Below are positions 1 to 64,000 of a DNA stretch of 64,000 nt, piece by piece. This DNA comes from Solobacterium sp. (lineage in GTDB: Bacteria > Bacillota_I > Bacilli_A > Erysipelotrichales > Erysipelotrichaceae). The position numbers and the translations under genes are program-made. The stretch is from NCBI GenBank assembly GCA_017469885.1, contig JAFUFO010000039.1:1-64000 (forward strand), given 5' to 3'. Positions within the stretch are counted from its first letter, which is position 1; the number at the start of each line of letters is the position of its first letter. A model generated the notes under the pieces. It did no database searches. It worked only from the letters and a program-made list of their open reading frames with translations, and had not been told where the DNA came from.

Positions 1-57
1 ATAGGAAAAGGCCGGTCAGGATTGCTTACCCGACAGGCCTTATTTCCTATGTTTTTT
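1..57 (+). terminator. Rho-independent terminator of a gene left of the window
   Basis: A long imperfect stem (about 1-20 paired with 29-50) is followed by a T run at 52-57. It would end a rightward transcript coming from outside the window, plausibly the last gene of the IS element whose end lies at 63-136. Confidence 0.6.
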
Positions 58-62
58 AATAA

Positions 63-136
63 ACCCTACATCCATGGACAGGGGTCACCCTACATCTGTG
101 AACAGGTTTTTTGAGCACACCCTACGTTCATGAACA
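63..136. mobile_element. One end of a probable IS21-family element (three 18-bp terminal repeats)
   Basis: Three copies of an 18-bp motif lie at 63-80, 87-104 and 119-136. Read on the minus strand, the outermost copy is TGTTCATGAACGTAGGGT and the others are close variants. The outer tip begins with TG at 136. IS21-family elements are known for multiple terminal repeats of about this size and for TG...CA tips, so the element body should lie to the left, beyond the window. No transposase is visible here, so the family assignment rests on the repeats only. The neighbouring terminator at 1-57 fits the end of its last gene. Confidence 0.6.
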
Positions 137-143
137 ATACCTC

Positions 144-180
144 AAAAAAAAGAAGTTACAGCATCTAATGCCATAACTTC
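144..180 (-). terminator. Terminator of the surface protein gene
   Basis: On the minus strand GAAGTTA pairs with TAACTTC around a loop of about 15 bases, followed by eight T. It lies about 45 bases after the stop of the 225-3617 gene. Confidence 0.75.
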
Positions 181-224
181 AATCCCCTTTCCCCTGGGTA
201 AATCAATTTAATGTATTAACTGAA

Positions 225-3200
225 TTACTCAGTCTCTTTCAGCAGGTATATGGAAGCACCGGCTGCTGTAAGACTGGCAAAGAACATGATCCAGAGATCC
301 ATTCTGGACTTATCCGCAGTCTTCGGTACACGATATGCTCTTGCCGGAGCAAGTGAAGTAACTTCTACAGGAATATTGATCTGATCCCATCCATCAGTCG
401 GAATATATGCCGGTTCAGGCTTCGAATCATCTTCTTCATCCTGAATCCGCTCAAACCTTGCGTAATACAATGCAGAGGAATCATTGAAATTGAAATATTT
501 GGTGAAATTCAGAGAGTTACTGACAAATGTTCCGTTATGCGTATACCAGCCAACGAATCGATAGCCATCGAGCGGAGAAGCATTGAGTGTTACGGAAACA
601 CCAGCCGGATCGTTGATCAGCATTTTTGTCTGATAATAATCACGGCTGTTGACTTTACCGCCGGTTTCATTCTCTACGGCACCGACAAGTTCGACCAGTT
701 TCGCTAAGAGATAGTATTCCGCTTCATGTGTACTGACTGTTTCTGCAGCAGGAGCAGATTTCAGCATCCTTGCGGCTTTCAGAACTTCTTTCTTATCAAC
801 TTCAAATTTGATTCCGCCGATTTCAAGATACAACTTGTCACTAAGATTATAAGTTCCATCATTGATCAGCCGTGCAATCTGCTCGAGTTCAATTTTATTG
901 TCATCTTCGGCGATTGTGTGGACCGGCTTAAAGATCTCGTAATACTTTTCATAGTTAAATTCATCGATCTTTAATCCTTCCGCATTCACATTATCTTCCT
1001 GCGGGGCGAATTCAAGGACATATTCCTGATCAGAACGCAAGTACAGAACCTTGTTACCTTTCAGGTCGACACCAATATGGACATATGGATCAAATCCATC
1101 TTCTCTGAGGTATCCATCCGGGTTAATCGTGCCATCCAATTTGCCGCCGACAACGCCATCAACTGTAACCTGATCTTTACCCGCTTTATATACCTTAATG
1201 ACAAATCCGCTGTCTTCCTTAGGAAGATATACCATGCGGTATCCCCATTTTTCGGCAGGCGTCAGAGGATTATTCAGATAGAAAGCACTATCGCTTGAGA
1301 ACCCTCTTACCCATGATGCATAAATGTTTACATCATGTGCGGACCAGAGATTGCCGGCTGCACGATACATATTAACGGTCCCTTGAATATCTGCAGTGCC
1401 CAAATTCCATGCAATATTCCAAAGCTGCCTTACATATTGACTATAGATCTCTTTAGCAACTTCTTTTTCGACTTCCTGCTTGTTCTCATAGTCATACTCA
1501 TACTTAATATTCACTTTGTCATAAGTAGCAGTGATGATCTGAGCAGAAAGATTATCCAACTGCCCTTTTTCTCTGATATATTTGATTGCCGCTTCCACTC
1601 CCTGCTCATTCAGAATTTTCAATGCTTCTTGAAAGTCTTTGGTTAATTCTTCAATTGCGACACTCTGAATGTTATCCATAAAGGGTTGAATTTTGTCACG
1701 CTGGCCCAGGAACACAGTCAGAAGAGCCTGAACACCGTTCTGATTAACCGCATATTCACTTTCTCTGTTTACCTCTTTCGTTACCTCGCTCATATATGCG
1801 GTCAGGAATTCCTCAAGGTTCATAGTCTTTCCTTGATACTCATATGTGTTCGCAGAGGAGAACGGCTTATATACATAACTTCCGTCATCATCCTGTACAA
1901 AAAAGCCGGTTTTATTAAGTTCATCCACTGTCATTTCCAGAAGCGCACTGTACTGATCTTTCATTAACTTCATATTGTTCTGAGCTTCTTGTGTGGATAA
2001 TGTTCTGTCATAACCATAATGCTCCAGGCCCCAGTTTCCGCTGAACAGTTTATAAAGAATGTCATAATTTGCCGCAAAATTATGAATATTGTTATATACA
2101 GTCTTCTTATCACCGGAGGACTCACGAGTGTTTTCTTTAAATCCCCAGTTAGGTGCGCCAAAGGTATAAGTATACACATCGTCCTGTGTCAGCTTAAGTC
2201 CGTCAACGTTAAATAATGATTCCGTTGTTCCATTATTCCCAAGCTCATTATCAATATATGCACTGGTTAACATTGAAAGTCCGCCGCCACGGGAAACGCC
2301 GGTTGACCAGATTTTAAGATCACCGGTAACGCCTTTCTCCTTTACATAGTTCTTTACAAAATCGAGTATTTTTTTCTGTGTTTGTTCACTCGGACCCTGT
2401 GCATCGCCTTCTGCGCCAATAACACCATTATTCGCCCATTCCATGGTGTATCCGAAGGAACGCGGGAAGATGCCGAGTACGGTATACTCTTGGCCGTTAA
2501 CATTGATCTTTTTTGTGGCACAGAGTACACCTGTAGTAAACGGGTTTCCGTCTTCTGTGTAGTCATCGTTGATCTCAATATTCTCAAAACCGATCTCGCG
2601 GAGAATCGTCTGAATATTTTTGGACTGATTTTCCGCAGCTTCAGGATTGGGCTGACCATTTTCAGTCTTTACCCTGCTGCTGTAGCCGCTGCAGTTCGCA
2701 ATGATCGCAGAAAGCGCCGCAAGATCATAATTATAATTAACGTCAGAATCCATAATAATTGAGCTTTTTTCAAAGTATTTATCACTGTAGACATATCTTA
2801 CCGGAGTGTCGGTGCCGCTCATATTTCCGGATGTCGGAATATACGCTACGCCTTCGATTCGATCTTTATCAGTGGATGCAGCCGCAGGTGCTGCGGTTGT
2901 AGAAACTTCAGCAGTTTCTGTATCTGATGCAGGAACTTCATTCGCTGCGGATGTTTCCGGTTCTGCTGCTCCTAACGTATTATTGCCTGCAGTTTTCATT
3001 GCAGTTATCTGGTTCTCGATTTCCGGTTCGGCCTGATTTAACGCTTCCGTTTCGGTCTGATTCTCAATATCAGTAACTGCTTTATCCGCATCGTTTTCCG
3101 ACGCAGTATCGTTTAACTCTGATTCAGTATCCTCAATAATTTCGTTTACCGAATCAACGGTCTTTGCGGATTCATCAGAGTTTTCCGAAACAACCTGTGT

Positions 3201-3617
3201 ATTATCCGCATTCGCAGGCTGTACTGCCGCAGCATCAGTGCCAGTATTCTGCGCACTGGAATCAGATACGGTGTTTATATCTGCAGACGCATTCCCATTA
3301 CCGGTTTCCGAAGCCGGTGCCTGAGTATCTGACGCAGAATCGGATTCCTTCGAATCAGAAAGTTTCGAGGTATCGCTGTTCTTCTCAGAAGACTTTTCCT
3401 CGTCCGCTTCGTCCAGTTCTTCCTCCGGATTTTCTGTTTCCTCCTCTGGCTGCTGAGAATCAGTTGTTCCGTCTTCAAGGATCTGCCCGGTCTTTTCCTG
3501 TTCGTCAATGCGTACAGACCGGTTGACCGGCTCTGCATAGACATTAAATACCGACAGTACAAAGCTGAGGCTGATTACCGCCGTAAAAGTCATCGTTTTT
3601 TTAATCTGTTTCATCAT
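225..3617 (-). CDS. Large cell-wall-anchored protein with lipase-like domain
   Basis: The product is a secreted surface protein of about 1130 residues; substrate unknown. It starts with a signal peptide (MMKQIKKTMTF then a hydrophobic stretch ending near VYAEP). A highly acidic Ser/Thr/Glu/Ala-rich spacer of about 220 residues follows. Next comes an alpha/beta-hydrolase or lipase-like region, with a GVSRGG elbow (GxSxG) near residue 440. The C-terminal part has an InlB/Listeria-Bacteroides-type repeat (GYRFVGWYTHNG) and a sorting signal: VPKTAD, a hydrophobic helix and a short charged tail. VPKTAD resembles sortase motifs seen in related Firmicutes. I chose ATG 3617 (3614 is an alternative) because the longer frame begins with GTG far ahead of the signal peptide. 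It stands alone with its own terminator. The lipase assignment is an inference from the elbow and fold order; the acid and His residues were not located. Confidence 0.75.
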   Translation of the reverse strand: MMKQIKKTMTFTAVISLSFVLSVFNVYAEPVNRSVRIDEQEKTGQILEDGTTDSQQPEEETENPEEELDEADEEKSSEKNSDTSKLSDSKESDSASDTQAPASETGNGNASADINTVSDSSAQNTGTDAAAVQPANADNTQVVSENSDESAKTVDSVNEIIEDTESELNDTASENDADKAVTDIENQTETEALNQAEPEIENQITAMKTAGNNTLGAAEPETSAANEVPASDTETAEVSTTAAPAAASTDKDRIEGVAYIPTSGNMSGTDTPVRYVYSDKYFEKSSIIMDSDVNYNYDLAALSAIIANCSGYSSRVKTENGQPNPEAAENQSKNIQTILREIGFENIEINDDYTEDGNPFTTGVLCATKKINVNGQEYTVLGIFPRSFGYTMEWANNGVIGAEGDAQGPSEQTQKKILDFVKNYVKEKGVTGDLKIWSTGVSRGGGLSMLTSAYIDNELGNNGTTESLFNVDGLKLTQDDVYTYTFGAPNWGFKENTRESSGDKKTVYNNIHNFAANYDILYKLFSGNWGLEHYGYDRTLSTQEAQNNMKLMKDQYSALLEMTVDELNKTGFFVQDDDGSYVYKPFSSANTYEYQGKTMNLEEFLTAYMSEVTKEVNRESEYAVNQNGVQALLTVFLGQRDKIQPFMDNIQSVAIEELTKDFQEALKILNEQGVEAAIKYIREKGQLDNLSAQIITATYDKVNIKYEYDYENKQEVEKEVAKEIYSQYVRQLWNIAWNLGTADIQGTVNMYRAAGNLWSAHDVNIYASWVRGFSSDSAFYLNNPLTPAEKWGYRMVYLPKEDSGFVIKVYKAGKDQVTVDGVVGGKLDGTINPDGYLREDGFDPYVHIGVDLKGNKVLYLRSDQEYVLEFAPQEDNVNAEGLKIDEFNYEKYYEIFKPVHTIAEDDNKIELEQIARLINDGTYNLSDKLYLEIGGIKFEVDKKEVLKAARMLKSAPAAETVSTHEAEYYLLAKLVELVGAVENETGGKVNSRDYYQTKMLINDPAGVSVTLNASPLDGYRFVGWYTHNGTFVSNSLNFTKYFNFNDSSALYYARFERIQDEEDDSKPEPAYIPTDGWDQINIPVEVTSLAPARAYRVPKTADKSRMDLWIMFFASLTAAGASIYLLKETE

Positions 3618-3707
3618 AAGCTCATTCTTCAATCTGTTTAAGCATACATAAAAAAGCACAATGCATGGCTTAAATAAAAATATAACAATTTATAAAAATA
3701 CACGCAA

Positions 3708-4613
3708 TTATAAATCATCGTCATCGTCGAGGTTTCCAGGATGAAACCTGGCATAAGAATCGAACATCTGACGATTTGCGACATGCGTATAGATTTCAGT
3801 TGTTTTAATATCAGAATGCCCCAGCATCTCCTGAATGGCACGCAGATCTGCCCCGCCCTGCAGAAGATGTGTGGCATAGCTGTGACGAAGTTTATGCGGC
3901 GTGATATGTTCCTTAAAACCAAGCTCTATGCATTTGTCCCGCAGGAGCTTTTCAACATATTCACGTGTTACCTTGCGGCCGAACCGGTTCAGAAAAAAGA
4001 GCTGTGTATTCTTTTTCATATATACCGGACGCACAAGATGATAATATCGCTCGATAACAGGAACCGAGCCTGCAGGAATCGGCACAATGCGTTCTTTATT
4101 TCCCTTACCGAGAATGCGTACAAATCCGGTCTCCAGATCCACCCGGTTTACTGTGATTGTGACGGCTTCAGAGACCCGCATGCCGCAGGAGTAGATCAGT
4201 TCGAGCAAGGCATGCTGGAATAGCTGTTCCGGGTTGGTGTCGTCGAACGAAGCCATCAGACGGTTAACCATATCCACGGTCGCAAAAACCGGCAGCCGCT
4301 TCACACCACGATGCACTTCAAGATTAAGGGACGGATCCTTCTCATCATAAAGATAGGAAAGATACTGATGAAACGACCGGATTGAAGCGGCCATCCGGGA
4401 CATGCTTGTGCCCTTCTTCTCCATGCTCTGATCAACCATGAAGTCTTCGATCAGATCACCGGTCACCTTTTTTGTATCCTTAATGCCTTCATCCTGCAGA
4501 AACTCAATGTACTGTGAAAGATCACTCTTATAGGAAGCTACTGTGCGCGGACTTTTTCCTTCATTAACGGTAATTTCCGCAATATAACGTTTCAGCGCAT
4601 CATCGAGTTTCAT
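3708..4613 (-). CDS. xerD: Tyrosine recombinase, XerD-like
   Basis: Site-specific tyrosine recombinase of 301 residues, the usual Xer length. An N-terminal SAM-like DNA-binding domain (about 1-95) is followed by the catalytic domain. All catalytic residues are visible: R146 (CGMRVSE), K170 (GKGNKER), H240 and R243 (HKLRH), H266 (LGHSDIKTT) and nucleophile Y275 (YTHV). Xer enzymes resolve chromosome dimers at dif. This copy overlaps dinB by 4 bases and is the last gene of the nusB-recN operon, so it is housekeeping rather than an integrase of a mobile element. XerC versus XerD cannot be settled from sequence alone; the C-terminal LDDDDDL tail is unusual but harmless-looking. Confidence 0.85.
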   Translation of the reverse strand: MKLDDALKRYIAEITVNEGKSPRTVASYKSDLSQYIEFLQDEGIKDTKKVTGDLIEDFMVDQSMEKKGTSMSRMAASIRSFHQYLSYLYDEKDPSLNLEVHRGVKRLPVFATVDMVNRLMASFDDTNPEQLFQHALLELIYSCGMRVSEAVTITVNRVDLETGFVRILGKGNKERIVPIPAGSVPVIERYYHLVRPVYMKKNTQLFFLNRFGRKVTREYVEKLLRDKCIELGFKEHITPHKLRHSYATHLLQGGADLRAIQEMLGHSDIKTTEIYTHVANRQMFDSYARFHPGNLDDDDDL

Positions 4614-5776
4614 GATTTGAGGGCCTCACTTGCGCGGACAAGCCGAAGTCCGCCGAGTTCTTCATTGAGTTCTTTCAGAACGGAAACCGTCTCTTCCCGA
4701 TGTGCCACCGCTTCATCAAACAGAGAAATCTGTGATGCCAGTACACTCTCACCCGCAAAATCACTTACGGAAATTCCAAGCAGACGCACCGGTGTCTCTT
4801 CCCAGTTGCTGTTGAACAGTGACAGTGCATTGACATAGATATCATCCGCTTTCCAGATCGGTTCATTCAGATGTACACTGCGGTCAATATTGGTGAAATC
4901 ATGATAGCGGATCCGGATGGAAATCAGGAATCCTGCCTTGCTGGATTTATGAAGGCGGCCGGAAAGCGTACGGGAAAGACTTCGCAGCATTCCCCGCAGC
5001 TCATCATAGTCGGTGATATCTTCCAGGAACGTCTCAGACACGCCCATGCTCTTGGCATCCCATTCTTTTACAATCTCACGGTCATCATAGCCGTTTGCCC
5101 GGCGGATCATATACTCCGTATTCTTTCCGAAGATCGGACGCAGAAGTTCGGGATCCTTACAATTGGCAAGATCTCCGATAGTATGAATTCCGCATTCTTC
5201 CATTAACGGAACGGTCTTCTGCCCTACTCCCCGCATATCTCCGATTGGAAGATTCCACAGCTTCTGCGGTACTTCCCGGATACGGAGAACGGTAATTCCG
5301 TTCGGCTTTTTCATATCGCTTGCCATTTTTGCAAGAAACAGATTCGGCGCGACACCAATCGAACATGAAAGACCGAGTTCATCGCGAACCCGGCGCTGAA
5401 TTTCCCATGCAAGATCCAGAGGTTTCGGGAAGGTCTGAATGATATCCGTCATATCCGCATAACATTCATCAATGCTCGCCTGCTCGATTATGTCCGTATA
5501 GCTTTCAATGATCTTCATGAAGTCTTCGGACATCGTCCGGTAATAGCGGAAATGCGGTTCTACGATGATCAGTTCCGGACAGAGTTTTCTGCCCATATCC
5601 ACCGGCATAGCACTGTGTACGCCGAACTTGCGGGCTTCATAACTTGCAGTACTGATAACTGAGCGGCGTGTCGTCCCGCTTACCGCAATCGGTTTGCCTT
5701 TCAGTGAAGGATCGAGCAATACCTCACACGACGCAAAAAATGCATTCAGATCAATGTGAAAGTAAACCCGGCTCAT
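4610..5776 (-). CDS. dinB: DNA polymerase IV (Y family)
   Basis: Error-prone translesion polymerase, 388 residues. Metal-binding acidic residues are D9 (HIDLNAFF) and D103/E104 (ASIDECY). The helix-hairpin-helix region and little-finger domain follow, and near residue 350 the sequence SQISLFDEA fits a beta-clamp binding motif. The start overlaps the recN stop by 4 bases (ATGA), indicating translational coupling. In this operon it sits between two recombination and repair genes, recN and xerD. Confidence 0.93.
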   Translation of the reverse strand: MSRVYFHIDLNAFFASCEVLLDPSLKGKPIAVSGTTRRSVISTASYEARKFGVHSAMPVDMGRKLCPELIIVEPHFRYYRTMSEDFMKIIESYTDIIEQASIDECYADMTDIIQTFPKPLDLAWEIQRRVRDELGLSCSIGVAPNLFLAKMASDMKKPNGITVLRIREVPQKLWNLPIGDMRGVGQKTVPLMEECGIHTIGDLANCKDPELLRPIFGKNTEYMIRRANGYDDREIVKEWDAKSMGVSETFLEDITDYDELRGMLRSLSRTLSGRLHKSSKAGFLISIRIRYHDFTNIDRSVHLNEPIWKADDIYVNALSLFNSNWEETPVRLLGISVSDFAGESVLASQISLFDEAVAHREETVSVLKELNEELGGLRLVRASEALKS

Positions 5777-7422
5777 GCGTGCTTTTGATTCCTTTCAAAC
5801 AGTTCTTTAGCGGCCGCGAGTGAGGTATCTGTCACTTCACCGCTGGCAATTACGGCAAGCTGCTCAATAATTTCCGATCCGTTCAGCTGTGCTACATGGG
5901 TATGTGTCTTTTCGTTCTGTTCCGATTTGGAAACGAAATAATGATGTTCTGCAGTTGCGGCGACCGGCGCAAGATGGGTTACCGCAAATACCTGTGTCTG
6001 TTCGGACAGTTGCCGCATCTTACGGCCGATTGCGGTCGCGACCGGGCCGGACACACCGGTATCGATTTCATCAAAAATAACGGTCTGAATGCCCTGGAGA
6101 TGCGTAAATACAACCTTCAGTCCCAGCATGAGACGCGATAGTTCGCCGCCGCTGGCGGTACGGGAAAGCGGCTTGAGATCTTCTCCCTTATTCATTGCGA
6201 TCAGGAATTCCACACGGTCAATGCCGTTTTCATTCGGATCACATGGGGTGATGCTTGTCTCAAAACGTGCTTTCTCAAGCATCAGATCCTTGAGATTATC
6301 CGCAATCGCATGATCGAGTTTCTTACATCCGTGCTTGCGGAGATCCGAGATTGCCTTTGCATGCTTCAAATACTCCGCATGGGCTGCGGTAATTTTCTTA
6401 TCAATCTGTTCAATGAACCTTTCACGGTTCGAGAAACGATCTACCTGTTCCTGAAGTTCATCACGTCGGGCAAGAATATCTGCCACAGTATGTCCGTATC
6501 TGCGCTTGAGACGCTGAATGAGATACAGGCGTTCTTCCATTGTATTGATCTCTTCTTCGGAAAGATCCATGGAATCATAGACACTGCGCAGCTGGTCAAC
6601 CGCATCTGCCCAGGCATAATACGCATCATTCATGCTTTCCCGCGCACTGCGGAAAACATCTGTATCATCCAGACTTTGTACGAGATGATTCATTTCATAC
6701 ATCTCACCGGAAAGACTGTCATCATATCCGCTGATGACCGCATTCAGCTTCTCATAGGAAGCTTTCACTGCTTTATACTGCCGTTCTTTCTCGAGAAGTT
6801 CCTCTTCTTCCCCTTCCCGCAGGGAGGCAGATTCAATCTCATTGATTTCATGCAGGAAATATTCCAGGTCTGCTTCACTGTAGGTTTCCTTCAGTGCCGT
6901 TTCCTTTTCGGCACAGAGATCCTTCCAGATATGAAAAGCAGCGGACGTTTTCTGTTTCAGTTCTTCGTCCTGCAGATATTCATCCAGAAGACGAATGTGT
7001 GTTCCGGTATTCAGAAGGTACTGGTTATCCCGCTGTCCATGGATATCGATTTCAAATTCCAGGACATCCTTTAAAAGCGCAAGTGTCACGATCCGATGAT
7101 CGATACGGACCGTGCTCTTTCCGGATGCGGATATCTCACGGGTAAAGGTCACTTCACGTTCTGTCTCAAAACCGGCATCCCGGAGAACCGCAAGCGCATG
7201 TGCATCATCGGAAAGATCAAATGTGCCCTCTACGATCGCACGGTCTTTCCCCTTGGAAATATAGGATACGCTGGCACGATCCGCACGCAGTAAAGAAACC
7301 GCGTCAATCAGGATCGATTTACCGGCACCGGTTTCACCGATGAAGGCACTGAATCCGTCCGTAAAATCAAGATTCAGCTCATCGATCAATACAAAGTTTT
7401 TAATATACAGGTGTCTTAACAT
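5773..7422 (-). CDS. recN: DNA repair protein RecN
   Basis: SMC-like ATPase used in double-strand break repair, 549 residues. The Walker A motif GETGAGKS lies at residues 29-36. A coiled-coil middle follows, then the ABC signature (ASGGELSRLMLGLK) and Walker B (VIFDEID) near the C-terminus. It starts 7 bases after dxs ends and overlaps dinB. The dxs-recN order is typical of Firmicutes; the argR and tlyA genes often found between them are absent. Confidence 0.95.
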   Translation of the reverse strand: MLRHLYIKNFVLIDELNLDFTDGFSAFIGETGAGKSILIDAVSLLRADRASVSYISKGKDRAIVEGTFDLSDDAHALAVLRDAGFETEREVTFTREISASGKSTVRIDHRIVTLALLKDVLEFEIDIHGQRDNQYLLNTGTHIRLLDEYLQDEELKQKTSAAFHIWKDLCAEKETALKETYSEADLEYFLHEINEIESASLREGEEEELLEKERQYKAVKASYEKLNAVISGYDDSLSGEMYEMNHLVQSLDDTDVFRSARESMNDAYYAWADAVDQLRSVYDSMDLSEEEINTMEERLYLIQRLKRRYGHTVADILARRDELQEQVDRFSNRERFIEQIDKKITAAHAEYLKHAKAISDLRKHGCKKLDHAIADNLKDLMLEKARFETSITPCDPNENGIDRVEFLIAMNKGEDLKPLSRTASGGELSRLMLGLKVVFTHLQGIQTVIFDEIDTGVSGPVATAIGRKMRQLSEQTQVFAVTHLAPVAATAEHHYFVSKSEQNEKTHTHVAQLNGSEIIEQLAVIASGEVTDTSLAAAKELFERNQKHA

Positions 7423-7429
7423 AATTGTT

Positions 7430-9289
7430 TCAGCCGCAGTATTTCATAATCTCTTCATACAATGACGTCAGATCACAGCCATCGTCTTTCTTTAACAGAT
7501 TTGCGGCTCCCTGCGGAATATAGTGGTCTGAGAGTCCCATCCGTTTCAGTTTCAGATTCAGATCGTTGTCATTGCAGAATTCCAGGATGGCAGACGCCAG
7601 GCCGCAAGCCTTCATGTCCGTTTCATAAACGATGACCGGAAGCTTTGATGCCGTAATCGTGCGGATCATCTCTTCATCCAGTGGTTTGAAGAACCGGCAG
7701 TTGATCAGGCGGACCGGAAGTTCATTGACACTAAGTTTGTTTCTGATTGCGTCAACGTCCGGACCATATGCCATCACTATACATTTATCGTCTGAACCGG
7801 AATATTCCACGCTCCAGTTCAACGAAATCTCCTTCGGTTCCGGAACATTCTCACAGAACACTTCACCGCGCGGATAACGCAACGCAAACGGATGATTCTG
7901 ATGCAGCGCCGTATAAATCATATCACGAGCTTCCGCAGCATCCTTTGGCTGTGCAAGGATCAGATTCGGCAGTGCACGAAGGATTCCGACATCAAAGATA
8001 CCATGATGCGTATCTCCGTCAGCGCCGACAAGACCGGCGCGGTCAATTCCGATCAGTACCGGAAGATCCATCCGGCATACATCATGATTGATCTGGTCAT
8101 ATGCCCGCTGCAGGAAAGAACTGTATACGCTGATAAACGGACGCATTCCGGAGTTTGCGAGCGAAGCCGCAAATGTCATCGCATGTTCTTCCGCAATGCC
8201 GCAGTCAAAACTTCGTTCCGGATGTGCCGCAAAGAATTTGTCCAATGCACTTCCATACATCATTGCCGGTGTAATTACTGCGATTCTTTCGTCTTCTTCT
8301 GCATATTCACTGATCGTATCCGCAATCAGGCGGGACCAGGATTTATATCCGGCAGGTGATTCATGAAGCAGACGGCCGCTGGCGGGGTCAAATGGACCAA
8401 CGCCGTGCCATTGTCCGGTAAGATCCTTTTCACAGGGAGAATATCCTCTTCCCTTCTGTGTAATTACATGAACAACAACCGGACCGTCATGTTCTTTTGC
8501 GACAGATAAAACACGGATCAGTTCCCGCAGATTATGACCGTCGACAGGTCCGAGATACTCCAGATTGAATTCTCCGAAGACACCGGAATCAATGACAGAT
8601 TCCTTGAAGGCATCCTTCATATTCTTCATTCCCCGGTACATGACTTTACCGAAGTCATTTGAAATCAGTGTATGCTTCAGAGACGATTTGAAATTGTTAT
8701 ATGATACGGCAGATCTGAGCCTTGCAAAGCCGCGTGTCAATGCACCGACATTTGTAGAGATGGACATATTGTTATCATTAAAAACAATAACCATATTCCG
8801 CTTTTCACTGCCGATATGGTTAAGTGCTTCAAGCGATTCACCGGAGCCCATCGCACCGTCACCGATCACCGGAACAACATGATAATTCTCTCCATGGAGA
8901 TCCCGCGCCACAGCCATGCCAAGTGCCGCAGAAAGCGACGTGCTGCTGTGACCTGCTTCCCAGCAGTCATAGATGCTTTCCGAACGCTTCTGAAAGCCTG
9001 AAATACCGCCATACTGACGAAGATGATCAAAATCCTTAGCCCGCCCGGTAAGAATCTTATGGGTATAACATTGATGTCCGACATCAAAAAACACCTTGTC
9101 TTCGGGCGTGTCAAACACATAGTGAAGTGCAATCGTCAGCTCCACTACACCAAGGTTGCTCGCAAGGTGCCCTCCTGTTTTGGAAATCTGATCAATCAGA
9201 AAACGCCGGATCTCAGCGGCCAGCATCGTCAGGTCACTGATGTTCTGCGTTTTTAAAAACTCCGGATTCTGAATTGCGGTGAGATCCAT
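7430..9289 (-). CDS. dxs: 1-deoxy-D-xylulose-5-phosphate synthase
   Basis: First enzyme of the MEP isoprenoid pathway; it condenses pyruvate and glyceraldehyde 3-phosphate using thiamine diphosphate. The protein has 619 residues, the normal length. The TPP-binding motif is at residues 143-157 (GDGAMGSGESLEALN) and the transketolase-type middle and C-terminal domains are complete. The ribosome binding site TAGGAGG overlaps the ispA stop codon, so the two genes are coupled. Confidence 0.95.
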   Translation of the reverse strand: MDLTAIQNPEFLKTQNISDLTMLAAEIRRFLIDQISKTGGHLASNLGVVELTIALHYVFDTPEDKVFFDVGHQCYTHKILTGRAKDFDHLRQYGGISGFQKRSESIYDCWEAGHSSTSLSAALGMAVARDLHGENYHVVPVIGDGAMGSGESLEALNHIGSEKRNMVIVFNDNNMSISTNVGALTRGFARLRSAVSYNNFKSSLKHTLISNDFGKVMYRGMKNMKDAFKESVIDSGVFGEFNLEYLGPVDGHNLRELIRVLSVAKEHDGPVVVHVITQKGRGYSPCEKDLTGQWHGVGPFDPASGRLLHESPAGYKSWSRLIADTISEYAEEDERIAVITPAMMYGSALDKFFAAHPERSFDCGIAEEHAMTFAASLANSGMRPFISVYSSFLQRAYDQINHDVCRMDLPVLIGIDRAGLVGADGDTHHGIFDVGILRALPNLILAQPKDAAEARDMIYTALHQNHPFALRYPRGEVFCENVPEPKEISLNWSVEYSGSDDKCIVMAYGPDVDAIRNKLSVNELPVRLINCRFFKPLDEEMIRTITASKLPVIVYETDMKACGLASAILEFCNDNDLNLKLKRMGLSDHYIPQGAANLLKKDDGCDLTSLYEEIMKYCG

Positions 9290-9297
9290 AACGCCTC

Positions 9298-10134
9298 CTA
9301 TTTTGCGCGTGCTTCAATTGCGCTGATCATTGCGTTCAGCGAATTGCTTTCAAATCCCCCGAATGTTGCAATACGTCTGCGGCATTCCGCATAAAGATCA
9401 TGCATTTCTGTACGTGCCTTCTCCTCCCCCAGGAGAGTCACAACCGTGATCTTTTCATTTCGCGCATCGGAATTGCTCTTGCCAAGCTGTTCCGATGTCG
9501 CTGTTATATCTAATATATCATCCTGAATCTGAAACGCCAGTCCAAGAAGATCGCCTACTTCATGCCATTCTTCAACGACACCTTCATCCTTGCCGGCAAG
9601 GACTGCACCGATAATCAGCGGTGCGGAAAGCAGGCATCCGGTTTTATATTTATGTACCTTGCGGATATCGTCATATGTGCTGTCAGATGCTTCATTCATA
9701 TCAAGACACTGACCATAAACCATGCCATCCGGTCCGGCCATTTCAGAAAGAATCCGGATCGAACGAACAACCTGTTCTGCAGGTGCCGGAGAAGATGCGG
9801 CACAATGAAACGCTTCCGTCAGAAGTCCGTCACCGGCAAGAATCGCAGTCGCTTCATCGAACTGCTTATGATTCGTCGGACGGCCACGGCGCAGATCATC
9901 ATTATCCATGGCAGGAAGATCATCATGAATCAGTGAATAGGTATGAATCATTTCAATCGCAGCCGCAAACGGTTCTCCCACTGCAGGATCAATTCCATAG
10001 CCTTCCAGTACGGTAAACAGAAGATTCGGACGAATCCGTTTGCCGCCTGCGGTTAAGGAATACAGCATGGATTCCTTGACCCTGCTGTCGGTTACACCGG
10101 AGAGTGCTTTCACAAGAATCGCTTCAATATTCAT
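9298..10134 (-). CDS. ispA: Polyprenyl (farnesyl/geranylgeranyl) diphosphate synthase
   Basis: Trans-prenyltransferase of 278 residues making short-chain prenyl diphosphates from IPP and DMAPP. The first Asp-rich motif DDLPAMD is at 71-77 and the second DDILD at 205-209. I chose ATG 10134, preceded by GAGGAG at good spacing, over an upstream start that would add 16 residues and run into xseB. Its place between xseB and dxs is the classic Firmicutes arrangement. Product chain length cannot be told from the sequence with confidence. Confidence 0.92.
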   Translation of the reverse strand: MNIEAILVKALSGVTDSRVKESMLYSLTAGGKRIRPNLLFTVLEGYGIDPAVGEPFAAAIEMIHTYSLIHDDLPAMDNDDLRRGRPTNHKQFDEATAILAGDGLLTEAFHCAASSPAPAEQVVRSIRILSEMAGPDGMVYGQCLDMNEASDSTYDDIRKVHKYKTGCLLSAPLIIGAVLAGKDEGVVEEWHEVGDLLGLAFQIQDDILDITATSEQLGKSNSDARNEKITVVTLLGEEKARTEMHDLYAECRRRIATFGGFESNSLNAMISAIEARAK

Positions 10135-10135
10135 G

Positions 10136-10342
10136 TCAGTTCTCCTCACTTTCTTCGGAAAGCTCAGCGACCTTAGTCTCAAACTCCTTCAGCTTTCCTT
10201 CGCAGTCTTTGACAAGTTTCAGCCCTTCTTCAAACAGTTTGATGGTTTCATCCAGGGGCTGTTCATTTTCCTGCAGGAGATCAACGATCTCCTCAAGACG
10301 CGCCATGGATTCTTCAAATGTTTTTGTCTTTTCTCTGCTCAT
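10136..10342 (-). CDS. xseB: Exodeoxyribonuclease VII small subunit
   Basis: A 68-residue helical protein with the family pattern FEESMARLEEIVDLLQ and an acidic C-terminus. It partners XseA in exonuclease VII, which degrades single-stranded DNA. Its ribosome binding site GGGGAGG lies just ahead of and across the xseA stop. One base separates its stop from the ispA start. Confidence 0.93.
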   Translation of the reverse strand: MSREKTKTFEESMARLEEIVDLLQENEQPLDETIKLFEEGLKLVKDCEGKLKEFETKVAELSEESEEN

Positions 10343-10344
10343 GA

Positions 10345-11682
10345 TTATTCCTCCCCGGTCACTCCTGTGACCGCAGCTTCAATGGTTCCTTTATGCATGC
10401 GGATTGCGATCGCATCTCCGTTTTTCAGCATGGACGCATTACTGACGACATGATCGTCTTTTGTGACAACACTGTATCCCCGGCTCAGCACCTTCAGCGG
10501 TGAATAGGCATCCAGGAGCCCTTCCCTGCGTGCAAGTTCTTTCCGCTGATCACTGCGGTATCGCTCAATCGTATCAATCATATTCTGCCTGTCTTCCGCA
10601 ACACTGCGCATTTCAGATACAATGCGTTCATTTACGGAACGAACGATATCCTGCCGGCTTTCATTCAGCCGGACTGTCATTCTTGCACTTACGGTGTGAA
10701 GAAGATGCAGGAAGCGTTCTTCGACAAGATGCTTCTCCATCCGTCTGGAATAAATCAGACTCTCCGGATCGGCATACCATGCCTGATGCGTAATCTGATC
10801 GATCCGATCCTGTTCCATGGTGATGCGTCGATTCATCAGATTCCGCAGGAGTACACGTGTATCTGCGATATCCTGCCGTACTTCACGAATGTCGGGTGAA
10901 GCCTGTTCAGCGGCCCCGGTCGGTGTCGGTGCACGCAGATCCGCAACATAATCGACAAGCGTATAATCCGGTTCATGTCCGACACCGGTAATGACAGGTG
11001 TAGCCATCGAATAAATCGTTCTGGCGAGCAATTCATCATTGAAGCACCAGAGATCTTCCATACTGCCGCCGCCCCGGCAGAGCAGCACAATATCCGCTTC
11101 AGCACGGTCCGCTTTCTTCAATGCGGCGATCAGTTCGGCAGGCGCGTTTTCGCCCTGCACCAGTGCCGGAAATTCCGAGATTCTGGCAACCGGCCAGCGG
11201 CGTCCAAGCGTATTGAGCACATCCGCTCTTGCATGCGTGGAACTGCCTGTGACAAGCGCGATATGCATCGGATACTGCGGAATCGGTTTTTTATGACTTA
11301 AGGCAAACAGTCCTTCTTCATCCAGTTTCCGATACAGCGCATCAAAACGTGCTTTCAGATCACCTTCTCCGGCACGCGCCATCCGCCGTACCGTCAGCTG
11401 AACTCTTCCCTGCACTTTATAAACCGTGACACTGCCCAGCACGAGAACACGGTCCCCGTTTTCCGGAATAAAACGTACGGTCTGATTATCACTGCGCCAC
11501 ATTGTACAGTCGATCCGACAGAACTCATCCTTAAGTGAAAAATACCAGTGCCCCTTCGTATTATGAAAATTCAGAATCTCTGCCTCGATACGGACATTCT
11601 GCAGGTCAGCTGCCATGTCGATCTGAGCAGAAATTCTGTTAACGAGCCAGGATACACTGCGAACCACATTTCCTGTTGTCAT
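10345..11682 (-). CDS. xseA: Exodeoxyribonuclease VII large subunit
   Basis: Catalytic subunit of exonuclease VII, 445 residues. An N-terminal OB-fold (about 10-105) binds DNA; the catalytic domain follows (about 125-340, with LVTGSSTHARADVLN and GGGSMEDLWCFND). A coiled-coil region and a short C-terminal domain with the SRGYSVV motif complete it. It overlaps the end of nusB by 4 bases. folD, often found between nusB and xseA, is absent. Confidence 0.95.
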   Translation of the reverse strand: MTTGNVVRSVSWLVNRISAQIDMAADLQNVRIEAEILNFHNTKGHWYFSLKDEFCRIDCTMWRSDNQTVRFIPENGDRVLVLGSVTVYKVQGRVQLTVRRMARAGEGDLKARFDALYRKLDEEGLFALSHKKPIPQYPMHIALVTGSSTHARADVLNTLGRRWPVARISEFPALVQGENAPAELIAALKKADRAEADIVLLCRGGGSMEDLWCFNDELLARTIYSMATPVITGVGHEPDYTLVDYVADLRAPTPTGAAEQASPDIREVRQDIADTRVLLRNLMNRRITMEQDRIDQITHQAWYADPESLIYSRRMEKHLVEERFLHLLHTVSARMTVRLNESRQDIVRSVNERIVSEMRSVAEDRQNMIDTIERYRSDQRKELARREGLLDAYSPLKVLSRGYSVVTKDDHVVSNASMLKNGDAIAIRMHKGTIEAAVTGVTGEE

Positions 11683-12053
11683 ATTTTATCAAGCACACCG
11701 TTGATCAGCTTATAACTGTCGCCGTCGCAGAATTTCTTCGCAAGACGGACATATTCATCGATGATTACCTGCATGGATTCCTGTTTCAGATCAAATTCAG
11801 CGCATCCATTCAGAAGAAGTGCCTGTTCAATATATCCGAGACGGTCAAATGTCCATCCTTCCAGAACTTCATCAATATAGCCATGGTACCGTTCGGTATT
11901 CTCAATTGCCTGGCGGATCACCTGCAGAATATATTCATCGGTTTCTTCCTCTTCGGTAAAGTTATCGTGAATCAGTTCATCCACCGGACGGTTTTTGATC
12001 TGATTCTGATACGTTACATACATTGCTTTTTCCCGATTACTGTGTCGTGTCAT
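11679..12053 (-). CDS. nusB: Transcription antitermination factor NusB
   Basis: All-helical RNA-binding protein of 124 residues that, with NusE (S10), supports rRNA antitermination. The C-terminal half (LNGCAEFDLKQESMQVIIDEYVRLAKKF) is typical. It is the first gene of the eight-gene operon running to xerD. AGGAA lies about 7 bases ahead of the start. Confidence 0.9.
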   Translation of the reverse strand: MTRHSNREKAMYVTYQNQIKNRPVDELIHDNFTEEEETDEYILQVIRQAIENTERYHGYIDEVLEGWTFDRLGYIEQALLLNGCAEFDLKQESMQVIIDEYVRLAKKFCDGDSYKLINGVLDKI

Positions 12054-12126
12054 AGTTCTGTTCCTGTTTTCCTGTCTTATTTTAACTTATTTTTATATAT
12101 AAAGCATCGTAATAATACGCTGTCTA

Positions 12127-12783
12127 ATGCCCTGTGGCAAACAGAAAATTACATCCGAACGGAAAAACAGGATGAAACACCAGCCGGCAAAAGAATATAA
12201 TATTCGCATGAACAGTAATTCCGCAGAAAACAGCAGACCCGGATTCCTGGCAAGACTTGCCGGGCATCTGAAAACCGTACACCATCACCGTGCTCTTGTC
12301 CGGAAGCACTGCTTTGCGTGCGGCCTTTATAAGCAGGGATTATTGCATGATCTTTCAAAATATTCTCCCGGCGAACTGATTCCTTCCATCCGGTATTATC
12401 AGGGATGGCGGAGTCCCTACCCTTATGAAAAAGAACTGAAAGGCTATTCGCTTGGCTGGCTGCATCATAAAGGAAGAAACAAACATCACTGGGAGTACTG
12501 GTATGATACTTATCCCGACCGCGGCTGGGTGCCGGTAAAGATGCCGGACAACTATCTTGCGGAGTCGATCTGCGACCGCATCGCGGCTTGCAAAACCTAC
12601 CGTAAGGACGCATACAAAGATTCGGATGCCCTGGACTATTTTATTGCCAAGCCGGATAAGACGTACATGCATCCGGAAACCGCCGCATCCATGGAACGCA
12701 TTCTCAGAATGGTTGCCGAAGATGGTGAAGCAGCAGCGTTCGAATATATTAAAAACTGTCTGAAAAACAATACTCCGCTCTGA
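12127..12783 (+). CDS. DUF5662-like conserved protein of unknown function
   Basis: The product (up to 218 residues) resembles the DUF5662 family. The conserved core is visible: GHLKTVHHHRALVRKHC, then GLLHDLSKYSPGEL, then HHKGRNKHHWEYW. The many paired His and Asp residues suggest a metal site similar to HD-domain hydrolases; this is inference. The start is uncertain. ATG 12127 lacks a clear ribosome binding site, and ATG 12172 and ATG 12208 are alternatives. Family homologues usually begin close to the GHLKT motif, which favours 12208. A TATAAT at 12196-12201 lies inside the longer frame. It is divergent from nusB and ends in its own terminator. Confidence 0.75.
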   Translation: MPCGKQKITSERKNRMKHQPAKEYNIRMNSNSAENSRPGFLARLAGHLKTVHHHRALVRKHCFACGLYKQGLLHDLSKYSPGELIPSIRYYQGWRSPYPYEKELKGYSLGWLHHKGRNKHHWEYWYDTYPDRGWVPVKMPDNYLAESICDRIAACKTYRKDAYKDSDALDYFIAKPDKTYMHPETAASMERILRMVAEDGEAAAFEYIKNCLKNNTPL

Positions 12784-12799
12784 ATCAGAGCGGATTTTT
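12775..12799 (+). terminator. Terminator overlapping the end of the DUF5662-like gene
   Basis: CCGCTCTGA and TCAGAGCGG form a perfect 9-bp palindrome at 12775-12793, followed by five T. The stop codon is inside the stem. Confidence 0.75.
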
Positions 12800-12804
12800 C
12801 ATAG

Positions 12805-12836
12805 AAAAACCCGAGGGATGCGGAATCCTTCGGGTT
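12805..12836 (-). terminator. Terminator of gpmA
   Basis: Minus-strand stem AACCCGAAGGATTC / CATCCCTCGGGTT followed by a T run, 25 bases after the gpmA stop. Confidence 0.75.
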
Positions 12837-12860
12837 AACAGGTCTGCAAATGAATACGGA

Positions 12861-13613
12861 TTACTTCTTTGCGGCGCCCTGCTTAGCAACAGCGTCCATC
12901 TTCGCCTTGAGCTCTTCTTCGCTCATGCCGAGATAGTAATGCTTAACGACATTGAAGTTGTCATCGAACTCATAAACAAGCGGAGAACCGGTCGGAATGT
13001 TGACACCGATAATCTCATCGTTGGACATGTTGTCAAAATATTTAACCAGAGCTCTCAGGGAGTTGCCGTGAGCAGCGATCAGAACACGCTTGCCGGCCTT
13101 CATATCTTCCTTGATGACATTCTCGAAATACGGAACAACACGTGCAACGGTTGTCTCAAGAGACTCGTTGAGCGGAAGTTCTGCCGGGTCGATACCACGG
13201 AACATTTCCTGGTTCTGCGGCGCACGCTCGTCAGTCGGCTCCAGTGCCGGCGGTTTTACATCATAGGAACGTCTCCAGATCTTAACCTGCTCATCGCCGT
13301 ACTTCTCAGCGGTTTCAGCCTTGTTCAGACCCTGGAGCGCACCGTAGTGACGTTCATTCAGCTTATAGGACTTGATAACCGGCAGCCATGCGCGGTCCAT
13401 TTCATCCAGAACATGATTCAGTGTGTGAATTGCACGCTTCAGAATGGATGTGTAGCAGACATCGAAATCATAGCCTTCTGCCTTCAGCAGTCTTCCGGCA
13501 CTCTTCGCTTCCTCATGACCCTTTTCGCTGAGATCAACATCTGTCCATCCGGTGAAGAGATTGAGTTTATTCCACTCACTTTCACCATGTCGAATCAAAA
13601 CCAGTTTCATCAT
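12861..13613 (-). CDS. gpmA: 2,3-bisphosphoglycerate-dependent phosphoglycerate mutase
   Basis: Glycolytic enzyme interconverting 3- and 2-phosphoglycerate, 250 residues. The phosphoacceptor His is in the N-terminal RHGESEWN motif and the second His is in HGNSLRALV. Motifs YGALQGLNK and RRSYDVKPP are typical. ATG 13613 is preceded by AAGGAG ten bases upstream; a longer frame adds 15 non-homologous residues. The protein ends in a Lys/Ala-rich tail (GAAKK). A separate promoter and terminator indicate a single-gene unit. Confidence 0.95.
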
Positions 13614-13694
13614 TTTCAGTATTCTCCTTATGAAATTTCTGCACAGGCTCCTATCCATTAAGAAACAGACGTCCTGCGCCTTGGTTATGGTTTC

Positions 13695-13723
13695 ATTTTA
13701 GCATCATGTAATTATCGGTTCAA
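13695..13723 (-). promoter_or_regulatory. Sigma-A type promoter of gpmA
   Basis: Minus strand: -35 TTGAAC (13718-13723), 17-base spacer, -10 TAAAAT (13695-13700). About 80 bases ahead of the gpmA start. Confidence 0.65.
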
Positions 13724-13749
13724 TTTATTTTCGATCCCATGATGCATGG

Positions 13750-13777
13750 AAAAACGGGACTTCTTCAAGCCCCGTTA
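13750..13777 (-). terminator. Terminator of guaB
   Basis: Minus-strand stem AACGGGGCTT / AAGTCCCGTT, then TTTT. It lies 20 bases after the guaB stop. Confidence 0.75.
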
Positions 13778-13795
13778 TAAATGGAAGTTTATGGA

Positions 13796-15301
13796 TTACT
13801 TATTGAAGTTATCCTTGTTTTTGACCATGACGTCATGTGCGCCGCCTTCCACAATGGAAGTCGCACTGACGAGTGTGAGACGTGCTTTCTTCTGCAGTTC
13901 CGGAATCGTAAGTGCGCCACAGTTGCACATGGTGGAACGAATCTTTGCGGTGGTAAGCGCAACGTTGTCCTTCAGGAATCCGGCATACGGAACATAGGAG
14001 TCAACGCCTTCTTCGAAGGTGAGTTTCTTGTTGCCGCCAAGATCATAGCGCTGCCAGTTGCGGGCACGGTTGGAACCTTCACCCCAGTACTCTTTGACAT
14101 AGGTTCCGTTGACCATGAGCTTTTCACCCGGTGCTTCTTCAAAGCGGGCAAAGTATCTTCCCAGCATGACGAAGTCGGCACCCATCGCAAGCGCGAGCGT
14201 GATGTGATAGTCATAGACAATACCGCCGTCCGAGCAGATCGGTACGTAGATACCTGTCTTCTTATAATAAGCATCTCTGGCTTTTGCGACTTCGATAACC
14301 GCAGTAGCCTGGCCGCGTCCGATACCCTTGGTTTCACGGGTAATACAGATGGAACCGCCGCCGATACCGATCTTGACGAAGTCAGCACCTGCCTTGACGA
14401 GGTAGTTGAATCCATCCGCATCCACAACGTTTCCGGCACCGATCTTTACCTTGTCGCCGTACTTCTTGCGGACCCATTTGATAACGTTTGCCTGCCATAC
14501 GGAATATCCGTCGGAGCTGTCGATAACGAGGCAGTCAACACCGGCATCAATCAATGCAGGAATGCGCTCTTCATAGTCACGGGTATTGATTCCCGCACCG
14601 ACCATAAAGCGTTTTTCGGAATCAAGAATCTCAAGCGGATGTTCCTTGTGGCTGTCATAGTCCTTGCGGAATACGAGATACAGCAGACGGTCATCCTTGT
14701 CGACAATCGGAAGCTGATTCAGCTTGTGGGTCCAGATGATATCGTTACAGACGGAAAGATCATCTTTTTCCGATCCGACAACGAGCTTGGAACGGTCAGT
14801 CATGTATTTGCTGACAGGATCGCTCATCTTGACGTGTCCAAGACGGTAATCTCTGCTTGTCAGCATGCCGAGCAGTTTTCCGTTGGAAGTACCGTCATCG
14901 GTAACTGCCATGGTGCTGTGTCCGGTTTCCTCAAGGATCTCAAGCATTTCGCCGATTGTGGTATCCGGCTTTACGTTTGCATCGGATACAACATAGCCTG
15001 CCTTATAGTTCTTTACACGGGCAACCATGGCCGCCTGTGATTCAACAGACTGTGCACCGAAAATAAAAGACATGCCCCCTTCTTTTGCAAGCGCGATCGC
15101 AAGTTCATCACCTGATACGCTCTGCATAACTGCGCTGACCATCGGAATGTTCAGTGAGATCGCAGGTTTCTGTCCTTTTTTATACTTTGTCAACGGTGTC
15201 TTCAGTGATACATTGGTCGGAATGTTCTTCTCCCCGGTAAGACCCGGTACAAGCAGATATTCGCTGAATGTATGGGACGGTTCGCTGTAATACTTCGCCA
15301 T
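13796..15301 (-). CDS. guaB: IMP dehydrogenase of the Tritrichomonas foetus-like type
   Basis: Oxidises IMP to XMP with NAD+, the committed step of GMP synthesis. The 501-residue protein has a (beta/alpha)8 barrel interrupted by a CBS-pair domain (about 105-220). Catalytic Cys319 is in [10 protein letters not shown], Asp261 is in IDSSDG, and the Arg418-Tyr419 dyad is in the flap (NWQRYD). The [10 protein letters not shown] loop and the GRYFARFEE and [17 protein letters not shown] segments differ from ordinary bacterial GuaB. They match, from memory, the T. foetus enzyme, including the residue numbers. ATG 15301 follows GGAGGAGGG; a longer frame adds ten residues. The enzyme is monocistronic. 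IMPDH function is well supported because Cys, flap dyad and CBS domain are all present. Confidence 0.95.
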
Positions 15302-15332
15302 TGATGCCCTCCTCCTTTTATATATTTTCACT

Positions 15333-15360
15333 ATTATATCCCGAAAGTTCGCTTTGTAAA
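15333..15360 (-). promoter_or_regulatory. Promoter of guaB
   Basis: Minus strand: -35 TTTACA (15355-15360), 16-base spacer, -10 TATAAT (15333-15338). It is back-to-back with the proS promoter. Confidence 0.65.
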
Positions 15361-15392
15361 CTCAATAAATAGAATTCCGCCGGAAAGAACAT

Positions 15393-15400
15393 GATATAAT
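15393..15400 (+). promoter_or_regulatory. Extended -10 promoter of proS
   Basis: TGATATAAT (TG one base ahead of the hexamer 15395-15400), 25 bases before the proS start. No good -35 is visible, which fits an extended -10 promoter. Confidence 0.5.
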
Positions 15401-15424
15401 TTTCCGGTATTTACGAGGTGGACT

Positions 15425-17128
15425 ATGAAGTTGAAAAACAGTTACTTTTTTACCCTTCGGGAAGATGTAAAGGATGAAGATTCCGTTTCCGGCAACCTGC
15501 TTGTCCGGGCCGGATTTATTAAGAAGAATTCCGCGGGCGTCTACATGATGCTGCCGCTGGGATTCAAGGTCATGCAGAACATTGAATCCATTATCCGTGA
15601 GGAGATGGATGCGACCGGATGTCAGGAGCTTCTGATGCCTTCTCTGATTCCGGAAGAAATCTACGTTTCCTCCGGGCGCCGTGAAGGATTCGGCAATTCC
15701 ATGTTCTCTCTGGATGACCGCAAGAATCAGCCTTATGTTCTTGGACCGACCCATGAAGAACTCTTCGCAATCGCCGCAAAGATGAAGATCCGTTCCTATA
15801 AGGACATGCCTTTCTCTCTGTATCAGATCGCGGATAAGTTCCGTGATGAACCGCGTCCCCGTTACGGTCTCATCCGTGTACGAGAATTCCATATGAAGGA
15901 TGCGTATACATTTGATAAGGATGAAGCAGGACTCGATGAAGCATATGCAAAGCAGTTCCAGGCATATAAGAATGTCATGGACCGACTCGGGCTTGATTAC
16001 AAGATCGTCCGTGCGGATACCGGCGTTATGGGAGGCCTGCTCTCTGAGGAATTCCAGGCTGTCACCCCGCTTGGTGAGGATATCCTGGTACTCTGCGACA
16101 ACTGTGACTTCGCTTCCAATATTGAAGTCAGCCCGGCGATCTCCGTCGCGCCGGCAGATGTAACCGGAACCGAGACGATGACACTTGTCGAAACCCCGAA
16201 CAGCCGCACCATCGAAGAAGTTGTCAGCTTCCTGAACAAGCCGGCAGAGAAATTCGTTAAGACTCTGATTTACAATGTAGACGGAAAACCGGTCGCCGTC
16301 ATGGTTCGCGGTGACCGCGATGTGAATGAAACCAAGCTCCGCAAACTGTTTGATGCCAATGAAGTGGAACTTGCGGATGCAGAAATGGTTATGCAGGCAA
16401 CCGGTGCGGAAATCGGCTTTGCCGGTCCTGTCGGAATCAGATGCACGCTTGTCATGGATAATGAAGTCTCCTATATGACAGACTTTGTTGTAGGCGCAAA
16501 CAAGACCGGTTATCACTATACCGGCGTCAATCAGAGTGATTTCAAGGCTGATAAGACTGCCGATATCCGGAATATCGTTGAAGGAGATACCTGCCCGAAA
16601 TGCGGCGGAAAAGTCCACTTCGCACACGGTATCGAAGTCGGCAATACCTTCAAACTCGGCACGAAGTACTCCAAAGCACTCGACCTGCAGTATCTCGACG
16701 CAAACAACCAGCTCCAGTATGTCTGGATGGGAAGCTACGGTATCGGTCCCGGCCGCTGCATGGCTGCTCTTGCAGAACAGCGCAGTGATGAAAACGGTCT
16801 GAACTGGCCGGTCAATATTGCGCCGTACAAAGCCGCAATCGTACTGATCTCCGCCAAGGATGAGCAGCAGGTCGCTGCCGCAGATGAACTATATGAAGCA
16901 CTGCGCAAAGCAGGTATCGAAGTTCTTCTGGATGACCGCGATGAGCGTCCGGGCGTCAAGTTCAAGGATATGGATCTCATCGGCATCCCCTACCGCATCA
17001 CGGTCGGCCGCGGTGTAAAAGACGGCAAGGTCGAACTGAAGCTTCGGGCAACCGGAGAAGTACAGGAGATCGCATTGAGTGATATCGCGGATACCGTCGC
17101 AAAACTTGTCAGAGAAAACATGCAGTAA
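15425..17128 (+). CDS. proS: Prolyl-tRNA synthetase, bacterial type with editing insert
   Basis: Class II aminoacyl-tRNA synthetase charging tRNA-Pro, 567 residues. Motif 2 (RYGLIRVREFHMKDAY, near 143-158) and motif 3 (GSYGIGPGRCMAAL, near 437-450) bracket a YbaK-like INS editing domain (about 225-385). The anticodon-binding domain follows. GAGGTGG precedes ATG 15425. No T-box leader is present, unlike thrS and valS in this window. Confidence 0.96.
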   Translation: MKLKNSYFFTLREDVKDEDSVSGNLLVRAGFIKKNSAGVYMMLPLGFKVMQNIESIIREEMDATGCQELLMPSLIPEEIYVSSGRREGFGNSMFSLDDRKNQPYVLGPTHEELFAIAAKMKIRSYKDMPFSLYQIADKFRDEPRPRYGLIRVREFHMKDAYTFDKDEAGLDEAYAKQFQAYKNVMDRLGLDYKIVRADTGVMGGLLSEEFQAVTPLGEDILVLCDNCDFASNIEVSPAISVAPADVTGTETMTLVETPNSRTIEEVVSFLNKPAEKFVKTLIYNVDGKPVAVMVRGDRDVNETKLRKLFDANEVELADAEMVMQATGAEIGFAGPVGIRCTLVMDNEVSYMTDFVVGANKTGYHYTGVNQSDFKADKTADIRNIVEGDTCPKCGGKVHFAHGIEVGNTFKLGTKYSKALDLQYLDANNQLQYVWMGSYGIGPGRCMAALAEQRSDENGLNWPVNIAPYKAAIVLISAKDEQQVAAADELYEALRKAGIEVLLDDRDERPGVKFKDMDLIGIPYRITVGRGVKDGKVELKLRATGEVQEIALSDIADTVAKLVRENMQ

Positions 17129-17139
17129 TCATCAGAAAA

Positions 17140-17163
17140 GGAATCCTGCGGGATTCCTTTTTT
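17140..17163 (+). terminator. Terminator of proS
   Basis: GGAATCC / GGATTCC stem (17140-17157) with a T run to 17163, just after the proS stop. Confidence 0.85.
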
Positions 17164-17177
17164 CATGCATGAAAATC

Positions 17178-17209
17178 AAAAAGGTGCCTGAATGATTCAG
17201 ACACCTTTT
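17178..17209 (-). terminator. Terminator of the hydrogenase operon
   Basis: Minus-strand stem AAAAGGTGTCTGAAT / ATTCAGGCACCTTTTT, 11 bases after the hydA stop. Confidence 0.85.
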
Positions 17210-17220
17210 CATGAATTGAC

Positions 17221-18984
17221 TCAGTCGAAGATATGGTACTTTTCTTTCGGACTGTAACTGGTATGAAGGAGTTCTTCCGCAATCTCGCTTCCCGGTTTCT
17301 CAAGGAAGTCAGAATAGAGCTTCTGGATCTGAGGGTTATCGGAGCTTACACGCAGTGTGCATGCTTCATCCTCGTCATACAGCGCCTTCATACGGAGATC
17401 CTTGTATCCGTAGCCAAGCGGGCCATTCTTGATGCGGGACGAAACGATCGACTGACCGCCGCCGTTTACGCATCCGCCCGGGCAGCCCATAATCTCGATG
17501 AACGTATACTTGGACTTGCCTGCCTTGACTTCCTCAAGAAGCGGTTTTGCACAGGTCATGGAAGATGCAATCGCAATCCAGATCTTTGTGCCGTTCAGAT
17601 CAACTTCCGCTTCCTTGACGCCTGCCATACCGCGGCATGCCTCAAAGTCAACCTTCTCCAGCTTCTTGCCGTCAAGCTGCTGCTTGACTGTGCGGAGCGC
17701 TGCTTCCATAACGCCGCCGGTTGCGCCGAAGATAACGGCAGCACCGGTGTAGTCACCGAGCAGATCCTGGTCGAATTCTTCATCCGGAAGTTCATTGAAC
17801 TCAATGCCGTACATCTTGATCAGACGGCCGAGCTCACGGGTTGTAAGAACTGCATCTACGTCAACGTATTCCGCAGTCTTGTTCTCCGGACGCATGATTT
17901 CAGACTTCTTCGCAATGCACGGCATGATGGATACAACGAAGATGTCCTTCGGATCAATGCCGGTCTTCTTTGCCCAGTAAGACTTGACGATTGCGCCAAA
18001 CATCATATGCGGGCTCTTGGAAGTACTCAGATGCGGCAGGAGTTCCGGATATTCATATTCAATGTAACGGATCCATCCTGGAGAGCAACTTGTGAACATC
18101 GGCAGTACGCCGCCGTTCTGTACACGGTCAAGGAGCTCATTGCCCTCTTCCATGATCGTAAGGTCAGCACCGAAGTTGGTGTCATAAACACGGTCGAAAC
18201 CACAACGGCGGAGTGCCGCAACCATCTTGCCGGTAACACGTGTACCGATCGGGTTACCGAATTCTTCACCAAGGGATGCACGGACAGCCGGAGCAGTCTG
18301 TACAATAACGGTCTTGTTCGGATCGTTGAGTGCCTTTACAACTTCAGAGATATTTTCCTTTTCAGTCAGCGCACCGACCGGGCAGTTAATGACGCACTGT
18401 CCGCACTGCATGCAGTTGACATCCATGAAGCTCTTGTTGTAAACCGGCGCAACGATTGTCTTGAAACCACGGTTCTCAAGACCGAGGATACCAAGACCCT
18501 GAACCTTGCGGCAGGTCTCAACACAGCGTTCGCAGAGAACACACTTGCTGGTATCACGTACGATGCCGTAACTGAAGTCATCGTACTGTGGCTCGGTATG
18601 TTCACCTTCGAACTTGTTGTCACGGATTCCAAGATCCTCTGCCAGCTTCTGCAGTTCGCAGTTCTGATTGCGTTTGCAGGAAAGGCAGTTCTTGTTGTGG
18701 TTGGACATGATGAGCGAAACGGTGTTCTTCCGTCCGCGCAGTGCACGTTCACTGTTGGTGAATACTTCCATGCCCTCACTGACCGGAGTCGTGCAGGCGG
18801 AAAGCAGCGTTCTTCCGTTCTTGACTTCTACCAGGCATACGCGGCAGTTACCGGAACGGTTCACATCTTTCAGATAGCAGAGTGTGGGAATGTTGATTCC
18901 AGCATTGCGTGCTGCTTCAAGGACAGTCATTCCCGATTCTGCAGTAACGTTTACATTGTTAATTCTCAGATGTACAGCAGTCAT
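17221..18984 (-). CDS. hydA: [FeFe]-hydrogenase catalytic subunit (HydA/HndD type)
   Basis: Catalytic subunit of a multimeric cytoplasmic [FeFe]-hydrogenase, 587 residues. In order: N-terminal plant-type 2Fe-2S domain (Cys in LCYLKDVNRSGNCRVC), His/Cys 4Fe-4S domain, and two 4Fe-4S ferredoxin motifs (CVLCERCVETC; CMQCGQCVINCPVGAL). The H-cluster domain carries the three signatures: TSCSPGW (Cys near 299), MPCIAKKSE (near 355) and GCPGGCVNGGGQ (near 499-503). The small C-terminal subunit region is fused. AAAGGAG precedes the start. With hydB and hydC it should form a bifurcating enzyme coupling NAD(P)H and ferredoxin to H2. The maturation genes hydE, hydF and hydG are not in this window. Confidence 0.95.
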   Translation of the reverse strand: MTAVHLRINNVNVTAESGMTVLEAARNAGINIPTLCYLKDVNRSGNCRVCLVEVKNGRTLLSACTTPVSEGMEVFTNSERALRGRKNTVSLIMSNHNKNCLSCKRNQNCELQKLAEDLGIRDNKFEGEHTEPQYDDFSYGIVRDTSKCVLCERCVETCRKVQGLGILGLENRGFKTIVAPVYNKSFMDVNCMQCGQCVINCPVGALTEKENISEVVKALNDPNKTVIVQTAPAVRASLGEEFGNPIGTRVTGKMVAALRRCGFDRVYDTNFGADLTIMEEGNELLDRVQNGGVLPMFTSCSPGWIRYIEYEYPELLPHLSTSKSPHMMFGAIVKSYWAKKTGIDPKDIFVVSIMPCIAKKSEIMRPENKTAEYVDVDAVLTTRELGRLIKMYGIEFNELPDEEFDQDLLGDYTGAAVIFGATGGVMEAALRTVKQQLDGKKLEKVDFEACRGMAGVKEAEVDLNGTKIWIAIASSMTCAKPLLEEVKAGKSKYTFIEIMGCPGGCVNGGGQSIVSSRIKNGPLGYGYKDLRMKALYDEDEACTLRVSSDNPQIQKLYSDFLEKPGSEIAEELLHTSYSPKEKYHIFD

Positions 18985-19002
18985 CGTTATTTTCTCCTTT
19001 CA

Positions 19003-20889
19003 TCAGCGACGCACTACCGCACCGAAGCGGCATGCGTTCATACAGCTGCCACACTTAATGCACTTCTCAGGATCAATCTTGAAGACTTCTTTACCGGCAA
19101 CACCGGAAATCGCGTTGACCGGGCATCCTCTCGAGCAGAGCGAGCACTTGCGGCACTTGTCCGGATCGATCGAGTATGTGAGGAGATCCTTACATACGCC
19201 TGCCGGGCAGCGTTTTTCAAGAATATGAGCTTCATATTCATCGCGGAAATGAGAAAGTGTGGAGAGAATCGGGTTCGGTGCTGTCTGACCAAGACCGCAG
19301 AGCGCAGTATCCTTGATCTCATGGCAGAGCTGCTCCATTTCATCGAGCATTTCCATGGTTCCCTCACCCTTTGTGATCTTCGTCAGCATCTCAAGCAGAC
19401 GCTTGGTTCCGACACGGCACGGCGTGCACTTACCACAGGACTCTTCGACGATGAATTCCATATAGAACTTCGCAACGTCGACCATACAGTTATCTTCATC
19501 AAGAACGATCATACCGCCGGAACCCATCATGGAACCAGCAGCTACCAGGTTATCGTAGTCAATCGGAGTATCCAGTTCTTTTTCCGTGAGGCATCCGCCG
19601 GAAGGTCCGCCGGTCTGAACTGCCTTGAACTTCTTGTCATTCGGGCATCCGCCGCCGATTTCATAGATGATTTCACGAAGTGTGGTTCCCATCGGAATCT
19701 CAACAAGACCGGTATTACGAATCTTTCCGCCGAGCGCAAATACCTTTGTGCCCTTGGACTTTTCAGTACCGATGGAGGAGTACCATGCGGCACCCTTGTT
19801 GATGATCTGAGCAACGTTCGCCAGAGTCTCCACGTTATTGATGGAGGTCGGCTTGCCCCAGACACCCTTTACTGCCGGGAACGGAGGTTTCGGACGCGGC
19901 ATACCGCGCTGACCTTCGATGGATGCGATCAGAGCTGTCTCTTCACCACAGACGAACGCACCGGCACCAAGACGGATCTCAATATCGAAATTGAATCCGC
20001 TGCCGAAAATATTATCACCGAGCAGGCCAAGCTCATGAGCCTGACGGATCGCAATCTTCAGACGGTGAACGGCAATCGGATATTCTGCACGGATATAGAT
20101 ATATCCCTTGTGAGCACCGACTGCGTAAGCCATGATAGCCATACCTTCGAGGACCGCATGCGGATCACCTTCCAGAATGGAACGATCCATGAATGCGCCC
20201 GGGTCACCTTCATCGGCGTTACAGATGACGTATTTCTCATCACCCGGCTGATCCTTTTCAAACTGCCATTTGACACCTGCCGGGAAACCTGCGCCGCCGC
20301 GTCCGCGGAGTCCGCTGGCTTTCATCTCATCGATGACTTCCTGCGGTGTCATGGAGGTCAGAGCCTTTGCAAGTCCCTGATAACCATCGATCGCAATATA
20401 TTCTGTGATATCTTCCGGACCGATTCTGCCGCAGTTGCGAAGCGCAATACGCTGCTGCTTCTCGTAGAATTTGATCTTTTCAATATCATGGATGCGCTGC
20501 TTTGTTTCCGGATCTTCGTCATACAGCTGCATGTCTTCGATGACACGCCCGTTAACGATATGTTCCTCAACAATGCGCTCTGCATCTTCCGGTTTTACAT
20601 GGCAGTAATAAATGTTATCCGGGAAGATAGCCATGATCGGGCCCTTCTGGCAGAGACCGAAGCAGCCTGTCTTAACAAGGTTAACTTCTCCCTGAATACC
20701 GCGCTTTACCAGTTCTGCCTTCAGATTTTCGATGATCTTGTCAGAATTGGAAGCGTGACATCCGGTACCGCCGCAGGTAAGCACATCAAGACGGATCTTA
20801 TCATCCGCAGGCTTGTCCATGCCTTCACGCAGCGCAACTTTACTTCTGGACTGCTCACGCAGTTCATTTAATTCATTTACACTGTTCAT
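19003..20889 (-). CDS. hydB: Hydrogenase flavin subunit, NuoF-like (HydB/HndC)
   Basis: NAD(P)H-binding diaphorase subunit, 628 residues. An N-terminal thioredoxin-like 2Fe-2S domain (LTCGGTGCHAS ... TGCFGLCQKGP) precedes the NuoF core. The core has an NADH/FMN site (GRGGAGFPAGVKW; CNADEGDPGAFMDR), an SLBB domain and the N3-type cluster (CGKCTPCRVG). Two C-terminal ferredoxin 4Fe-4S motifs follow (CRKCSLCSRGCP; CIKCGSCMNAC). This domain order is diagnostic of bifurcating hydrogenases. ATG 20889 follows CAGGAGAAC; the longer frame adds nine residues from the spacer. It is 18 bases from hydA. Confidence 0.95.
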   Translation of the reverse strand: MNSVNELNELREQSRSKVALREGMDKPADDKIRLDVLTCGGTGCHASNSDKIIENLKAELVKRGIQGEVNLVKTGCFGLCQKGPIMAIFPDNIYYCHVKPEDAERIVEEHIVNGRVIEDMQLYDEDPETKQRIHDIEKIKFYEKQQRIALRNCGRIGPEDITEYIAIDGYQGLAKALTSMTPQEVIDEMKASGLRGRGGAGFPAGVKWQFEKDQPGDEKYVICNADEGDPGAFMDRSILEGDPHAVLEGMAIMAYAVGAHKGYIYIRAEYPIAVHRLKIAIRQAHELGLLGDNIFGSGFNFDIEIRLGAGAFVCGEETALIASIEGQRGMPRPKPPFPAVKGVWGKPTSINNVETLANVAQIINKGAAWYSSIGTEKSKGTKVFALGGKIRNTGLVEIPMGTTLREIIYEIGGGCPNDKKFKAVQTGGPSGGCLTEKELDTPIDYDNLVAAGSMMGSGGMIVLDEDNCMVDVAKFYMEFIVEESCGKCTPCRVGTKRLLEMLTKITKGEGTMEMLDEMEQLCHEIKDTALCGLGQTAPNPILSTLSHFRDEYEAHILEKRCPAGVCKDLLTYSIDPDKCRKCSLCSRGCPVNAISGVAGKEVFKIDPEKCIKCGSCMNACRFGAVVRR

Positions 20890-20912
20890 ACGTTGTTCTC
20901 CTGGATGTTTTA

Positions 20913-21401
20913 TCAAGCAAGCTTTTCTGCGGCCTTAATACGGTTGATTTCTGCAGTAACTGTTTCCTTCGTGCAGTTACCGAATACTTTTCCGTCAATG
21001 ACACAGACAGGCGCAAGACCGCACGCACCAAGACATCTAGTCGCATCAAGCGAGAAGATACCGTCTTCACTGGTGGAGTTGATCTGTGTTCCTGTAAGCG
21101 CCATGGTCTGGTCAATCAGTGCCTGTGCACCCTTGACGTAACATGCTGTTCCAAGGCAGATGTTGATGACATGTTTCCCCTTCGGGCTTGTTGTGAACTG
21201 CGCATAGAAGCATACAACACCGTAAACTTCGGCAACGCTTGTACCGGTCGCTTCGGCAATCTTTTCCATTGCTTCAAACGGTACATACCCGAGAGAATCC
21301 TGCACGTCGTGCAGCATTACGATCACCGGACCGGGTTCATTCCGGTGACGTTCGACAATCTCGTCGATTGTCTTGAGAGAATCCTGGTTCAGTCTCTCCA
21401 T
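20913..21401 (-). CDS. hydC: Hydrogenase 2Fe-2S subunit, NuoE-like (HydC/HndA)
   Basis: NuoE-like thioredoxin-fold 2Fe-2S electron carrier, 162 residues. The cluster Cys residues are in CLGTACYVKGA and CLGACGLAPVC. The true start is ATG 21401 after GAAGGAGGAG; a longer frame would start inside the permease gene. The start codon shares one base with the permease stop (TGATG), so the two are translationally coupled. It is the first structural gene of the hydrogenase trio. Confidence 0.93.
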   Translation of the reverse strand: MERLNQDSLKTIDEIVERHRNEPGPVIVMLHDVQDSLGYVPFEAMEKIAEATGTSVAEVYGVVCFYAQFTTSPKGKHVINICLGTACYVKGAQALIDQTMALTGTQINSTSEDGIFSLDATRCLGACGLAPVCVIDGKVFGNCTKETVTAEINRIKAAEKLA

Positions 21402-22135
21402 CACAGCTCCTCCTTCATTCGCTGAGCCTGCAGCCAGCTGAATAGCAGATCGATTCCAACTGACAGCAGAATAATAACGATCGTCCATGCGACGATTCCG
21501 GCGGTATCAAGATTCAGTCTTGCATAGTTCATACTGCGCCCGATTCCGCTTCGTACCTGACCGAGAATTTCAGCCATAATACCTACTTTAAGCCCGAGCC
21601 CTGCGGCCGTTTTTCCAGTCGCAAGCATCTCAGGGACAAGATCCGGCAGAACTCTGTATTTCAGCCGGAAGAAGAATGTTTCAGGGTAAATCTGTTCGAC
21701 TTCCCTGAGTGTTTCATCGGTACCTGCAAGCCGGTTAGAAAACGCATTGGCAAATACCGGAAACAGAATCATGAAACTGACAGCACTCACTGCACCTTCT
21801 GCGCCGAGCCATATCAGGGCAATAACGATATAGCTGATATTCGGAATCGTCCGCGTAATGACCAGCAGCGGTGAGACGCACATCTGGAAACGCGGAAACC
21901 GTTCCGCAAGAATACTGATGACAAGTGCTGCGGCAAATGACAGAAAGAATCCTTTCGCAACACGTAACAGTGTTGAGCCGACTGCACCGTAAAACTCCGG
22001 TTTCCGGAACAGTTCAACCGTACGTGAAAGTGTTTCCAGCGGATAAGGAATCAGAATATCATTGTGAACACTGACTGCCGCAATCTGCCACAGAACCAGT
22101 ATAAAAATCACGCTGAAAACATGTTCTTTCTTCAT
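21401..22135 (-). CDS. ABC transporter permease, NitT/TauT (SsuC/TauC) type
   Basis: Inner-membrane permease of 244 residues with about six transmembrane segments. The cytoplasmic EAA-like loop is visible (GTDETLREVEQIYP ... FFRLKYRVLPDLVPEM). Homologues import sulfonates, thiamine precursors, nitrate or other small organic ions with a periplasmic or lipoprotein partner and an ATPase. The partner binding protein is encoded just upstream; no ATPase gene is nearby. The gene is fused translationally to hydC, which ties its expression to the hydrogenase. Start 22135 is preceded only by GAGG two bases away, and the putative -10 is just 9 bases upstream. The substrate is unknown. Confidence 0.85.
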   Translation of the reverse strand: MKKEHVFSVIFILVLWQIAAVSVHNDILIPYPLETLSRTVELFRKPEFYGAVGSTLLRVAKGFFLSFAAALVISILAERFPRFQMCVSPLLVITRTIPNISYIVIALIWLGAEGAVSAVSFMILFPVFANAFSNRLAGTDETLREVEQIYPETFFFRLKYRVLPDLVPEMLATGKTAAGLGLKVGIMAEILGQVRSGIGRSMNYARLNLDTAGIVAWTIVIILLSVGIDLLFSWLQAQRMKEEL

Positions 22136-22144
22136 GCCTCAACA

Positions 22145-22153
22145 ATTATAGCA
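22145..22153 (-). promoter_or_regulatory. Possible extended -10 promoter ahead of the permease gene
   Basis: Minus-strand TGCTATAAT. It lies only about 10 bases before the permease ATG, so the transcript would be nearly leaderless. No clear -35. Confidence 0.35.
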
Positions 22154-22162
22154 TGTAAACAG

Positions 22163-22190
22163 TAAAAAAACGGCTGAATCACAGCCGTTA
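22163..22190 (-). terminator. Intra-operon terminator between binding protein and permease
   Basis: Minus-strand AACGGCTG / CAGCCGTT with a short loop, followed by seven T. It probably limits readthrough from the binding-protein gene into permease and hydrogenase genes. Confidence 0.8.
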
Positions 22191-22194
22191 CGCA

Positions 22195-22227
22195 CTGAAA
22201 CAGGCAGTCGGTATCTGCCTGTTTCAG
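22195..22227 (-). other. Perfect 13-bp stem-loop after the binding-protein gene
   Basis: CTGAAACAGGCAG pairs perfectly with CTGCCTGTTTCAG around a 7-base loop, without a T run. It directly precedes the terminator at 22163-22190. It may stabilise the upstream mRNA 3' end. Confidence 0.6.
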
Positions 22228-22250
22228 CTCTTTGCTTTTAAATCCTCTGC

Positions 22251-23300
22251 TTACTTGATGATTGTGGCTTCTGTATCCGCGATTCCGAACAGTTCGCCGA
22301 ATTTCTTGAGTTCTTCTGTGTGTTCGGAAGCACGTACAACTTTGATATTCAGGCGCTTCCAAACCTTGGCAACGATCTGTGCGCTCGGGATTCCAAGAGC
22401 TTCAGCACCGCCTGCACTTTCAATTGCCTTGACAATTGCTTCTTCACCAAGATCGCCTGCCGCAAGAGAGAATACATTCATTACCGCAAACAGACCGTCA
22501 ATGTCTGCTTTCTTTTCCGCATAAGCATCTTCACGTACGAACAGTGCAGCCTGCGGGAATCCGCTGCCGTCACCCCAATGGCTCTGTACATCATCGATGA
22601 TCTCGAGTTCCTTGCCGCTTTCCTTCGCCTTGGCGATGATTGCGGTTGCGTTGGGTTCTGCAAGCATCGCGACATCCGCATTGCCTGCCATCAGCGCAGC
22701 ACTTGCGTCTGCGGTGCTGTTATACCAGGTAACAGTGCTCATATCGAGAGATTCGCCGTAAACTTCGCTGAATACCTTTCCGGTTACAGACTGTTCACCA
22801 AAGGACGCAACATTGGTCCAGGTGGACGCATCTGCCGCTGTGCCCTTCGGGCCAACGATATACAGGTTTCCCCATGTTACGATACCGAGCATCTTATACG
22901 GAGATTTGCCTGCTTCCGCAAGTTTCATACCGAGGTTGCTCGGTGCAACGATAACGTCATATTCCGGTTCCGGATTGACTAACGCCGCCTGAAGCGGATC
23001 AGCACCTTCGACAAAATCAACCTTTGCGCCGCATACGACAGCCGGTACCAGTGACAGTGCCGGTGCGCCGGACGGAGACAGAATCTTGAGATCAACGTTG
23101 ATATCCGCAGTTCCCTCTAATACGGCGTTGACATCAACTCCTGCGCCCTCTGCTGCCTGTTCAACGGTTTCCGCAGCCTGCTCGACTGCCTCTTTTGCTT
23201 CTTCAGGAAGCGCACTGGGCACCGGACTCTGTTCCGATGTTGCAGTTCCGCAGCCTGCAAGCATCAGTCCTGCCAGTAATACACTTAAAAACTTTTTCAT
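22251..23300 (-). CDS. ABC substrate-binding lipoprotein, NMT1/TauA-like
   Basis: Lipoprotein of 349 residues with a signal peptide and lipobox LAGC (Cys17). An acidic Ala/Glu spacer follows, then a periplasmic-binding-protein type II fold of the NitT/TauT/NMT1 kind (LSPSGAPALSLVPAVVCGAK; AGNADVAMLAEPNA). It should capture the ligand for the permease encoded downstream. Start 23300 follows GGAGGAAAG. The gene begins 11 bases after the hydrogenase-regulator gene, so they are co-transcribed. The ligand cannot be read from the sequence. Confidence 0.85.
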   Translation of the reverse strand: MKKFLSVLLAGLMLAGCGTATSEQSPVPSALPEEAKEAVEQAAETVEQAAEGAGVDVNAVLEGTADINVDLKILSPSGAPALSLVPAVVCGAKVDFVEGADPLQAALVNPEPEYDVIVAPSNLGMKLAEAGKSPYKMLGIVTWGNLYIVGPKGTAADASTWTNVASFGEQSVTGKVFSEVYGESLDMSTVTWYNSTADASAALMAGNADVAMLAEPNATAIIAKAKESGKELEIIDDVQSHWGDGSGFPQAALFVREDAYAEKKADIDGLFAVMNVFSLAAGDLGEEAIVKAIESAGGAEALGIPSAQIVAKVWKRLNIKVVRASEHTEELKKFGELFGIADTEATIIK

Positions 23301-23311
23301 CTTTCCTCCAG

Positions 23312-23560
23312 TCAAAGTTTCTGATAGGCCGTTTTAACCGCAATCCCTTCAATTTTCCCCAGCTTACCTGTCATCGCACTGATCATTTCATTTGGCGCGT
23401 CAACTGCCACGCTGATCAGTGAGAGATTTTTAGCCCGGTACGGGATTCCCATCCGGCCGATCACATACGAACTGTATTCATGAAGAATACGATTCACTTC
23501 ATCTGCCGCATCAATATTCTCAACGATAATTGCAATCACAGCGATTCTTGTTTCCATCAT
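23312..23560 (-). CDS. TM1266-family putative [FeFe]-hydrogenase regulator
   Basis: A small protein of 82 residues with an ACT/NikR-like ferredoxin fold pattern. Its sequence (IVENIDAADEVNRILHEY; GRMGIPYR; ISVAVDAPNEMISAMTGKLG) matches what I recall of the TM1266 family, annotated as a putative iron-only hydrogenase system regulator. Position supports this: it opens the operon that ends in hydCBA. There is no DNA-binding ribbon-helix-helix, so its mode of action is open; ligand sensing is an inference. ATG 23557 has better spacing to AAGGAG than ATG 23560. Confidence 0.85.
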   Translation of the reverse strand: MMETRIAVIAIIVENIDAADEVNRILHEYSSYVIGRMGIPYRAKNLSLISVAVDAPNEMISAMTGKLGKIEGIAVKTAYQKL

Positions 23561-23575
23561 TTCTCTCCTTTACCG

Positions 23576-23602
23576 AAAAAAAGCCCTGTCAAATGACAAG
23601 GC
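23576..23602 (-). terminator. Attenuator-type terminator in the leader of the hydrogenase operon
   Basis: Minus-strand AGCCTTGTCA / TGACAGGGCT stem followed by seven T. It lies between the promoter and the first gene, so most transcripts could stop here unless the fold is altered. Confidence 0.75.
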
Positions 23603-23678
23603 TCAGCAGAAAAAATAAATGAATACTTGCTGCCTCGTATCGCTCCGAATTACTCATTGCGGTCAGATGACAGTAATA
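23603..23678 (-). promoter_or_regulatory. Structured 5' leader, candidate riboswitch or attenuator
   Basis: About 75 bases of leader precede the attenuator. ATTACT pairs with AGTAAT around CTGTCATCTGACCGC-type sequence, and ATAC pairs with GTAT around a G-rich loop. The CTGTCA segment at the 5' end could pair with TGACAG in the 3' arm of the attenuator, giving an antiterminator. I could not match it to a known riboswitch consensus. Confidence 0.4.
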
Positions 23679-23706
23679 ACTATATCATTATTTTTCCAAA
23701 CATCAA
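23679..23706 (-). promoter_or_regulatory. Promoter of the regulator-ABC-hydrogenase operon
   Basis: Minus strand: -35 TTGATG (23701-23706), 16-base spacer, -10 TATAGT (23679-23684) with an upstream TG (extended -10). Confidence 0.6.
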
Positions 23707-23732
23707 TATTGACGACTCCACTGTCAGAATAC

Positions 23733-23762
23733 AAAAAAGGAAACTGCTGTAAAGCAGCTTCC
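23733..23762 (-). terminator. Terminator of the secreted aromatic-repeat protein gene
   Basis: Minus-strand GGAAGCTGCT / AGCAGTTTCC stem followed by six T. Confidence 0.85.
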
Positions 23763-23776
23763 CTTCGTTCATTCCA

Positions 23777-24760
23777 TTACTTTGAATATACCGCGTAGAG
23801 GTACAGATTGGATCCGGTATTCTTGATGAATGCGCCGGGTTTCCATCTGACATATCCGGTATTTGCCGCATAGTCCCAGCCGATCAGATGCATTCCCTCC
23901 GGTGCCCAGGATACGGTTTTCGGCGCAACCCAGTACTGACCGACGTATGCGGTGTACTGAATGCCGTCTGCTTCCATAGTGTTCTTATGGTTGAAGTCAA
24001 CATCAGAAGACGGTGCAGGTGTCGGAGCCGGTGCGGGTTTGTCTCCGCCCTGTCCGCCGGAACCCTGCTTTACAAGATGCGGAGTTCCGTCACTGCCGAA
24101 CCACCAGTAATTGTTGTAGTCATCACGATAGATATAGTATCCATCGTTGCTGCGGTAGGAATAGTAGTAAGTATAGTTATTGACTCCCGGTTTCCAGTAA
24201 CTTCCATCGGGATAACCATACGTCCAGCGCTGCGGGATTCCGCCCTGCGCAAACCACCATGTCTTTCCATATCCGTCGGTATAAACGTTATATCCGTTCG
24301 GAGATGTAAAGGAATAGTAGAACGTGTAGTTGTTTACGGTCGGTGTTGGAGCCGGTGCCGGTGCGGGCGCAGGTTCCGTTCCGTAAAGATGCAGAATTCC
24401 ATCATTTCCGACGGTATACAGTTTGCCGTCCGGATTCTTGTAGACAGTGACTCCGTTTACAGTGTTGTAATACGTCAGACTATACTGTGTGATGGTCTTG
24501 GCTGCCGCCGCTGTAGCGCCGTCAAGACGATTTCCATATGCATCCAGATACGTGCGGTTTCCATAGTCATCATAGACCCAGGAGTATCCGTTCTGTGTAT
24601 ATACAGTCCAGCCTTTTCCGTTGATCTGCCAGGTATACGGTCCGTCGATATCACCCCACGGACCAAGACCTGCGGTCTGTGCAGCGACCGGTGTCACGTT
24701 CATGCCGAGCATTACAAATGCGCAGATCCCTGCCATAAAACTGATTAATAATTTCTTCAT
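23777..24760 (-). CDS. Secreted protein with aromatic repeats and InlB-type C-terminal domain
   Basis: A 327-residue exported protein of unknown function. A signal peptide is cleaved near VAAQ (residues 26-28). About four Tyr/Trp/Asn/Gly-rich repeats follow; two share NNYT(F/Y)YYS ... WWF (about 142-190 and 193-235). Pro/Ala linkers separate them (PAPAPAPTPT; PAPAPTPAP). The C-terminal 70 residues, with GMHLIGWDYAANTG, look like an InlB/Listeria-Bacteroides beta repeat. There is no LPXTG motif or membrane anchor, so it is probably released or bound to the wall non-covalently. The repeats recall wall- or glycan-binding modules but I do not recognise the family. GGAGGTAAT precedes the start. 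Confidence 0.75.
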   Translation of the reverse strand: MKKLLISFMAGICAFVMLGMNVTPVAAQTAGLGPWGDIDGPYTWQINGKGWTVYTQNGYSWVYDDYGNRTYLDAYGNRLDGATAAAAKTITQYSLTYYNTVNGVTVYKNPDGKLYTVGNDGILHLYGTEPAPAPAPAPTPTVNNYTFYYSFTSPNGYNVYTDGYGKTWWFAQGGIPQRWTYGYPDGSYWKPGVNNYTYYYSYRSNDGYYIYRDDYNNYWWFGSDGTPHLVKQGSGGQGGDKPAPAPTPAPSSDVDFNHKNTMEADGIQYTAYVGQYWVAPKTVSWAPEGMHLIGWDYAANTGYVRWKPGAFIKNTGSNLYLYAVYSK

Positions 24761-24871
24761 ATTCAGGATTACCTCCGGTAATATTCTAAATGCTTATCCT
24801 GCAAATTGATACAGCCTTTTCCGTCTGTTGTCTTTTTCGGCTCAGACGGAAACTGAGCGTAGAACACACAT

Positions 24872-25033
24872 CTATGCTGTCTGCGTGGCTGCGTCCATCA
24901 GAATGACATGCGGACAGATGAAACTGTGAATCTTCCGGTTCGCCTCTTTCAGACTGCTGTGAATTTTCTGCATTCTGCCGCTGCCGGAAAGAATCAGTGA
25001 TCTGAAACAATGGAACATCTGAATATAAATCAT
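24872..25033 (-). CDS. Possible 53-residue small protein
   Basis: An open frame starting MIYIQMFHCFRS with GGGAGGG about 10 bases upstream of ATG 25033. The peptide is basic in the middle (KEANRKIHSFIC) and has no recognised family. It could equally be chance within the leader of the downstream secreted protein gene. Low confidence. Confidence 0.2.
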   Translation of the reverse strand: MIYIQMFHCFRSLILSGSGRMQKIHSSLKEANRKIHSFICPHVILMDAATQTA

Positions 25034-25119
25034 TCTATATTCACCCTCCCGGTGGATGCCCACCTACTTTCATACGAATCAGCCGCGGAAGTTCCTCTCA
25101 TTTTTATAAAAAATATAAA

Positions 25120-25141
25120 ACAGACCTCAATTGAGGTCTGT
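25120..25141 (-). terminator. Terminator of thrS
   Basis: A perfect 22-bp palindrome ACAGACCTCAA / TTGAGGTCTGT, followed on the minus strand by a T-rich stretch. Confidence 0.8.
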
Positions 25142-25162
25142 CAGATACAGATGTGATACAGA

Positions 25163-26914
25163 TTATTTTCGGCTTTCAATCTCCGCCATCATTGCATCCA
25201 GGAATCCGTCGAGCGGCATTTTAACCGCATCTTTCGATCCATAGCGGCGTACGGTAACGCTGTTTTCGTTCATTTCCCCTTCGCCAACAACAACTTCAAC
25301 CGGAATCTTGGAAGTCTGTGCTTCACGGACACGATAACCGAGCTTTTCGTTACGGTCATCAATGGAGACACGCATCCCGATCTTCTTCATCGCATGGAGA
25401 ACCTTCTCGGCATATTCGTGATGTGCTTCCGGCGAAACCGGAATGATGACTGCCTGCTTTGCGGCGAGCCAGAGCGGAAGAACGCCCTTGGTCTCTTCGA
25501 GCAGGAATGCGACGAACCGGTCAAGGCTTCCGAGAATCGCACGGTGAATGACAACCGGACGGACTTTCGCGCCGGTATTGTCAACGTATTCAAGTTCGAA
25601 ACGCTCCGGCAACTGATAGTCGAGCTGAATGGTGGACAGTGTTACATCATGTCCAAGCGCAGAGCGGACCTGTACGTCGATCTTCGGTCCGTAGAATGCA
25701 GCTTCGCCGATTGCTTCATAGAACGGAACATTCATTTCCTTCAGGATCTCACGGAGCTGTGCTTCACTGGTGCTCCAGAGTTCGTCATTTCCGAAGTATT
25801 TCTCTGCATTCTCCGGATCGCGGAGTGACAGACGGAAACTGTAGTTTTCAAATCCGAAATCTTTATATACATCAAGGATCAGTTTCGTGACATTTTTGAT
25901 TTCCGACGCAATCTGATCCGGACGGCAGAAAATATGTGAGTCATTCTGCACGAATGCTCGGCTGCGCTCGATACCGGTCAGTGCGCCGCTTGCCTCAAAA
26001 CGGAAGTCGTCTGCGATCTCCGCAATGCGAACCGGCAGATCACGGTAACTGTGAAGTGTGCTGCGGTACATGATCATATGTTCCGGGCAGTTCATCGGAC
26101 GAAGGCAGAATTCTTCGCCGTCACGCTCCATGATCGGAAACATATCATCCTTGTAATGTGCAAGATGACCGGAAATCTTATAGAGCTTTGTATTAACGAC
26201 TACCGGTGTCTTTACATGTACATAGCCCTGCGCAAGTTCCTTATCCATGATGTAGTCGGAAAGAATACGTCGAACAGTAAATCCATTCGGAAGCCACATC
26301 GGAAGTCCTGCGCCAATCGTTTCGGAGAACATGAAGATGGAAAGATCCTTTCCAAGTTTGCGGTGATCACGCATCTTGGCATCCTCAAGATCCTTCAGAT
26401 GTGCGTCCAGTTCTTCCGGTGTCGGAAGACATACACCGTAAATGCGCTGCAGGACTTTGTTATGTTCATCGCCCTTCCAGTATGCGCCGCTGTGCTTCAG
26501 AAGCTTGAAGTTCTTAAGCAGCTTGGTGTTGTCCACATGCGGACCGCGGCAGAGATCCGTAAAATCTCCCTGTGTATACATGGAAATGTTGGTGCCGGGT
26601 TCCATGCGTTCAATAAGATCGACTTTATAGGGATCATCCTTGAACTGTTCCAATGCTTCTTCACGGGAAATCTCATGACGTACAATGCGCTTTGCGTCTT
26701 TCGCGCATTTTTTCATTTCCTTTTCGATCTTGGCAAGATCTTCATCACGAATCACATCGTCTCCCAGGTCAATGTCATAATAGAAGCCTTCTTCCACTAC
26801 CGGTCCTACCCAGAACTTTGCCTGCGGATAAAGATGTTTTACTGCCTGTGCCATCAGATGCGCACAGCTGTGATTCAGAGTGTTAAGCTGTTCGTTTTCC
26901 TTAAAGTTGATCAT
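25163..26914 (-). CDS. thrS: Threonyl-tRNA synthetase lacking the TGS domain
   Basis: Class II synthetase charging tRNA-Thr, 583 residues, about 60 shorter than usual because the N-terminal TGS domain is missing. It begins almost directly with the editing domain (HSCAH at 15-19). The catalytic core has the Zn-binding Cys in MNCPEH, motif 2 (RFEASGALTGIERSRAF), and a C-terminal anticodon-binding domain. The start is well placed after AGGAGAGG, and no in-frame TGS coding lies upstream because the T-box leader is there. Domain absence is therefore real. Confidence 0.95.
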   Translation of the reverse strand: MINFKENEQLNTLNHSCAHLMAQAVKHLYPQAKFWVGPVVEEGFYYDIDLGDDVIRDEDLAKIEKEMKKCAKDAKRIVRHEISREEALEQFKDDPYKVDLIERMEPGTNISMYTQGDFTDLCRGPHVDNTKLLKNFKLLKHSGAYWKGDEHNKVLQRIYGVCLPTPEELDAHLKDLEDAKMRDHRKLGKDLSIFMFSETIGAGLPMWLPNGFTVRRILSDYIMDKELAQGYVHVKTPVVVNTKLYKISGHLAHYKDDMFPIMERDGEEFCLRPMNCPEHMIMYRSTLHSYRDLPVRIAEIADDFRFEASGALTGIERSRAFVQNDSHIFCRPDQIASEIKNVTKLILDVYKDFGFENYSFRLSLRDPENAEKYFGNDELWSTSEAQLREILKEMNVPFYEAIGEAAFYGPKIDVQVRSALGHDVTLSTIQLDYQLPERFELEYVDNTGAKVRPVVIHRAILGSLDRFVAFLLEETKGVLPLWLAAKQAVIIPVSPEAHHEYAEKVLHAMKKIGMRVSIDDRNEKLGYRVREAQTSKIPVEVVVGEGEMNENSVTVRRYGSKDAVKMPLDGFLDAMMAEIESRK

Positions 26915-26927
26915 ATTCCTCTCCTGT

Positions 26928-27151
26928 AAAAATAAAAACGTCCCATAACGAAGGACGCTGGCCAGCGCGGTACCACCTTGTTTCCCATGTCATACATGAG
27001 CACTTATCTTTCCTTTAACGCAGGAGTTACGGCTGCCCATTACGGCGCTGCTTCCAGGCGGTAACCAGTATTCTGTGCAATGACCTCTCACCAGCCGGTC
27101 ATCTCTCTGATTCCATCATACAGGTCTTGTCCTGTTCAACACATTTCTTTT
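26928..27151 (-). promoter_or_regulatory. T-box leader controlling thrS
   Basis: The minus-strand T-box sequence AAGGTGGTACCGCGC is at 26965-26979, followed by the terminator GCGTCC...GGGACG plus T run (26928-26960). The upstream part contains a Stem I-like region; ACC at 27060-27062 is a plausible threonine specifier. Uncharged tRNA-Thr should stabilise the antiterminator and raise expression. Confidence 0.93.
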
Positions 27152-27180
27152 TTTATATCGCAGTTGATACGCAAAGTCAA
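27152..27180 (-). promoter_or_regulatory. Promoter of the thrS T-box transcript
   Basis: Minus strand: -35 TTGACT (27175-27180), 17-base spacer, -10 TATAAA (27152-27157). Confidence 0.8.
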
Positions 27181-27193
27181 ATTGACGAATACA

Positions 27194-28585
27194 TCAGCTG
27201 TTCTTAATCAGACGATTCCGCTGTTTCGAAGCGCGCTTCTGCCACCCTCCCTGAAGGTAGTATCCGATAAACAGGAGGCTGGTAAGAATCCAGGAAACCG
27301 GATAACAGAGCAGCGTATCAAAGACTGTTTTCCCCGGAAAGCCGACGATCCAAACAATTCGAAGAAGGCCGATCCCAAGTGCTGTAATAATCATAGGTAC
27401 CAGCGAATCTCCGCAGGAACGGATACTGCTGGACAGAATCTCAACACCGACAAACGTTCCCCAGAACGGCGCAATAAAACGCATCAGGGACACGCCAATC
27501 GCAATAACGGACGGATCAGCGGTAAACAGACGATAGATCGGACGGGCAAACAGGAGACAGAATGCACTGATCAGTGTGCTTCCAATCAGATAGATTCCGA
27601 AGGATTCTCGGATTCCCTTACGTACACGTTCCACTTTTCCTGCGCCGTAATTCTGACCGCAGAATGTCATGACCGATGTGCCAAGTGCACCGGAGTAATT
27701 CCAGAACATCGCATCGATCTTGCCGAATGCAGTATATGCCGCAACCGTATCGGTTCCGTAGCTGTTCACGGAGGCCTGAATAAACAGATTGGCAACAGAA
27801 TACAGCATGGATTGAATGCCGGTAGGAAGACCGATAATCAGAATCTGTTTCAGTACGGAAACATCCAGATGCATATCCCGGAAAGAAAACTGATAACAGT
27901 CATGGGTCATTTTGAGGGTTCGCATAATCAGAAAACAGCTTACCGTCTGTGAAATGATCGTTGCAATCGCGGCACCTGCCACTCCCATATGAACGACCGC
28001 AACAAGAACGATATCAAGAATAATATTGATCACACAGGACACAATCAGGAAGTAAAGCGGACGCCTGGAATCTCCGACTGCACGGAGAACAGCAGCTCCG
28101 GTGTTATAGATCAGTGTCGGAAGAAGACCTGTAAAATAAATACGCATATAAGACAGCGAATACGGAAAGATCGCATCCGGAACGTTCAGAAGACGGAGAA
28201 TGTACGGAGCCATGGCGATCCCTACCAGAGACAGCATTCCGCCAAGCACAAGCGACAGCGCCATTCCTGCATCTACACCCTTTCGTACGCCAGACCGTTC
28301 TCCGCGGCCGTAATACTGTGCAACGACGACAGTAGCACCGGATGACAGCCCGGCAACAAAGTTTACAAGAAGATTAATAACGGTACCGGTTGATCCGCCG
28401 ACTGCACCAAGTGCTTCTTTTCCGACAGCGTTTCCGACGACAATCGCATCCACAGTGTTATAGAGCTGCTGAAACAGTGTTCCAAAAAAAACAGGAAAGA
28501 AAAATAAAAGAATCTGGCGATAAATGACACCGTTCAGAAAATCCGTTTTACGCTGCCGGAATAGATTTCTCATACAGCAAAGCAT
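27194..28585 (-). CDS. MATE family multidrug/cation efflux transporter
   Basis: Integral membrane antiporter of about 463 residues with twelve predicted transmembrane helices and the two-fold MATE repeat. Visible family motifs are LFQQLYNTVDAIVVGNAVG, LAAVGG-type (LGAVGGSTGTVIN) and the second-half GKIDAMFW. Such proteins export drugs or metabolites using Na+ or H+ gradients; substrate unknown. Start choice is uncertain: ATG 28585 has GTGAT upstream, ATG 28573 and a longer frame to 28615 are alternatives. It stands between the thrS leader and the Lys/Ala repeat gene. Confidence 0.88.
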   Translation of the reverse strand: MLCCMRNLFRQRKTDFLNGVIYRQILLFFFPVFFGTLFQQLYNTVDAIVVGNAVGKEALGAVGGSTGTVINLLVNFVAGLSSGATVVVAQYYGRGERSGVRKGVDAGMALSLVLGGMLSLVGIAMAPYILRLLNVPDAIFPYSLSYMRIYFTGLLPTLIYNTGAAVLRAVGDSRRPLYFLIVSCVINIILDIVLVAVVHMGVAGAAIATIISQTVSCFLIMRTLKMTHDCYQFSFRDMHLDVSVLKQILIIGLPTGIQSMLYSVANLFIQASVNSYGTDTVAAYTAFGKIDAMFWNYSGALGTSVMTFCGQNYGAGKVERVRKGIRESFGIYLIGSTLISAFCLLFARPIYRLFTADPSVIAIGVSLMRFIAPFWGTFVGVEILSSSIRSCGDSLVPMIITALGIGLLRIVWIVGFPGKTVFDTLLCYPVSWILTSLLFIGYYLQGGWQKRASKQRNRLIKNS

Positions 28586-28660
28586 TCTATCACTGTACAA
28601 ACTGAAATCAATCAAAATAATTTACAAGAATAATTTATCTGGTTATAAACCGCCGAAACG

Positions 28661-28690
28661 CAAAAAAAGGACCGGAATAATCCGGCCCTC
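28661..28690 (-). terminator. Terminator of the Lys/Ala/Pro repeat gene
   Basis: Minus-strand GGGCCGGA / TCCGGTCC stem with eight T. Confidence 0.85.
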
Positions 28691-28703
28691 ATCCCCAATA
28701 TAA

Positions 28704-29183
28704 TTACTTGGACTTCTTAGCAGCTGTCTTCTTTGCAGGAGCAGCCTTCTTAGCAGCTGTCTTCTTCGCAGGAGCAGCCTTTTTAGCAACTGTCTTCTTC
28801 GCAGGAGCAGCCTTTTTAGCAACTGTCTTCTTCGCAGGAGCAGCGGCCTTCTTAGCGACTGTCTTCTTCGCAGGAGCAGCAGCCTTCTTAGCGACTGTCT
28901 TCTTTGCAGGAGCAGCAGCCTTCTTAGCGACTGTCTTCTTCGCAGGAGCAGCAGCCTTTTTAGCAACTGCCTTCTTTGCAGGAGCAGCGGCCTTCTTGGC
29001 AACTGTCTTCTTCGCAGGAGCCGCGGCCTTCTTGGCAACTGTCTTCTTCGCAGGAGCCGCGGCCTTTTTAGCAGCCTGCTTCTTAGCAGCAACAGCTTTC
29101 TTCGGTTCAGCCTTCTTAGCAGCAGCCTTCTTTACAGCAGGCTTTTTAGCTTCAGCTTTCTTAACAACCTTCTTTTCAGCCAT
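28704..29183 (-). CDS. Histone H1-like Lys/Ala/Pro repeat protein
   Basis: A 159-residue, extremely basic, low-complexity protein built of tandem units AKKAAAPAKKTV (12 residues, about seven copies) then AKKAAPAKKTV/A (11 residues, about four copies). It starts MAEKKVVKKAEAKKP. Such Lys/Ala/Pro tails are known from bacterial H1-like nucleoid proteins and from C-terminal extensions of HU, and would be expected to bind nucleic acid through charge; no folded domain is present. ATG 29183 follows AAAGGAGG with good spacing. It is 68 bases downstream of ppdK with no clear terminator between, so it may be co-transcribed. Confidence 0.8.
   Translation of the reverse strand: MAEKKVVKKAEAKKPAVKKAAAKKAEPKKAVAAKKQAAKKAAAPAKKTVAKKAAAPAKKTVAKKAAAPAKKAVAKKAAAPAKKTVAKKAAAPAKKTVAKKAAAPAKKTVAKKAAAPAKKTVAKKAAPAKKTVAKKAAPAKKTAAKKAAPAKKTAAKKSK
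28740..29070 (-). repeat. Tandem 33/36-bp coding repeats
   Basis: Direct repeats of 36 bp (12 codons) and, toward the 3' end, 33 bp (11 codons) within the histone-like gene. The units differ by synonymous changes (for example GCC/GCG/GCA alanine codons), so the array is not a very recent expansion but can still vary in length by slippage. Confidence 0.9.
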
Positions 29184-29251
29184 GAGATATCCTCCTTTCT
29201 TGCCTCCTTCTATCCACAAAAGGCATCAGCCAATTAGGATACTGTTATAGA

Positions 29252-31951
29252 TTACTTCTTTTTTGCCTTTTTCGCAGGTGCCTTCTTGGCAGCAGCTTTC
29301 TTAACCGGAGCTCCAACCTTGATTGCAGCCTGTGCAGCAGCAAGACGTGCGATAGGTACACGGAACGGCGAGCAGCTGACATAGTTCAGTCCAACAGTCT
29401 GGAAGAACTCGATGGACGCAGGGTCACCACCGTGCTCACCGCAGACACCAAGATGGATGTCCGGACGTGTTGCACGACCGTTCTTTGCGGCCATGGCAAT
29501 CAGCTGACCAACACCGTTTGTATCAACATGAGCGAACGGATCAGACTCATAGATATGCTTGGAATAGTAGTCATCCAGGAACTTACCTGCGTCATCACGC
29601 GAGAAGCCGAATGTCATCTGTGTGAGGTCGTTTGTTCCGAAGCTGAAGAATTCAGCTGTCTGAGCAATTTCACCAGCGAGCAGAGCTGCACGCGGAATCT
29701 CAATCATGGTACCAGCCTTATATGTCTGCTTTGTCGCCTTGGCAGCCTTGATTGTTGCATCAGCTGTCTCTCTGACGATCTTGACAACATATTCAAGCTC
29801 TTTCGGTTCACCGACAAGCGGGATCATGATTTCAGGAACAACCTTCCATCTCGGATGCTTCTTGTTGACCTTGATCGCAGCCTTGATGATGGCACGAGCC
29901 TGCATCTCACCGATTTCCGGATAAGTAACATCGAGACGGCAGCCACGGTGACCCATCATCGGGTTGAATTCATGGAGTGCAGAAGCAGCAGCTTCAACAT
30001 CCTTGATTGTGATACCAAGAGCCTTTGCGACATCCTTGGCTTCAGCTTCAGTCTTCGGGAGGAACTCATGCAGAGGCGGATCCAGGAGACGGATTGTCAC
30101 AGGACGGCCGCCCATTGCCTCGAAGATACCTTCGAAGTCTTCCTGCTGCATCGGTTCAAGAAGATCGAGTGCCTTCTTGCGCTGTTCTGTATTCTGAGCA
30201 ACACAGAGCATACGGATTGCTTTGATACGTTCTGCACTGTTGAAGAACATGTGCTCTGTACGGACCAGTCCGATACCTTCTGCGCCGAAGGAAACTGCAC
30301 GTGCAGCATCTTCCGGTGTGTCGGCATTTGTACGGATCTGGAGTGTGCGGCGTGCATCAGCCCAATCCATGAATGTCTTGAAGTTTCCGGAGATGGTAGC
30401 CGGAACAGTCTTTACAGCACCTTCATAGACACAGCCAGTGGAACCGTCAAGGGAGATTACATCGCCTTCCTTGTATTTCTTTCCGCCGACTTCGAAGAAC
30501 TTCTTCGCTTCATTGACCTTGATTTCACCTGCACCGGATACGCAGCATGCGCCCATACCACGTGCAACAACTGCTGCATGGCTGGTCATACCGCCGCGGA
30601 CAGTGAGGATACCTTCGGAAACATGCATACCTTCAATGTCTTCCGGAGATGTCTCAAGACGGACAAGAACAACTTTCTTTCCAGCGTCGACCCACTTCTT
30701 CGCATCTTCTGCGGAGAAGACGATCTGACCGGAAGCAGCACCCGGAGAAGCCGCAAGACCCTTCGCGATAATACGGTCCTTTGCAGCCTTCAGCTCAGCC
30801 GCATCAAACTGCGGATGGAGCAGGTCGTCGAGCTGTTTCGGCTCCACCATGAGAAGTGCCTGATCCTTTGTGACGAGGCCTTCCTTGACCATGTCTACAG
30901 CAACCTTGAGAGCCGCAGCAGCGGTACGCTTGCCGTTACGTGTCTGCAGCATGAAGAGTTTGCCGTGTTCAATGGTGAACTCCATATCCTGCATGTCATG
31001 ATAATGTTTTTCAAGCTTCTTGCAGATCTTGACGAAATCCTTGTAAGCGCCCGGAATTGTCTTGGCAAGTTCAGAGATCGGCTGCGGTGTACGGATACCC
31101 GCAACAACGTCTTCACCCTGAGCGTTCATCAGGAACTCACCGAACAGCTTGTTTTCACCGGTCGCCGGGTTACGTGTGAATGCGACGCCGGTACCGCAGT
31201 CATCACCCATGTTGCCGAATACCATCGACTGAACATTGACTGCTGTTCCCCAGCTCTCAGGAATATCGTTCATCTTACGATAGAAGATTGCACGATCGTT
31301 CATCCAGGAACGGAATACCGCCATGATGGCACGGTTCAGCTGAACTTTCGGATCCTGCGGGAAGTCTTCCTTCAGGTTCTTCTTGTAGAATGCCTTGAAC
31401 TTCTTTGTGAGTTCAACCATGTCATCCGCATCGAGGTCGATGTCGAGCTTAACGCCCTTCTTTTCCTTGATCTCATCGATGATCTCTTCAAACTTTGCCT
31501 TGGACAGTCCCATGACGACATCAGAGAACATCTGAACAAATCTGCGGTAACTGTCATATGCGAAACGCTTGTTTCCTGTCGCAGCCGCTACAACTTCGAC
31601 AACATCATCATTCATACCAAGGTTGAGGATTGTATCCATCATACCCGGCATGGAAGCGCGTGCACCGGAACGGACAGATACAAGAAGCGGATTCTTCTTG
31701 TCGCCGAGTTTCTTTCCGGTTTCTTTCTGAAGCCATGCAACATGGGTGTCGATCTGCTTCTGAATTTCCTTCGAGATCTTCTTGCCATCTTCATAGTAGG
31801 CATTGCATGCTTCGGTTGTAATTGTGAAGCCCTGAGGGACCGGCATGCCGAGGTTGCTCATTTCCGCAAGGTTTGCACCCTTGCCGCCGAGCAGCTCACG
31901 CATCTTGCCGTTTCCTTCTTCAAATTTGTAGACGTACTTTTTTGTAGCCAT
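29252..31951 (-). CDS. ppdK: Pyruvate, phosphate dikinase with basic C-terminal tail
   Basis: Interconverts pyruvate, ATP and phosphate with phosphoenolpyruvate, AMP and pyrophosphate; in anaerobes it often serves glycolysis or PEP synthesis. The 899-residue protein has an N-terminal ATP-grasp domain (GGKGANLAEMSNLG; SVRSGA), a swivelling phospho-His domain (GGMTSHAAVVARG, near 455) and a PEP/pyruvate barrel with catalytic Cys in GVCGEHGGDP. After the usual end (PIARLAAAQAAI) there are about 20 additional residues (KVGAPVKKAAAKKAPAKK...), alike in composition to the repeat protein encoded next door. AAAGGATG precedes the start. Confidence 0.95.
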   Translation of the reverse strand: MATKKYVYKFEEGNGKMRELLGGKGANLAEMSNLGMPVPQGFTITTEACNAYYEDGKKISKEIQKQIDTHVAWLQKETGKKLGDKKNPLLVSVRSGARASMPGMMDTILNLGMNDDVVEVVAAATGNKRFAYDSYRRFVQMFSDVVMGLSKAKFEEIIDEIKEKKGVKLDIDLDADDMVELTKKFKAFYKKNLKEDFPQDPKVQLNRAIMAVFRSWMNDRAIFYRKMNDIPESWGTAVNVQSMVFGNMGDDCGTGVAFTRNPATGENKLFGEFLMNAQGEDVVAGIRTPQPISELAKTIPGAYKDFVKICKKLEKHYHDMQDMEFTIEHGKLFMLQTRNGKRTAAAALKVAVDMVKEGLVTKDQALLMVEPKQLDDLLHPQFDAAELKAAKDRIIAKGLAASPGAASGQIVFSAEDAKKWVDAGKKVVLVRLETSPEDIEGMHVSEGILTVRGGMTSHAAVVARGMGACCVSGAGEIKVNEAKKFFEVGGKKYKEGDVISLDGSTGCVYEGAVKTVPATISGNFKTFMDWADARRTLQIRTNADTPEDAARAVSFGAEGIGLVRTEHMFFNSAERIKAIRMLCVAQNTEQRKKALDLLEPMQQEDFEGIFEAMGGRPVTIRLLDPPLHEFLPKTEAEAKDVAKALGITIKDVEAAASALHEFNPMMGHRGCRLDVTYPEIGEMQARAIIKAAIKVNKKHPRWKVVPEIMIPLVGEPKELEYVVKIVRETADATIKAAKATKQTYKAGTMIEIPRAALLAGEIAQTAEFFSFGTNDLTQMTFGFSRDDAGKFLDDYYSKHIYESDPFAHVDTNGVGQLIAMAAKNGRATRPDIHLGVCGEHGGDPASIEFFQTVGLNYVSCSPFRVPIARLAAAQAAIKVGAPVKKAAAKKAPAKKAKKK

Positions 31952-31994
31952 ACAGCCATCCTTTCTTTATTATCTGTAGTCTTCTACTTTCAAA

Positions 31995-32023
31995 ATTATA
32001 AAACAGGGAATGTGTTTAAACAA
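31995..32023 (-). promoter_or_regulatory. Promoter of ppdK
   Basis: Minus strand: -35 TTGTTT (32018-32023), 17-base spacer, -10 TATAAT (31995-32000). Confidence 0.55.
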
Positions 32024-32054
32024 TAAAATTCAGCACAACAAAAGGCTTTTACGA

Positions 32055-32993
32055 TCAATCGATATACTTTTTTATGAATTCGAACATCGTATCCGCATAC
32101 GCCTCGTGGTACCTGCATCCGCCGAATCCGGTTGCACGGAACAGGATCAGTTCCTTTTCCCCTGCCGCACAGGAATGTGCACGCTCCGCATTGATTGCAG
32201 GAACCACTGCGTCATCACATCCATGCATGAATAGCATCGGAATCTTTGCATTGGCAAGCTGACGGCGTGTGGAGATGTCATTCATGCTGAAGTGCAGAAA
32301 CTGACGGACCAGCATATCAACCGCAGGAATAAACGGACGAACCGGAATGCCGGAAAGTGACTCTGCACTTGTGACCAGCTGTTCCTTGATATCAAGATAT
32401 CCGCCTTCTTCGACAGCGCATTTTACATTTGCCGGTATAAAATCTCCAGCCGCATTCATTACGGCATTGGCACCCATATCAATTCCGTACAGCGCAATCT
32501 GTGCATCCGGGCGAAGCGCACAGAGATAGTTCACCCACGAAAGAAGATCATAATGTTCCGGCCAGCCAAGCCCGGTGTAGGTTCCTTCGGACTGTCCGCT
32601 TGCTCTCTGGTCCGGGACAAGAAGATTAAATCCACGCTTGTCCGCTTCCATCATCAGCGGAATGAGATCATACGCACAGCGATGAAATCCATGAAGCAGG
32701 ATCATCCATTTATTGCTGTCAGGATGATTTTCGATCCGCATGGCATGGAGAGTGAGATCGTCATAACTGCGAAGCGTATCATCCATCCGGTCAGAATGAT
32801 TGAGCCAGTCATTCGAGGCTGCAGTCTCAGCACTGTTCGGCGCAATACCATCCGGATGATACCGTGATTTGTCCGGGTTGAATGCCTGCGTAAAGATATA
32901 CCAGGCATATGTACCGTAAGCGGCCGCACCGGTCACTGCAGCTGCGCCTACGGTTTTCAATACAGGATGTCGGTTCTGTTTCTCCTTGCTCAT
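32055..32993 (-). CDS. Membrane-anchored alpha/beta hydrolase with Asp in the nucleophile elbow
   Basis: A 312-residue protein with one N-terminal membrane segment (about 12-34) and an alpha/beta hydrolase domain. The oxyanion region is LLHGFHR (99-105). The elbow reads G170-I-D172-M-G174, where related proteins have GxSMGA; the nucleophile Ser is replaced by Asp. The acid (HGCDDAVVP) and His (RYHEAYADTMFEF) are conserved. Asp nucleophiles occur in dehalogenases and epoxide hydrolases, but the overall sequence resembles the Ser family, so either altered chemistry or loss of activity is possible. ATG 32993 after AAGGGAG is preferred to a longer frame that would run into the terminator stem. 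Confidence 0.8.
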   Translation of the reverse strand: MSKEKQNRHPVLKTVGAAAVTGAAAYGTYAWYIFTQAFNPDKSRYHPDGIAPNSAETAASNDWLNHSDRMDDTLRSYDDLTLHAMRIENHPDSNKWMILLHGFHRCAYDLIPLMMEADKRGFNLLVPDQRASGQSEGTYTGLGWPEHYDLLSWVNYLCALRPDAQIALYGIDMGANAVMNAAGDFIPANVKCAVEEGGYLDIKEQLVTSAESLSGIPVRPFIPAVDMLVRQFLHFSMNDISTRRQLANAKIPMLFMHGCDDAVVPAINAERAHSCAAGEKELILFRATGFGGCRYHEAYADTMFEFIKKYID

Positions 32994-33019
32994 AATTCTC
33001 CCTTCTTTTTCTGAAATAC

Positions 33020-33066
33020 AAAAAGACTTAAAACCCGCCATTGATGCAATGGCTGATTTCAAGTCT
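33020..33066 (-). terminator. Terminator after valS / in the hydrolase leader
   Basis: Minus-strand AAGACTT ... AAGTCTT outer stem with an inner CCATTG / CAATGG stem, then TTTTT. It sits between valS and the hydrolase gene. Confidence 0.7.
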
Positions 33067-33100
33067 TGGATGATCAATCGAGATTGTTCTCATCAATCGG

Positions 33101-33109
33101 ATTATAACA
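33101..33109 (-). promoter_or_regulatory. Possible extended -10 promoter between valS and the hydrolase
   Basis: Minus-strand TGTTATAAT six bases after the valS stop. If used, the terminator at 33020-33066 would lie in the hydrolase leader. No good -35. Confidence 0.3.
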
Positions 33110-33114
33110 TACTA

Positions 33115-35724
33115 TCAGGCTAATTCCTTCAATCTTGCGAGCACAACATTCAGCTGTTTTTCATAGTCTTCCAGCTTCTTCTGTTCCGCTTCGATCTTCT
33201 GTTTCGGAGCCTTCGCAAGGAAGCCCTGATTTGAGAGAATACCGCGGCTGCGGGCAACTTCCTTCTCAAGACGTTCACGCTCTGCGTTCATCTTGGTACG
33301 CTCTGCTTCTACATCCATAAGCTGTGAGCTCGGGATATAGATCGTTCCGCCGCGTACGGTCTGAACCGAAAGATCCCCTTCCAGCGAATCCTTCCAGGTA
33401 ACCTTTGCCAGACGTTCAAGCATCATTGCCTGTGTTTCATTGACCGGGACAACATTTCCGTCAAGATCACGGATCTCCACATCAAGCGGAGCACTCGGCT
33501 TCAGGTCGTTCGCCATCTTCACTTCACGGATCTTCTGAATGACAGAGATCAGGCGATCCATTCCGTCAATATCAGCCTCAGGAATATCAGCAAGTTTCTC
33601 AGGCCATGTCTCGAGGCAGATGCTCTCCTTATCATGCGGAAGCTTCTGATAGATTTCTTCTGTCACAAACGGCATGAACGGATGAAGCATACGGATAATT
33701 GCACTCAGCATGACCAGCAGCGTAGACTGCGCACCCTTGCGGACTGCCTCATCCTCACTGGACAGACTTGCCTTGGAAAGCTCAATGTACCAGGAACAGA
33801 AATCATCCCAGACAAAGGAATACAGTTCGTTTCCAACAAGCGCGAACTCATATTTTTCCATATTCTCCGTAACGTGATCCAGAACCAGATTCAGTTTGTT
33901 CAGAATCCAGGCATCACTTGCGGACAGCGTGGAAAGATCAATGTCACTCTTCGTCATACCTTCCGGCAGATTCATCAGAACAAAGCGGGATGCGTTCCAG
34001 AGCTTGTTGATGAAGTTCCAGGAAGCTTCCACCTTCTCCGGGATATAACGCATATCCTGACCCGGTGTGCTGTTGGTCGAAAGGAAGAACCGAAGCGAGT
34101 CAACACCATACTGATCGATGACTTCCATTGGATCAATGCCGTTTCCGAGGGATTTGGACATCTTTCTGCCCTGCGCATCACGAATCAGACCGTGAATCAG
34201 AACATCCTTAAACGGACGCTCATGCAGGAAGTGACGCGCCTGGAATGCCATACGCGCAACCCAGAAGAAGATAATGTCATATCCGGTGACCATTGTGGAA
34301 GTCGGATAATAGCGCTTCAGATCTTCTGTTTCTTCCGGCCATCCAAGTGTTGCAAACGGCCAGAGTGCAGATGAGAACCAGGTATCCAGAACATCCTCAT
34401 CCTGAACCCAGTTTTCAATATCTTCCGGAGCGGTCATTCCGACATAGGTCTCTCCGGTCTCCTTGTGATACCATGCAGGAATCCGGTGGCCCCACCAGAG
34501 CTGACGGGAGATGCACCAGTCCTCAATATTCTCAAGCCACTGTTCGAATACACGCTCGAAGCGTTCCGGATAGAATGTGATCTTTTCATCCGGGTTTTTC
34601 TGATGTTCGAGCACATCATCCGCAAGCGGCTTCATCTTAACGAACCACTGCTGAGAAAGATACGGTTCAACGACACAGTTTGTACGTTCACTGTGACCGA
34701 CATTATGAACGATATCTTCAATCTTGATGAGATTGCCTTCGGCTTCGATACGCTTGATCAGTGCATCTCTGCATTCATAACGGTCCATACCGTTAAACTC
34801 GCCCGCAAGTTTATTCATGGTTCCGTCATCGTTCATGCAGATCGGTTTCGGAAGATGATGACGTTCCGCAATCGCAAAGTCGTTGGGATCGTGTGCCGGT
34901 GTGCATTTCATCGCACCGGTTCCGAATTCAATATCGACATAATCATCTCCGATGATCGGCAGTTCTTCGCCATTTGCCGGATTGATCGTATGCATTCCGA
35001 TCACATCCTGGAACCGCTCGTCCTTCGGATTAACGACGACGCAGACATCACCGAACATGGTTTCCGGACGTGTTGTAGCAACCGTAAATTCTTTTCCGGT
35101 CTCAACAACACGGTACTTCATGTAATACATCTTGCCCGGGTCATCCTGATATTTGACTTCAATATTGGAAAGAGCCGTCCGCGCTTCCGGATCCCAGTTG
35201 ATGATCCGCCAGCCGCGATAAATAAGACCCTCATTATAGAGTGTCACAAAGACATGATTAACCGCAGCGTTAAATCCTTCATCCATCGTAAAACGCTCAC
35301 GGGTATAGTCCAGGCTGTTGCCGAGCTTCGCCCACTGCTTACGGATGGTTGCGGCATATTCCGCTTTCCACTCCCAGGCACGTTCAAGAAATTTTTCACG
35401 TCCGATATCATAACGGGAGATTCCCTCGGACTTCAGACGTGCATCAACTCTTGCCTGTGTCGCAATACCTGCATGGTCCATTCCAGGCAGATAGAGCATG
35501 TCATATCCCTGCATGCGCTTGTAACGGGAAATGATGTCCTGAAGCGTGTTATCCCAGGCATGTCCGATATGAAGAATGCCGGTGACATTGGGAGGCGGAA
35601 TCACAATCGTAAACGGATCCTTTGATTTATCGCCGGCTGTAAAATATCCCTTTTCCACCCACTGATCATATCGGCCGGTCTCTACCGAAGTATGATCGTA
35701 TTTCGGCGCAAGATTTTCTTTCAT
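33115..35724 (-). CDS. valS: Valyl-tRNA synthetase
   Basis: Class I synthetase charging tRNA-Val, 869 residues. HIGH motif variant HIGHAW (near 47-52), the CP1 editing domain, KMSKS within GRKMSKSLGNG (near 522), the anticodon-binding domain and a C-terminal coiled-coil arm (AERTKMNAERERLEKEVARS) are all present. It is controlled by an upstream T-box. Confidence 0.96.
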   Translation of the reverse strand: MKENLAPKYDHTSVETGRYDQWVEKGYFTAGDKSKDPFTIVIPPPNVTGILHIGHAWDNTLQDIISRYKRMQGYDMLYLPGMDHAGIATQARVDARLKSEGISRYDIGREKFLERAWEWKAEYAATIRKQWAKLGNSLDYTRERFTMDEGFNAAVNHVFVTLYNEGLIYRGWRIINWDPEARTALSNIEVKYQDDPGKMYYMKYRVVETGKEFTVATTRPETMFGDVCVVVNPKDERFQDVIGMHTINPANGEELPIIGDDYVDIEFGTGAMKCTPAHDPNDFAIAERHHLPKPICMNDDGTMNKLAGEFNGMDRYECRDALIKRIEAEGNLIKIEDIVHNVGHSERTNCVVEPYLSQQWFVKMKPLADDVLEHQKNPDEKITFYPERFERVFEQWLENIEDWCISRQLWWGHRIPAWYHKETGETYVGMTAPEDIENWVQDEDVLDTWFSSALWPFATLGWPEETEDLKRYYPTSTMVTGYDIIFFWVARMAFQARHFLHERPFKDVLIHGLIRDAQGRKMSKSLGNGIDPMEVIDQYGVDSLRFFLSTNSTPGQDMRYIPEKVEASWNFINKLWNASRFVLMNLPEGMTKSDIDLSTLSASDAWILNKLNLVLDHVTENMEKYEFALVGNELYSFVWDDFCSWYIELSKASLSSEDEAVRKGAQSTLLVMLSAIIRMLHPFMPFVTEEIYQKLPHDKESICLETWPEKLADIPEADIDGMDRLISVIQKIREVKMANDLKPSAPLDVEIRDLDGNVVPVNETQAMMLERLAKVTWKDSLEGDLSVQTVRGGTIYIPSSQLMDVEAERTKMNAERERLEKEVARSRGILSNQGFLAKAPKQKIEAEQKKLEDYEKQLNVVLARLKELA

Positions 35725-35741
35725 CGTCTCTTTCCTCCTTA

Positions 35742-35963
35742 AACAAAAGAAAACGTCCTATGCGAAGGACGCTGTAAGCGTGGTACCACCTTGCTTGCTT
35801 CTCAAGACGCGTTAACGTGCGTAATCCGGCTGTTCTTACTGAATGTTCAGAGCAGCAGCTCCCGGAGGACTTCCCGTGAATGGCATCTGTTTTCTTTCAC
35901 CAGCCGAAAACTCTCTGTAAGAATGCAGATCCACGATACTTGTTCCGTTCATCGCTTATTGCG
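35742..35963 (-). promoter_or_regulatory. T-box leader controlling valS
   Basis: Minus-strand T-box AAGGTGGTACCACGC at 35778-35792 and terminator GCGTCC / GGACG with T-rich tail (35742-35772). GTC at 35868-35870, in a GAAGTC context, is a plausible valine specifier. The spacing resembles the thrS leader. Confidence 0.93.
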
Positions 35964-35992
35964 ATTATATCCTCAGTCCTGCGGTTTTTCAA
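35964..35992 (-). promoter_or_regulatory. Promoter of the valS T-box transcript
   Basis: Minus strand: -35 TTGAAA (35987-35992), 17-base spacer, -10 TATAAT (35964-35969). Confidence 0.85.
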
Positions 35993-36025
35993 CATGATCT
36001 GTGCCGGATCATTACAGGAACAGGA

Positions 36026-37114
36026 TCAGTTACCCCTGCGGCGATGACTCCGCTTTTTTGCACGTCTTCCGGATGCACTGTGATCAGCTACCCTGACATT
36101 CTCGACAGCTTCCGCCTCCTGGATTCGGCTTACCGCTTCGGTAATACCTACCGTTTCCATTTCATCGATAGAAGACCATGTGGACGAAGATGATGACTCA
36201 GGGGCTTCTTCCCGGCGAGTATTCACCGGAGATTTCGGAATCCGCCGCGGCTTGCGTTCAGGCTGCGACTGTCGTGCCTGTGAAACAGACCTGGCAGATA
36301 CCGCAGGCTCCATCAGCTTCTCTTGCTGAGCAGCGAAAGGCGCAGATCCATCCGCATCTTTTCGTTTCGTTTCTACCGATCGGCTGTTCGTCCTGCGGAC
36401 GTTGTTTTCCTTTACATCATCAGAATCATGTTTCACAACCCGGTTTTCGAGATCAATTACCGCATCTTCAAATTCGACAGTATCCATTTCATCGATGGAT
36501 TTCATAAACGCAGACCGGTCTTCGGATGTTGGCTTCGCTTCCAGTGCTGGCGTTGCCGATGAAGTGGGTGCCGGTTTTTTTGGGGAAACAGTCGCTTTGC
36601 CTTTCCGATGAAACAGACCGTTCAGTCCTTTCTTCTCAGATTTTACGGGAGCGGATGATACGGCAGGCTCCTTCGTGGATTTTGTTTCAGGGTCCGGTAC
36701 ATTGTTCTTTTCTGCCTGTAATTCCTGATACTGCGTACGGCGAAGCCGCTTGCGTTCGACCGGTTTCTCCTGAGTCATAGATGCCTGATCCGCCGGACCA
36801 GCTGGAATATAAGCAGGCTCAGGTGCCTTGATCTCATCAAGAATGTCCGGTGCCTCCCGACGCCAGCGATTCTTCATACGCGTATTGATAATGTAATCTG
36901 TAACGACTCCGTCAATAACCAGGCCCATCAGAAGCACCGCAAGCTTTGTATACGGTGCAGCTTCCAGAATCATGAACAGCATCTCGCAGACGAGATAAGC
37001 AATAAAAAAGATCACAAGATAAACAATTGCGGTTGCCGCAAAATAGCGCCGTTTCATCTGCCGAAGTTTACTGCGGGGATTACGTTCATTCATGGACATC
37101 ATTTTAGCACGCAT
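36026..37114 (-). CDS. Two-helix membrane protein with long disordered tail and repeated SIDEM motif
   Basis: A 362-residue protein I do not recognise. Two transmembrane helices lie near residues 27-75, with very short loops. About 270 residues of polar, charged, proline- and serine-rich sequence follow, predicted disordered and probably cytoplasmic. Two matching short motifs occur in the tail: SIDEMDTVEFEDAVIDLE and SIDEMETVGITEAVSRIQ, the second near the C-terminus. The end is strongly basic (GRRAKKRSHRRRGN). The start is uncertain: ATG 37114, 37102, 37099 and 37093 all lack a clear ribosome binding site. It lies between the valS promoter and ruvB, same strand. Confidence 0.7.
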   Translation of the reverse strand: MRAKMMSMNERNPRSKLRQMKRRYFAATAIVYLVIFFIAYLVCEMLFMILEAAPYTKLAVLLMGLVIDGVVTDYIINTRMKNRWRREAPDILDEIKAPEPAYIPAGPADQASMTQEKPVERKRLRRTQYQELQAEKNNVPDPETKSTKEPAVSSAPVKSEKKGLNGLFHRKGKATVSPKKPAPTSSATPALEAKPTSEDRSAFMKSIDEMDTVEFEDAVIDLENRVVKHDSDDVKENNVRRTNSRSVETKRKDADGSAPFAAQQEKLMEPAVSARSVSQARQSQPERKPRRIPKSPVNTRREEAPESSSSSTWSSIDEMETVGITEAVSRIQEAEAVENVRVADHSASGRRAKKRSHRRRGN

Positions 37115-37135
37115 TCATATATCAGTTCATAAAAC

Positions 37136-37162
37136 AAAAAAGCAGCATTTTTACATGCTGCT
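37136..37162 (-). terminator. Terminator of the rplU-ruvB gene string
   Basis: Minus-strand AGCAGCAT / ATGCTGCT stem followed by six T, right after the ruvB stop. Confidence 0.85.
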
Positions 37163-37164
37163 GA

Positions 37165-38184
37165 TCAGAACAGAGAATCCTGGGTATGTCCCGGAAGCGG
37201 GATTCCAAGATGACGGTATGCGGCAGGCGTTGCCACACGTCCGCGGTTTGTACGGTTCACAAATCCGATCTGAATCAGATACGGTTCATAAACATCTTCG
37301 AGCGTTGTTGTTTCCTCGCTGATCGCATTCGCAAGTGCATCCAGTCCGACCGGACCGCCATGGTAGCGTTCAATGATGCCGCGAAGATACCGGATATCGA
37401 CTTCATCGAGACCGAGGGAGTCGACATGAAGACGGTCAAGACTCTGCTGGGCGATTTCCGATGTAATCACACCGTTATTCCATACCTGCGCAAAGTCACG
37501 GATTCTTCTAAGCAGACGGTTCGCAATCCGGGGCGTTCCCCTGCTTCGGCGTGCAATTTCATATACAGCCGGCTCCTCAATCGTGACGCCAAGCACACGG
37601 GAGGTTCTTCTTACGATGGCCGCAAGCTGGTCGTTTGTGTAGTACTCCAGTTTGGAGATAATACCAAACCGGTCACGCAGCGGTGAAGAGAGATCTCCGG
37701 CTCGGGTCGTTGCGCCGACAAGCGTAAACGGCGGAAGATCGAGACGGACACTCCGGCTCCCTGCTTCCTTACCGACGATGACATCGATGCAGAAGTCTTC
37801 CATAGCCGGATACAGCACTTCCTCAACAACCTTGGAAAGGCGGTGAATTTCATCAATAAACAGAATATCTCCCGGCTCAAGCACGGAAAGAATCGCCGCC
37901 AGGTCCCCTGCTTTTTCAATACTGGGGCCGCTGGCAACACGAATTCCGCTGTGCATCTCATGCGCAAGAATATAGGAAAGTGTTGTCTTTCCAAGCCCCG
38001 GAGGACCATACAGCAGAACATGATCCAGGCTCTCATTCCGCTGCAGCGCTGCCTGAATAAAAATCCTGAGATTTTCTTTCAGTGCATCCTGCCCGACATA
38101 CTCATCCAGTGTCTGAGGACGAATACTTTCTTCTTCGTCTCCGGCAGAAGCAGCAGACAGTAAACGCGTATCTTCCATCGTCAT
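37165..38184 (-). CDS. ruvB: Holliday junction branch migration helicase RuvB
   Basis: AAA+ motor driving branch migration with RuvA, 339 residues. Walker A GPPGLGKT at 60-67; Walker [11 protein letters not shown]; sensor 1 [19 protein letters not shown]-terminal winged-helix domain. GGAGGG precedes the start, and the gene follows ruvA by 6 bases. ruvC is absent, as usual in Firmicutes, where RecU serves. Confidence 0.96.
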
Positions 38185-38190
38185 CTAAGA

Positions 38191-38784
38191 TTACCCTCCA
38201 AGCTTCTTTTTCATCAGAAACTGCAGACCAAGCTTCAGGTACTTTTCCGTGCTTTCCTGCGGATTTCTGCTCATATAATCTGCCGCAGCGGATACATCCG
38301 GCTGACGGTATCCAAGATTCCGGAGCGCATCACACGCTTCTTCGATTTCAAGCGGATACGAAGGCTGTTCCTGCTTGGTCTTTGCGGTGACAGGGACAAG
38401 TTTTCCCTTCAGATCCAGTACGATCTGACTTGCGGTTTTCGCACCGATACCGGGCATGGATTTCAGTACTGATACATCGCCTGATTCGACTGCCATGATG
38501 ATCTTGTCGGCACTCGCTTTTGCGAGCATGTTCATCGCAGTCTTCGGTCCAAGTCCCTTTACGGAAATCAGACGCAGGAAGAGATCCATTTCCTGCTGGC
38601 TCTCAAAGCCATAGAGAGAAAGTTCTGCCTCTGTGTAATGCAGATAGGTGAATACCTTTACTTCTTCATTCAGATGAATTTTATCGGTATGCGCGTAACT
38701 GACTTTCCAGCCCATACCGCCATGATCGACAATGAGCCAGTCGCTTCCGTAGCTTTCAACAGTGCCTGTGATAAATGCGATCAT
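38191..38784 (-). CDS. ruvA: Holliday junction protein RuvA
   Basis: Tetrameric junction-binding subunit, 197 residues: N-terminal OB-fold, two helix-hairpin-helix motifs (ISVKGLGPKTAMNML; LKSMPGIGAKTASQIVLDLKG) and a C-terminal RuvB-contacting domain. The ribosome binding site AAGGAGG overlaps the obgE stop. Confidence 0.95.
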   Translation of the reverse strand: MIAFITGTVESYGSDWLIVDHGGMGWKVSYAHTDKIHLNEEVKVFTYLHYTEAELSLYGFESQQEMDLFLRLISVKGLGPKTAMNMLAKASADKIIMAVESGDVSVLKSMPGIGAKTASQIVLDLKGKLVPVTAKTKQEQPSYPLEIEEACDALRNLGYRQPDVSAAADYMSRNPQESTEKYLKLGLQFLMKKKLGG

Positions 38785-38796
38785 GCATTCTCCTCC

Positions 38797-40068
38797 TTAG
38801 TCCGTAAAGTCCATGATATAGGTGCCGACAATGACCTGGTCGCCGTCCTTACAGCCGGCTTCCCGCAGTGCGTTGTCGATACCCATTTTTGCAAGGGTCT
38901 GCGCAAATGCGTAGGTATCATCCATATTGTCAAAGTTGACCTGTTCTGCAAGACGATCCACTTTTGCGCTGTTTACCTTCCATCTCCGGTTGCCGAGATT
39001 TATGATTTCAAAATCCGGACGTTTGGGCTCATAACGGTAAACAACCACTTCTTCTTTTTCTTCGGTTTCCTCACTCTTTGCACGCTCTTCTTCTATCTTT
39101 TCCATCGCGGCATAAAGAATTTCATCAAGTCCCTTATGGGTCAGCGTGCTGCATGGATATACGGTAAGATCAGGGTGTGCTTCTCTGAACCGTTTCAGGT
39201 TTTCCTCAGCCCCGTCCGTATCCATCTTATTCGCCGCAATGATCTGCGGACGTTCACGAAGCTCCGGATCATAGTTTACCAGTTCTTCGTTGATGATATC
39301 ATAATCCTCCAGCGGATCCCGTTCTTCACCGCTCATATCAATGACATGAATCAGAACCCGGCATCTGCGGATATGACGCAGGAACTCATGTCCAAGGCCT
39401 TTGCCGTCCGCGGCGCCTTCGATCAGACCCGGCATGTCCGCAAGTACAAACCCGCGTTCATCCGGAAGTGATACAACACCGATATTGGGATCAATAGTCG
39501 TAAACGGGTATGCCGCAATCTGCGGTTTTGCGCGTGTGACAACCGAGAGGAATGTGGATTTGCCGACGGAAGGAAATCCGATCAGACCCGCATCCGCAAG
39601 CAGCCGCAGTTCCAGCTGAAGTTCCAGTTTTTCACCGATTTCGCCAGGCTGTGCATATTCCGGCGCATCATTCCGCGCAGTCGCAAAATGACAGTTGCCA
39701 AGACCGCCTTTGCCGCCCTTTGCGATCATAACGATCTGATGCGGTCTGGTAAGATCCGCAAGCAGATCGCCGTTCTCCGCATTGCGCACCAGGGTTCCAA
39801 GCGGAACCTTGATCGTTACATCTTCTCCGTCAGCGCCATGCATCTTCTTGATCTTGCCCGGTTCTCCGTTGCCCGCTTTTACGGAACGGGTAAACCGCAG
39901 CTTGGTGAGCGTTGTCTCATTCGTATCTACTTCAATATATACATGTCCGCCGCGTCCGCCGTCTCCGCCGAACGGTCCTCCGTTGGCATAGAACTTTTCA
40001 TGACGCCACGCGACGCATCCCTTACCGCCGTCTCCGGCCTTCACTTTTATTTTTATAAAATCAATCAT
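38797..40068 (-). CDS. obgE: GTPase Obg/CgtA
   Basis: Essential ribosome-associated GTPase, 423 residues. A glycine-rich Obg fold spans about 1-158; the G domain has GFPSVGKST at 164-172, DMPGL and NKMD; a C-terminal OCT domain covers about 350-423. The order rplU-prp-rpmA-obgE is the standard Firmicutes arrangement. GAGGATTTTT precedes the start. Confidence 0.95.
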   Translation of the reverse strand: MIDFIKIKVKAGDGGKGCVAWRHEKFYANGGPFGGDGGRGGHVYIEVDTNETTLTKLRFTRSVKAGNGEPGKIKKMHGADGEDVTIKVPLGTLVRNAENGDLLADLTRPHQIVMIAKGGKGGLGNCHFATARNDAPEYAQPGEIGEKLELQLELRLLADAGLIGFPSVGKSTFLSVVTRAKPQIAAYPFTTIDPNIGVVSLPDERGFVLADMPGLIEGAADGKGLGHEFLRHIRRCRVLIHVIDMSGEERDPLEDYDIINEELVNYDPELRERPQIIAANKMDTDGAEENLKRFREAHPDLTVYPCSTLTHKGLDEILYAAMEKIEEERAKSEETEEKEEVVVYRYEPKRPDFEIINLGNRRWKVNSAKVDRLAEQVNFDNMDDTYAFAQTLAKMGIDNALREAGCKDGDQVIVGTYIMDFTD

Positions 40069-40101
40069 AAAAATCCTCGCTGCTTTTTAATTCAAATGAA
40101 A

Positions 40102-40120
40102 GCCCCTGGTTTTCAGGGGC
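40102..40120 (-). terminator. Stem-loop between rpmA and obgE
   Basis: Minus-strand GCCCCTG / CAGGGGC with a 5-base loop, followed by only TTTC. Probably a partial terminator giving less obgE than ribosomal protein mRNA. Confidence 0.5.
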
Positions 40121-40132
40121 GTCCGTGTGTTC

Positions 40133-40417
40133 TTATGCCTGCGGGTAAACAGATACCTGCTTTTTGTCACGTCCGAGACGTTCGTACTTCACGACGCCGG
40201 ATGCGGTAGCGAATAATGTGTCATCACCGCCGCGGCTGACATTTTTACCCGGGTAGATCCGTGTACCACGCTGGCGGTAAATGATCGAACCGGCATTGCA
40301 GAACTGACCGTCCGCAACTTTAGCGCCAAGGCGGCGGCCTGCGGAGTCACGTCCGTTCTTTGTGGAAGATACACCCTTCTTGGATGCAAAGAACTGAATA
40401 TCTAATGTGAATTTCAT
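40133..40417 (-). CDS. rpmA: 50S ribosomal protein L27 with cleavable N-terminus
   Basis: Ribosomal protein near the peptidyl transferase centre, 94 residues. The start [10 protein letters not shown] precedes [15 protein letters not shown], the usual mature N-terminus. In Firmicutes this extension is removed by Prp, expected here between F10 and A11. The upstream gene prp overlaps rpmA by 4 bases. Confidence 0.97.
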
Positions 40418-40734
40418 GGTTTTACACCTCCGTTTTCCTTTATGTTCAAAAATTGAGAGTTGCCTTCTTCAACTGTTTTCAGCTGTACAACGGCTGTTCT
40501 GAGAATCGTCTGCGTAAGTTCATCATCTCCGCATTCCGTGATGTCGATCCGGTTGTCACCGACTGTACATTTCGCATCACTGCCGAGTTCATACAGCGCG
40601 TTGCATGTGCCGAAGGCAATGGCACTTACCGCGGCACAGATCAGATCTTCTCCTTTATCGGCGCTCTGTGAATGGCCGCTGATTTTTACAGATCGGATTC
40701 CGTTCCGGTCGGCGGTAAGCACGACTTTGATCAT
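40414..40734 (-). CDS. prp: Ribosomal-processing cysteine protease Prp
   Basis: Cleaves the N-terminal extension of L27, 106 residues. Catalytic His21 ([12 protein letters not shown]) and Cys33 ([12 protein letters not shown]) are present. I chose ATG 40734, with GAGG ahead of it; the longer frame starts inside rplU. Placed between rplU and rpmA as in other Firmicutes. Confidence 0.93.
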
Positions 40735-40735
40735 G

Positions 40736-41047
40736 TTAAGCCTCGATTGCGTTGACAATCAGCTTTGTATACGGCTGACGGTGACCCTGACGACGACGGG
40801 TGCTGCCCTTCTTCGGCTTGTACTTGAAGATGTGGATCTTGCGTTCCTTGCCCTGCTTTTCAACAGTGCAGGTAACCTTCGCACCTTCTACATACGGGGT
40901 TCCGATCTTTGTGGCCGCATCACTGACAAGAACTACCTTGTCAAATACTACGGTCTCACCCGGCTCAACATTGAGCTTTTCAACATAAATGGCCTGGTCC
41001 TTTTCAACCTTGACCTGCTTTCCGCCTGTTTCGATAACTGCGTACAT
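40736..41047 (-). CDS. rplU: 50S ribosomal protein L21
   Basis: 23S-binding ribosomal protein, 103 residues, starting [17 protein letters not shown] 41047 follows GGAGGTG; the codon before it (TTG) is not needed. The C-terminus has [20 protein letters not shown]. First gene of the rplU-ruvB string. Confidence 0.97.
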
Positions 41048-41050
41048 CAA

Positions 41051-41160
41051 TTACACCTCCTGACTGCATATCTTAAGACGCGCCATTAAGGGGGTTTTTA
41101 CACGCTTAAACCCTTTTCTGAGCGGTTACAGACCTCAATCATGAGGACTGAAACATGAAA
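41051..41160 (-). ncRNA. Probable L21 leader (autoregulatory 5' UTR of rplU)
   Basis: About 110 bases between promoter and rplU show several paired segments, including CCTCATGATTGAGG, AAGGGTTT...AAACCCCCTT and GGCGCGTC. The position and G/C-rich blocks fit the L21 leader family described in Firmicutes; a covariance-model search would be needed to prove it. Confidence 0.6.
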
Positions 41161-41189
41161 ATATTATCACCCGCAGGTTCCTTCGTCAA
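41161..41189 (-). promoter_or_regulatory. Promoter of rplU
   Basis: Minus strand: -35 TTGACG (41184-41189), 17-base spacer, -10 TAATAT (41161-41166). Confidence 0.8.
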
Positions 41190-41194
41190 TCAGA

Positions 41195-41217
41195 AAATCC
41201 GTTTATTCAGCGGATTT
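41195..41217 (-). terminator. Terminator at the end of the dnaE-trmN6 string
   Basis: Minus-strand AAATCCG / CGGATTT stem spanning the stop codon of the methyltransferase gene, followed by TTC-rich sequence. Short T run, so moderate. Confidence 0.5.
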
Positions 41218-41898
41218 TGGAACATACAGGTCCGTCCGCACGTATTCGCTGTGCAGACAGTCCAGATAGACCGGCCGCAGAAGCTTCAGCGGCACTTCCG
41301 TTTCCAGTGTAAATTCCATCAGGAAACGTTTGAGAGATCCTTCCTGCGTATCATACACCGGGCAGAATCTGGTGAGAAGAAATCCGGTCTCACCGGCAGT
41401 AGTAAATACATCTTTAGACAGTTCCGCCGGGTAAACCATCACGACCCTGCCGCCCCGTTCCAGAAGCCGCCGGCTGTTTTCAAACAGTTCCAGGACAGAA
41501 AGATAGTCCCGGTGCCGTGCAGCATACAGATAAGGATTACGGTTCTTCAGTTCCTCCGGCAGGGATTCAAAATACGGAGGGTTGCAGATGACTGCGGTAA
41601 ACGGATCGTGCCGGTATGCCTGAAGTGAGGATACCGACAGCTCTGCCTGAATGCCGTTTCGGGAAAGATTTTTTTCTGCCAGTTCAATCACTTCCGGAAA
41701 CAGATCAATGCCGGCAAGCAGTTCCGGTTCATGCAGTGCCGCATAACAGAGAAGTGCCCCGTTGTTCGTCCCGACATCCAGAACCCGGTCATCATCACTG
41801 AGCACAAGAAACCGGCCAAGCAGCTCGGTATCGCTGCTGAAATGATATCCGGAGGGATCCTGTTCGATTTCGTACGGTGTCGCAAACAGATAGTCCAT
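41203..41898 (-). CDS. tRNA1(Val) N6-adenine methyltransferase-like protein
   Basis: SAM-dependent methyltransferase of 231 residues, YabB/YfiC (TrmN6) type. The SAM motif is DVGTNNG (41-47) and the catalytic NPPY is at 106-109. Family members modify A37 of tRNA1(Val). It lies 9 bases after the sensor kinase stop, so it is co-transcribed with it; in Bacillus it lies in other contexts. The exact substrate is inferred from family likeness. Confidence 0.85.
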   Translation of the reverse strand: MDYLFATPYEIEQDPSGYHFSSDTELLGRFLVLSDDDRVLDVGTNNGALLCYAALHEPELLAGIDLFPEVIELAEKNLSRNGIQAELSVSSLQAYRHDPFTAVICNPPYFESLPEELKNRNPYLYAARHRDYLSVLELFENSRRLLERGGRVVMVYPAELSKDVFTTAGETGFLLTRFCPVYDTQEGSLKRFLMEFTLETEVPLKLLRPVYLDCLHSEYVRTDLYVPKSAE

Positions 41899-41907
41899 AC
41901 AATCTCC

Positions 41908-43368
41908 TCAGCTTTCCATTTCTTCTTTCGGGCTGGTCAGTTCAAACCAGAATACGGAACCTTCACCGACAACGGATCTTACACCGTACTCGGCGTGATG
42001 GCTGTCAAGAATCGCCTTGACGATGGAAAGTCCAAGACCGGTGGAAGACATCGAGCGGGAGAACGAACGGCTGGATTTCTGATAACGGTCCCAGATCAGA
42101 GGAATCTGATCCTCCGGAATGCCTTCTCCTTCATCTTCTACTTCCACACGGACCGTTTCCTCATCTTCCTTCATGAACGCACGGATCGTAATGTTTTTAT
42201 CCTGCGGTGAATGCTTGACCGCATTTGACAGGAAGTTATAAATCACTTCCGTAATTTTCGTTTTATCTCCGTAAACGACAAGATCCCGCGGACATTCAAT
42301 ATGCACATGAAGGTGTCCTTCCTCAATCATGACCGCAAACAGCCGCACAACTTCACGAATCACTCCTCCGATATCAAAATTGGAGTAATTCAGCACATAG
42401 GCACCGCTCTGCAGTTTGGAAAGTTCACTCATATCCACAACAAGATGATCAAGGTAATCCGCTTCGGAAATGATGACATTGAGATGTTCTTCCCGCTTCT
42501 CCGGTTTGTCACCGGAAATATCGCGGATCATTTCCGCATAGGCCCGGATCGAGGTAAGCGGCGTCTTGATGTCATGCGAGACATTTGCGATGAGGTCTTT
42601 CCGCAGTTCATCGATCTTGGAAAGACGTTGTGTTGCGTCATTTAATGATGAGGCAAGCTCTGCCGTCTCCGTAAACTCTCCGCCTTCAAAATGACAGGAG
42701 TAATCCGCACTGGCAAGTTTTCCGGCTTCCGAACTCATCCGCACAATCGGACGGGAAAGCAGCGAAGAAATAATCAGTGAAACAATCGAGGCAAGAATTA
42801 TCACGATCAGTGTGAACAGGACATACTGTCTGCCGAAAAAATTCACAATGGAATCGACCGGTTCCAGCGGCGAATTAACAAACAGATACAGCCGCGCAAG
42901 ATTCAGGGAAATCCGTCTTCCATAAAGAACCATATCCTGACCCGTGCGTTCGTTAACAAAGTTCAGGCTGGTTTCTCCTCCGGAGGAATCGATCAGCTGC
43001 CGAAGTGCAGTCCCGTTCGTAGTATCGACAGGAGAATCCGTTTCCGCTCCCGGGTGAAATACACAGCCGCCGCCGATACTGTCTGCGGAATAGATCATTG
43101 CGCCGGCACTGTTGTACATCGCAACACAGACATTATTATCAACGGCAACCTGAAATGCGCGGTTGATCGCCGTGCTGTTTCCGTTTTCATTGATTACGTA
43201 TTCCTGTATCTGGTCACCTACTTCCTTGACCACCTGGATCTTGTTGTTTCTATAATATGGCTTTACCAGCGAGAACTGCAGAATGCCCAGCAGCAGAACC
43301 ACACCAATCGCAAAGAGAAAGAAGAACAGCCAGATCGAGAACCGTATGCCATGCCGGTCAAGCTTCAA
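41908..43368 (-). CDS. Membrane sensor histidine kinase
   Basis: Two-component sensor of 486 residues. TM1 lies about 10-32 and TM2 about 182-204; an extracytoplasmic sensor domain sits between them. A HAMP-like segment (RPIVRMSSEAGKLASADY) precedes the H box NVSHDIKTPLTSI with phosphoacceptor His265, then N, G1 (DEGEGIPED) and G2 (GLGLSIV) boxes. It starts with TTG 43368 and overlaps the regulator gene by 11 bases; no ATG is available before TM1. The signal is unknown. Confidence 0.9.
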   Translation of the reverse strand: MKLDRHGIRFSIWLFFFLFAIGVVLLLGILQFSLVKPYYRNNKIQVVKEVGDQIQEYVINENGNSTAINRAFQVAVDNNVCVAMYNSAGAMIYSADSIGGGCVFHPGAETDSPVDTTNGTALRQLIDSSGGETSLNFVNERTGQDMVLYGRRISLNLARLYLFVNSPLEPVDSIVNFFGRQYVLFTLIVIILASIVSLIISSLLSRPIVRMSSEAGKLASADYSCHFEGGEFTETAELASSLNDATQRLSKIDELRKDLIANVSHDIKTPLTSIRAYAEMIRDISGDKPEKREEHLNVIISEADYLDHLVVDMSELSKLQSGAYVLNYSNFDIGGVIREVVRLFAVMIEEGHLHVHIECPRDLVVYGDKTKITEVIYNFLSNAVKHSPQDKNITIRAFMKEDEETVRVEVEDEGEGIPEDQIPLIWDRYQKSSRSFSRSMSSTGLGLSIVKAILDSHHAEYGVRSVVGEGSVFWFELTSPKEEMES

Positions 43369-44020
43369 ATTTGTACCCCATTCCGCGTACTGTCACGATG
43401 TAGTCACGATACGGTCCAAGATTATGCCGCAGCATTTTGATATGTGTGTCTACCGTACGGTCATCTCCGAAATAGTCATAATTCCAGACTTCTTCCAGAA
43501 GTTTTGTACGTGAGAGTGCCGTATTGCGATGCTCTGCCATGTAAATGAGCAGATCGATTTCCTTCGGTGTCAGATTCGCCTTTACGCCGTCGACCATAAC
43601 CGTTCTGCCAGCGGCATCAATGACAAGCCCGCCGAATTCCAGGCTGTTGTTTTCAGGTTTCTTGGAGCGCTCAATCGCAACCTTGACTCTGGCCATCAGT
43701 TCTTTGGGAGAGAATGGTTTGATCACATAGTCCACGACACCAAGTTCAAAACCAAACAGCTTGTCATATTCCTCCTGCCTTGCCGACAGCATGATCACCG
43801 GAACGTCCTGGATCTGACGGATCTGCTTGCAGGCGGAGAAGCCGTCGAGAATCGGCATCATGATATCCAGGATGACACAGTCATACCGGTTGGCTTTTAC
43901 CAGTTCTACCGCTTCCAGTCCGTTTTCGGCTTCATCGGATTCATATCCGTTCAAGGATGCATATTCCCGTACAACTTCTCGGATATTTTTTTCATCATCT
44001 ACTATCAGGAGTCTAACCAT
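43358..44020 (-). CDS. OmpR/PhoB-family response regulator
   Basis: 220 residues: receiver domain with D8-D9, phosphoacceptor D52 (VILDIMMP) and K104-type Lys (VIKPFS), then a winged-helix DNA-binding domain ending at VRGMGYKFEA. It pairs with the overlapping kinase. It begins 23 bases after dnaE, apparently in the same transcript, which is an unusual pairing. GAGG precedes the start. Confidence 0.93.
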   Translation of the reverse strand: MVRLLIVDDEKNIREVVREYASLNGYESDEAENGLEAVELVKANRYDCVILDIMMPILDGFSACKQIRQIQDVPVIMLSARQEEYDKLFGFELGVVDYVIKPFSPKELMARVKVAIERSKKPENNSLEFGGLVIDAAGRTVMVDGVKANLTPKEIDLLIYMAEHRNTALSRTKLLEEVWNYDYFGDDRTVDTHIKMLRHNLGPYRDYIVTVRGMGYKFEA

Positions 44021-44043
44021 GGCAGTACCTCATTAAATAATCG

Positions 44044-47000
44044 TTATTGTATTACATGAAGAGAATTAACAATACATTTTCCGTCATCAGTCATTTTACC
44101 ATCAAACCGGATATAGATGCCTTTCCGCAGTACAGAAGAATACATACGATACTGTGACGGCATGACGAGCAGGCTTAAATCAGATGTTTCATCATTTACC
44201 TTTACAAACGCCATCATCGATCCGTTCTTTGTCTGATGCTGACGGATGCTTTTCACATAGGCAAATCCGCGCACCGATCCCCTTGCGCCGGAAAGCTGAA
44301 TCAGCGGCGGCTCGGTAATTCCGTGCGAACTGCGGACTTCAATGATCGGATTTGCGCCAAGCGTAAAGCCCATCGCCGTCATTTCCTTTTCACGGATATC
44401 TTCCTTTTCATCATACCGCTTGACGAGCTGTGGCCGGGAAACCAGTCCTTCTGCCAGAACCGTCTGGCCGTTTTCTTCGATCCGGATCAATTCACTGTAG
44501 GCAATCGCTTCATCAATGCCGGTGCGCATTGTCGTCCGGGTCTCCGTAAAGCAATCCAGGGCCCCGGCATCGATCAGGCTCTCCAGCATCGGTTTTGTGA
44601 TTCTGTGAAGCAGCGCCCTGGCGGTAAAGTCGAAGAAATCCGAAAACGGCTTTTTCTCCCGTTCCAGAATAATTTCATTTGCGGCATGTACACCAATGCC
44701 TTTGATCACACTCAGCGGAAGCTGGAGTTCATTGCCGTATGGAACACATCCGGATCCGGAACGGTTCACATCCGGCGCATGCACGCGGATGCCGCGTCTG
44801 CGGCATTCGTCGATATACTGAGAAATCTTGACACTGTCTCCGACGGAAGAATCGATCAGACTGCCGTAGAAGATCAGCGGATAGCGTGCTTTCAGGTAGG
44901 CACTCTGATATGCAATCATGCCGTATGCGACCGCATGGGATTTATTGAACCCGTATCCGCCGAATTTCAGAATGTGATCAAAGAGATCCTGCGCCTGTTC
45001 CTGGGTATACCCGTTTTCCAGACACCCGCTCACAAACTTCCCCTGCATCGCTTTCAGATCATCTTCTTTTTTCTTTGACATCGCCTTGCGCAGAACATCC
45101 GCTTCCGCAAGCGAAAATCCTGCCGCTGTCTGGGCGATCTTCATCGTCTGTTCCTGGTAAACCAGCACGCCATAGGTCTCTTCAAGGATCGGTTTGACCG
45201 CATCCGACAGGTATCGGATTCCGGAGGGATTCGCGCGGTTTTCAAGATATGTCGGAATACTGTCGGTACTGGCAGGCCGATACAGTGCCATTGCGGCAAC
45301 GATATCTTCAAACCGCTCCGGACGGATCTTCCGCAGCAGCGTCTTCATGCCTTCTGATTCAAACTGAAAGATTCCGTTGGTATCCGCATGTTTGAATACA
45401 TCGTAGGTCGCCTTATCATCCATGGGAATGGAAAAGACGGAAAATGCCGGTTCCGTTCTGCGGATCGCCTCTTCCATGGAAGAAATCATGGAAAGGTTGC
45501 GGAGACCGAGAAAATCCATCTTGATCAGTCCCCGTTCTTCCAGAAATTCAGCCGGGAACTGACTGGTAAGCATTCCTTCTTCACCATTCATTAACGGAAT
45601 GATGTCTCCGAGCGGTTTTCCGGACAGAATGATTCCTGCCGCATGGATACTGGTATGACGCGGAAGTCCTTCCAGCCGTACGCTGATCTTAAAGAGTTCA
45701 CCGAACCGCTTGTCCGCTTTGACGACAGTAAGCAGTTTTTTGTTTTCCAGTGCCTTACGGAGTGTGATCTTGGGCTGGTTCGGCACCATGCCGCAAAGCA
45801 TATCAATATCCCGCTGTCCGATTCCGAGCACCTTGCCGACATCGCGCAGCACCTGCTTGGCGCCGAGGGTATTGAACGTCACAATATTGGCAGTATGGTC
45901 CATTCCATACATATCCCGTACATAGCGGATCACTTCTTCTCTGCGGTTATCCGGAATATCCGTATCAATATCCGGCATGGAAATACGGGACGGATTCAGA
46001 AACCGTTCAAACAGAAGACCATAATGAATCGGATCGACCATGGTGATTCCAAGGCAGTATGCGACCAATGAACCTGCGGCAGATCCCCGGCCTGGTCCCA
46101 CCATGATCCCATTGCGGCGGGAATATCGGATGAAATCATATACAATCAGGAAATAATCGGAAAACTTCATGCCGGTGATGACATCGAGTTCATATTTCAG
46201 ACGGGAAAGATATGCGGACGGTGCCTTTCCGCCCATCCGTTTTTCAAGTCCTGCAAGGCACAGCCTTGTGAGATACTGATCCGACGAAAGTCCTGACGGC
46301 GTCGGAAAGGAAGGCAGTGAGGTTGTTTCAACAATTGCGTCCGCATTGCACGATGCCGCAATTTCATCGGTCCGCTGAAGATCACGCGGATCATCATACA
46401 GTGCCTGCAGTTCTTCCGGAGAAAGCAGATGCCGTCCGTTCAGTGCAGGAATCGAGGTATCACTCAGCTGACGCTGCGTACGGATACAGGAAAGGATCTG
46501 ATGCAGGCGGACATCATCCCGGTTCAGATAATAGCTTTTATTGACGGCACAGGTCCGGATTCCAAGCTTCCCGGCGCACTGCTTCAGTACTTTATTCTTC
46601 AGATTCCACAACTGGGAGTCCTGATACGAGATCGCAACATCAAATGGCGGAAGCTGTTCTTTCAGCATGGAAAGACGACGGATGATTTCATCTCTGTCTT
46701 CTTTCAGCATCGCAGATTCCATTGGACCATCGACACCATAAACGATGATCGTGATCCCCTCGCTGCTGTTTTTGAGTTCCTGCAGTGATACAGAGGGTTT
46801 GCCGCACTGAACCATGGTGCTGAGCTTCATCAGATTGGAAAAGCCACGGTTTGTACGGGCTAACAGAAGGAACGGGAATGTCTCTTCTTCAAACTGCACA
46901 TCCAGTTCCATACCAAAAATCGGTTTGATTCCGGCATCCCGGCAGGCATGCGAAAAGCGTGCCGCACCATAAAGAACATTGCGGTCCGTCAGGGCGACCG

Positions 47001-47100
47001 CAGAAAAACCAAGTTCCTTTGCACGAATTGCCAGTTCCGGCACGCGAATGGTACTGCCTAACAGGGTATAGCAGCTGCGAACCATCAGATGTGTTGCCAT
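44044..47100 (-). CDS. dnaE: DNA polymerase III alpha subunit DnaE, short type
   Basis: Replicative/lagging-strand polymerase of 1018 residues. The PHP domain is present but its first metal motif, normally HxH, reads HLMVRS, so it is probably inactive. The polymerase core has GPGRGSAAGSLVAY and the catalytic Asp pair in MPDIDTDIPD. A helix-hairpin-helix segment follows (SVIKGIGVHAANEIIL), and the C-terminal OB-fold ends the protein. No exonuclease domain is present, as expected for DnaE in Firmicutes that also have PolC. ATG 47100 is preferred to a GTG five codons upstream; neither has a good ribosome binding site. Confidence 0.94.
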   Translation of the reverse strand: MATHLMVRSCYTLLGSTIRVPELAIRAKELGFSAVALTDRNVLYGAARFSHACRDAGIKPIFGMELDVQFEEETFPFLLLARTNRGFSNLMKLSTMVQCGKPSVSLQELKNSSEGITIIVYGVDGPMESAMLKEDRDEIIRRLSMLKEQLPPFDVAISYQDSQLWNLKNKVLKQCAGKLGIRTCAVNKSYYLNRDDVRLHQILSCIRTQRQLSDTSIPALNGRHLLSPEELQALYDDPRDLQRTDEIAASCNADAIVETTSLPSFPTPSGLSSDQYLTRLCLAGLEKRMGGKAPSAYLSRLKYELDVITGMKFSDYFLIVYDFIRYSRRNGIMVGPGRGSAAGSLVAYCLGITMVDPIHYGLLFERFLNPSRISMPDIDTDIPDNRREEVIRYVRDMYGMDHTANIVTFNTLGAKQVLRDVGKVLGIGQRDIDMLCGMVPNQPKITLRKALENKKLLTVVKADKRFGELFKISVRLEGLPRHTSIHAAGIILSGKPLGDIIPLMNGEEGMLTSQFPAEFLEERGLIKMDFLGLRNLSMISSMEEAIRRTEPAFSVFSIPMDDKATYDVFKHADTNGIFQFESEGMKTLLRKIRPERFEDIVAAMALYRPASTDSIPTYLENRANPSGIRYLSDAVKPILEETYGVLVYQEQTMKIAQTAAGFSLAEADVLRKAMSKKKEDDLKAMQGKFVSGCLENGYTQEQAQDLFDHILKFGGYGFNKSHAVAYGMIAYQSAYLKARYPLIFYGSLIDSSVGDSVKISQYIDECRRRGIRVHAPDVNRSGSGCVPYGNELQLPLSVIKGIGVHAANEIILEREKKPFSDFFDFTARALLHRITKPMLESLIDAGALDCFTETRTTMRTGIDEAIAYSELIRIEENGQTVLAEGLVSRPQLVKRYDEKEDIREKEMTAMGFTLGANPIIEVRSSHGITEPPLIQLSGARGSVRGFAYVKSIRQHQTKNGSMMAFVKVNDETSDLSLLVMPSQYRMYSSVLRKGIYIRFDGKMTDDGKCIVNSLHVIQ

Positions 47101-47216
47101 GATTTTATTGTACACCGTGCGGTTTCAGATTGGAAAAGGCCTCAGAAATACAGAAACCCCTGCCCTGGTTCCTCCCAAATCGTGAGTCATCGAATTGTAA
47201 TATATATTATTATCTA

Positions 47217-47225
47217 TGTTAAAAT
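47217..47225 (+). promoter_or_regulatory. Possible extended -10 promoter of the PBP gene
   Basis: TGTTAAAAT, 35 bases before the start; a TTGTAA lies 19 bases upstream of the hexamer. Confidence 0.4.
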
Positions 47226-47260
47226 GGTAAAGCACTCTAGATTCAGGGGGAGTTTTTGTT

Positions 47261-50200
47261 ATGGAAGAAAACAACGCTAGCGTACGGAAGGATGAGGCCA
47301 GATTCGAAGAGGTCCCTTCTTCCGCATTCAATAAACGGCGTACCACACTGACCGAGTCCGGTTCGGTATTTACGCGCGGCCGTGTCGGCGGAAAGGAAAT
47401 CCGTGTTCCTGCTTCATCCGCTGTCCAGCCGGCTGCCGCTCCGAATTCCGAAACCAATGCGGCCGGTGTCCGTACCGGTATGAAGCCGTATTCGTCCATT
47501 TATCCGAATACCGCTGCACCGGCACAGAACAAACGCGCAACGATCAGTACAAACCGGGTCTTTTCACCGTATGACCTTTCCTTCTTTGAAGATCCTGTGA
47601 CGACAAGAGAACTCAGTAAAACCGAGCGTCAGCGGATCTCGAGCCGGTATGATAATCCGACGCATGAACGCGAAGAACCTTCTGCTGTTCAGCCTCATTC
47701 CGAAACTGTAAAGAAAGAATCAACTGTACGTCCGGTGCAGGGATATGATCCCACCGCTGTCTTCAGCAATGCATCCCCTTCCCGCCCGCATTCGGAAACT
47801 CCTGCCGCTGCGCCAGTCACTTATGAGGAACCAAAGAAAGAATCACCGCGCTCCGGCGGTTCCGGCAGAATTCTGACGCCGGACAACAATGTGTTCCCGG
47901 AGGATGAAGTAAGAACAGCTCCCGTCTCAAAGAAAGAAGGTTCCGGACGCATCCTTACACCGGACAATAACGTCTTTCCGGAAGATAAACCGGCAGAGGC
48001 TGTTCAGAAACCGGTATTCTCCGTACCGAACCGCCGCAGCGGATCGTCCGCAAAACGGAAGACTGCCGCACGGAATACAACGCAGACAACACAGAATACC
48101 GAACCGGCAAAACGTCCAGCCGATAACTTCAATACTTCGATTACAGACGCCCTTGAAGAAGAACCTTCTGTTGTAAAAACAACAGTTCTTCCGGTCGTAT
48201 CAGCGGCCGTTTCGGAAACTCCGAAGAAGCCCCAGAAAGAAAGCATTCCGGCATTTTCCCTGAATCCCGGTGTTTCCTTCACGGAAAACCGGAAACCGGA
48301 GCCTCCGAAGGAATCTTCAAATGGTGAGTTTGATAACACACTTCTGTCCATGTTCGGTCTGTCTGATGATGATACAGACACTGCCGCCGGCGAAAAGGCT
48401 GCACAGGAAGCCATCGACCGCACCAATGCCCTGAAAAAACAGCCGGAAACACCAGCTGTGGTATATCCGGAGGCAAAGAAAAAGCCGACGCCGAAAGCAC
48501 CGGCAGCCGCTCCAATAGATGATCAGCCGTTATTCGGCAGCTTCCAGAGTTCTTCTTCCGCTGAAGATGCCGGCAAAACAGCAGTTCTCCCTCTCGGATC
48601 GCTGAATAATGAAATCTTCGCGAAAACCGGAACCGTACAGCCGGAGAATACCGCAGACGGCGCAACCCGCATGGTTGATCTTGAGGAGATCGCGGAAACA
48701 GAAAAGCCGGCACCAAAGCCTTCCGTTAAAAAGACAACGACAATACGGAAGTCTTCTTCCGGCGGAGGCGGCAGCAACCGTATCGTTCCTCCTTCCCGTA
48801 ATTCCGGCGGTTCCCGTCCCAGCAAGCTGATCCGCATTCTGACCATTCTTCTTGTGATCGGTGTCATCCTGGAACTGCTTGCCTTCGGAATCGGTGGTGC
48901 CATTGCTTCGCGCATGGCCAAAAACTCACCGGCTCTTAATCTCACTGACTTTGTCGGTGAAGAATCCACAAAGATCTATGATGATACCGGTGAACTGGTC
49001 ACCGAAGTCGGTGTCTATCTCCGAGAGAACATTGTCTATGACAAATGTCCGGAATCCCTCGTCGATGCATTCCTCTCCATCGAGGACAGCCGGTTCTTCT
49101 CTCACTTCGGATTTGATATCCCGCGTTTCACCAAAGCGCTGATTGACAATATCAAGACCCGTTCCTTCGGTCAGGGCGGTTCCACATTCACAATGCAGCT
49201 GGTAAAGAACACCTACTTCTCCATTGAATCGATGGATGCCAGTGATACAGGTACCGAACGAACGAAATCAATTGAATATAAAGTCCAGCAGATCTATCTT
49301 GCGACCAAGCTTGAAAAGCTGCTTTCGAAAAAGGAAATCTTTCAGCTTTATCTCAATAAGCTGAACTTCGGAGGAAACATCCGTGGTGTACAGCGCGCAT
49401 CACAGTACTACTTCGGCAAGAACACCAATGAACTGACGCTTCATGAGTCCGCAATGCTGGCAGGAATCGTCAACCTTCCGAACCGCTACAATCCGTATGA
49501 GTATCTTGATTACGGTACCGAGCGCCGCAACACGGTTCTCAATCTGATGTGCAACCACGGTTATATCACCGAACAGCAGCGTGACCTCGCCAAGAAGATC
49601 AAGGTCGAGGACACACTGATCGGCGATGTCCGCCAGGCAAGTGAAGACAGTCAGTATCAGTCCTACCTTGATGTAGTTCTGGAAGAAGCCATGGATCTTA
49701 CCGGCATGGATCCTACGGTGAAAGGCATGCAGATCTATACGCACCTCAACCGTTCCATGCAGGAAGAAGTCGAGGCGATTCAGAACGGCGAAACTCAGGT
49801 AGCCTTCCCGGATGACCTCATGCAGGTCGCAATGGTGTCCATGGATAACCGGTCCGGCGCGATCATCGCTGTCGGCGGCGGCCGTAACTATGACGGTGCA
49901 CGTCTTCTGAACCGTGCCACCATGAACTACAAGCAGCCCGGCTCGAGTGTAAAACCGCTGCTCTCCTACGCACTTGCATTTGAGTATCTTGGCTATTCTC
50001 TCGACGAAGTACTGCTCGACAAGCCGATTACCTATCCGATGGAAAGTATGGTTCTTGTCAACGCCAGCGGCAATTATGCCGGTGATATCATGATCAAGGA
50101 CGCCGTCGGTAATTCCCTCAATATTCCGGCAATTCTCACGCTGGAGCGTGTTGTAAACAAAGTCGGCGCGGAGAAAGTTGTCGATTATCTTCGGACGATC

Positions 50201-51448
50201 GGTTTCTCGCATGTAAAACCTGAGAACTTCCACCTCTCCTACGCGATCGGCGGAACCACCTTTGAGACCACCTGTAAGGAACTTGCCGGCGCACACAGTA
50301 TGCTGATCAATCACGGCGTATACAACAAGCCCCACACTATAAACAAGATTGTACTCACCTCGGACGGAACACAGTTCTATCCGGATGGTCAGAACGTTCA
50401 GGCGCTCTCATCGGGAAGTGCATATCTCGCAACAGAACTTGAGGCAAACAACGTCACCGGACCTTACTTCAACTACATGCAGCTGCTGGCACGGAGCTAT
50501 CCGGTCTACGCAAAGACCGGCACCACCGACTGGGGTAATGACGGTGTGCAGTACGGTATTCCGAAAGGTCAGATGAAAGATAAATGGATGGTCGCCAGCA
50601 CAAGCCAGTACACCAACTGTGTATGGGTCGGTTATGACATGGCGGTTGCCGGAAAAGAAACCTATTATACGTCTTATAAGAGTTCCCTGAACATTCCCGG
50701 TAATATCAACCGGCTCCTGCTTGACAAGGAAGAAGAACTCTTCGGAATTCCGGAGGCCATCACGCGGCCGGAAGATGTCACGGAATCCACCTATATCTTT
50801 GGTACCTTCCCTCATGTCCGGCCGGAATACGCGATGGACGGCGGCGGAACGGTCACCTCTCTGGTATCCAAAACCGGTCTTGAAAACATGCCGCTTGCGG
50901 ATCCGAGTGAATTCTTGGAATACGCGAAGTCCGAATCCGAATATCTTGGAAACGGCGGTATGAGCGCAAACTACAACCAGTTCGGCATTCTGAATGTATC
51001 CTGGGCTAACTCCAGCAACATCTGTGCCGGCGGTAAGCGCAATATCGGTCTCCACGATCCATACAACAACATCGACCAGTGGGGTGCCTGCCTTGCGGAT
51101 CTCTCCTGGCTCACCGGAGAAGGCGCATATTGGGCAACCGTCTATGTAGACGGTGTTCCGGTCGGGGATATCTCCTCTACCAACGGATTCTTCAGCGGTT
51201 ACGTTACCGATCAGGCCGGTTCAGAAGTAAAAGTCTGCGGAGGCAGCACTACCGCGGATGGTTCTGACAACACCGCCTGTACGATTGCGCAGTACATCTA
51301 CGATGAATCCGCGAATGGATATGTCGATGAAAACGGCAACTGGATTCAGATCAATGTTCCTGAATATGAACAATACGGTTACTGGGATGAAAACGGCAAC
51401 TGGGTTGGTCAGGGCCACTGGGATGAAAACGGATTCCATCTTGAATAA
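47261..51448 (+). CDS. Class A penicillin-binding protein with giant disordered cytoplasmic domain
   Basis: Bifunctional peptidoglycan glycosyltransferase/transpeptidase of 1395 residues. Residues 1 to about 520 are polar, proline-rich and likely disordered in the cytoplasm; SGRILTPDNNVFPED occurs twice within about 40 residues. One membrane helix (about 525-550) follows. The GT51 domain has catalytic Glu608 in IEDSRFF and GGSTFTMQL. The transpeptidase has Ser895-xx-Lys898 (GSSVKP), S952-L-N954 and K1085-TG. The C-terminus ends in YVDENGNW / YWDENGNW / HWDENGFH repeats. Normal PBP1A proteins have very short cytoplasmic tails, so the N-terminal half is exceptional. GGGGGAG precedes ATG 47261. 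It is divergent from dnaE. Confidence 0.93.
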   Translation: MEENNASVRKDEARFEEVPSSAFNKRRTTLTESGSVFTRGRVGGKEIRVPASSAVQPAAAPNSETNAAGVRTGMKPYSSIYPNTAAPAQNKRATISTNRVFSPYDLSFFEDPVTTRELSKTERQRISSRYDNPTHEREEPSAVQPHSETVKKESTVRPVQGYDPTAVFSNASPSRPHSETPAAAPVTYEEPKKESPRSGGSGRILTPDNNVFPEDEVRTAPVSKKEGSGRILTPDNNVFPEDKPAEAVQKPVFSVPNRRSGSSAKRKTAARNTTQTTQNTEPAKRPADNFNTSITDALEEEPSVVKTTVLPVVSAAVSETPKKPQKESIPAFSLNPGVSFTENRKPEPPKESSNGEFDNTLLSMFGLSDDDTDTAAGEKAAQEAIDRTNALKKQPETPAVVYPEAKKKPTPKAPAAAPIDDQPLFGSFQSSSSAEDAGKTAVLPLGSLNNEIFAKTGTVQPENTADGATRMVDLEEIAETEKPAPKPSVKKTTTIRKSSSGGGGSNRIVPPSRNSGGSRPSKLIRILTILLVIGVILELLAFGIGGAIASRMAKNSPALNLTDFVGEESTKIYDDTGELVTEVGVYLRENIVYDKCPESLVDAFLSIEDSRFFSHFGFDIPRFTKALIDNIKTRSFGQGGSTFTMQLVKNTYFSIESMDASDTGTERTKSIEYKVQQIYLATKLEKLLSKKEIFQLYLNKLNFGGNIRGVQRASQYYFGKNTNELTLHESAMLAGIVNLPNRYNPYEYLDYGTERRNTVLNLMCNHGYITEQQRDLAKKIKVEDTLIGDVRQASEDSQYQSYLDVVLEEAMDLTGMDPTVKGMQIYTHLNRSMQEEVEAIQNGETQVAFPDDLMQVAMVSMDNRSGAIIAVGGGRNYDGARLLNRATMNYKQPGSSVKPLLSYALAFEYLGYSLDEVLLDKPITYPMESMVLVNASGNYAGDIMIKDAVGNSLNIPAILTLERVVNKVGAEKVVDYLRTIGFSHVKPENFHLSYAIGGTTFETTCKELAGAHSMLINHGVYNKPHTINKIVLTSDGTQFYPDGQNVQALSSGSAYLATELEANNVTGPYFNYMQLLARSYPVYAKTGTTDWGNDGVQYGIPKGQMKDKWMVASTSQYTNCVWVGYDMAVAGKETYYTSYKSSLNIPGNINRLLLDKEEELFGIPEAITRPEDVTESTYIFGTFPHVRPEYAMDGGGTVTSLVSKTGLENMPLADPSEFLEYAKSESEYLGNGGMSANYNQFGILNVSWANSSNICAGGKRNIGLHDPYNNIDQWGACLADLSWLTGEGAYWATVYVDGVPVGDISSTNGFFSGYVTDQAGSEVKVCGGSTTADGSDNTACTIAQYIYDESANGYVDENGNWIQINVPEYEQYGYWDENGNWVGQGHWDENGFHLE

Positions 51449-51453
51449 TGGCT

Positions 51454-51480
51454 GAAGGCGCACTGATGTGCGCCTTCTTT
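51454..51480 (+). terminator. Terminator of the PBP gene
   Basis: Perfect 10-bp stem GAAGGCGCAC / GTGCGCCTTC with a 4-base loop, then TTTC. Confidence 0.8.
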
Positions 51481-51515
51481 CATTTGTATGAGGTTATCAT
51501 TCTGTATATCCACCT

Positions 51516-51545
51516 AAAAAAGCCCGGTTCACATTGGAATCGGGC
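51516..51545 (-). terminator. Terminator of der
   Basis: Minus-strand GCCCGATTC / GAACCGGGC stem followed by six T, about 35 bases after the der stop. Confidence 0.8.
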
Positions 51546-51576
51546 ATTATTGTTATTATGGAATACAGCAGTTCAG

Positions 51577-52890
51577 TTATTCACTGACTTTTTTACGGGC
51601 GATAATATGAATCGGCGTTCCTTCAAAATCAAAGGCTTCACGCAATGAATTCTCAATAAACCGTTCGTAGGTAAAGTGCATCAGCTTTGGATCATTACAG
51701 GAAAGGACAAAGGTCGGCGGCTGTACGTTTACCTGTGTTGCGTAGTAAATGCGGAACCGTTTTCCGTTTCTGGCAGGCGCAGGTGTTGTGACCTGCGTAT
51801 CCGCAATAACCTCATTCAGTACATTCGTCGGAATCCGGCGACGACTGTTTTCCGCAACCCGTTCCGCAAGCGGCAGAAGCTGAGTTACCCGCTGTCCGGT
51901 TTTTGCGGAGATGAAGAGTACCGGCGCATAGGAAAGATACACAAACTCTTTCCGCACCTTTTCAGTAAACTCATTCATTGTTCTGCCGTCTTTTTCGACA
52001 GTATCCCACTTGTTTACGGCAATGATTACCGGTTTTCCGGCTTCATGCGCATAACCTGCCACATGTTTGTCCTGTTCACGGATTCCGGCTTCCGCATCGA
52101 TCAGGAATACAGCGACATCACAGGATTCGATTGCGGACAGTGCCCGCAGAACCGAATACTTTTCAATGGATTCATATACACGTCCGCGTTTGCGGATTCC
52201 TGCAGTGTCGACGATGACATAGGGTTTTCCGTCATAGACAAATGCGCTGTCAACCGCATCCCGGGTCGTCCCCTGTTCGTTTGCGACAATCGCACGGTCT
52301 TCTTTCAGAATTGCATTGACCAGTGATGATTTTCCGACATTCGGTTCACCGATGACTGCGATCCGCAGCCCTTCGGATTCATCATGTGCTTCCTCTTCCG
52401 GAAATTTTGCCACACAGGCATCCAGAAGATCACCAATACCGATACCATGCACACCGGAAACCGCAATCGGGTCCCCTACGCCAAGCGCATAGAACTCATA
52501 GATATTCGCAAGCCTCGATTCATCATCAATCTGATTTACGGCAAGCACGACCGGTTTGCTGGATTTCTGCAGCATACGCGCAATGTACTTGTCATCATCG
52601 GTCAGACCAAATTTTCCGTTCACAACAAAAATGATCACATCCGCCTCTTCCAAAGCGATGGATACCTGGGCCTGAATCTCCTTCTGGTACGGCTGATCAG
52701 CCAGCTGAATGCCGCCGGTATCGATCAGACGGAACGAATGTCCGGTCCACTCCGCTCTTGCGTAAATGCGGTCTCTGGTAACTCCCGGCACATCCTCCAC
52801 AATGGAAACACGGGCGCCTGCGATTCTGTTAAAAATCGTTGACTTTCCGACATTCGGACGGCCAACGATTGCGATAACTCCCTGATTCAC
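51577..52890 (-). CDS. der: Ribosome biogenesis GTPase Der (EngA)
   Basis: Two tandem GTPase domains and a KH-like C-terminal domain, 437 residues. First P-loop GRPNVGKST at 10-18, second GEPNVGKSS near 180. It assists 50S assembly. The start is GTG 52890, overlapping the cmk stop by 4 bases (GTGA), with GGAGGAAG upstream. The cmk-der order is common in Firmicutes. Confidence 0.96.
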
Positions 52891-53564
52891 TTTGCTTCCT
52901 CCGCTTCAAGGAACGGGCGGGCAATTTCGTAAATACGTTCTGTGACTTCTTCAATCGTAAGATCAGATGTGTCGATTTCAATCGCATCGTCTGCTTTCCG
53001 CAGCGGTGAGAATTCGCGGTTCATGTCCTGCTCATCGCGTGCCTTGATTTCCGCTTCCAGCGTTTCGACATCAGATGTTTCGATTCCGTTTTCAATATTC
53101 TGAAGATATCTGCGCATCGCACGTGCACGGGCAGATGCGGTCATATAGATCTTCACTTCCGCATCGGTCAGAACAACGGTACCGATGTCTCTGCCGTCCA
53201 TGATAAAACCCTTGGCACGGGCCATTTCCTGCTGGCGTTTAACAAGGTCACGCCGTACATTCTGCAGTTTGGATACATCACTGGCACGCATGGAAACCTC
53301 ATCTTCACGGATTGCCTTACTCACATCTTCTCCGTCAAGGAATACTTTTCCATCCGGTGTAAGTTCAATTACCGTATCTTCCAGCATCTTGCAGACACCG
53401 GCTTCATCATCCATAGCAAGTCCCTTCCGCAGTGCTTTTAAAGCTGTGCAGCGGTACATAGCGCCTGTATCAAGATGAACATATCCGAGCTTCTTGCAGA
53501 GCTCTTTGGCAATGGTGCTTTTGCCTGCGGCACTCGGGCCGTCAATCGCAATATTAATTCTCAT
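52887..53564 (-). CDS. cmk: Cytidylate kinase
   Basis: Phosphorylates CMP and dCMP, 225 residues. P-loop GPSAAGKST (9-17); CMP-binding and lid motifs [10 protein letters not shown] and [18 protein letters not shown] overlaps the 3' end of the preceding gene, whose stop is one base from the cmk ATG, so translation is coupled. Confidence 0.96.
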
Positions 53565-53565
53565 A

Positions 53566-54591
53566 TCAGCTGATCACTCCTTTGGACAGAAGCACCCAGT
53601 AGACGACCACGCCAAGCACAAGCGCAAGTGCGATGATCAGAATAATCAGAACGATATTCAGAATCTGATTCGTCCGGTGCATCTTATCATTTACATCATT
53701 CAGATTGTCTTCATAGTCAACCATCTGAGAACGGATCATGGATGTTTCATTGAGAAGCTGCTGTTCCCGTGTCGGACGGCTGTTGTAATAATCATTTTCA
53801 TCCGTTTCATCACGAACCGTTTTTCTCGGACGTCTCGCTGTTTCCGGTTTCTGTGAATTGTCGATCATCCGTCGAACTTCCGCCGCAATGTCATCTTTTG
53901 TCATTGTGCGGGGATCATCGATGAAATCATCCTCTGCGGTATCATCCAGAGCCTGCTCTTCATCAAACATTTCATCTTTCCAGCGCTGGTTTTTCGCAGT
54001 CTTCTTTGCCGGCTTTGTCGCAAATGAAATATCTGCCGTATCATTCTCTACGGGTGCAGGTTTCGGCTCTCTGACCGGTTCACGGCGGTTATCCTGGCTG
54101 ATCGGTTTGATGATCGCAGGCTCTTCCTCATCCGGATACGGTTTGGACGGTGCCTTCGGTGTCTCTCCTCTCAGATTGCGGAGAATGTCGAGGTCGGTGT
54201 TTGCGGAGAATGCATTTCCCTGATCAATGTTGTACTGTTTTGCCTCCTGTACAAACTGATTCATATATTCATTGTTGAACGTCGATGTAAAATTCGCGCC
54301 GTTCTGTGAAAACGCATTACTGTAGCCAGGCGCTGGAGCCGGTTCTTCTTTTCTTATCGGCTGCTGAGGAACAGGTTCTGCCTGTGTATACGTCTGCGCA
54401 CGGCGCGGCTGTACCGGAGGCAGTGTTTCAGGCGTATTGGCTTCCGGTGCTTCAAAATTACCCGGCGCAATCTTATTAAGCCGTTCAATATACGGTGAAA
54501 GTTCCGGCGTCTGCTGCGGGCCGGTCTCCGATTCATTCTGAAGACTCTTCCGAAGTTCTTCATATTTAGCTTTACGGGAATATACAGGCAT
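53566..54591 (-). CDS. Tail-anchored membrane protein with disordered cytoplasmic domain
   Basis: A 341-residue protein I do not recognise. Residues 1 to about 290 are charged, Pro/Glu/Gln/Asn-rich and likely disordered. A coiled-coil stretch (QLLNETSMIRSQMVDYEDNL) then leads to a single C-terminal membrane helix (about 315-337), placing the bulk in the cytoplasm. Its coupling to cmk-der and its shape recall accessory divisome or envelope proteins, but no function can be assigned. A GGAG lies about 12 bases ahead of the start. Confidence 0.75.
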   Translation of the reverse strand: MPVYSRKAKYEELRKSLQNESETGPQQTPELSPYIERLNKIAPGNFEAPEANTPETLPPVQPRRAQTYTQAEPVPQQPIRKEEPAPAPGYSNAFSQNGANFTSTFNNEYMNQFVQEAKQYNIDQGNAFSANTDLDILRNLRGETPKAPSKPYPDEEEPAIIKPISQDNRREPVREPKPAPVENDTADISFATKPAKKTAKNQRWKDEMFDEEQALDDTAEDDFIDDPRTMTKDDIAAEVRRMIDNSQKPETARRPRKTVRDETDENDYYNSRPTREQQLLNETSMIRSQMVDYEDNLNDVNDKMHRTNQILNIVLIILIIALALVLGVVVYWVLLSKGVIS

Positions 54592-54617
54592 TTTCTACAT
54601 TTCTCCAAACAACCTTC

Positions 54618-54626
54618 ATTATAGCA
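54618..54626 (-). promoter_or_regulatory. Extended -10 promoter of the tail-anchored protein-cmk-der operon
   Basis: Minus-strand TGCTATAAT about 27 bases ahead of the start codon; weak -35. Confidence 0.5.
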
Positions 54627-54650
54627 TGATTATCACATGTCTCTATGCAA

Positions 54651-55241
54651 TCATCGATGCAGGATCGGAGAAATCCGTTTATACAGCGCGATCGTAATAA
54701 GACTTGTCACTATGGCTTTGATCAGGTTGAACGGAGCTGTTGCGAACAGCACAAACGTAAGACGGTCCTTAATGGCAGGAATCAGTGCAGATCCCATTCC
54801 GATCAATGCGTCCATCGGCATGTGATAAAAGTAGGAATATGCCGGAAGCAGTACCAGACCATTGAGCAGTGCTCCGACTACAATCAGACATGCACTTCCG
54901 ACAAGCAGTCCGCGAATGGCATTCTGACGTGTTTTATTCCGGTGATAAATAATGACTGCCGGAAGCACAAATGACAGACCGATCAGGAAGTTGGCGGTTT
55001 CACCGACATATGCGGTCATCGTGCCTGTAAACATCAGATTCAGGATGATCTTCAGTGCTTCAATTGCGACTGCAGGAAGCGAGCCAAGCGCAAATCCGCC
55101 CATCAGAACAACGACTTCACTGAAGTCCAGTTTGTAGAATGGCGGAAAAAACGGAAGCGGAATTTCCGCAAGCATGATTACGAAGGCGACTGCGCCAAGC
55201 ACGGCGACTTTTGCGATGATTGAAGTTGTGGTGTTTTTCAT
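54651..55241 (-). CDS. ribU: ECF transporter riboflavin-binding subunit RibU
   Basis: S-component of an energy-coupling factor transporter, 196 residues with six hydrophobic segments. The N-terminal FFPPFYKLDFSEVVVLMGGFALG segment is typical of RibU. An FMN riboswitch lies directly upstream, which makes riboflavin the very likely substrate. The shared ECF ATPases and T-component are encoded elsewhere. Confidence 0.92.
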   Translation of the reverse strand: MKNTTTSIIAKVAVLGAVAFVIMLAEIPLPFFPPFYKLDFSEVVVLMGGFALGSLPAVAIEALKIILNLMFTGTMTAYVGETANFLIGLSFVLPAVIIYHRNKTRQNAIRGLLVGSACLIVVGALLNGLVLLPAYSYFYHMPMDALIGMGSALIPAIKDRLTFVLFATAPFNLIKAIVTSLITIALYKRISPILHR

Positions 55242-55261
55242 CTGGTTTCTCCTTTGCCCAT

Positions 55262-55290
55262 AAAAAATGAGGCTCTGTGAAAAACCTCAA
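55262..55290 (-). terminator. Riboswitch-controlled terminator ahead of ribU
   Basis: Minus-strand TGAGG / CCTCA stem followed by six T, between the FMN aptamer and the ribU ribosome binding site. Confidence 0.7.
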
Positions 55291-55315
55291 GGAAATTGAT
55301 AAAAGAAAATAACTC

Positions 55316-55423
55316 TTCCATCCAGACTGTACTGTCGCCACCGGAATTGCACCGGTTCAGGCAGATGCCTCGCGGGGTATACCGCCGATCGGGAATTTCA
55401 CCCTGCCCTGAGTTTCTTCCCTG
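55316..55423 (-). promoter_or_regulatory. FMN riboswitch (RFN element)
   Basis: The minus strand shows conserved RFN blocks in order: GGGCAGGGTGAAATTCCCGA, CGGCGGTA, ACCGGTGCAATTCCGGTGG, CGACAGT and AGTCTGGATGG. FMN binding should promote termination at 55262-55290 and reduce RibU synthesis. Confidence 0.96.
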
Positions 55424-55425
55424 TA

Positions 55426-55453
55426 ATTATATCGCTGCAGGATAAATACACAA
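55426..55453 (-). promoter_or_regulatory. Promoter of the riboswitch-ribU transcript
   Basis: Minus strand: -35 TTGTGT (55448-55453), 16-base spacer, -10 TATAAT (55426-55431). Confidence 0.7.
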
Positions 55454-55465
55454 CCGATATGCCTG

Positions 55466-55499
55466 TAAAAAAAGAAAGTTTCTGGTTCGAAACTTTCCT
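55466..55499 (-). terminator. Terminator of the coiled-coil membrane protein gene
   Basis: Minus-strand GGAAAGTTTC / GAAACTTTC stem, then seven T. Confidence 0.85.
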
Positions 55500-55512
55500 T
55501 TTATTCTTACAG

Positions 55513-57651
55513 TTATCTGAGTGCGTTCCAGATCACATGAAGCTGTGATGAGAAGATAAGCGCAACAATAACGATTACTACCAGCGCAAGCAGAAGGCAC
55601 AGCAGATAGATCAGTCCGGAGAACTTTTTATCCACACGTGCTGCCCGATACATCACCATCATATGACCGATGATTGAAAGCAGTACAACCGCAATCAGTA
55701 CCGCCGCAAACTTCTCCCTGTTGAAGATCATGATCAGGAAACATAAGACGTATGCCAGAGTTGAGATCGGTGTGTAGATGCTGTTCTGACGAAGAACGGA
55801 GTAGTTATCATTTCCACCGCCCTTCTTTTTCAGCAGCATACCGCAGAGATAGGAAATTCCTGCGGACAATGCAGTGCCGACGATGAAAATCACAAAGAAC
55901 AGCATGACACACGTACCGGCAGACGGTTTCGCTTCGCTGCCGGCAGTTCCCAGCATAGTGCAGATTGCGGACGCAAGTCCGATCAGACCATACTTGGCAG
56001 CGCCGGCCATAACTGCATTCTTAACGGATGAAGCGGCTTTGGGAAGTTCCAGCTGCTTTACAACCTTGTAAATGATGCCGTTGGTATTATCACGCGCTTC
56101 CGTGATCAGTTCCTTTGCATCAAGGTTTTCCGGAACCGTAATGGAAGGCATATGTACCGGCAGCGTACGTACTGCAGTATGTGCCGCAGATGCCGCAACA
56201 GCTGTTTTCTGCTTCACAGAAGTACGCTGTTTTTTCCGGCGGGACTCCAGATAGGCTTCTTCGGCATCCGTCAGTTTCTGATCCAGCTTTTCCGCCGCAT
56301 CTTCTTCGATACGCTCCGGCTCCGGCTCTGCTTCCGGCTCCGCAGCGGATTCCGGTTTGACCGGTTCCGCTTCTGTATGCGGTTCCGGTGTCTGCGCAGA
56401 TCCCTCAGCCGGCTCCGGTTCTGTTGTTTCAACTGTGGTTTCTTCAGTAACCTGTTTCTCCGGTTCTGCAGGAACTTCACAGACAGCCGGTCTGGTTTCT
56501 GTCTCTGCAGGAATCTCTTCTTTGGCAGTTACAGACGGCTCTGCAGGAACAGCCTCTTCCGGTTTTGTTTTTGGCTCTTCTGCTGCTTCTGTCGGCTTTG
56601 GCTCCTCATCCGCCGCAAGTTCCATTTCGAGACGCTTGAGTTCTTCCTGTGCTTTGCGGACACGTTCATTCTCCGCTTTCTGCATCATCTCAAGCCGTTT
56701 CAGGGCTTCCGCTTCCTGCTTTTCCGCTTCAATGCGGGCTTCTTCCTCGATACGGCGGCGTTCTTCAAGCCGTGCACGCTCTGCCTCTTCTTCCTTATTG
56801 GCTTCTGAGAGAGCCGCAAGTGCTTCCTCTTTCCGTCTTGTTTCGACGACGACCTTGTCTTCTTCTTCCTTGCGTTTCAGCGCCAGTGCCGCAAGTTCGG
56901 ATTCAATCCGTTCCGTCATTCGGGAAGCTTCTTCACGCCGCTGCTTTGCGATACGGATCGCTTCCTCTTCTTTCTTACGGGCTTTCTGGAATGCTTCTTC
57001 CTCAGCCTTCATTGCCTTGCGGAATTCGATTTCTTCACGCTTTTTCGCCTGAACTTCCTTCCGTTCCGCCTTCCGCTCCATACTGCGTTTCTGGCTGTCT
57101 TCCTTCCACGCACGATATTTGATGGAACGACGGAGTTTACCCCAGTACATCCGTTTTTTCAGGAATGCGAAGAAACGGCGAATCTGGAATGCACAGAAGC
57201 AGAGGAACTTCCAGATGGCACGTCCGATTGTTTCAAGCAGAAGAATCAGAAGTGTCCAGAGTTCCGCAAGCAGTAATCCGATCCATTGCAGAAAGGAAGC
57301 ACCGCAGTCTTTCAGAACCGACGAAAGCCGTTCCGACGCCTGCTGCGGAGACATACCTTTTGTATTATCCTTTGAACGAACTTTCAGATTCTGAAACAGT
57401 CCCTTCCAGAACATTCCGCTGAACGAAAGAAACTGCCGGAACGCTTCCATGGACGTATGACAGCGTTTTACCTGCGGTACCGAGTTCTTCTCGATCTGTT
57501 TCATTGCCGCACGTAAAATCGCTGCTGCAGCCTCGTTTCTTGCCAGCAACAGATGACCGTTTAATTTCAATACGCGTTTTGACTTATCATTACCCGATGA
57601 GCTCTGAACGCGGTTTGTTTCCGTTTGTCTGTTTTTCTTCTTTTTGGCCAT
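55513..57651 (-). CDS. Large coiled-coil and polytopic membrane protein, unknown function
   Basis: A protein of about 712 residues I do not recognise. A basic N-terminus (MAKKKKNRQTE) is followed by a hydrophobic segment (about 125-160). Then comes a very long charged coiled coil (about 180-350; KAERKEVQAKKREEIEFRKAMK and similar) and a Glu/Pro/Thr-rich disordered stretch (about 350-480). The C-terminal part has about four membrane helices from residue 560 onward. Start: ATG 57651 (MAKKKK) is preferred over a longer hydrophobic start, but no ribosome binding site is evident. The coiled coil suggests a scaffolding role at the membrane; this is inference only. Single-gene unit with its own promoter and terminator. 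Confidence 0.75.
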   Translation of the reverse strand: MAKKKKNRQTETNRVQSSSGNDKSKRVLKLNGHLLLARNEAAAAILRAAMKQIEKNSVPQVKRCHTSMEAFRQFLSFSGMFWKGLFQNLKVRSKDNTKGMSPQQASERLSSVLKDCGASFLQWIGLLLAELWTLLILLLETIGRAIWKFLCFCAFQIRRFFAFLKKRMYWGKLRRSIKYRAWKEDSQKRSMERKAERKEVQAKKREEIEFRKAMKAEEEAFQKARKKEEEAIRIAKQRREEASRMTERIESELAALALKRKEEEDKVVVETRRKEEALAALSEANKEEEAERARLEERRRIEEEARIEAEKQEAEALKRLEMMQKAENERVRKAQEELKRLEMELAADEEPKPTEAAEEPKTKPEEAVPAEPSVTAKEEIPAETETRPAVCEVPAEPEKQVTEETTVETTEPEPAEGSAQTPEPHTEAEPVKPESAAEPEAEPEPERIEEDAAEKLDQKLTDAEEAYLESRRKKQRTSVKQKTAVAASAAHTAVRTLPVHMPSITVPENLDAKELITEARDNTNGIIYKVVKQLELPKAASSVKNAVMAGAAKYGLIGLASAICTMLGTAGSEAKPSAGTCVMLFFVIFIVGTALSAGISYLCGMLLKKKGGGNDNYSVLRQNSIYTPISTLAYVLCFLIMIFNREKFAAVLIAVVLLSIIGHMMVMYRAARVDKKFSGLIYLLCLLLALVVIVIVALIFSSQLHVIWNALR

Positions 57652-57689
57652 ATGAAATAACAATGCCATGCAGATGCATAGCAACAAAT

Positions 57690-57716
57690 ATTATAACTTA
57701 ATAACGCCGTTATTAA
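57690..57716 (-). promoter_or_regulatory. Promoter with perfect palindromic operator candidate
   Basis: The minus-strand -10 TATAAT is at 57690-57695. The 19-base sequence TTAATAACGCCGTTATTAA at 57698-57716, a perfect 9-bp inverted repeat around one base, fills the spacer. This placement fits a repressor or MerR-type activator site. Confidence 0.55.
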
Positions 57717-57737
57717 ATAAGAAAACTCCTCTTTCCA

Positions 57738-57766
57738 ATAAAAAAATACCTGTCGAAACAGGTATC
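57738..57766 (-). terminator. Terminator of efp
   Basis: Minus-strand ATACCTGT / ACAGGTAT stem, then seven T. Confidence 0.85.
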
Positions 57767-57776
57767 TTTTCATGAA

Positions 57777-58337
57777 TTACGCTCTGCCGGAATACTTGCC
57801 GTCAGCGGTGGAGATCACAACCATCTCGCCGTTCTGAATGAAGAGCGGAACACGGATCTCAAGACCGGTTTCCACTTTTGCATTCTTCGTCGCAGATGTT
57901 GCCGTATCACCCTTTACCGCGGGCTCGCACTCAACGATCTGAAGCTCTACCTTATCCGGAAGAATAACGCCGAGAATCTCGCGTCCTTCATACATGGAAA
58001 TTGTGACGTTGTCATTTTCCTTCATGAACTGCTTTTCCCATTCCAGACGGGACTTCGGAATCTCGATCTGTTCATAGGTTTCGTTATCCATGAATACGAA
58101 GTTGTCTCCGTCGTCATAGAGGTACTGCATTTCCTTCTTGTCGATGTGGGCCTGTTCAACCTTGTCACCGCCGGTAAAGGAAATTTCATTGATAACACCG
58201 GTACGCAGATTCTTGACCTTGACTTTGACAATCATCTGACGCATAGCGGTCTTATTGTGATCAATATCAAGGACAGAGTAGATATTCCCGTCATATTCAA
58301 ACGTTGTGCCGGGTTTTAAATCATTAACAATAATCAT
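57777..58337 (-). CDS. efp: Elongation factor P with non-canonical tip loop
   Basis: Relieves ribosome stalling at polyproline, 186 residues, three beta-barrel domains as usual. The tip loop reads HNKTAMRQM (27-35) where most EF-P proteins have a PGKG core. Ungapped comparison with Bacillus EF-P as I recall it puts Met32 at the lysine position that is normally modified, with Lys29 and Arg33 nearby. The rest (NLRTG, FMDNETYEQ, GDTATSATKNAKVETG) is typical, so it is an EF-P rather than a decayed gene. GTAGGAG precedes the start. Confidence 0.95.
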   Translation of the reverse strand: MIIVNDLKPGTTFEYDGNIYSVLDIDHNKTAMRQMIVKVKVKNLRTGVINEISFTGGDKVEQAHIDKKEMQYLYDDGDNFVFMDNETYEQIEIPKSRLEWEKQFMKENDNVTISMYEGREILGVILPDKVELQIVECEPAVKGDTATSATKNAKVETGLEIRVPLFIQNGEMVVISTADGKYSGRA

Positions 58338-58361
58338 ATTATTCTCACTCCTACCACAATA

Positions 58362-58389
58362 ATTTTATTTAGAACACCCCTCTTGTCAA
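58362..58389 (-). promoter_or_regulatory. Promoter of efp
   Basis: Minus strand: -35 TTGACA (58384-58389), 16-base spacer, -10 TAAAAT (58362-58367). Confidence 0.8.
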
Positions 58390-58414
58390 CAATACCAGCC
58401 TGTTCTTTCCGGAG

Positions 58415-58431
58415 AAAAAAGTAAATTTTTT
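58415..58431 (+). promoter_or_regulatory. AAAA-N5-TTTT box upstream of comGA
   Basis: Six A, then GTAAA, then six T. This fits the AT-box half of a ComK site (AAAA-N5-TTTT). Only one box is seen, whereas ComK of Bacillus uses two; a chance A/T-rich match is possible. Confidence 0.3.
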
Positions 58432-58489
58432 CGTGTTTCCGCGTGTATTTTTGAATTTCGACGCAATAAAGAATGGTGAAGGAGGCAGA

Positions 58490-59464
58490 ATGAAAGCTCG
58501 ACTGATTCATATCCTGTCACTTGCGCTTAAACACCACGTTACCGATATTCACCTGAATCTGAGTGAAGACGGGTGTTCGATCGAGATGCGGGTTGCGGGG
58601 AAAATCCGCCGCGTGCGGACAAAACCGGATGATGAACATTTCTTTCATTATCTGATGTATCGGGCAAATCTTGATCTCTCCTCCGCACTCGAGCCCCAGA
58701 CAGGCCGCTTTGAAGAAACTGTCGGCGGAAAGACACTTGCCCTCCGGTTTGCGGTTGTGTCAAGTTATCGTGTCACAAGCGGAGTACTGCGGATACTGAA
58801 CAACCATGAAGATCTTACGATCGCACAGCTGAGCGCTGACCCGAGCCAGGCTGAATGGCTTTCCGGCATCTGTATGCATCGCAGCGGCCTGTATGTATTC
58901 TCCGGGCCCACGGGAAGCGGAAAGACTACGACGCTGTATACGATTCTGAATGAAGTGCGTGGAAAGAAGATATTTACGCTGGAAGACCCGATTGAAGTAC
59001 TCAGCGGAAAGTACGTGCAGCTCGCGGTAAACGACAAACGCCATCTGTCGTATGCGGATGGAATCCGTCAGCTGATGAGGCATGACCCGGATATTGTGAT
59101 GATCGGAGAGATCAGGGATTCCATCGCCGCAGAAATGGCAGTCCGCTGTGCACTGACCGGTCACCTCGTACTGACCTCCATACATTCCGGATCCTGTGTC
59201 AGTGCGATCAACCGGATGATCGATCTTGGCGTGAATGAATTACAGCTTGCGGATACACTGTCCGGAATAGCCAATCAGCGGCTGTATGACACCGCAGACG
59301 GGCGAAAAATCGGCGTATACGAAATCATGGACCGAAAGGAGGTGAACTACTATTTCCAGAATCATTCTACAAGCACAGCGTTTGTCCCGCTTTCGATTAA
59401 GCTTCAGGAAGCGGTTCAATGCGGACTCGTGGATCCGGAACAGGCGGCACAGGATCTGTCTTGA
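58490..59464 (+). CDS. comGA: ComGA: competence pseudopilus assembly ATPase
   Basis: GspE/PilB-type hexameric ATPase of 324 residues powering pseudopilus assembly for DNA uptake. Walker A is GPTGSGKTT (139-147), Asp box DPDIVMIGEIRD, and His box LTGHLVLTSIHSG are present. The N-terminal domain is short, as in ComGA. ATG 58490 follows GAAGGAGG; the longer frame adds 19 unlike residues. First gene of a seven-gene comG operon. Confidence 0.92.
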   Translation: MKARLIHILSLALKHHVTDIHLNLSEDGCSIEMRVAGKIRRVRTKPDDEHFFHYLMYRANLDLSSALEPQTGRFEETVGGKTLALRFAVVSSYRVTSGVLRILNNHEDLTIAQLSADPSQAEWLSGICMHRSGLYVFSGPTGSGKTTTLYTILNEVRGKKIFTLEDPIEVLSGKYVQLAVNDKRHLSYADGIRQLMRHDPDIVMIGEIRDSIAAEMAVRCALTGHLVLTSIHSGSCVSAINRMIDLGVNELQLADTLSGIANQRLYDTADGRKIGVYEIMDRKEVNYYFQNHSTSTAFVPLSIKLQEAVQCGLVDPEQAAQDLS

Positions 59465-59468
59465 CCGC

Positions 59469-60431
59469 ATGGATTGTGAAGGCATCGCAAAGCTGATGCG
59501 AAATGGATTCACCCTGCAGGAAACACTCGCGCTCCTGGAAACGCCGGGCAACCGCCGCGTGTTTCAGCACATCGCTTCCATGCTGGAACAGGGTGAGCTC
59601 CCCGACCGTTTTTTTCCGGATCTCTGTCCCCGTGTCTATCGGTCCTATCTGTCCGGTTTTCTCAGCTGTCTGCCGTTCGGAGATGCGATGCAGTTATGCA
59701 TTGAGATTGTGGCAGGAGAAGAAGCCCAGAAGAAAGAGTATGTTCAGGGACTGTTTTATCCATGCATGATGCTGCTGTGTACGATAGCGGGAGTTACCCT
59801 GTTCAATGAATTCTGTTTTCCGCCGTTGCTTTCTCTGATGGAAAGTTTCCATACAACGTCGGCTGATTACCGCCTGCTGCGAATCATCCTGCGGATGATC
59901 GGCATCGCAACCTTTGTCCTGCTTCTGTCAGGCGGTATTCTGCTTGTATGGTCTTCAAGAGAGCGGCACCGGATCGGTGTGTATGTGTTTTTCGCAAAAC
60001 ACCTTCCCTCCTCCATTTATGTACAGTATGAATCCGCTGATTTTATTCGTTACTTCCTCCAGTGCATCCGCATGCGGGTGCCTACCAGAGAAAGTCTGAG
60101 GATTCTGCAGGCTGTACCGCACCGTCCAATCATCCGGTTTCTTGCGGGTGTGCTTGAACGCTGTCTGATCATCGGAGAACCGTTCAGCAGTGCACTCGAC
60201 ATGCCCTGGCTTGATCCGACTCTGATCCGCTTCATGAAGATTGCCTTCTATTCTTCCGAAATGGAATCCATGCTGGAGGGCTATCTTGCCATGTCAAAAG
60301 AACGAAGCCAGCGGCAGTGCAAGAGGATCACCAGAGTTGTCCAGATCCTGTCCTATGCGGCGATCGGAACCATCATCATACTGATCTATCAGATCATGCT
60401 GCTGCCAATGAAACTGCTCGGAGGAATATAA
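59469..60431 (+). CDS. comGB: ComGB: competence pseudopilus membrane platform
   Basis: GspF/PilC-type inner-membrane platform, about 320 residues, with two T2SSF domains and three hydrophobic segments (about 100-125, 150-175, 300-320). Start ATG 59469 lies 4 bases after the comGA stop; it lacks a strong ribosome binding site and is probably coupled. GYLAMSKERSQRQ near the C-terminus is typical. Confidence 0.85.
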   Translation: MDCEGIAKLMRNGFTLQETLALLETPGNRRVFQHIASMLEQGELPDRFFPDLCPRVYRSYLSGFLSCLPFGDAMQLCIEIVAGEEAQKKEYVQGLFYPCMMLLCTIAGVTLFNEFCFPPLLSLMESFHTTSADYRLLRIILRMIGIATFVLLLSGGILLVWSSRERHRIGVYVFFAKHLPSSIYVQYESADFIRYFLQCIRMRVPTRESLRILQAVPHRPIIRFLAGVLERCLIIGEPFSSALDMPWLDPTLIRFMKIAFYSSEMESMLEGYLAMSKERSQRQCKRITRVVQILSYAAIGTIIILIYQIMLLPMKLLGGI

Positions 60432-60446
60432 GAAAGGATGTGAAAC

Positions 60447-60752
60447 ATGAAACTACGATCAAACAAAGGATTCACCCTGCTCGAAATGGTTATTGTGGTT
60501 ACGATCATTGCGGTTCTGTTTCTTCTTACCGTGCCCAATATCCAGAAAACACTTGGCATTGTCGGCAATAAAGGATGCAAGGCACTGACGAAAACCGTCG
60601 ATGCCGCAATCCTTCAGTACCGCCTGGAATACGACGAAAATCCGGGAAGCACAGCCGATCTGATCAATGCGGGACTGCTGAATGATGAACAGACAAAATG
60701 TGATGACGGGAAACGGATCAGTATCTCAAATGGCCAGGCTGTCGCAGGATGA
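60447..60752 (+). CDS. comGC: ComGC: major competence pseudopilin
   Basis: Major pseudopilin of 101 residues. The prepilin cleavage site is KG-FTLLEM with Glu at +5, followed by the hydrophobic helix VIVVTIIAVLFLLTVP. The C-terminal part has YRLEYDENPGSTADLINAGLL, like other ComGC. AAAGGATG precedes the start. Needs a prepilin peptidase (ComC) encoded elsewhere. Confidence 0.93.
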   Translation: MKLRSNKGFTLLEMVIVVTIIAVLFLLTVPNIQKTLGIVGNKGCKALTKTVDAAILQYRLEYDENPGSTADLINAGLLNDEQTKCDDGKRISISNGQAVAG

Positions 60753-61065
60753 GGGGTTTGCACTCCTGGAGCTGCTGATTGGAATCACGATTCTGACGCT
60801 GATGACATTGCTTACCTTACGGGTGTCACAGTTTGCCGGTGAAGCCTATTACACCTTTCCGGAACGGTATACACGTTTCAAAAGTGAAGCGCTCCTTACC
60901 GGTGACACGCGGGTTTATGGGGATGACAGCGATATGGATTATCCTTTGATTCGGCTGGGAGAAAACGGAACTGTAAATCAGGCAAGGACGCTGGTATTTC
61001 CCTGCGGAAACACCAGAAAGGAAATCGTCATTGAACTGGGTACCGGTTCGCTTGTCTTCCGATAA
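60730..61065 (+). CDS. comGD: ComGD-like minor pseudopilin
   Basis: Minor pseudopilin of about 111 residues with cleavage site DEG-FALLELLIGITIL. It overlaps the end of comGC by 23 bases. ATG 60730 is chosen because it leaves a normal short prepilin leader; a frame open from 60682 would give a leader of 25 residues. Assignment to the D position rests on order. Confidence 0.75.
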   Translation: MARLSQDEGFALLELLIGITILTLMTLLTLRVSQFAGEAYYTFPERYTRFKSEALLTGDTRVYGDDSDMDYPLIRLGENGTVNQARTLVFPCGNTRKEIVIELGTGSLVFR

Positions 61066-61300
61066 CTCCGGCTTCGTGCTGAGCGACGCACTGATCGCAA
61101 TTGTTGTTGTATCGGCGCTTATCCTCCTGGCGTACAGTGCGATTCGCTCAGCATCAGAAGCCAACCGGAGGATTACCGACGCTTACCGTCAGTCAGAAGA
61201 ACAGTATGAAACCGCAATCCTGGAAATCGGAGAATGTGTATGCGAAACAGAAGAACCTGTGAACGAAGAAATCACGGATATATCATTGAACAGCTTCTGA
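61031..61300 (+). CDS. ComGE-like minor pseudopilin
   Basis: Small prepilin-like protein of up to 89 residues: SDNSG-FVLSDALIAIVVVSALILLAY with Asp at +5 instead of Glu. It starts with TTG (61031 or 61052) inside comGD, with no ATG available, so translation is probably coupled. Family assignment rests on position and the N-terminal helix. Confidence 0.65.
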   Translation: MNWVPVRLSSDNSGFVLSDALIAIVVVSALILLAYSAIRSASEANRRITDAYRQSEEQYETAILEIGECVCETEEPVNEEITDISLNSF

Positions 61301-61659
61301 TATCCCTGGCGGTCTGTGCATTTCTCATACCGGTCGCAGCCAGTATCCTTGCCATTCTGATCCATTCGCTATCTGCCGACTATACCGCGATGGATGAAAC
61401 CGCAATTGCTCAGCTGCGACATGTCATTGCGGTCAGCGATGACTTTGTATGCAGCAGCTCGGAACTTCAGTTTAATCATCACGGCTCCCGTCAACGGCTG
61501 CACCTCGTGAACGGCAATCTGGTTCTGACAAGTCCGGGAACCCAGATATTTCTGACCGACCTTTCAGAACTCTCATTTTCCGAGGAAGGAGGTGTTATCT
61601 ATCTTCAATACGCACACCCCGAGAAAGAGACGATCTGCCGATGTCTTGGACATGTCTGA
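61240..61659 (+). CDS. comGF: ComGF-like minor pseudopilin
   Basis: About 139 residues with a prepilin-like start NHG-YIIEQLLISLAVCAFLI (Glu at +5-like position). The body resembles ComGF (SELSFSEEGGVIYLQY). ATG 61240 has GGAG seven bases upstream and overlaps the previous gene by about 60 bases. Confidence 0.7.
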   Translation: MRNRRTCERRNHGYIIEQLLISLAVCAFLIPVAASILAILIHSLSADYTAMDETAIAQLRHVIAVSDDFVCSSSELQFNHHGSRQRLHLVNGNLVLTSPGTQIFLTDLSELSFSEEGGVIYLQYAHPEKETICRCLGHV

Positions 61660-62014
61660 GGACGGCTTTGTCTGCCTTTATTTTCTGGTTCTGTTTCTTC
61701 TGTGCACTGCACTGATTCTTACCCTTCTGAACGTCATTCAGGACCGTACACGAACCGCAATGAATATCCGTCAGGCCAATGCGCTTTCCGCACAGGAAGC
61801 GGCGGTCCTGCAGTTTGTAAAATGTGAGCTCCGCAATCATCGTCTGGAAGATGGCGATTACGCGATAAACGGTGTATCATTCCGCATTTCTGCACATGAT
61901 CGTCGTATCGATGCGGCTGTATCCTCTCCTTATTCTGAAATTCTGCAGATTACCATGGAAGATGACACACATGTCTATGACTATGATGTTCTGCGAAATG
62001 AAACAGCCGCGTAA
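61652..62014 (+). CDS. ComGG-like minor pseudopilin
   Basis: About 120 residues from ATG 61652 with EDG-FVCLYFLVLFLLCTALIL as the N-terminal helix and no Glu at +5, as is common in ComGG. A strong AAGGAGG at 61586-61592 lies 60 bases ahead. It abuts a GTG (61592) that opens the same frame, so the true start may be non-standard. Last gene of the operon. Confidence 0.6.
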   Translation: MSEDGFVCLYFLVLFLLCTALILTLLNVIQDRTRTAMNIRQANALSAQEAAVLQFVKCELRNHRLEDGDYAINGVSFRISAHDRRIDAAVSSPYSEILQITMEDDTHVYDYDVLRNETAA

Positions 62015-62015
62015 T

Positions 62016-62070
62016 AAAAAGGTTCCGTGCATGATCTCAACCTCTGTTCCATGCGCAGAACCTTTCTTTT
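62016..62070. terminator. Bidirectional terminator between comG operon and MBL gene
   Basis: AAAGGTTC...GCATG pairs with CATGC...GAACCTTT; T-rich on the plus side and TTTTT on the minus side, so it can serve both converging transcripts. Confidence 0.75.
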
Positions 62071-62081
62071 ATATTTATGCT

Positions 62082-62693
62082 TTAGAGATCCACTTTCAGG
62101 TAATAGAGATACGGATTCATCTTCTTTTCCTGTCCGATCGTTGTCGCATCCCCATGTCCCGGATACACCCACAGATCATTTGGAAGCTCTTTGATCCGGA
62201 TCAGGGATTCACGCATCTCAAAGTCATCCCCGCCGAAGAGATCCGTTCTTCCGATACTACCGGCAAACAGCGTGTCTCCGGTAAACAGACGGTTCCGGTA
62301 ACGGATCAGTACCGACCCTCTGGAATGTCCGGGCGTGTGATAAATGGTTAATGGAAATGTGCCGATCGTAATTTCACCTTCCGGCAGCGGCGTCAGCGGA
62401 CAGTACAGCGGGACCGCGAAGTTTGTCTTCCCCATCTTCGGATCGACCATTTCAAAGTCCCCTTCATGCATATAGACCGGGCAACGATACATTTCATACA
62501 GGTCATCGACCGCCTGCGTATGATCTTCATGACCATGCGTCAGAAGAATTGCATCGACGGTTTCAGACGCAGAAACATGGCGGCTCAGTTCTTCCGCAAA
62601 CCTCCCCGGATCGATAAACAGTACATGGTCATTATCATGCAGGATATAGGAGTTTTCTCCATACAGACCAATGGGTAATGTTTCTATTTTCAT
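62082..62693 (-). CDS. Metallo-beta-lactamase fold hydrolase (glyoxalase II-like)
   Basis: A 203-residue MBL-fold enzyme. Metal-binding motif THGHEDH at 52-58, further ligands in HTPGHSRGS, GDTLFAGSIGR and YPGHGDAT. This length and pattern fit the hydroxyacylglutathione hydrolase-like group common in Firmicutes; substrate uncertain. The start codon has no ribosome binding site: it is directly preceded by the T run of the rpmG terminator. Confidence 0.85.
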   Translation of the reverse strand: MKIETLPIGLYGENSYILHDNDHVLFIDPGRFAEELSRHVSASETVDAILLTHGHEDHTQAVDDLYEMYRCPVYMHEGDFEMVDPKMGKTNFAVPLYCPLTPLPEGEITIGTFPLTIYHTPGHSRGSVLIRYRNRLFTGDTLFAGSIGRTDLFGGDDFEMRESLIRIKELPNDLWVYPGHGDATTIGQEKKMNPYLYYLKVDL

Positions 62694-62695
62694 AA

Positions 62696-62724
62696 AAAAA
62701 CAAAAAAGTAATCCGAAGATTACT
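62696..62724 (-). terminator. Terminator overlapping the end of rpmG
   Basis: Minus-strand AGTAATC / GATTACT stem containing the rpmG stop, then a long T run that reaches the MBL start codon. Confidence 0.8.
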
Positions 62725-62872
62725 TTTTCTCCTTGTGAACGGTCTTCTTGTTGCAGCGCGGGCAGTATTTCTTGATTTCCATCTTCTCGGTATGTTTCCG
62801 TTTATTACGGGTTCCGATGTAGTTTTCTTCGCCACATACACTGCACTTAAAGGTAATATTCTCTCTAGGCAT
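62720..62872 (-). CDS. rpmG: 50S ribosomal protein L33
   Basis: A 50-residue ribosomal protein: MPRENITFKCSVCGEEN start, RNKRKHTEKMEIKKYC core and CPRCNKKTVHKEKK end. The two CxxC pairs mark the zinc-binding (C+) form. AGGAGG lies 7 bases ahead of ATG 62872. In other genomes secE and nusG often follow; here a terminator and the MBL gene follow instead. Confidence 0.95.
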   Translation of the reverse strand: MPRENITFKCSVCGEENYIGTRNKRKHTEKMEIKKYCPRCNKKTVHKEKK

Positions 62873-62967
62873 CGTGTTTCCTCCTGATTAACGCAAAACG
62901 TATAATAGCATAAACATCGCATGAATGGAAGAAATTTATGCGGTAATTCTTCCCTTTTGCAAATCTC

Positions 62968-64000
62968 TTATCGGCGTGCCACGCCGGTGCTGCGGGCTGC
63001 CTCCGCAACCGCTGCCGCAACAACCTTGGCAGCATCCGGATGGAAGACACTTGGAATGACACATGTTTCGCACAGTTCCTCCGGTTTTACAAGATCCGCA
63101 AGCGCACGGGCTGCCGCAAGTTTCATCGGCTCGTTGATTTCCCTTGCGCGAACATCAAGCGCTCCGCGGAACAGGCCCGGGAATACCAGTACATTATTGA
63201 TCTGATTGGCAAAATCAGACCGACCGGTTCCAATGACGCGCGCACCTGCGTCCCGGCATTCATCCGGCATGATTTCCGGAATCGGATTCGCCATCGCAAA
63301 GACAATGGCATCGGAGTTCATGGATGCGACCATGTCCTTTGTGACAAGACCAGGGCCGGAAACACCGATAAATACATCTGCCCCTTTCATTGCATCTGCC
63401 AGAGTACCGGACAGACCATTACGGTTTGTAATGGACGCAAGTTCCGCCTTTGCGGAATTGGACGCATTTTTCTGATTGATGATTCCCTTCCGGTCACAAC
63501 AGATAATATCTGTAAACCCATAATCCAGCAGGAGCTTGGCAATGGCTGTACCTGCCGAACCTGCACCGGACAGAACAACTTTTACCTCTGCGGCCTGCTT
63601 GCCGACAAGCTTAAGCGCATTGATCAGCGCCGCAAGCAATACGATTGCAGTTCCGTGCTGATCATCATGGAATACAGGAATATCCAGACGCTCTTTCAGT
63701 TTCTGCTCAATTTCGAAGCAGCGCGGAGCTGCGATATCCTCGAGATTGATTCCGCCGAAGGAAGGTGCGATCCGGACAACGGTCTCGACAATCTCATCGG
63801 TATCGGTTGTATCCAGACAGATCGGAAACGCATCAACGTTACCGAACTGTTTGAAGAGAACGGCTTTCCCTTCCATGACCGGAAGACCTGCCTTCGGACC
63901 GATATTGCCAAGTCCGAGAACCGCAGTTCCATCTGTCACAACCGCAACCATGTTTCCCTTGGACGTATAGCGATAAACATCTTCCGGGTTTTCTGCGATT
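62968..64000 (-). CDS. NAD-dependent malic enzyme, 5' part missing (runs off the window)
   Basis: Oxidative decarboxylation of malate to pyruvate. The visible 343 or so residues enter from the right edge in open frame (IAENPEDVYRYTSKGN, then VAVVTDGTAVLGLGNIGPKAG), the typical middle of a malic enzyme. Metal/substrate residues lie in INLEDIAAPRCFEIE and FHDDQHGTA; the NAD-binding fold has GAGSAGTAIAKLL. The C-terminus is complete. About 40-70 N-terminal residues should lie beyond 64000. A start at 63951 would be false because it cuts the domain. Confidence 0.93.
   Translation of the reverse strand, partial: IAENPEDVYRYTSKGNMVAVVTDGTAVLGLGNIGPKAGLPVMEGKAVLFKQFGNVDAFPICLDTTDTDEIVETVVRIAPSFGGINLEDIAAPRCFEIEQKLKERLDIPVFHDDQHGTAIVLLAALINALKLVGKQAAEVKVVLSGAGSAGTAIAKLLLDYGFTDIICCDRKGIINQKNASNSAKAELASITNRNGLSGTLADAMKGADVFIGVSGPGLVTKDMVASMNSDAIVFAMANPIPEIMPDECRDAGARVIGTGRSDFANQINNVLVFPGLFRGALDVRAREINEPMKLAAARALADLVKPEELCETCVIPSVFHPDAAKVVAAAVAEAARSTGVARR

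Follow-up and report, generated by a model that had tools for sequence, protein, structure and literature searches.

The locus studied here raises the question of whether the leader of an [FeFe] hydrogenase operon contains an RNA switch, and, if so, what such a switch might sense. The DNA is a 64-kb stretch from Solobacterium sp., a gut bacterium (GCA_017469885.1, contig JAFUFO010000039.1, forward-strand positions 1-64,000), hereafter called the window. The original prediction, made from these letters alone, held that a promoter, a segment with internal pairing and a strong terminator precede the first gene of the operon, and that CTGTCA in the 5' part can pair with TGACAG in the terminator to give an antiterminator.

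Results

The leader and operon of the window

Promoter, structured segment and terminator are all present (Table 1), as seen in the sequence, in a pattern scan and in a match to covariance model R1, and CTGTCA (23673-23668) is indeed complementary to TGACAG (23591-23586). The promoter is followed by a 51-nt segment, a linker, the terminator, a ribosome site and the start codon of the TM1266-family gene (23560), and the terminator hairpin runs into T7 (23581-23575, minus strand). The R1 score in Table 1 should be read with some caution, as the window leader is itself among the 11 sequences from which R1 was built. Strand b was assigned from the sequence together with ON-fold prediction for the window and its relatives. 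The pattern scan returned two terminator-like sites, versus 0.6 expected in shuffles. Folded as a single sequence, the leader differs only mildly from shuffles (z -1.8; 11 of 200 equally stable), and the case for it consequently rests on comparison.

Table 1. Features of the leader and of the operon that it precedes, in window coordinates.
Feature	Positions	Strand	Basis or partner
Promoter: TTGATG (23706-23701), 16 nt, extended -10 TGA-TATAGT (23684-23679)	23679..23706	-	sequence
Receptor hairpin P1-P3, conserved, ~50 nt	23626..23676	-	R1 match, 69.5 bits; covaries in alignment A4
Strand a = P1 5' arm CTGTC; CTGTCA with the next base (to 23668) pairs with TGACAG 23591-23586 in the predicted ON fold	23669..23673	-	
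P2 5' arm CGC	23659..23661	-	partner GCG 23643-23641
Inner loop AA/GA between P2 and P3	P3 = TGA 23656-23654 / TCG 23648-23646	-	
P1 3' arm GGCAG	23630..23634	-	partner 23673-23669
Strand b ACGAGGC	23632..23638	-	complement of terminator 5' arm GCCTTGT (23602-23596)
Intrinsic terminator hairpin GAGCCTTGTC-ATTT-GACAGGGCTT, strands c + d	23581..23604	-	
TGACAG, terminator loop/3' arm	23586..23591	-	antiterminator partner of CTGTCA
First gene: putative regulator of the TM1266 family, possibly an effector that binds the RNA	23312..23560	-	TIGR03959, 116.9 bits (cut-off 60.8)
NMT1/NrtA-like substrate-binding lipoprotein	22251..23315	-	profile match to 3hn0, E 3e-15
ABC permease (TauC/SaoP-like)	21401..22135	-	below curated cut-offs
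NuoE-like, NuoF-like, [FeFe] hydrogenase group A6	17221..21488	-	NF040763, 874.5 bits (cut-off 765)

The product of the first gene is small and ferredoxin/ACT-like, with PDB relative 2nzc. No Pfam family scored above cut-off on the lipoprotein, to which 3hn0 is the closest solved structure; NMT1-like lipoproteins of this kind occur in 168 of the 295 Erysipelotrichales genomes searched, frequently immediately downstream of thrS and beside permease and NuoE-like genes. Just 5' of the leader lies the gene of a 327-aa protein (23777-24760, minus strand) with a signal-like N-terminus and its own terminator (23766-23735), for which no Pfam or NCBIfam family was matched.

The leader had been described as fitting no riboswitch consensus, which agrees with our searches: no Rfam 15 family matched it at gathering threshold, and permissive E-values yielded chance-level matches only. 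One of these, to the ribosomal protein L10 leader (RF00557), extends over the whole leader, but its score (18.5 bits) is far under the threshold of 44 and no ribosomal protein gene is found here. Gathering-level matches elsewhere in the window, all on the minus strand, were a T-box (35762-35961), an FMN riboswitch (55306-55419) and an L21 leader (41066-41137). A T-box was rejected for the leader, since RF00230 matches only at the first of these places.

Conservation and covariation

The original prediction staked its case on conservation and covariation in relatives, and the leader was found to be conserved, to covary and to precede genes of the same functional set. Close relatives carry a nearly unchanged segment 5' of the orthologous gene. 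A search of 316 genomes from the order with R1 gave 30 sites of 20-70 bits before these operons, spread over 29 genomes of the genus to which the window belongs (two sites in G013); all matches of 25 bits or more were leaders of such operons, and off-target matches stayed below 24 bits. A second model, R2, added G085 (30.2 bits), G069 (26.2) and G072 (21.6), and a further, weak member at L017 (G011) is correctly placed. The total, including the window leader with its terminator, comes to about 33 of the 70 genomes of the genus, as compared with only 5 of 70 by a strict pattern search. Weak model matches in G040, G159, G257, G273, G300, G305, G234, G168, G010 and others were rejected as false, being located inside genes or in unrelated context.

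Covariation was assessed in an alignment of 31 leaders (A4), from which two false rows (window 57524 and the second G017 site) were left out. Read with the proviso that A4 was fitted to the model and leans towards the model structure, for which shuffles and slides control only partly, its covariation score was 0.254, versus 0.135 +/- 0.015 in column shuffles and at most 0.10 with slid partners, and 82% of its cells were paired versus at most 47% when slid. Changes on both sides were seen at all five P1 pairs and at three of the seven P2/P3 pairs; that P1 is paired in only 71% of A4 counts against our reading of the leader as a switch. The consensus runs P1 (NNGUC / GRCNN), AUCYGA, P2 (CCGC/GCGR), inner loop AA/GA, P3, a variable loop, NANGA and P1', and unpaired purines are conserved in both internal loops of the hairpin. 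Judged from the aligned sequences, the leader has a conserved structure for which covariation gives support. The -10 box is found, in most of 32 leaders, a few bases 5' of the first aligned column and at near-constant spacing, so that transcription of the leader probably starts at P1. The leader at L153:1101-1195 (G017) has a longer insert between the motif and its terminator; the motif matches weakly a second time there (14.2 bits), possibly as a degenerate tandem copy.

Outside the genus, the sample of the order and overlapping samples of the class (395 genomes) and the phylum (392) contained no credible covariance match, which makes this a narrow class of RNA; one 20-bit match in G642 lacks the context of a hydrogenase-type operon. 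Viral contigs and plasmids held no leader match. In another family, the gene order TM1266-HydE-HydG is found in G034, G032 and G025 (loci L010, L013, L016). A core resembling UCUGA-stem-GAAAG, with a terminator, is present in the leaders of G034 and G032, and in that of G008 inside the genus. With filters off, R2 scored these three at 9.1, 8.3 and 13.9 bits, which is individually weak; each match falls on the leader and is the best one in its locus. The leaders of L010 and L013 are possibly a divergent form of the same RNA, and we treat this as a lead.

Genes downstream of the leader

The description of the RNA as a hydrogenase-operon leader stands insofar as it is conserved before such operons, but proved too narrow, as operons for maturation plus transport are preceded by it as well. 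Three types were distinguished. In the first, TM1266, importer lipoprotein and permease are usually followed by NuoE, NuoF and hydrogenase genes (the window, G021, G077 and others), with no hydrogenase nearby in G022 and G070. The second comprises a NifH-like and two NifD/K-like genes, a FecB/FecCD/FecE importer, HydF, TM1266 and HydE (G004, G013, G055, G075), with similar sets in G002, G044 and G017; in G014, TM1266 lies on a different contig from the leader operon, and G069 has HydF and TM1266, then NuoE/NuoF. The third consists of FecB/CD/E, HydF and TM1266 (G083) or FecB/CD/E and TM1266 (G072). An ABC importer is present in every leader operon that could be read far enough downstream (G054 ends at a contig end), although the importer match in G068 is weak. 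By their family assignments, the genes downstream of the leader are functionally coherent across species, and as in TM1266/[FeFe] hydrogenase maturation gene sets, TIGR03959 is found beside HydE, HydF or hydrogenase genes.

HydG scored above cut-off in none of the 70 genus genomes and in one of 14 control genomes; HydE did so in 11 and HydF in 12 of the 70. The genome of the window (G000, 95.7% complete) has no HydE, HydF or HydG above cut-off, though its A6 hydrogenase scores well. Importer-carrying and HydF-carrying genomes share a single genome, G013 (Fisher p 0.011, kinship ignored, from an importer survey that was a sample and missed at least G020 and G050). At L152:1101-9717 (G013), NifH-like, two Oxidored_nitro, FecB/FecCD/FecE, HydF, TM1266 and HydE genes occur without HydG, as they do at L151, L156, L162, L170, L171 and L218, and this operon is possibly an alternative H-cluster maturation set. 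Two TM1266 paralogues are clustered with FecCD/E, HydE, NifHDK-like, FecB and HydF genes at L224 and L225 (G008, G082).

A predicted four-strand exchange

The CTGTCA/TGACAG antiterminator is conserved and shows compensatory changes, but it turned out to be only half of a four-strand exchange. In the OFF fold, P1 and the terminator are formed; in the ON fold, each arm of P1 is instead paired with the terminator, the 5' arm of P1 with its loop and 3' arm, and the 3' arm of P1 with its 5' arm. A counterpart of the terminator is present in 32 of 32 leaders, in most of which the 5' segment of the aptamer can base-pair with its own terminator, over the loop and 3' arm. Compensatory differences include AUCCU/AGGAU (L152), CUUCUGA/UCAGAAG (L161), UUACCU/GGGUAA (L162), CCAACC/GGUUGG (L164) and GGUCAUC/GAUGACC (L167), and the aptamer-terminator duplexes are more stable as native pairs than when swapped (-9.7 versus -8.3 kcal/mol, permutation p 1e-4). 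The second exchange, between the 3' side of the hairpin and the terminator 5' arm, is seen in the window as ACGAGGC/GCCUUGU and in L103 as GACGAAGAC/GUCUUCGUC.

ON folds were computed with terminator pairing penalised, and compared with those of chimeras that join the upstream half of one leader to the terminator of another. The first exchange was predicted in 29 of 32 leaders, the second in 27 and both in 25. Native ON energies were 3.14 kcal/mol better than those of the chimeras (sd 0.48; 0 of 20,000 permutations), an advantage also seen with progressively dissimilar sets of 26, 23 and 17 leaders, and reached by no permutation even with 17. The leader is thus predicted to carry an expression platform whose folds exclude each other. 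Strand exchange, like conservation and covariation, was established by computation, and by this comparative evidence the switch is real; we regard its architecture as very well supported.

The mean energies of the two folds, -26.8 (ON) and -28.8 kcal/mol (OFF), are from a nearest-neighbour model and differ by about 2 kcal/mol, which is within model error. Such closeness would by itself allow partial read-through, which speaks for a ligand-independent attenuator or RNA-stability element, with fixed partial termination setting expression and no effector. We consider this improbable, as a fixed attenuator needs neither conserved unpaired positions in the internal loops nor selection that keeps two exclusive folds in step. 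Attenuation by a leader peptide has still less in its favor. An ATG-started frame (ATGAGTAATTCG...) that ends within the terminator is present in the window leader, and in a few relatives with CAAUGAG, but most leaders read CAAAGAG and have no start codon, and no ribosome site lies 5' of the frame. We rejected this barely credible reading because the start codon is not conserved among leaders.

Discussion

Our results favor a conserved transcription-attenuation OFF switch, for which we infer the direction and the effector as follows. The RNA would start at P1. While the terminator loop emerges, two pairings would give an antiterminator and expressed genes: GUCAUCYGA, the 5' segment, would pair with this loop and with the nascent 3' arm, and ANGAGGC, on the 3' side of the hairpin, would pair with the 5' arm of the terminator. 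An effector holding the hairpin of about 50 nt (P1, two purine-rich internal loops, P2 and P3) would sequester both strands, so that the terminator forms and the genes are turned off. When the RNA is cut off at the terminator loop, the predicted fold is mainly the antiterminator (mean 4.75 pairs; P1 0.27). Since the antiterminator is thus the predicted fold before the terminator 3' arm exists, the default state would be ON, with termination brought about by an effector that holds P1.

We favor as effector a small metabolite tied to H-cluster supply and bound directly by the RNA, which would make the leader a riboswitch; to this, and to the explanation as a whole, we assign a probability of about one half. 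Two lines of evidence point to a metabolite. First, the same RNA stands over alternative routes, either importer plus hydrogenase or NifHDK-like/FecBCD/HydF/HydE, and such joint control over alternative supply routes is what riboswitch regulons typically show. Secondly, unpaired purines are conserved in the internal loops. The leader resembles transcription-terminating riboswitches in its 5' position, its compact covarying hairpin, its mutually exclusive terminator and antiterminator and its metabolic and transport operons. It differs from them in its full four-strand swap, with the receptor 5' arm paired to both loop and 3' arm of the terminator, and in that no Rfam class fits it.

The hairpin is small and its terminal loop variable, however, and it could therefore be a protein site. 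In PyrR-type attenuators, a small anti-antiterminator hairpin and a terminator precede an operon whose first gene encodes the regulator, and the present leader is alike in all three respects. By analogy, TM1266 may bind the hairpin, a small one with purine internal loops, perhaps together with a ligand of its own, and repress its own and related operons. TM1266 is usually the first gene, like pyrR in pyr operons, and is encoded in every leader genome checked (the copy in G054 is cut by a contig end, and G069 and G072 were judged by locus), even where it lies apart from the leader operon (G014, G020, G071). The leader is found in 12 of 17 genus genomes with TM1266 versus none of six without (23 genomes of known status; Fisher p 0.005, kinship ignored), and the other family with TM1266-HydE-HydG may have a similar, divergent leader. 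On the other hand, TM1266 occurs without this leader in G006, G007, G015, G018 and G019, the controlled operon lacks it in three genomes, and co-occurrence is partly built in, as the leader precedes TM1266 in most operons. TM1266 is a candidate RNA binder only and is not a PyrR homologue, and the best score of the PyrR model (RF00515) was 16.8 bits, on one leader, against a gathering threshold of 54. We hold protein-mediated attenuation to be a serious alternative, though a less probable one than direct metabolite binding.

The leader would represent a new class of regulatory RNA. In the open-access papers searched, we found no RNA element described for these genes. As far as the literature searched shows, it would be the first RNA described for [FeFe] hydrogenase and its maturation. 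A further, unlikely prospect is that what the RNA senses, by itself or via TM1266, is a building block or assembly intermediate of the H-cluster, and that the controlled importers supply that very compound. If so, part of the known maturation route would be taken over by the NMT1-like importer, or in other members by a NifHDK-like enzyme with a FecBCD importer, a suggestion prompted by genus members such as the window species that have an [FeFe] hydrogenase and no recognisable HydE, HydF or HydG. Since the same RNA marks the alternative gene sets, its effector would provide a direct handle both on the role of the TM1266 family and on how the H-cluster could be supplied in hydrogenase-encoding bacteria without HydG or any known maturase.
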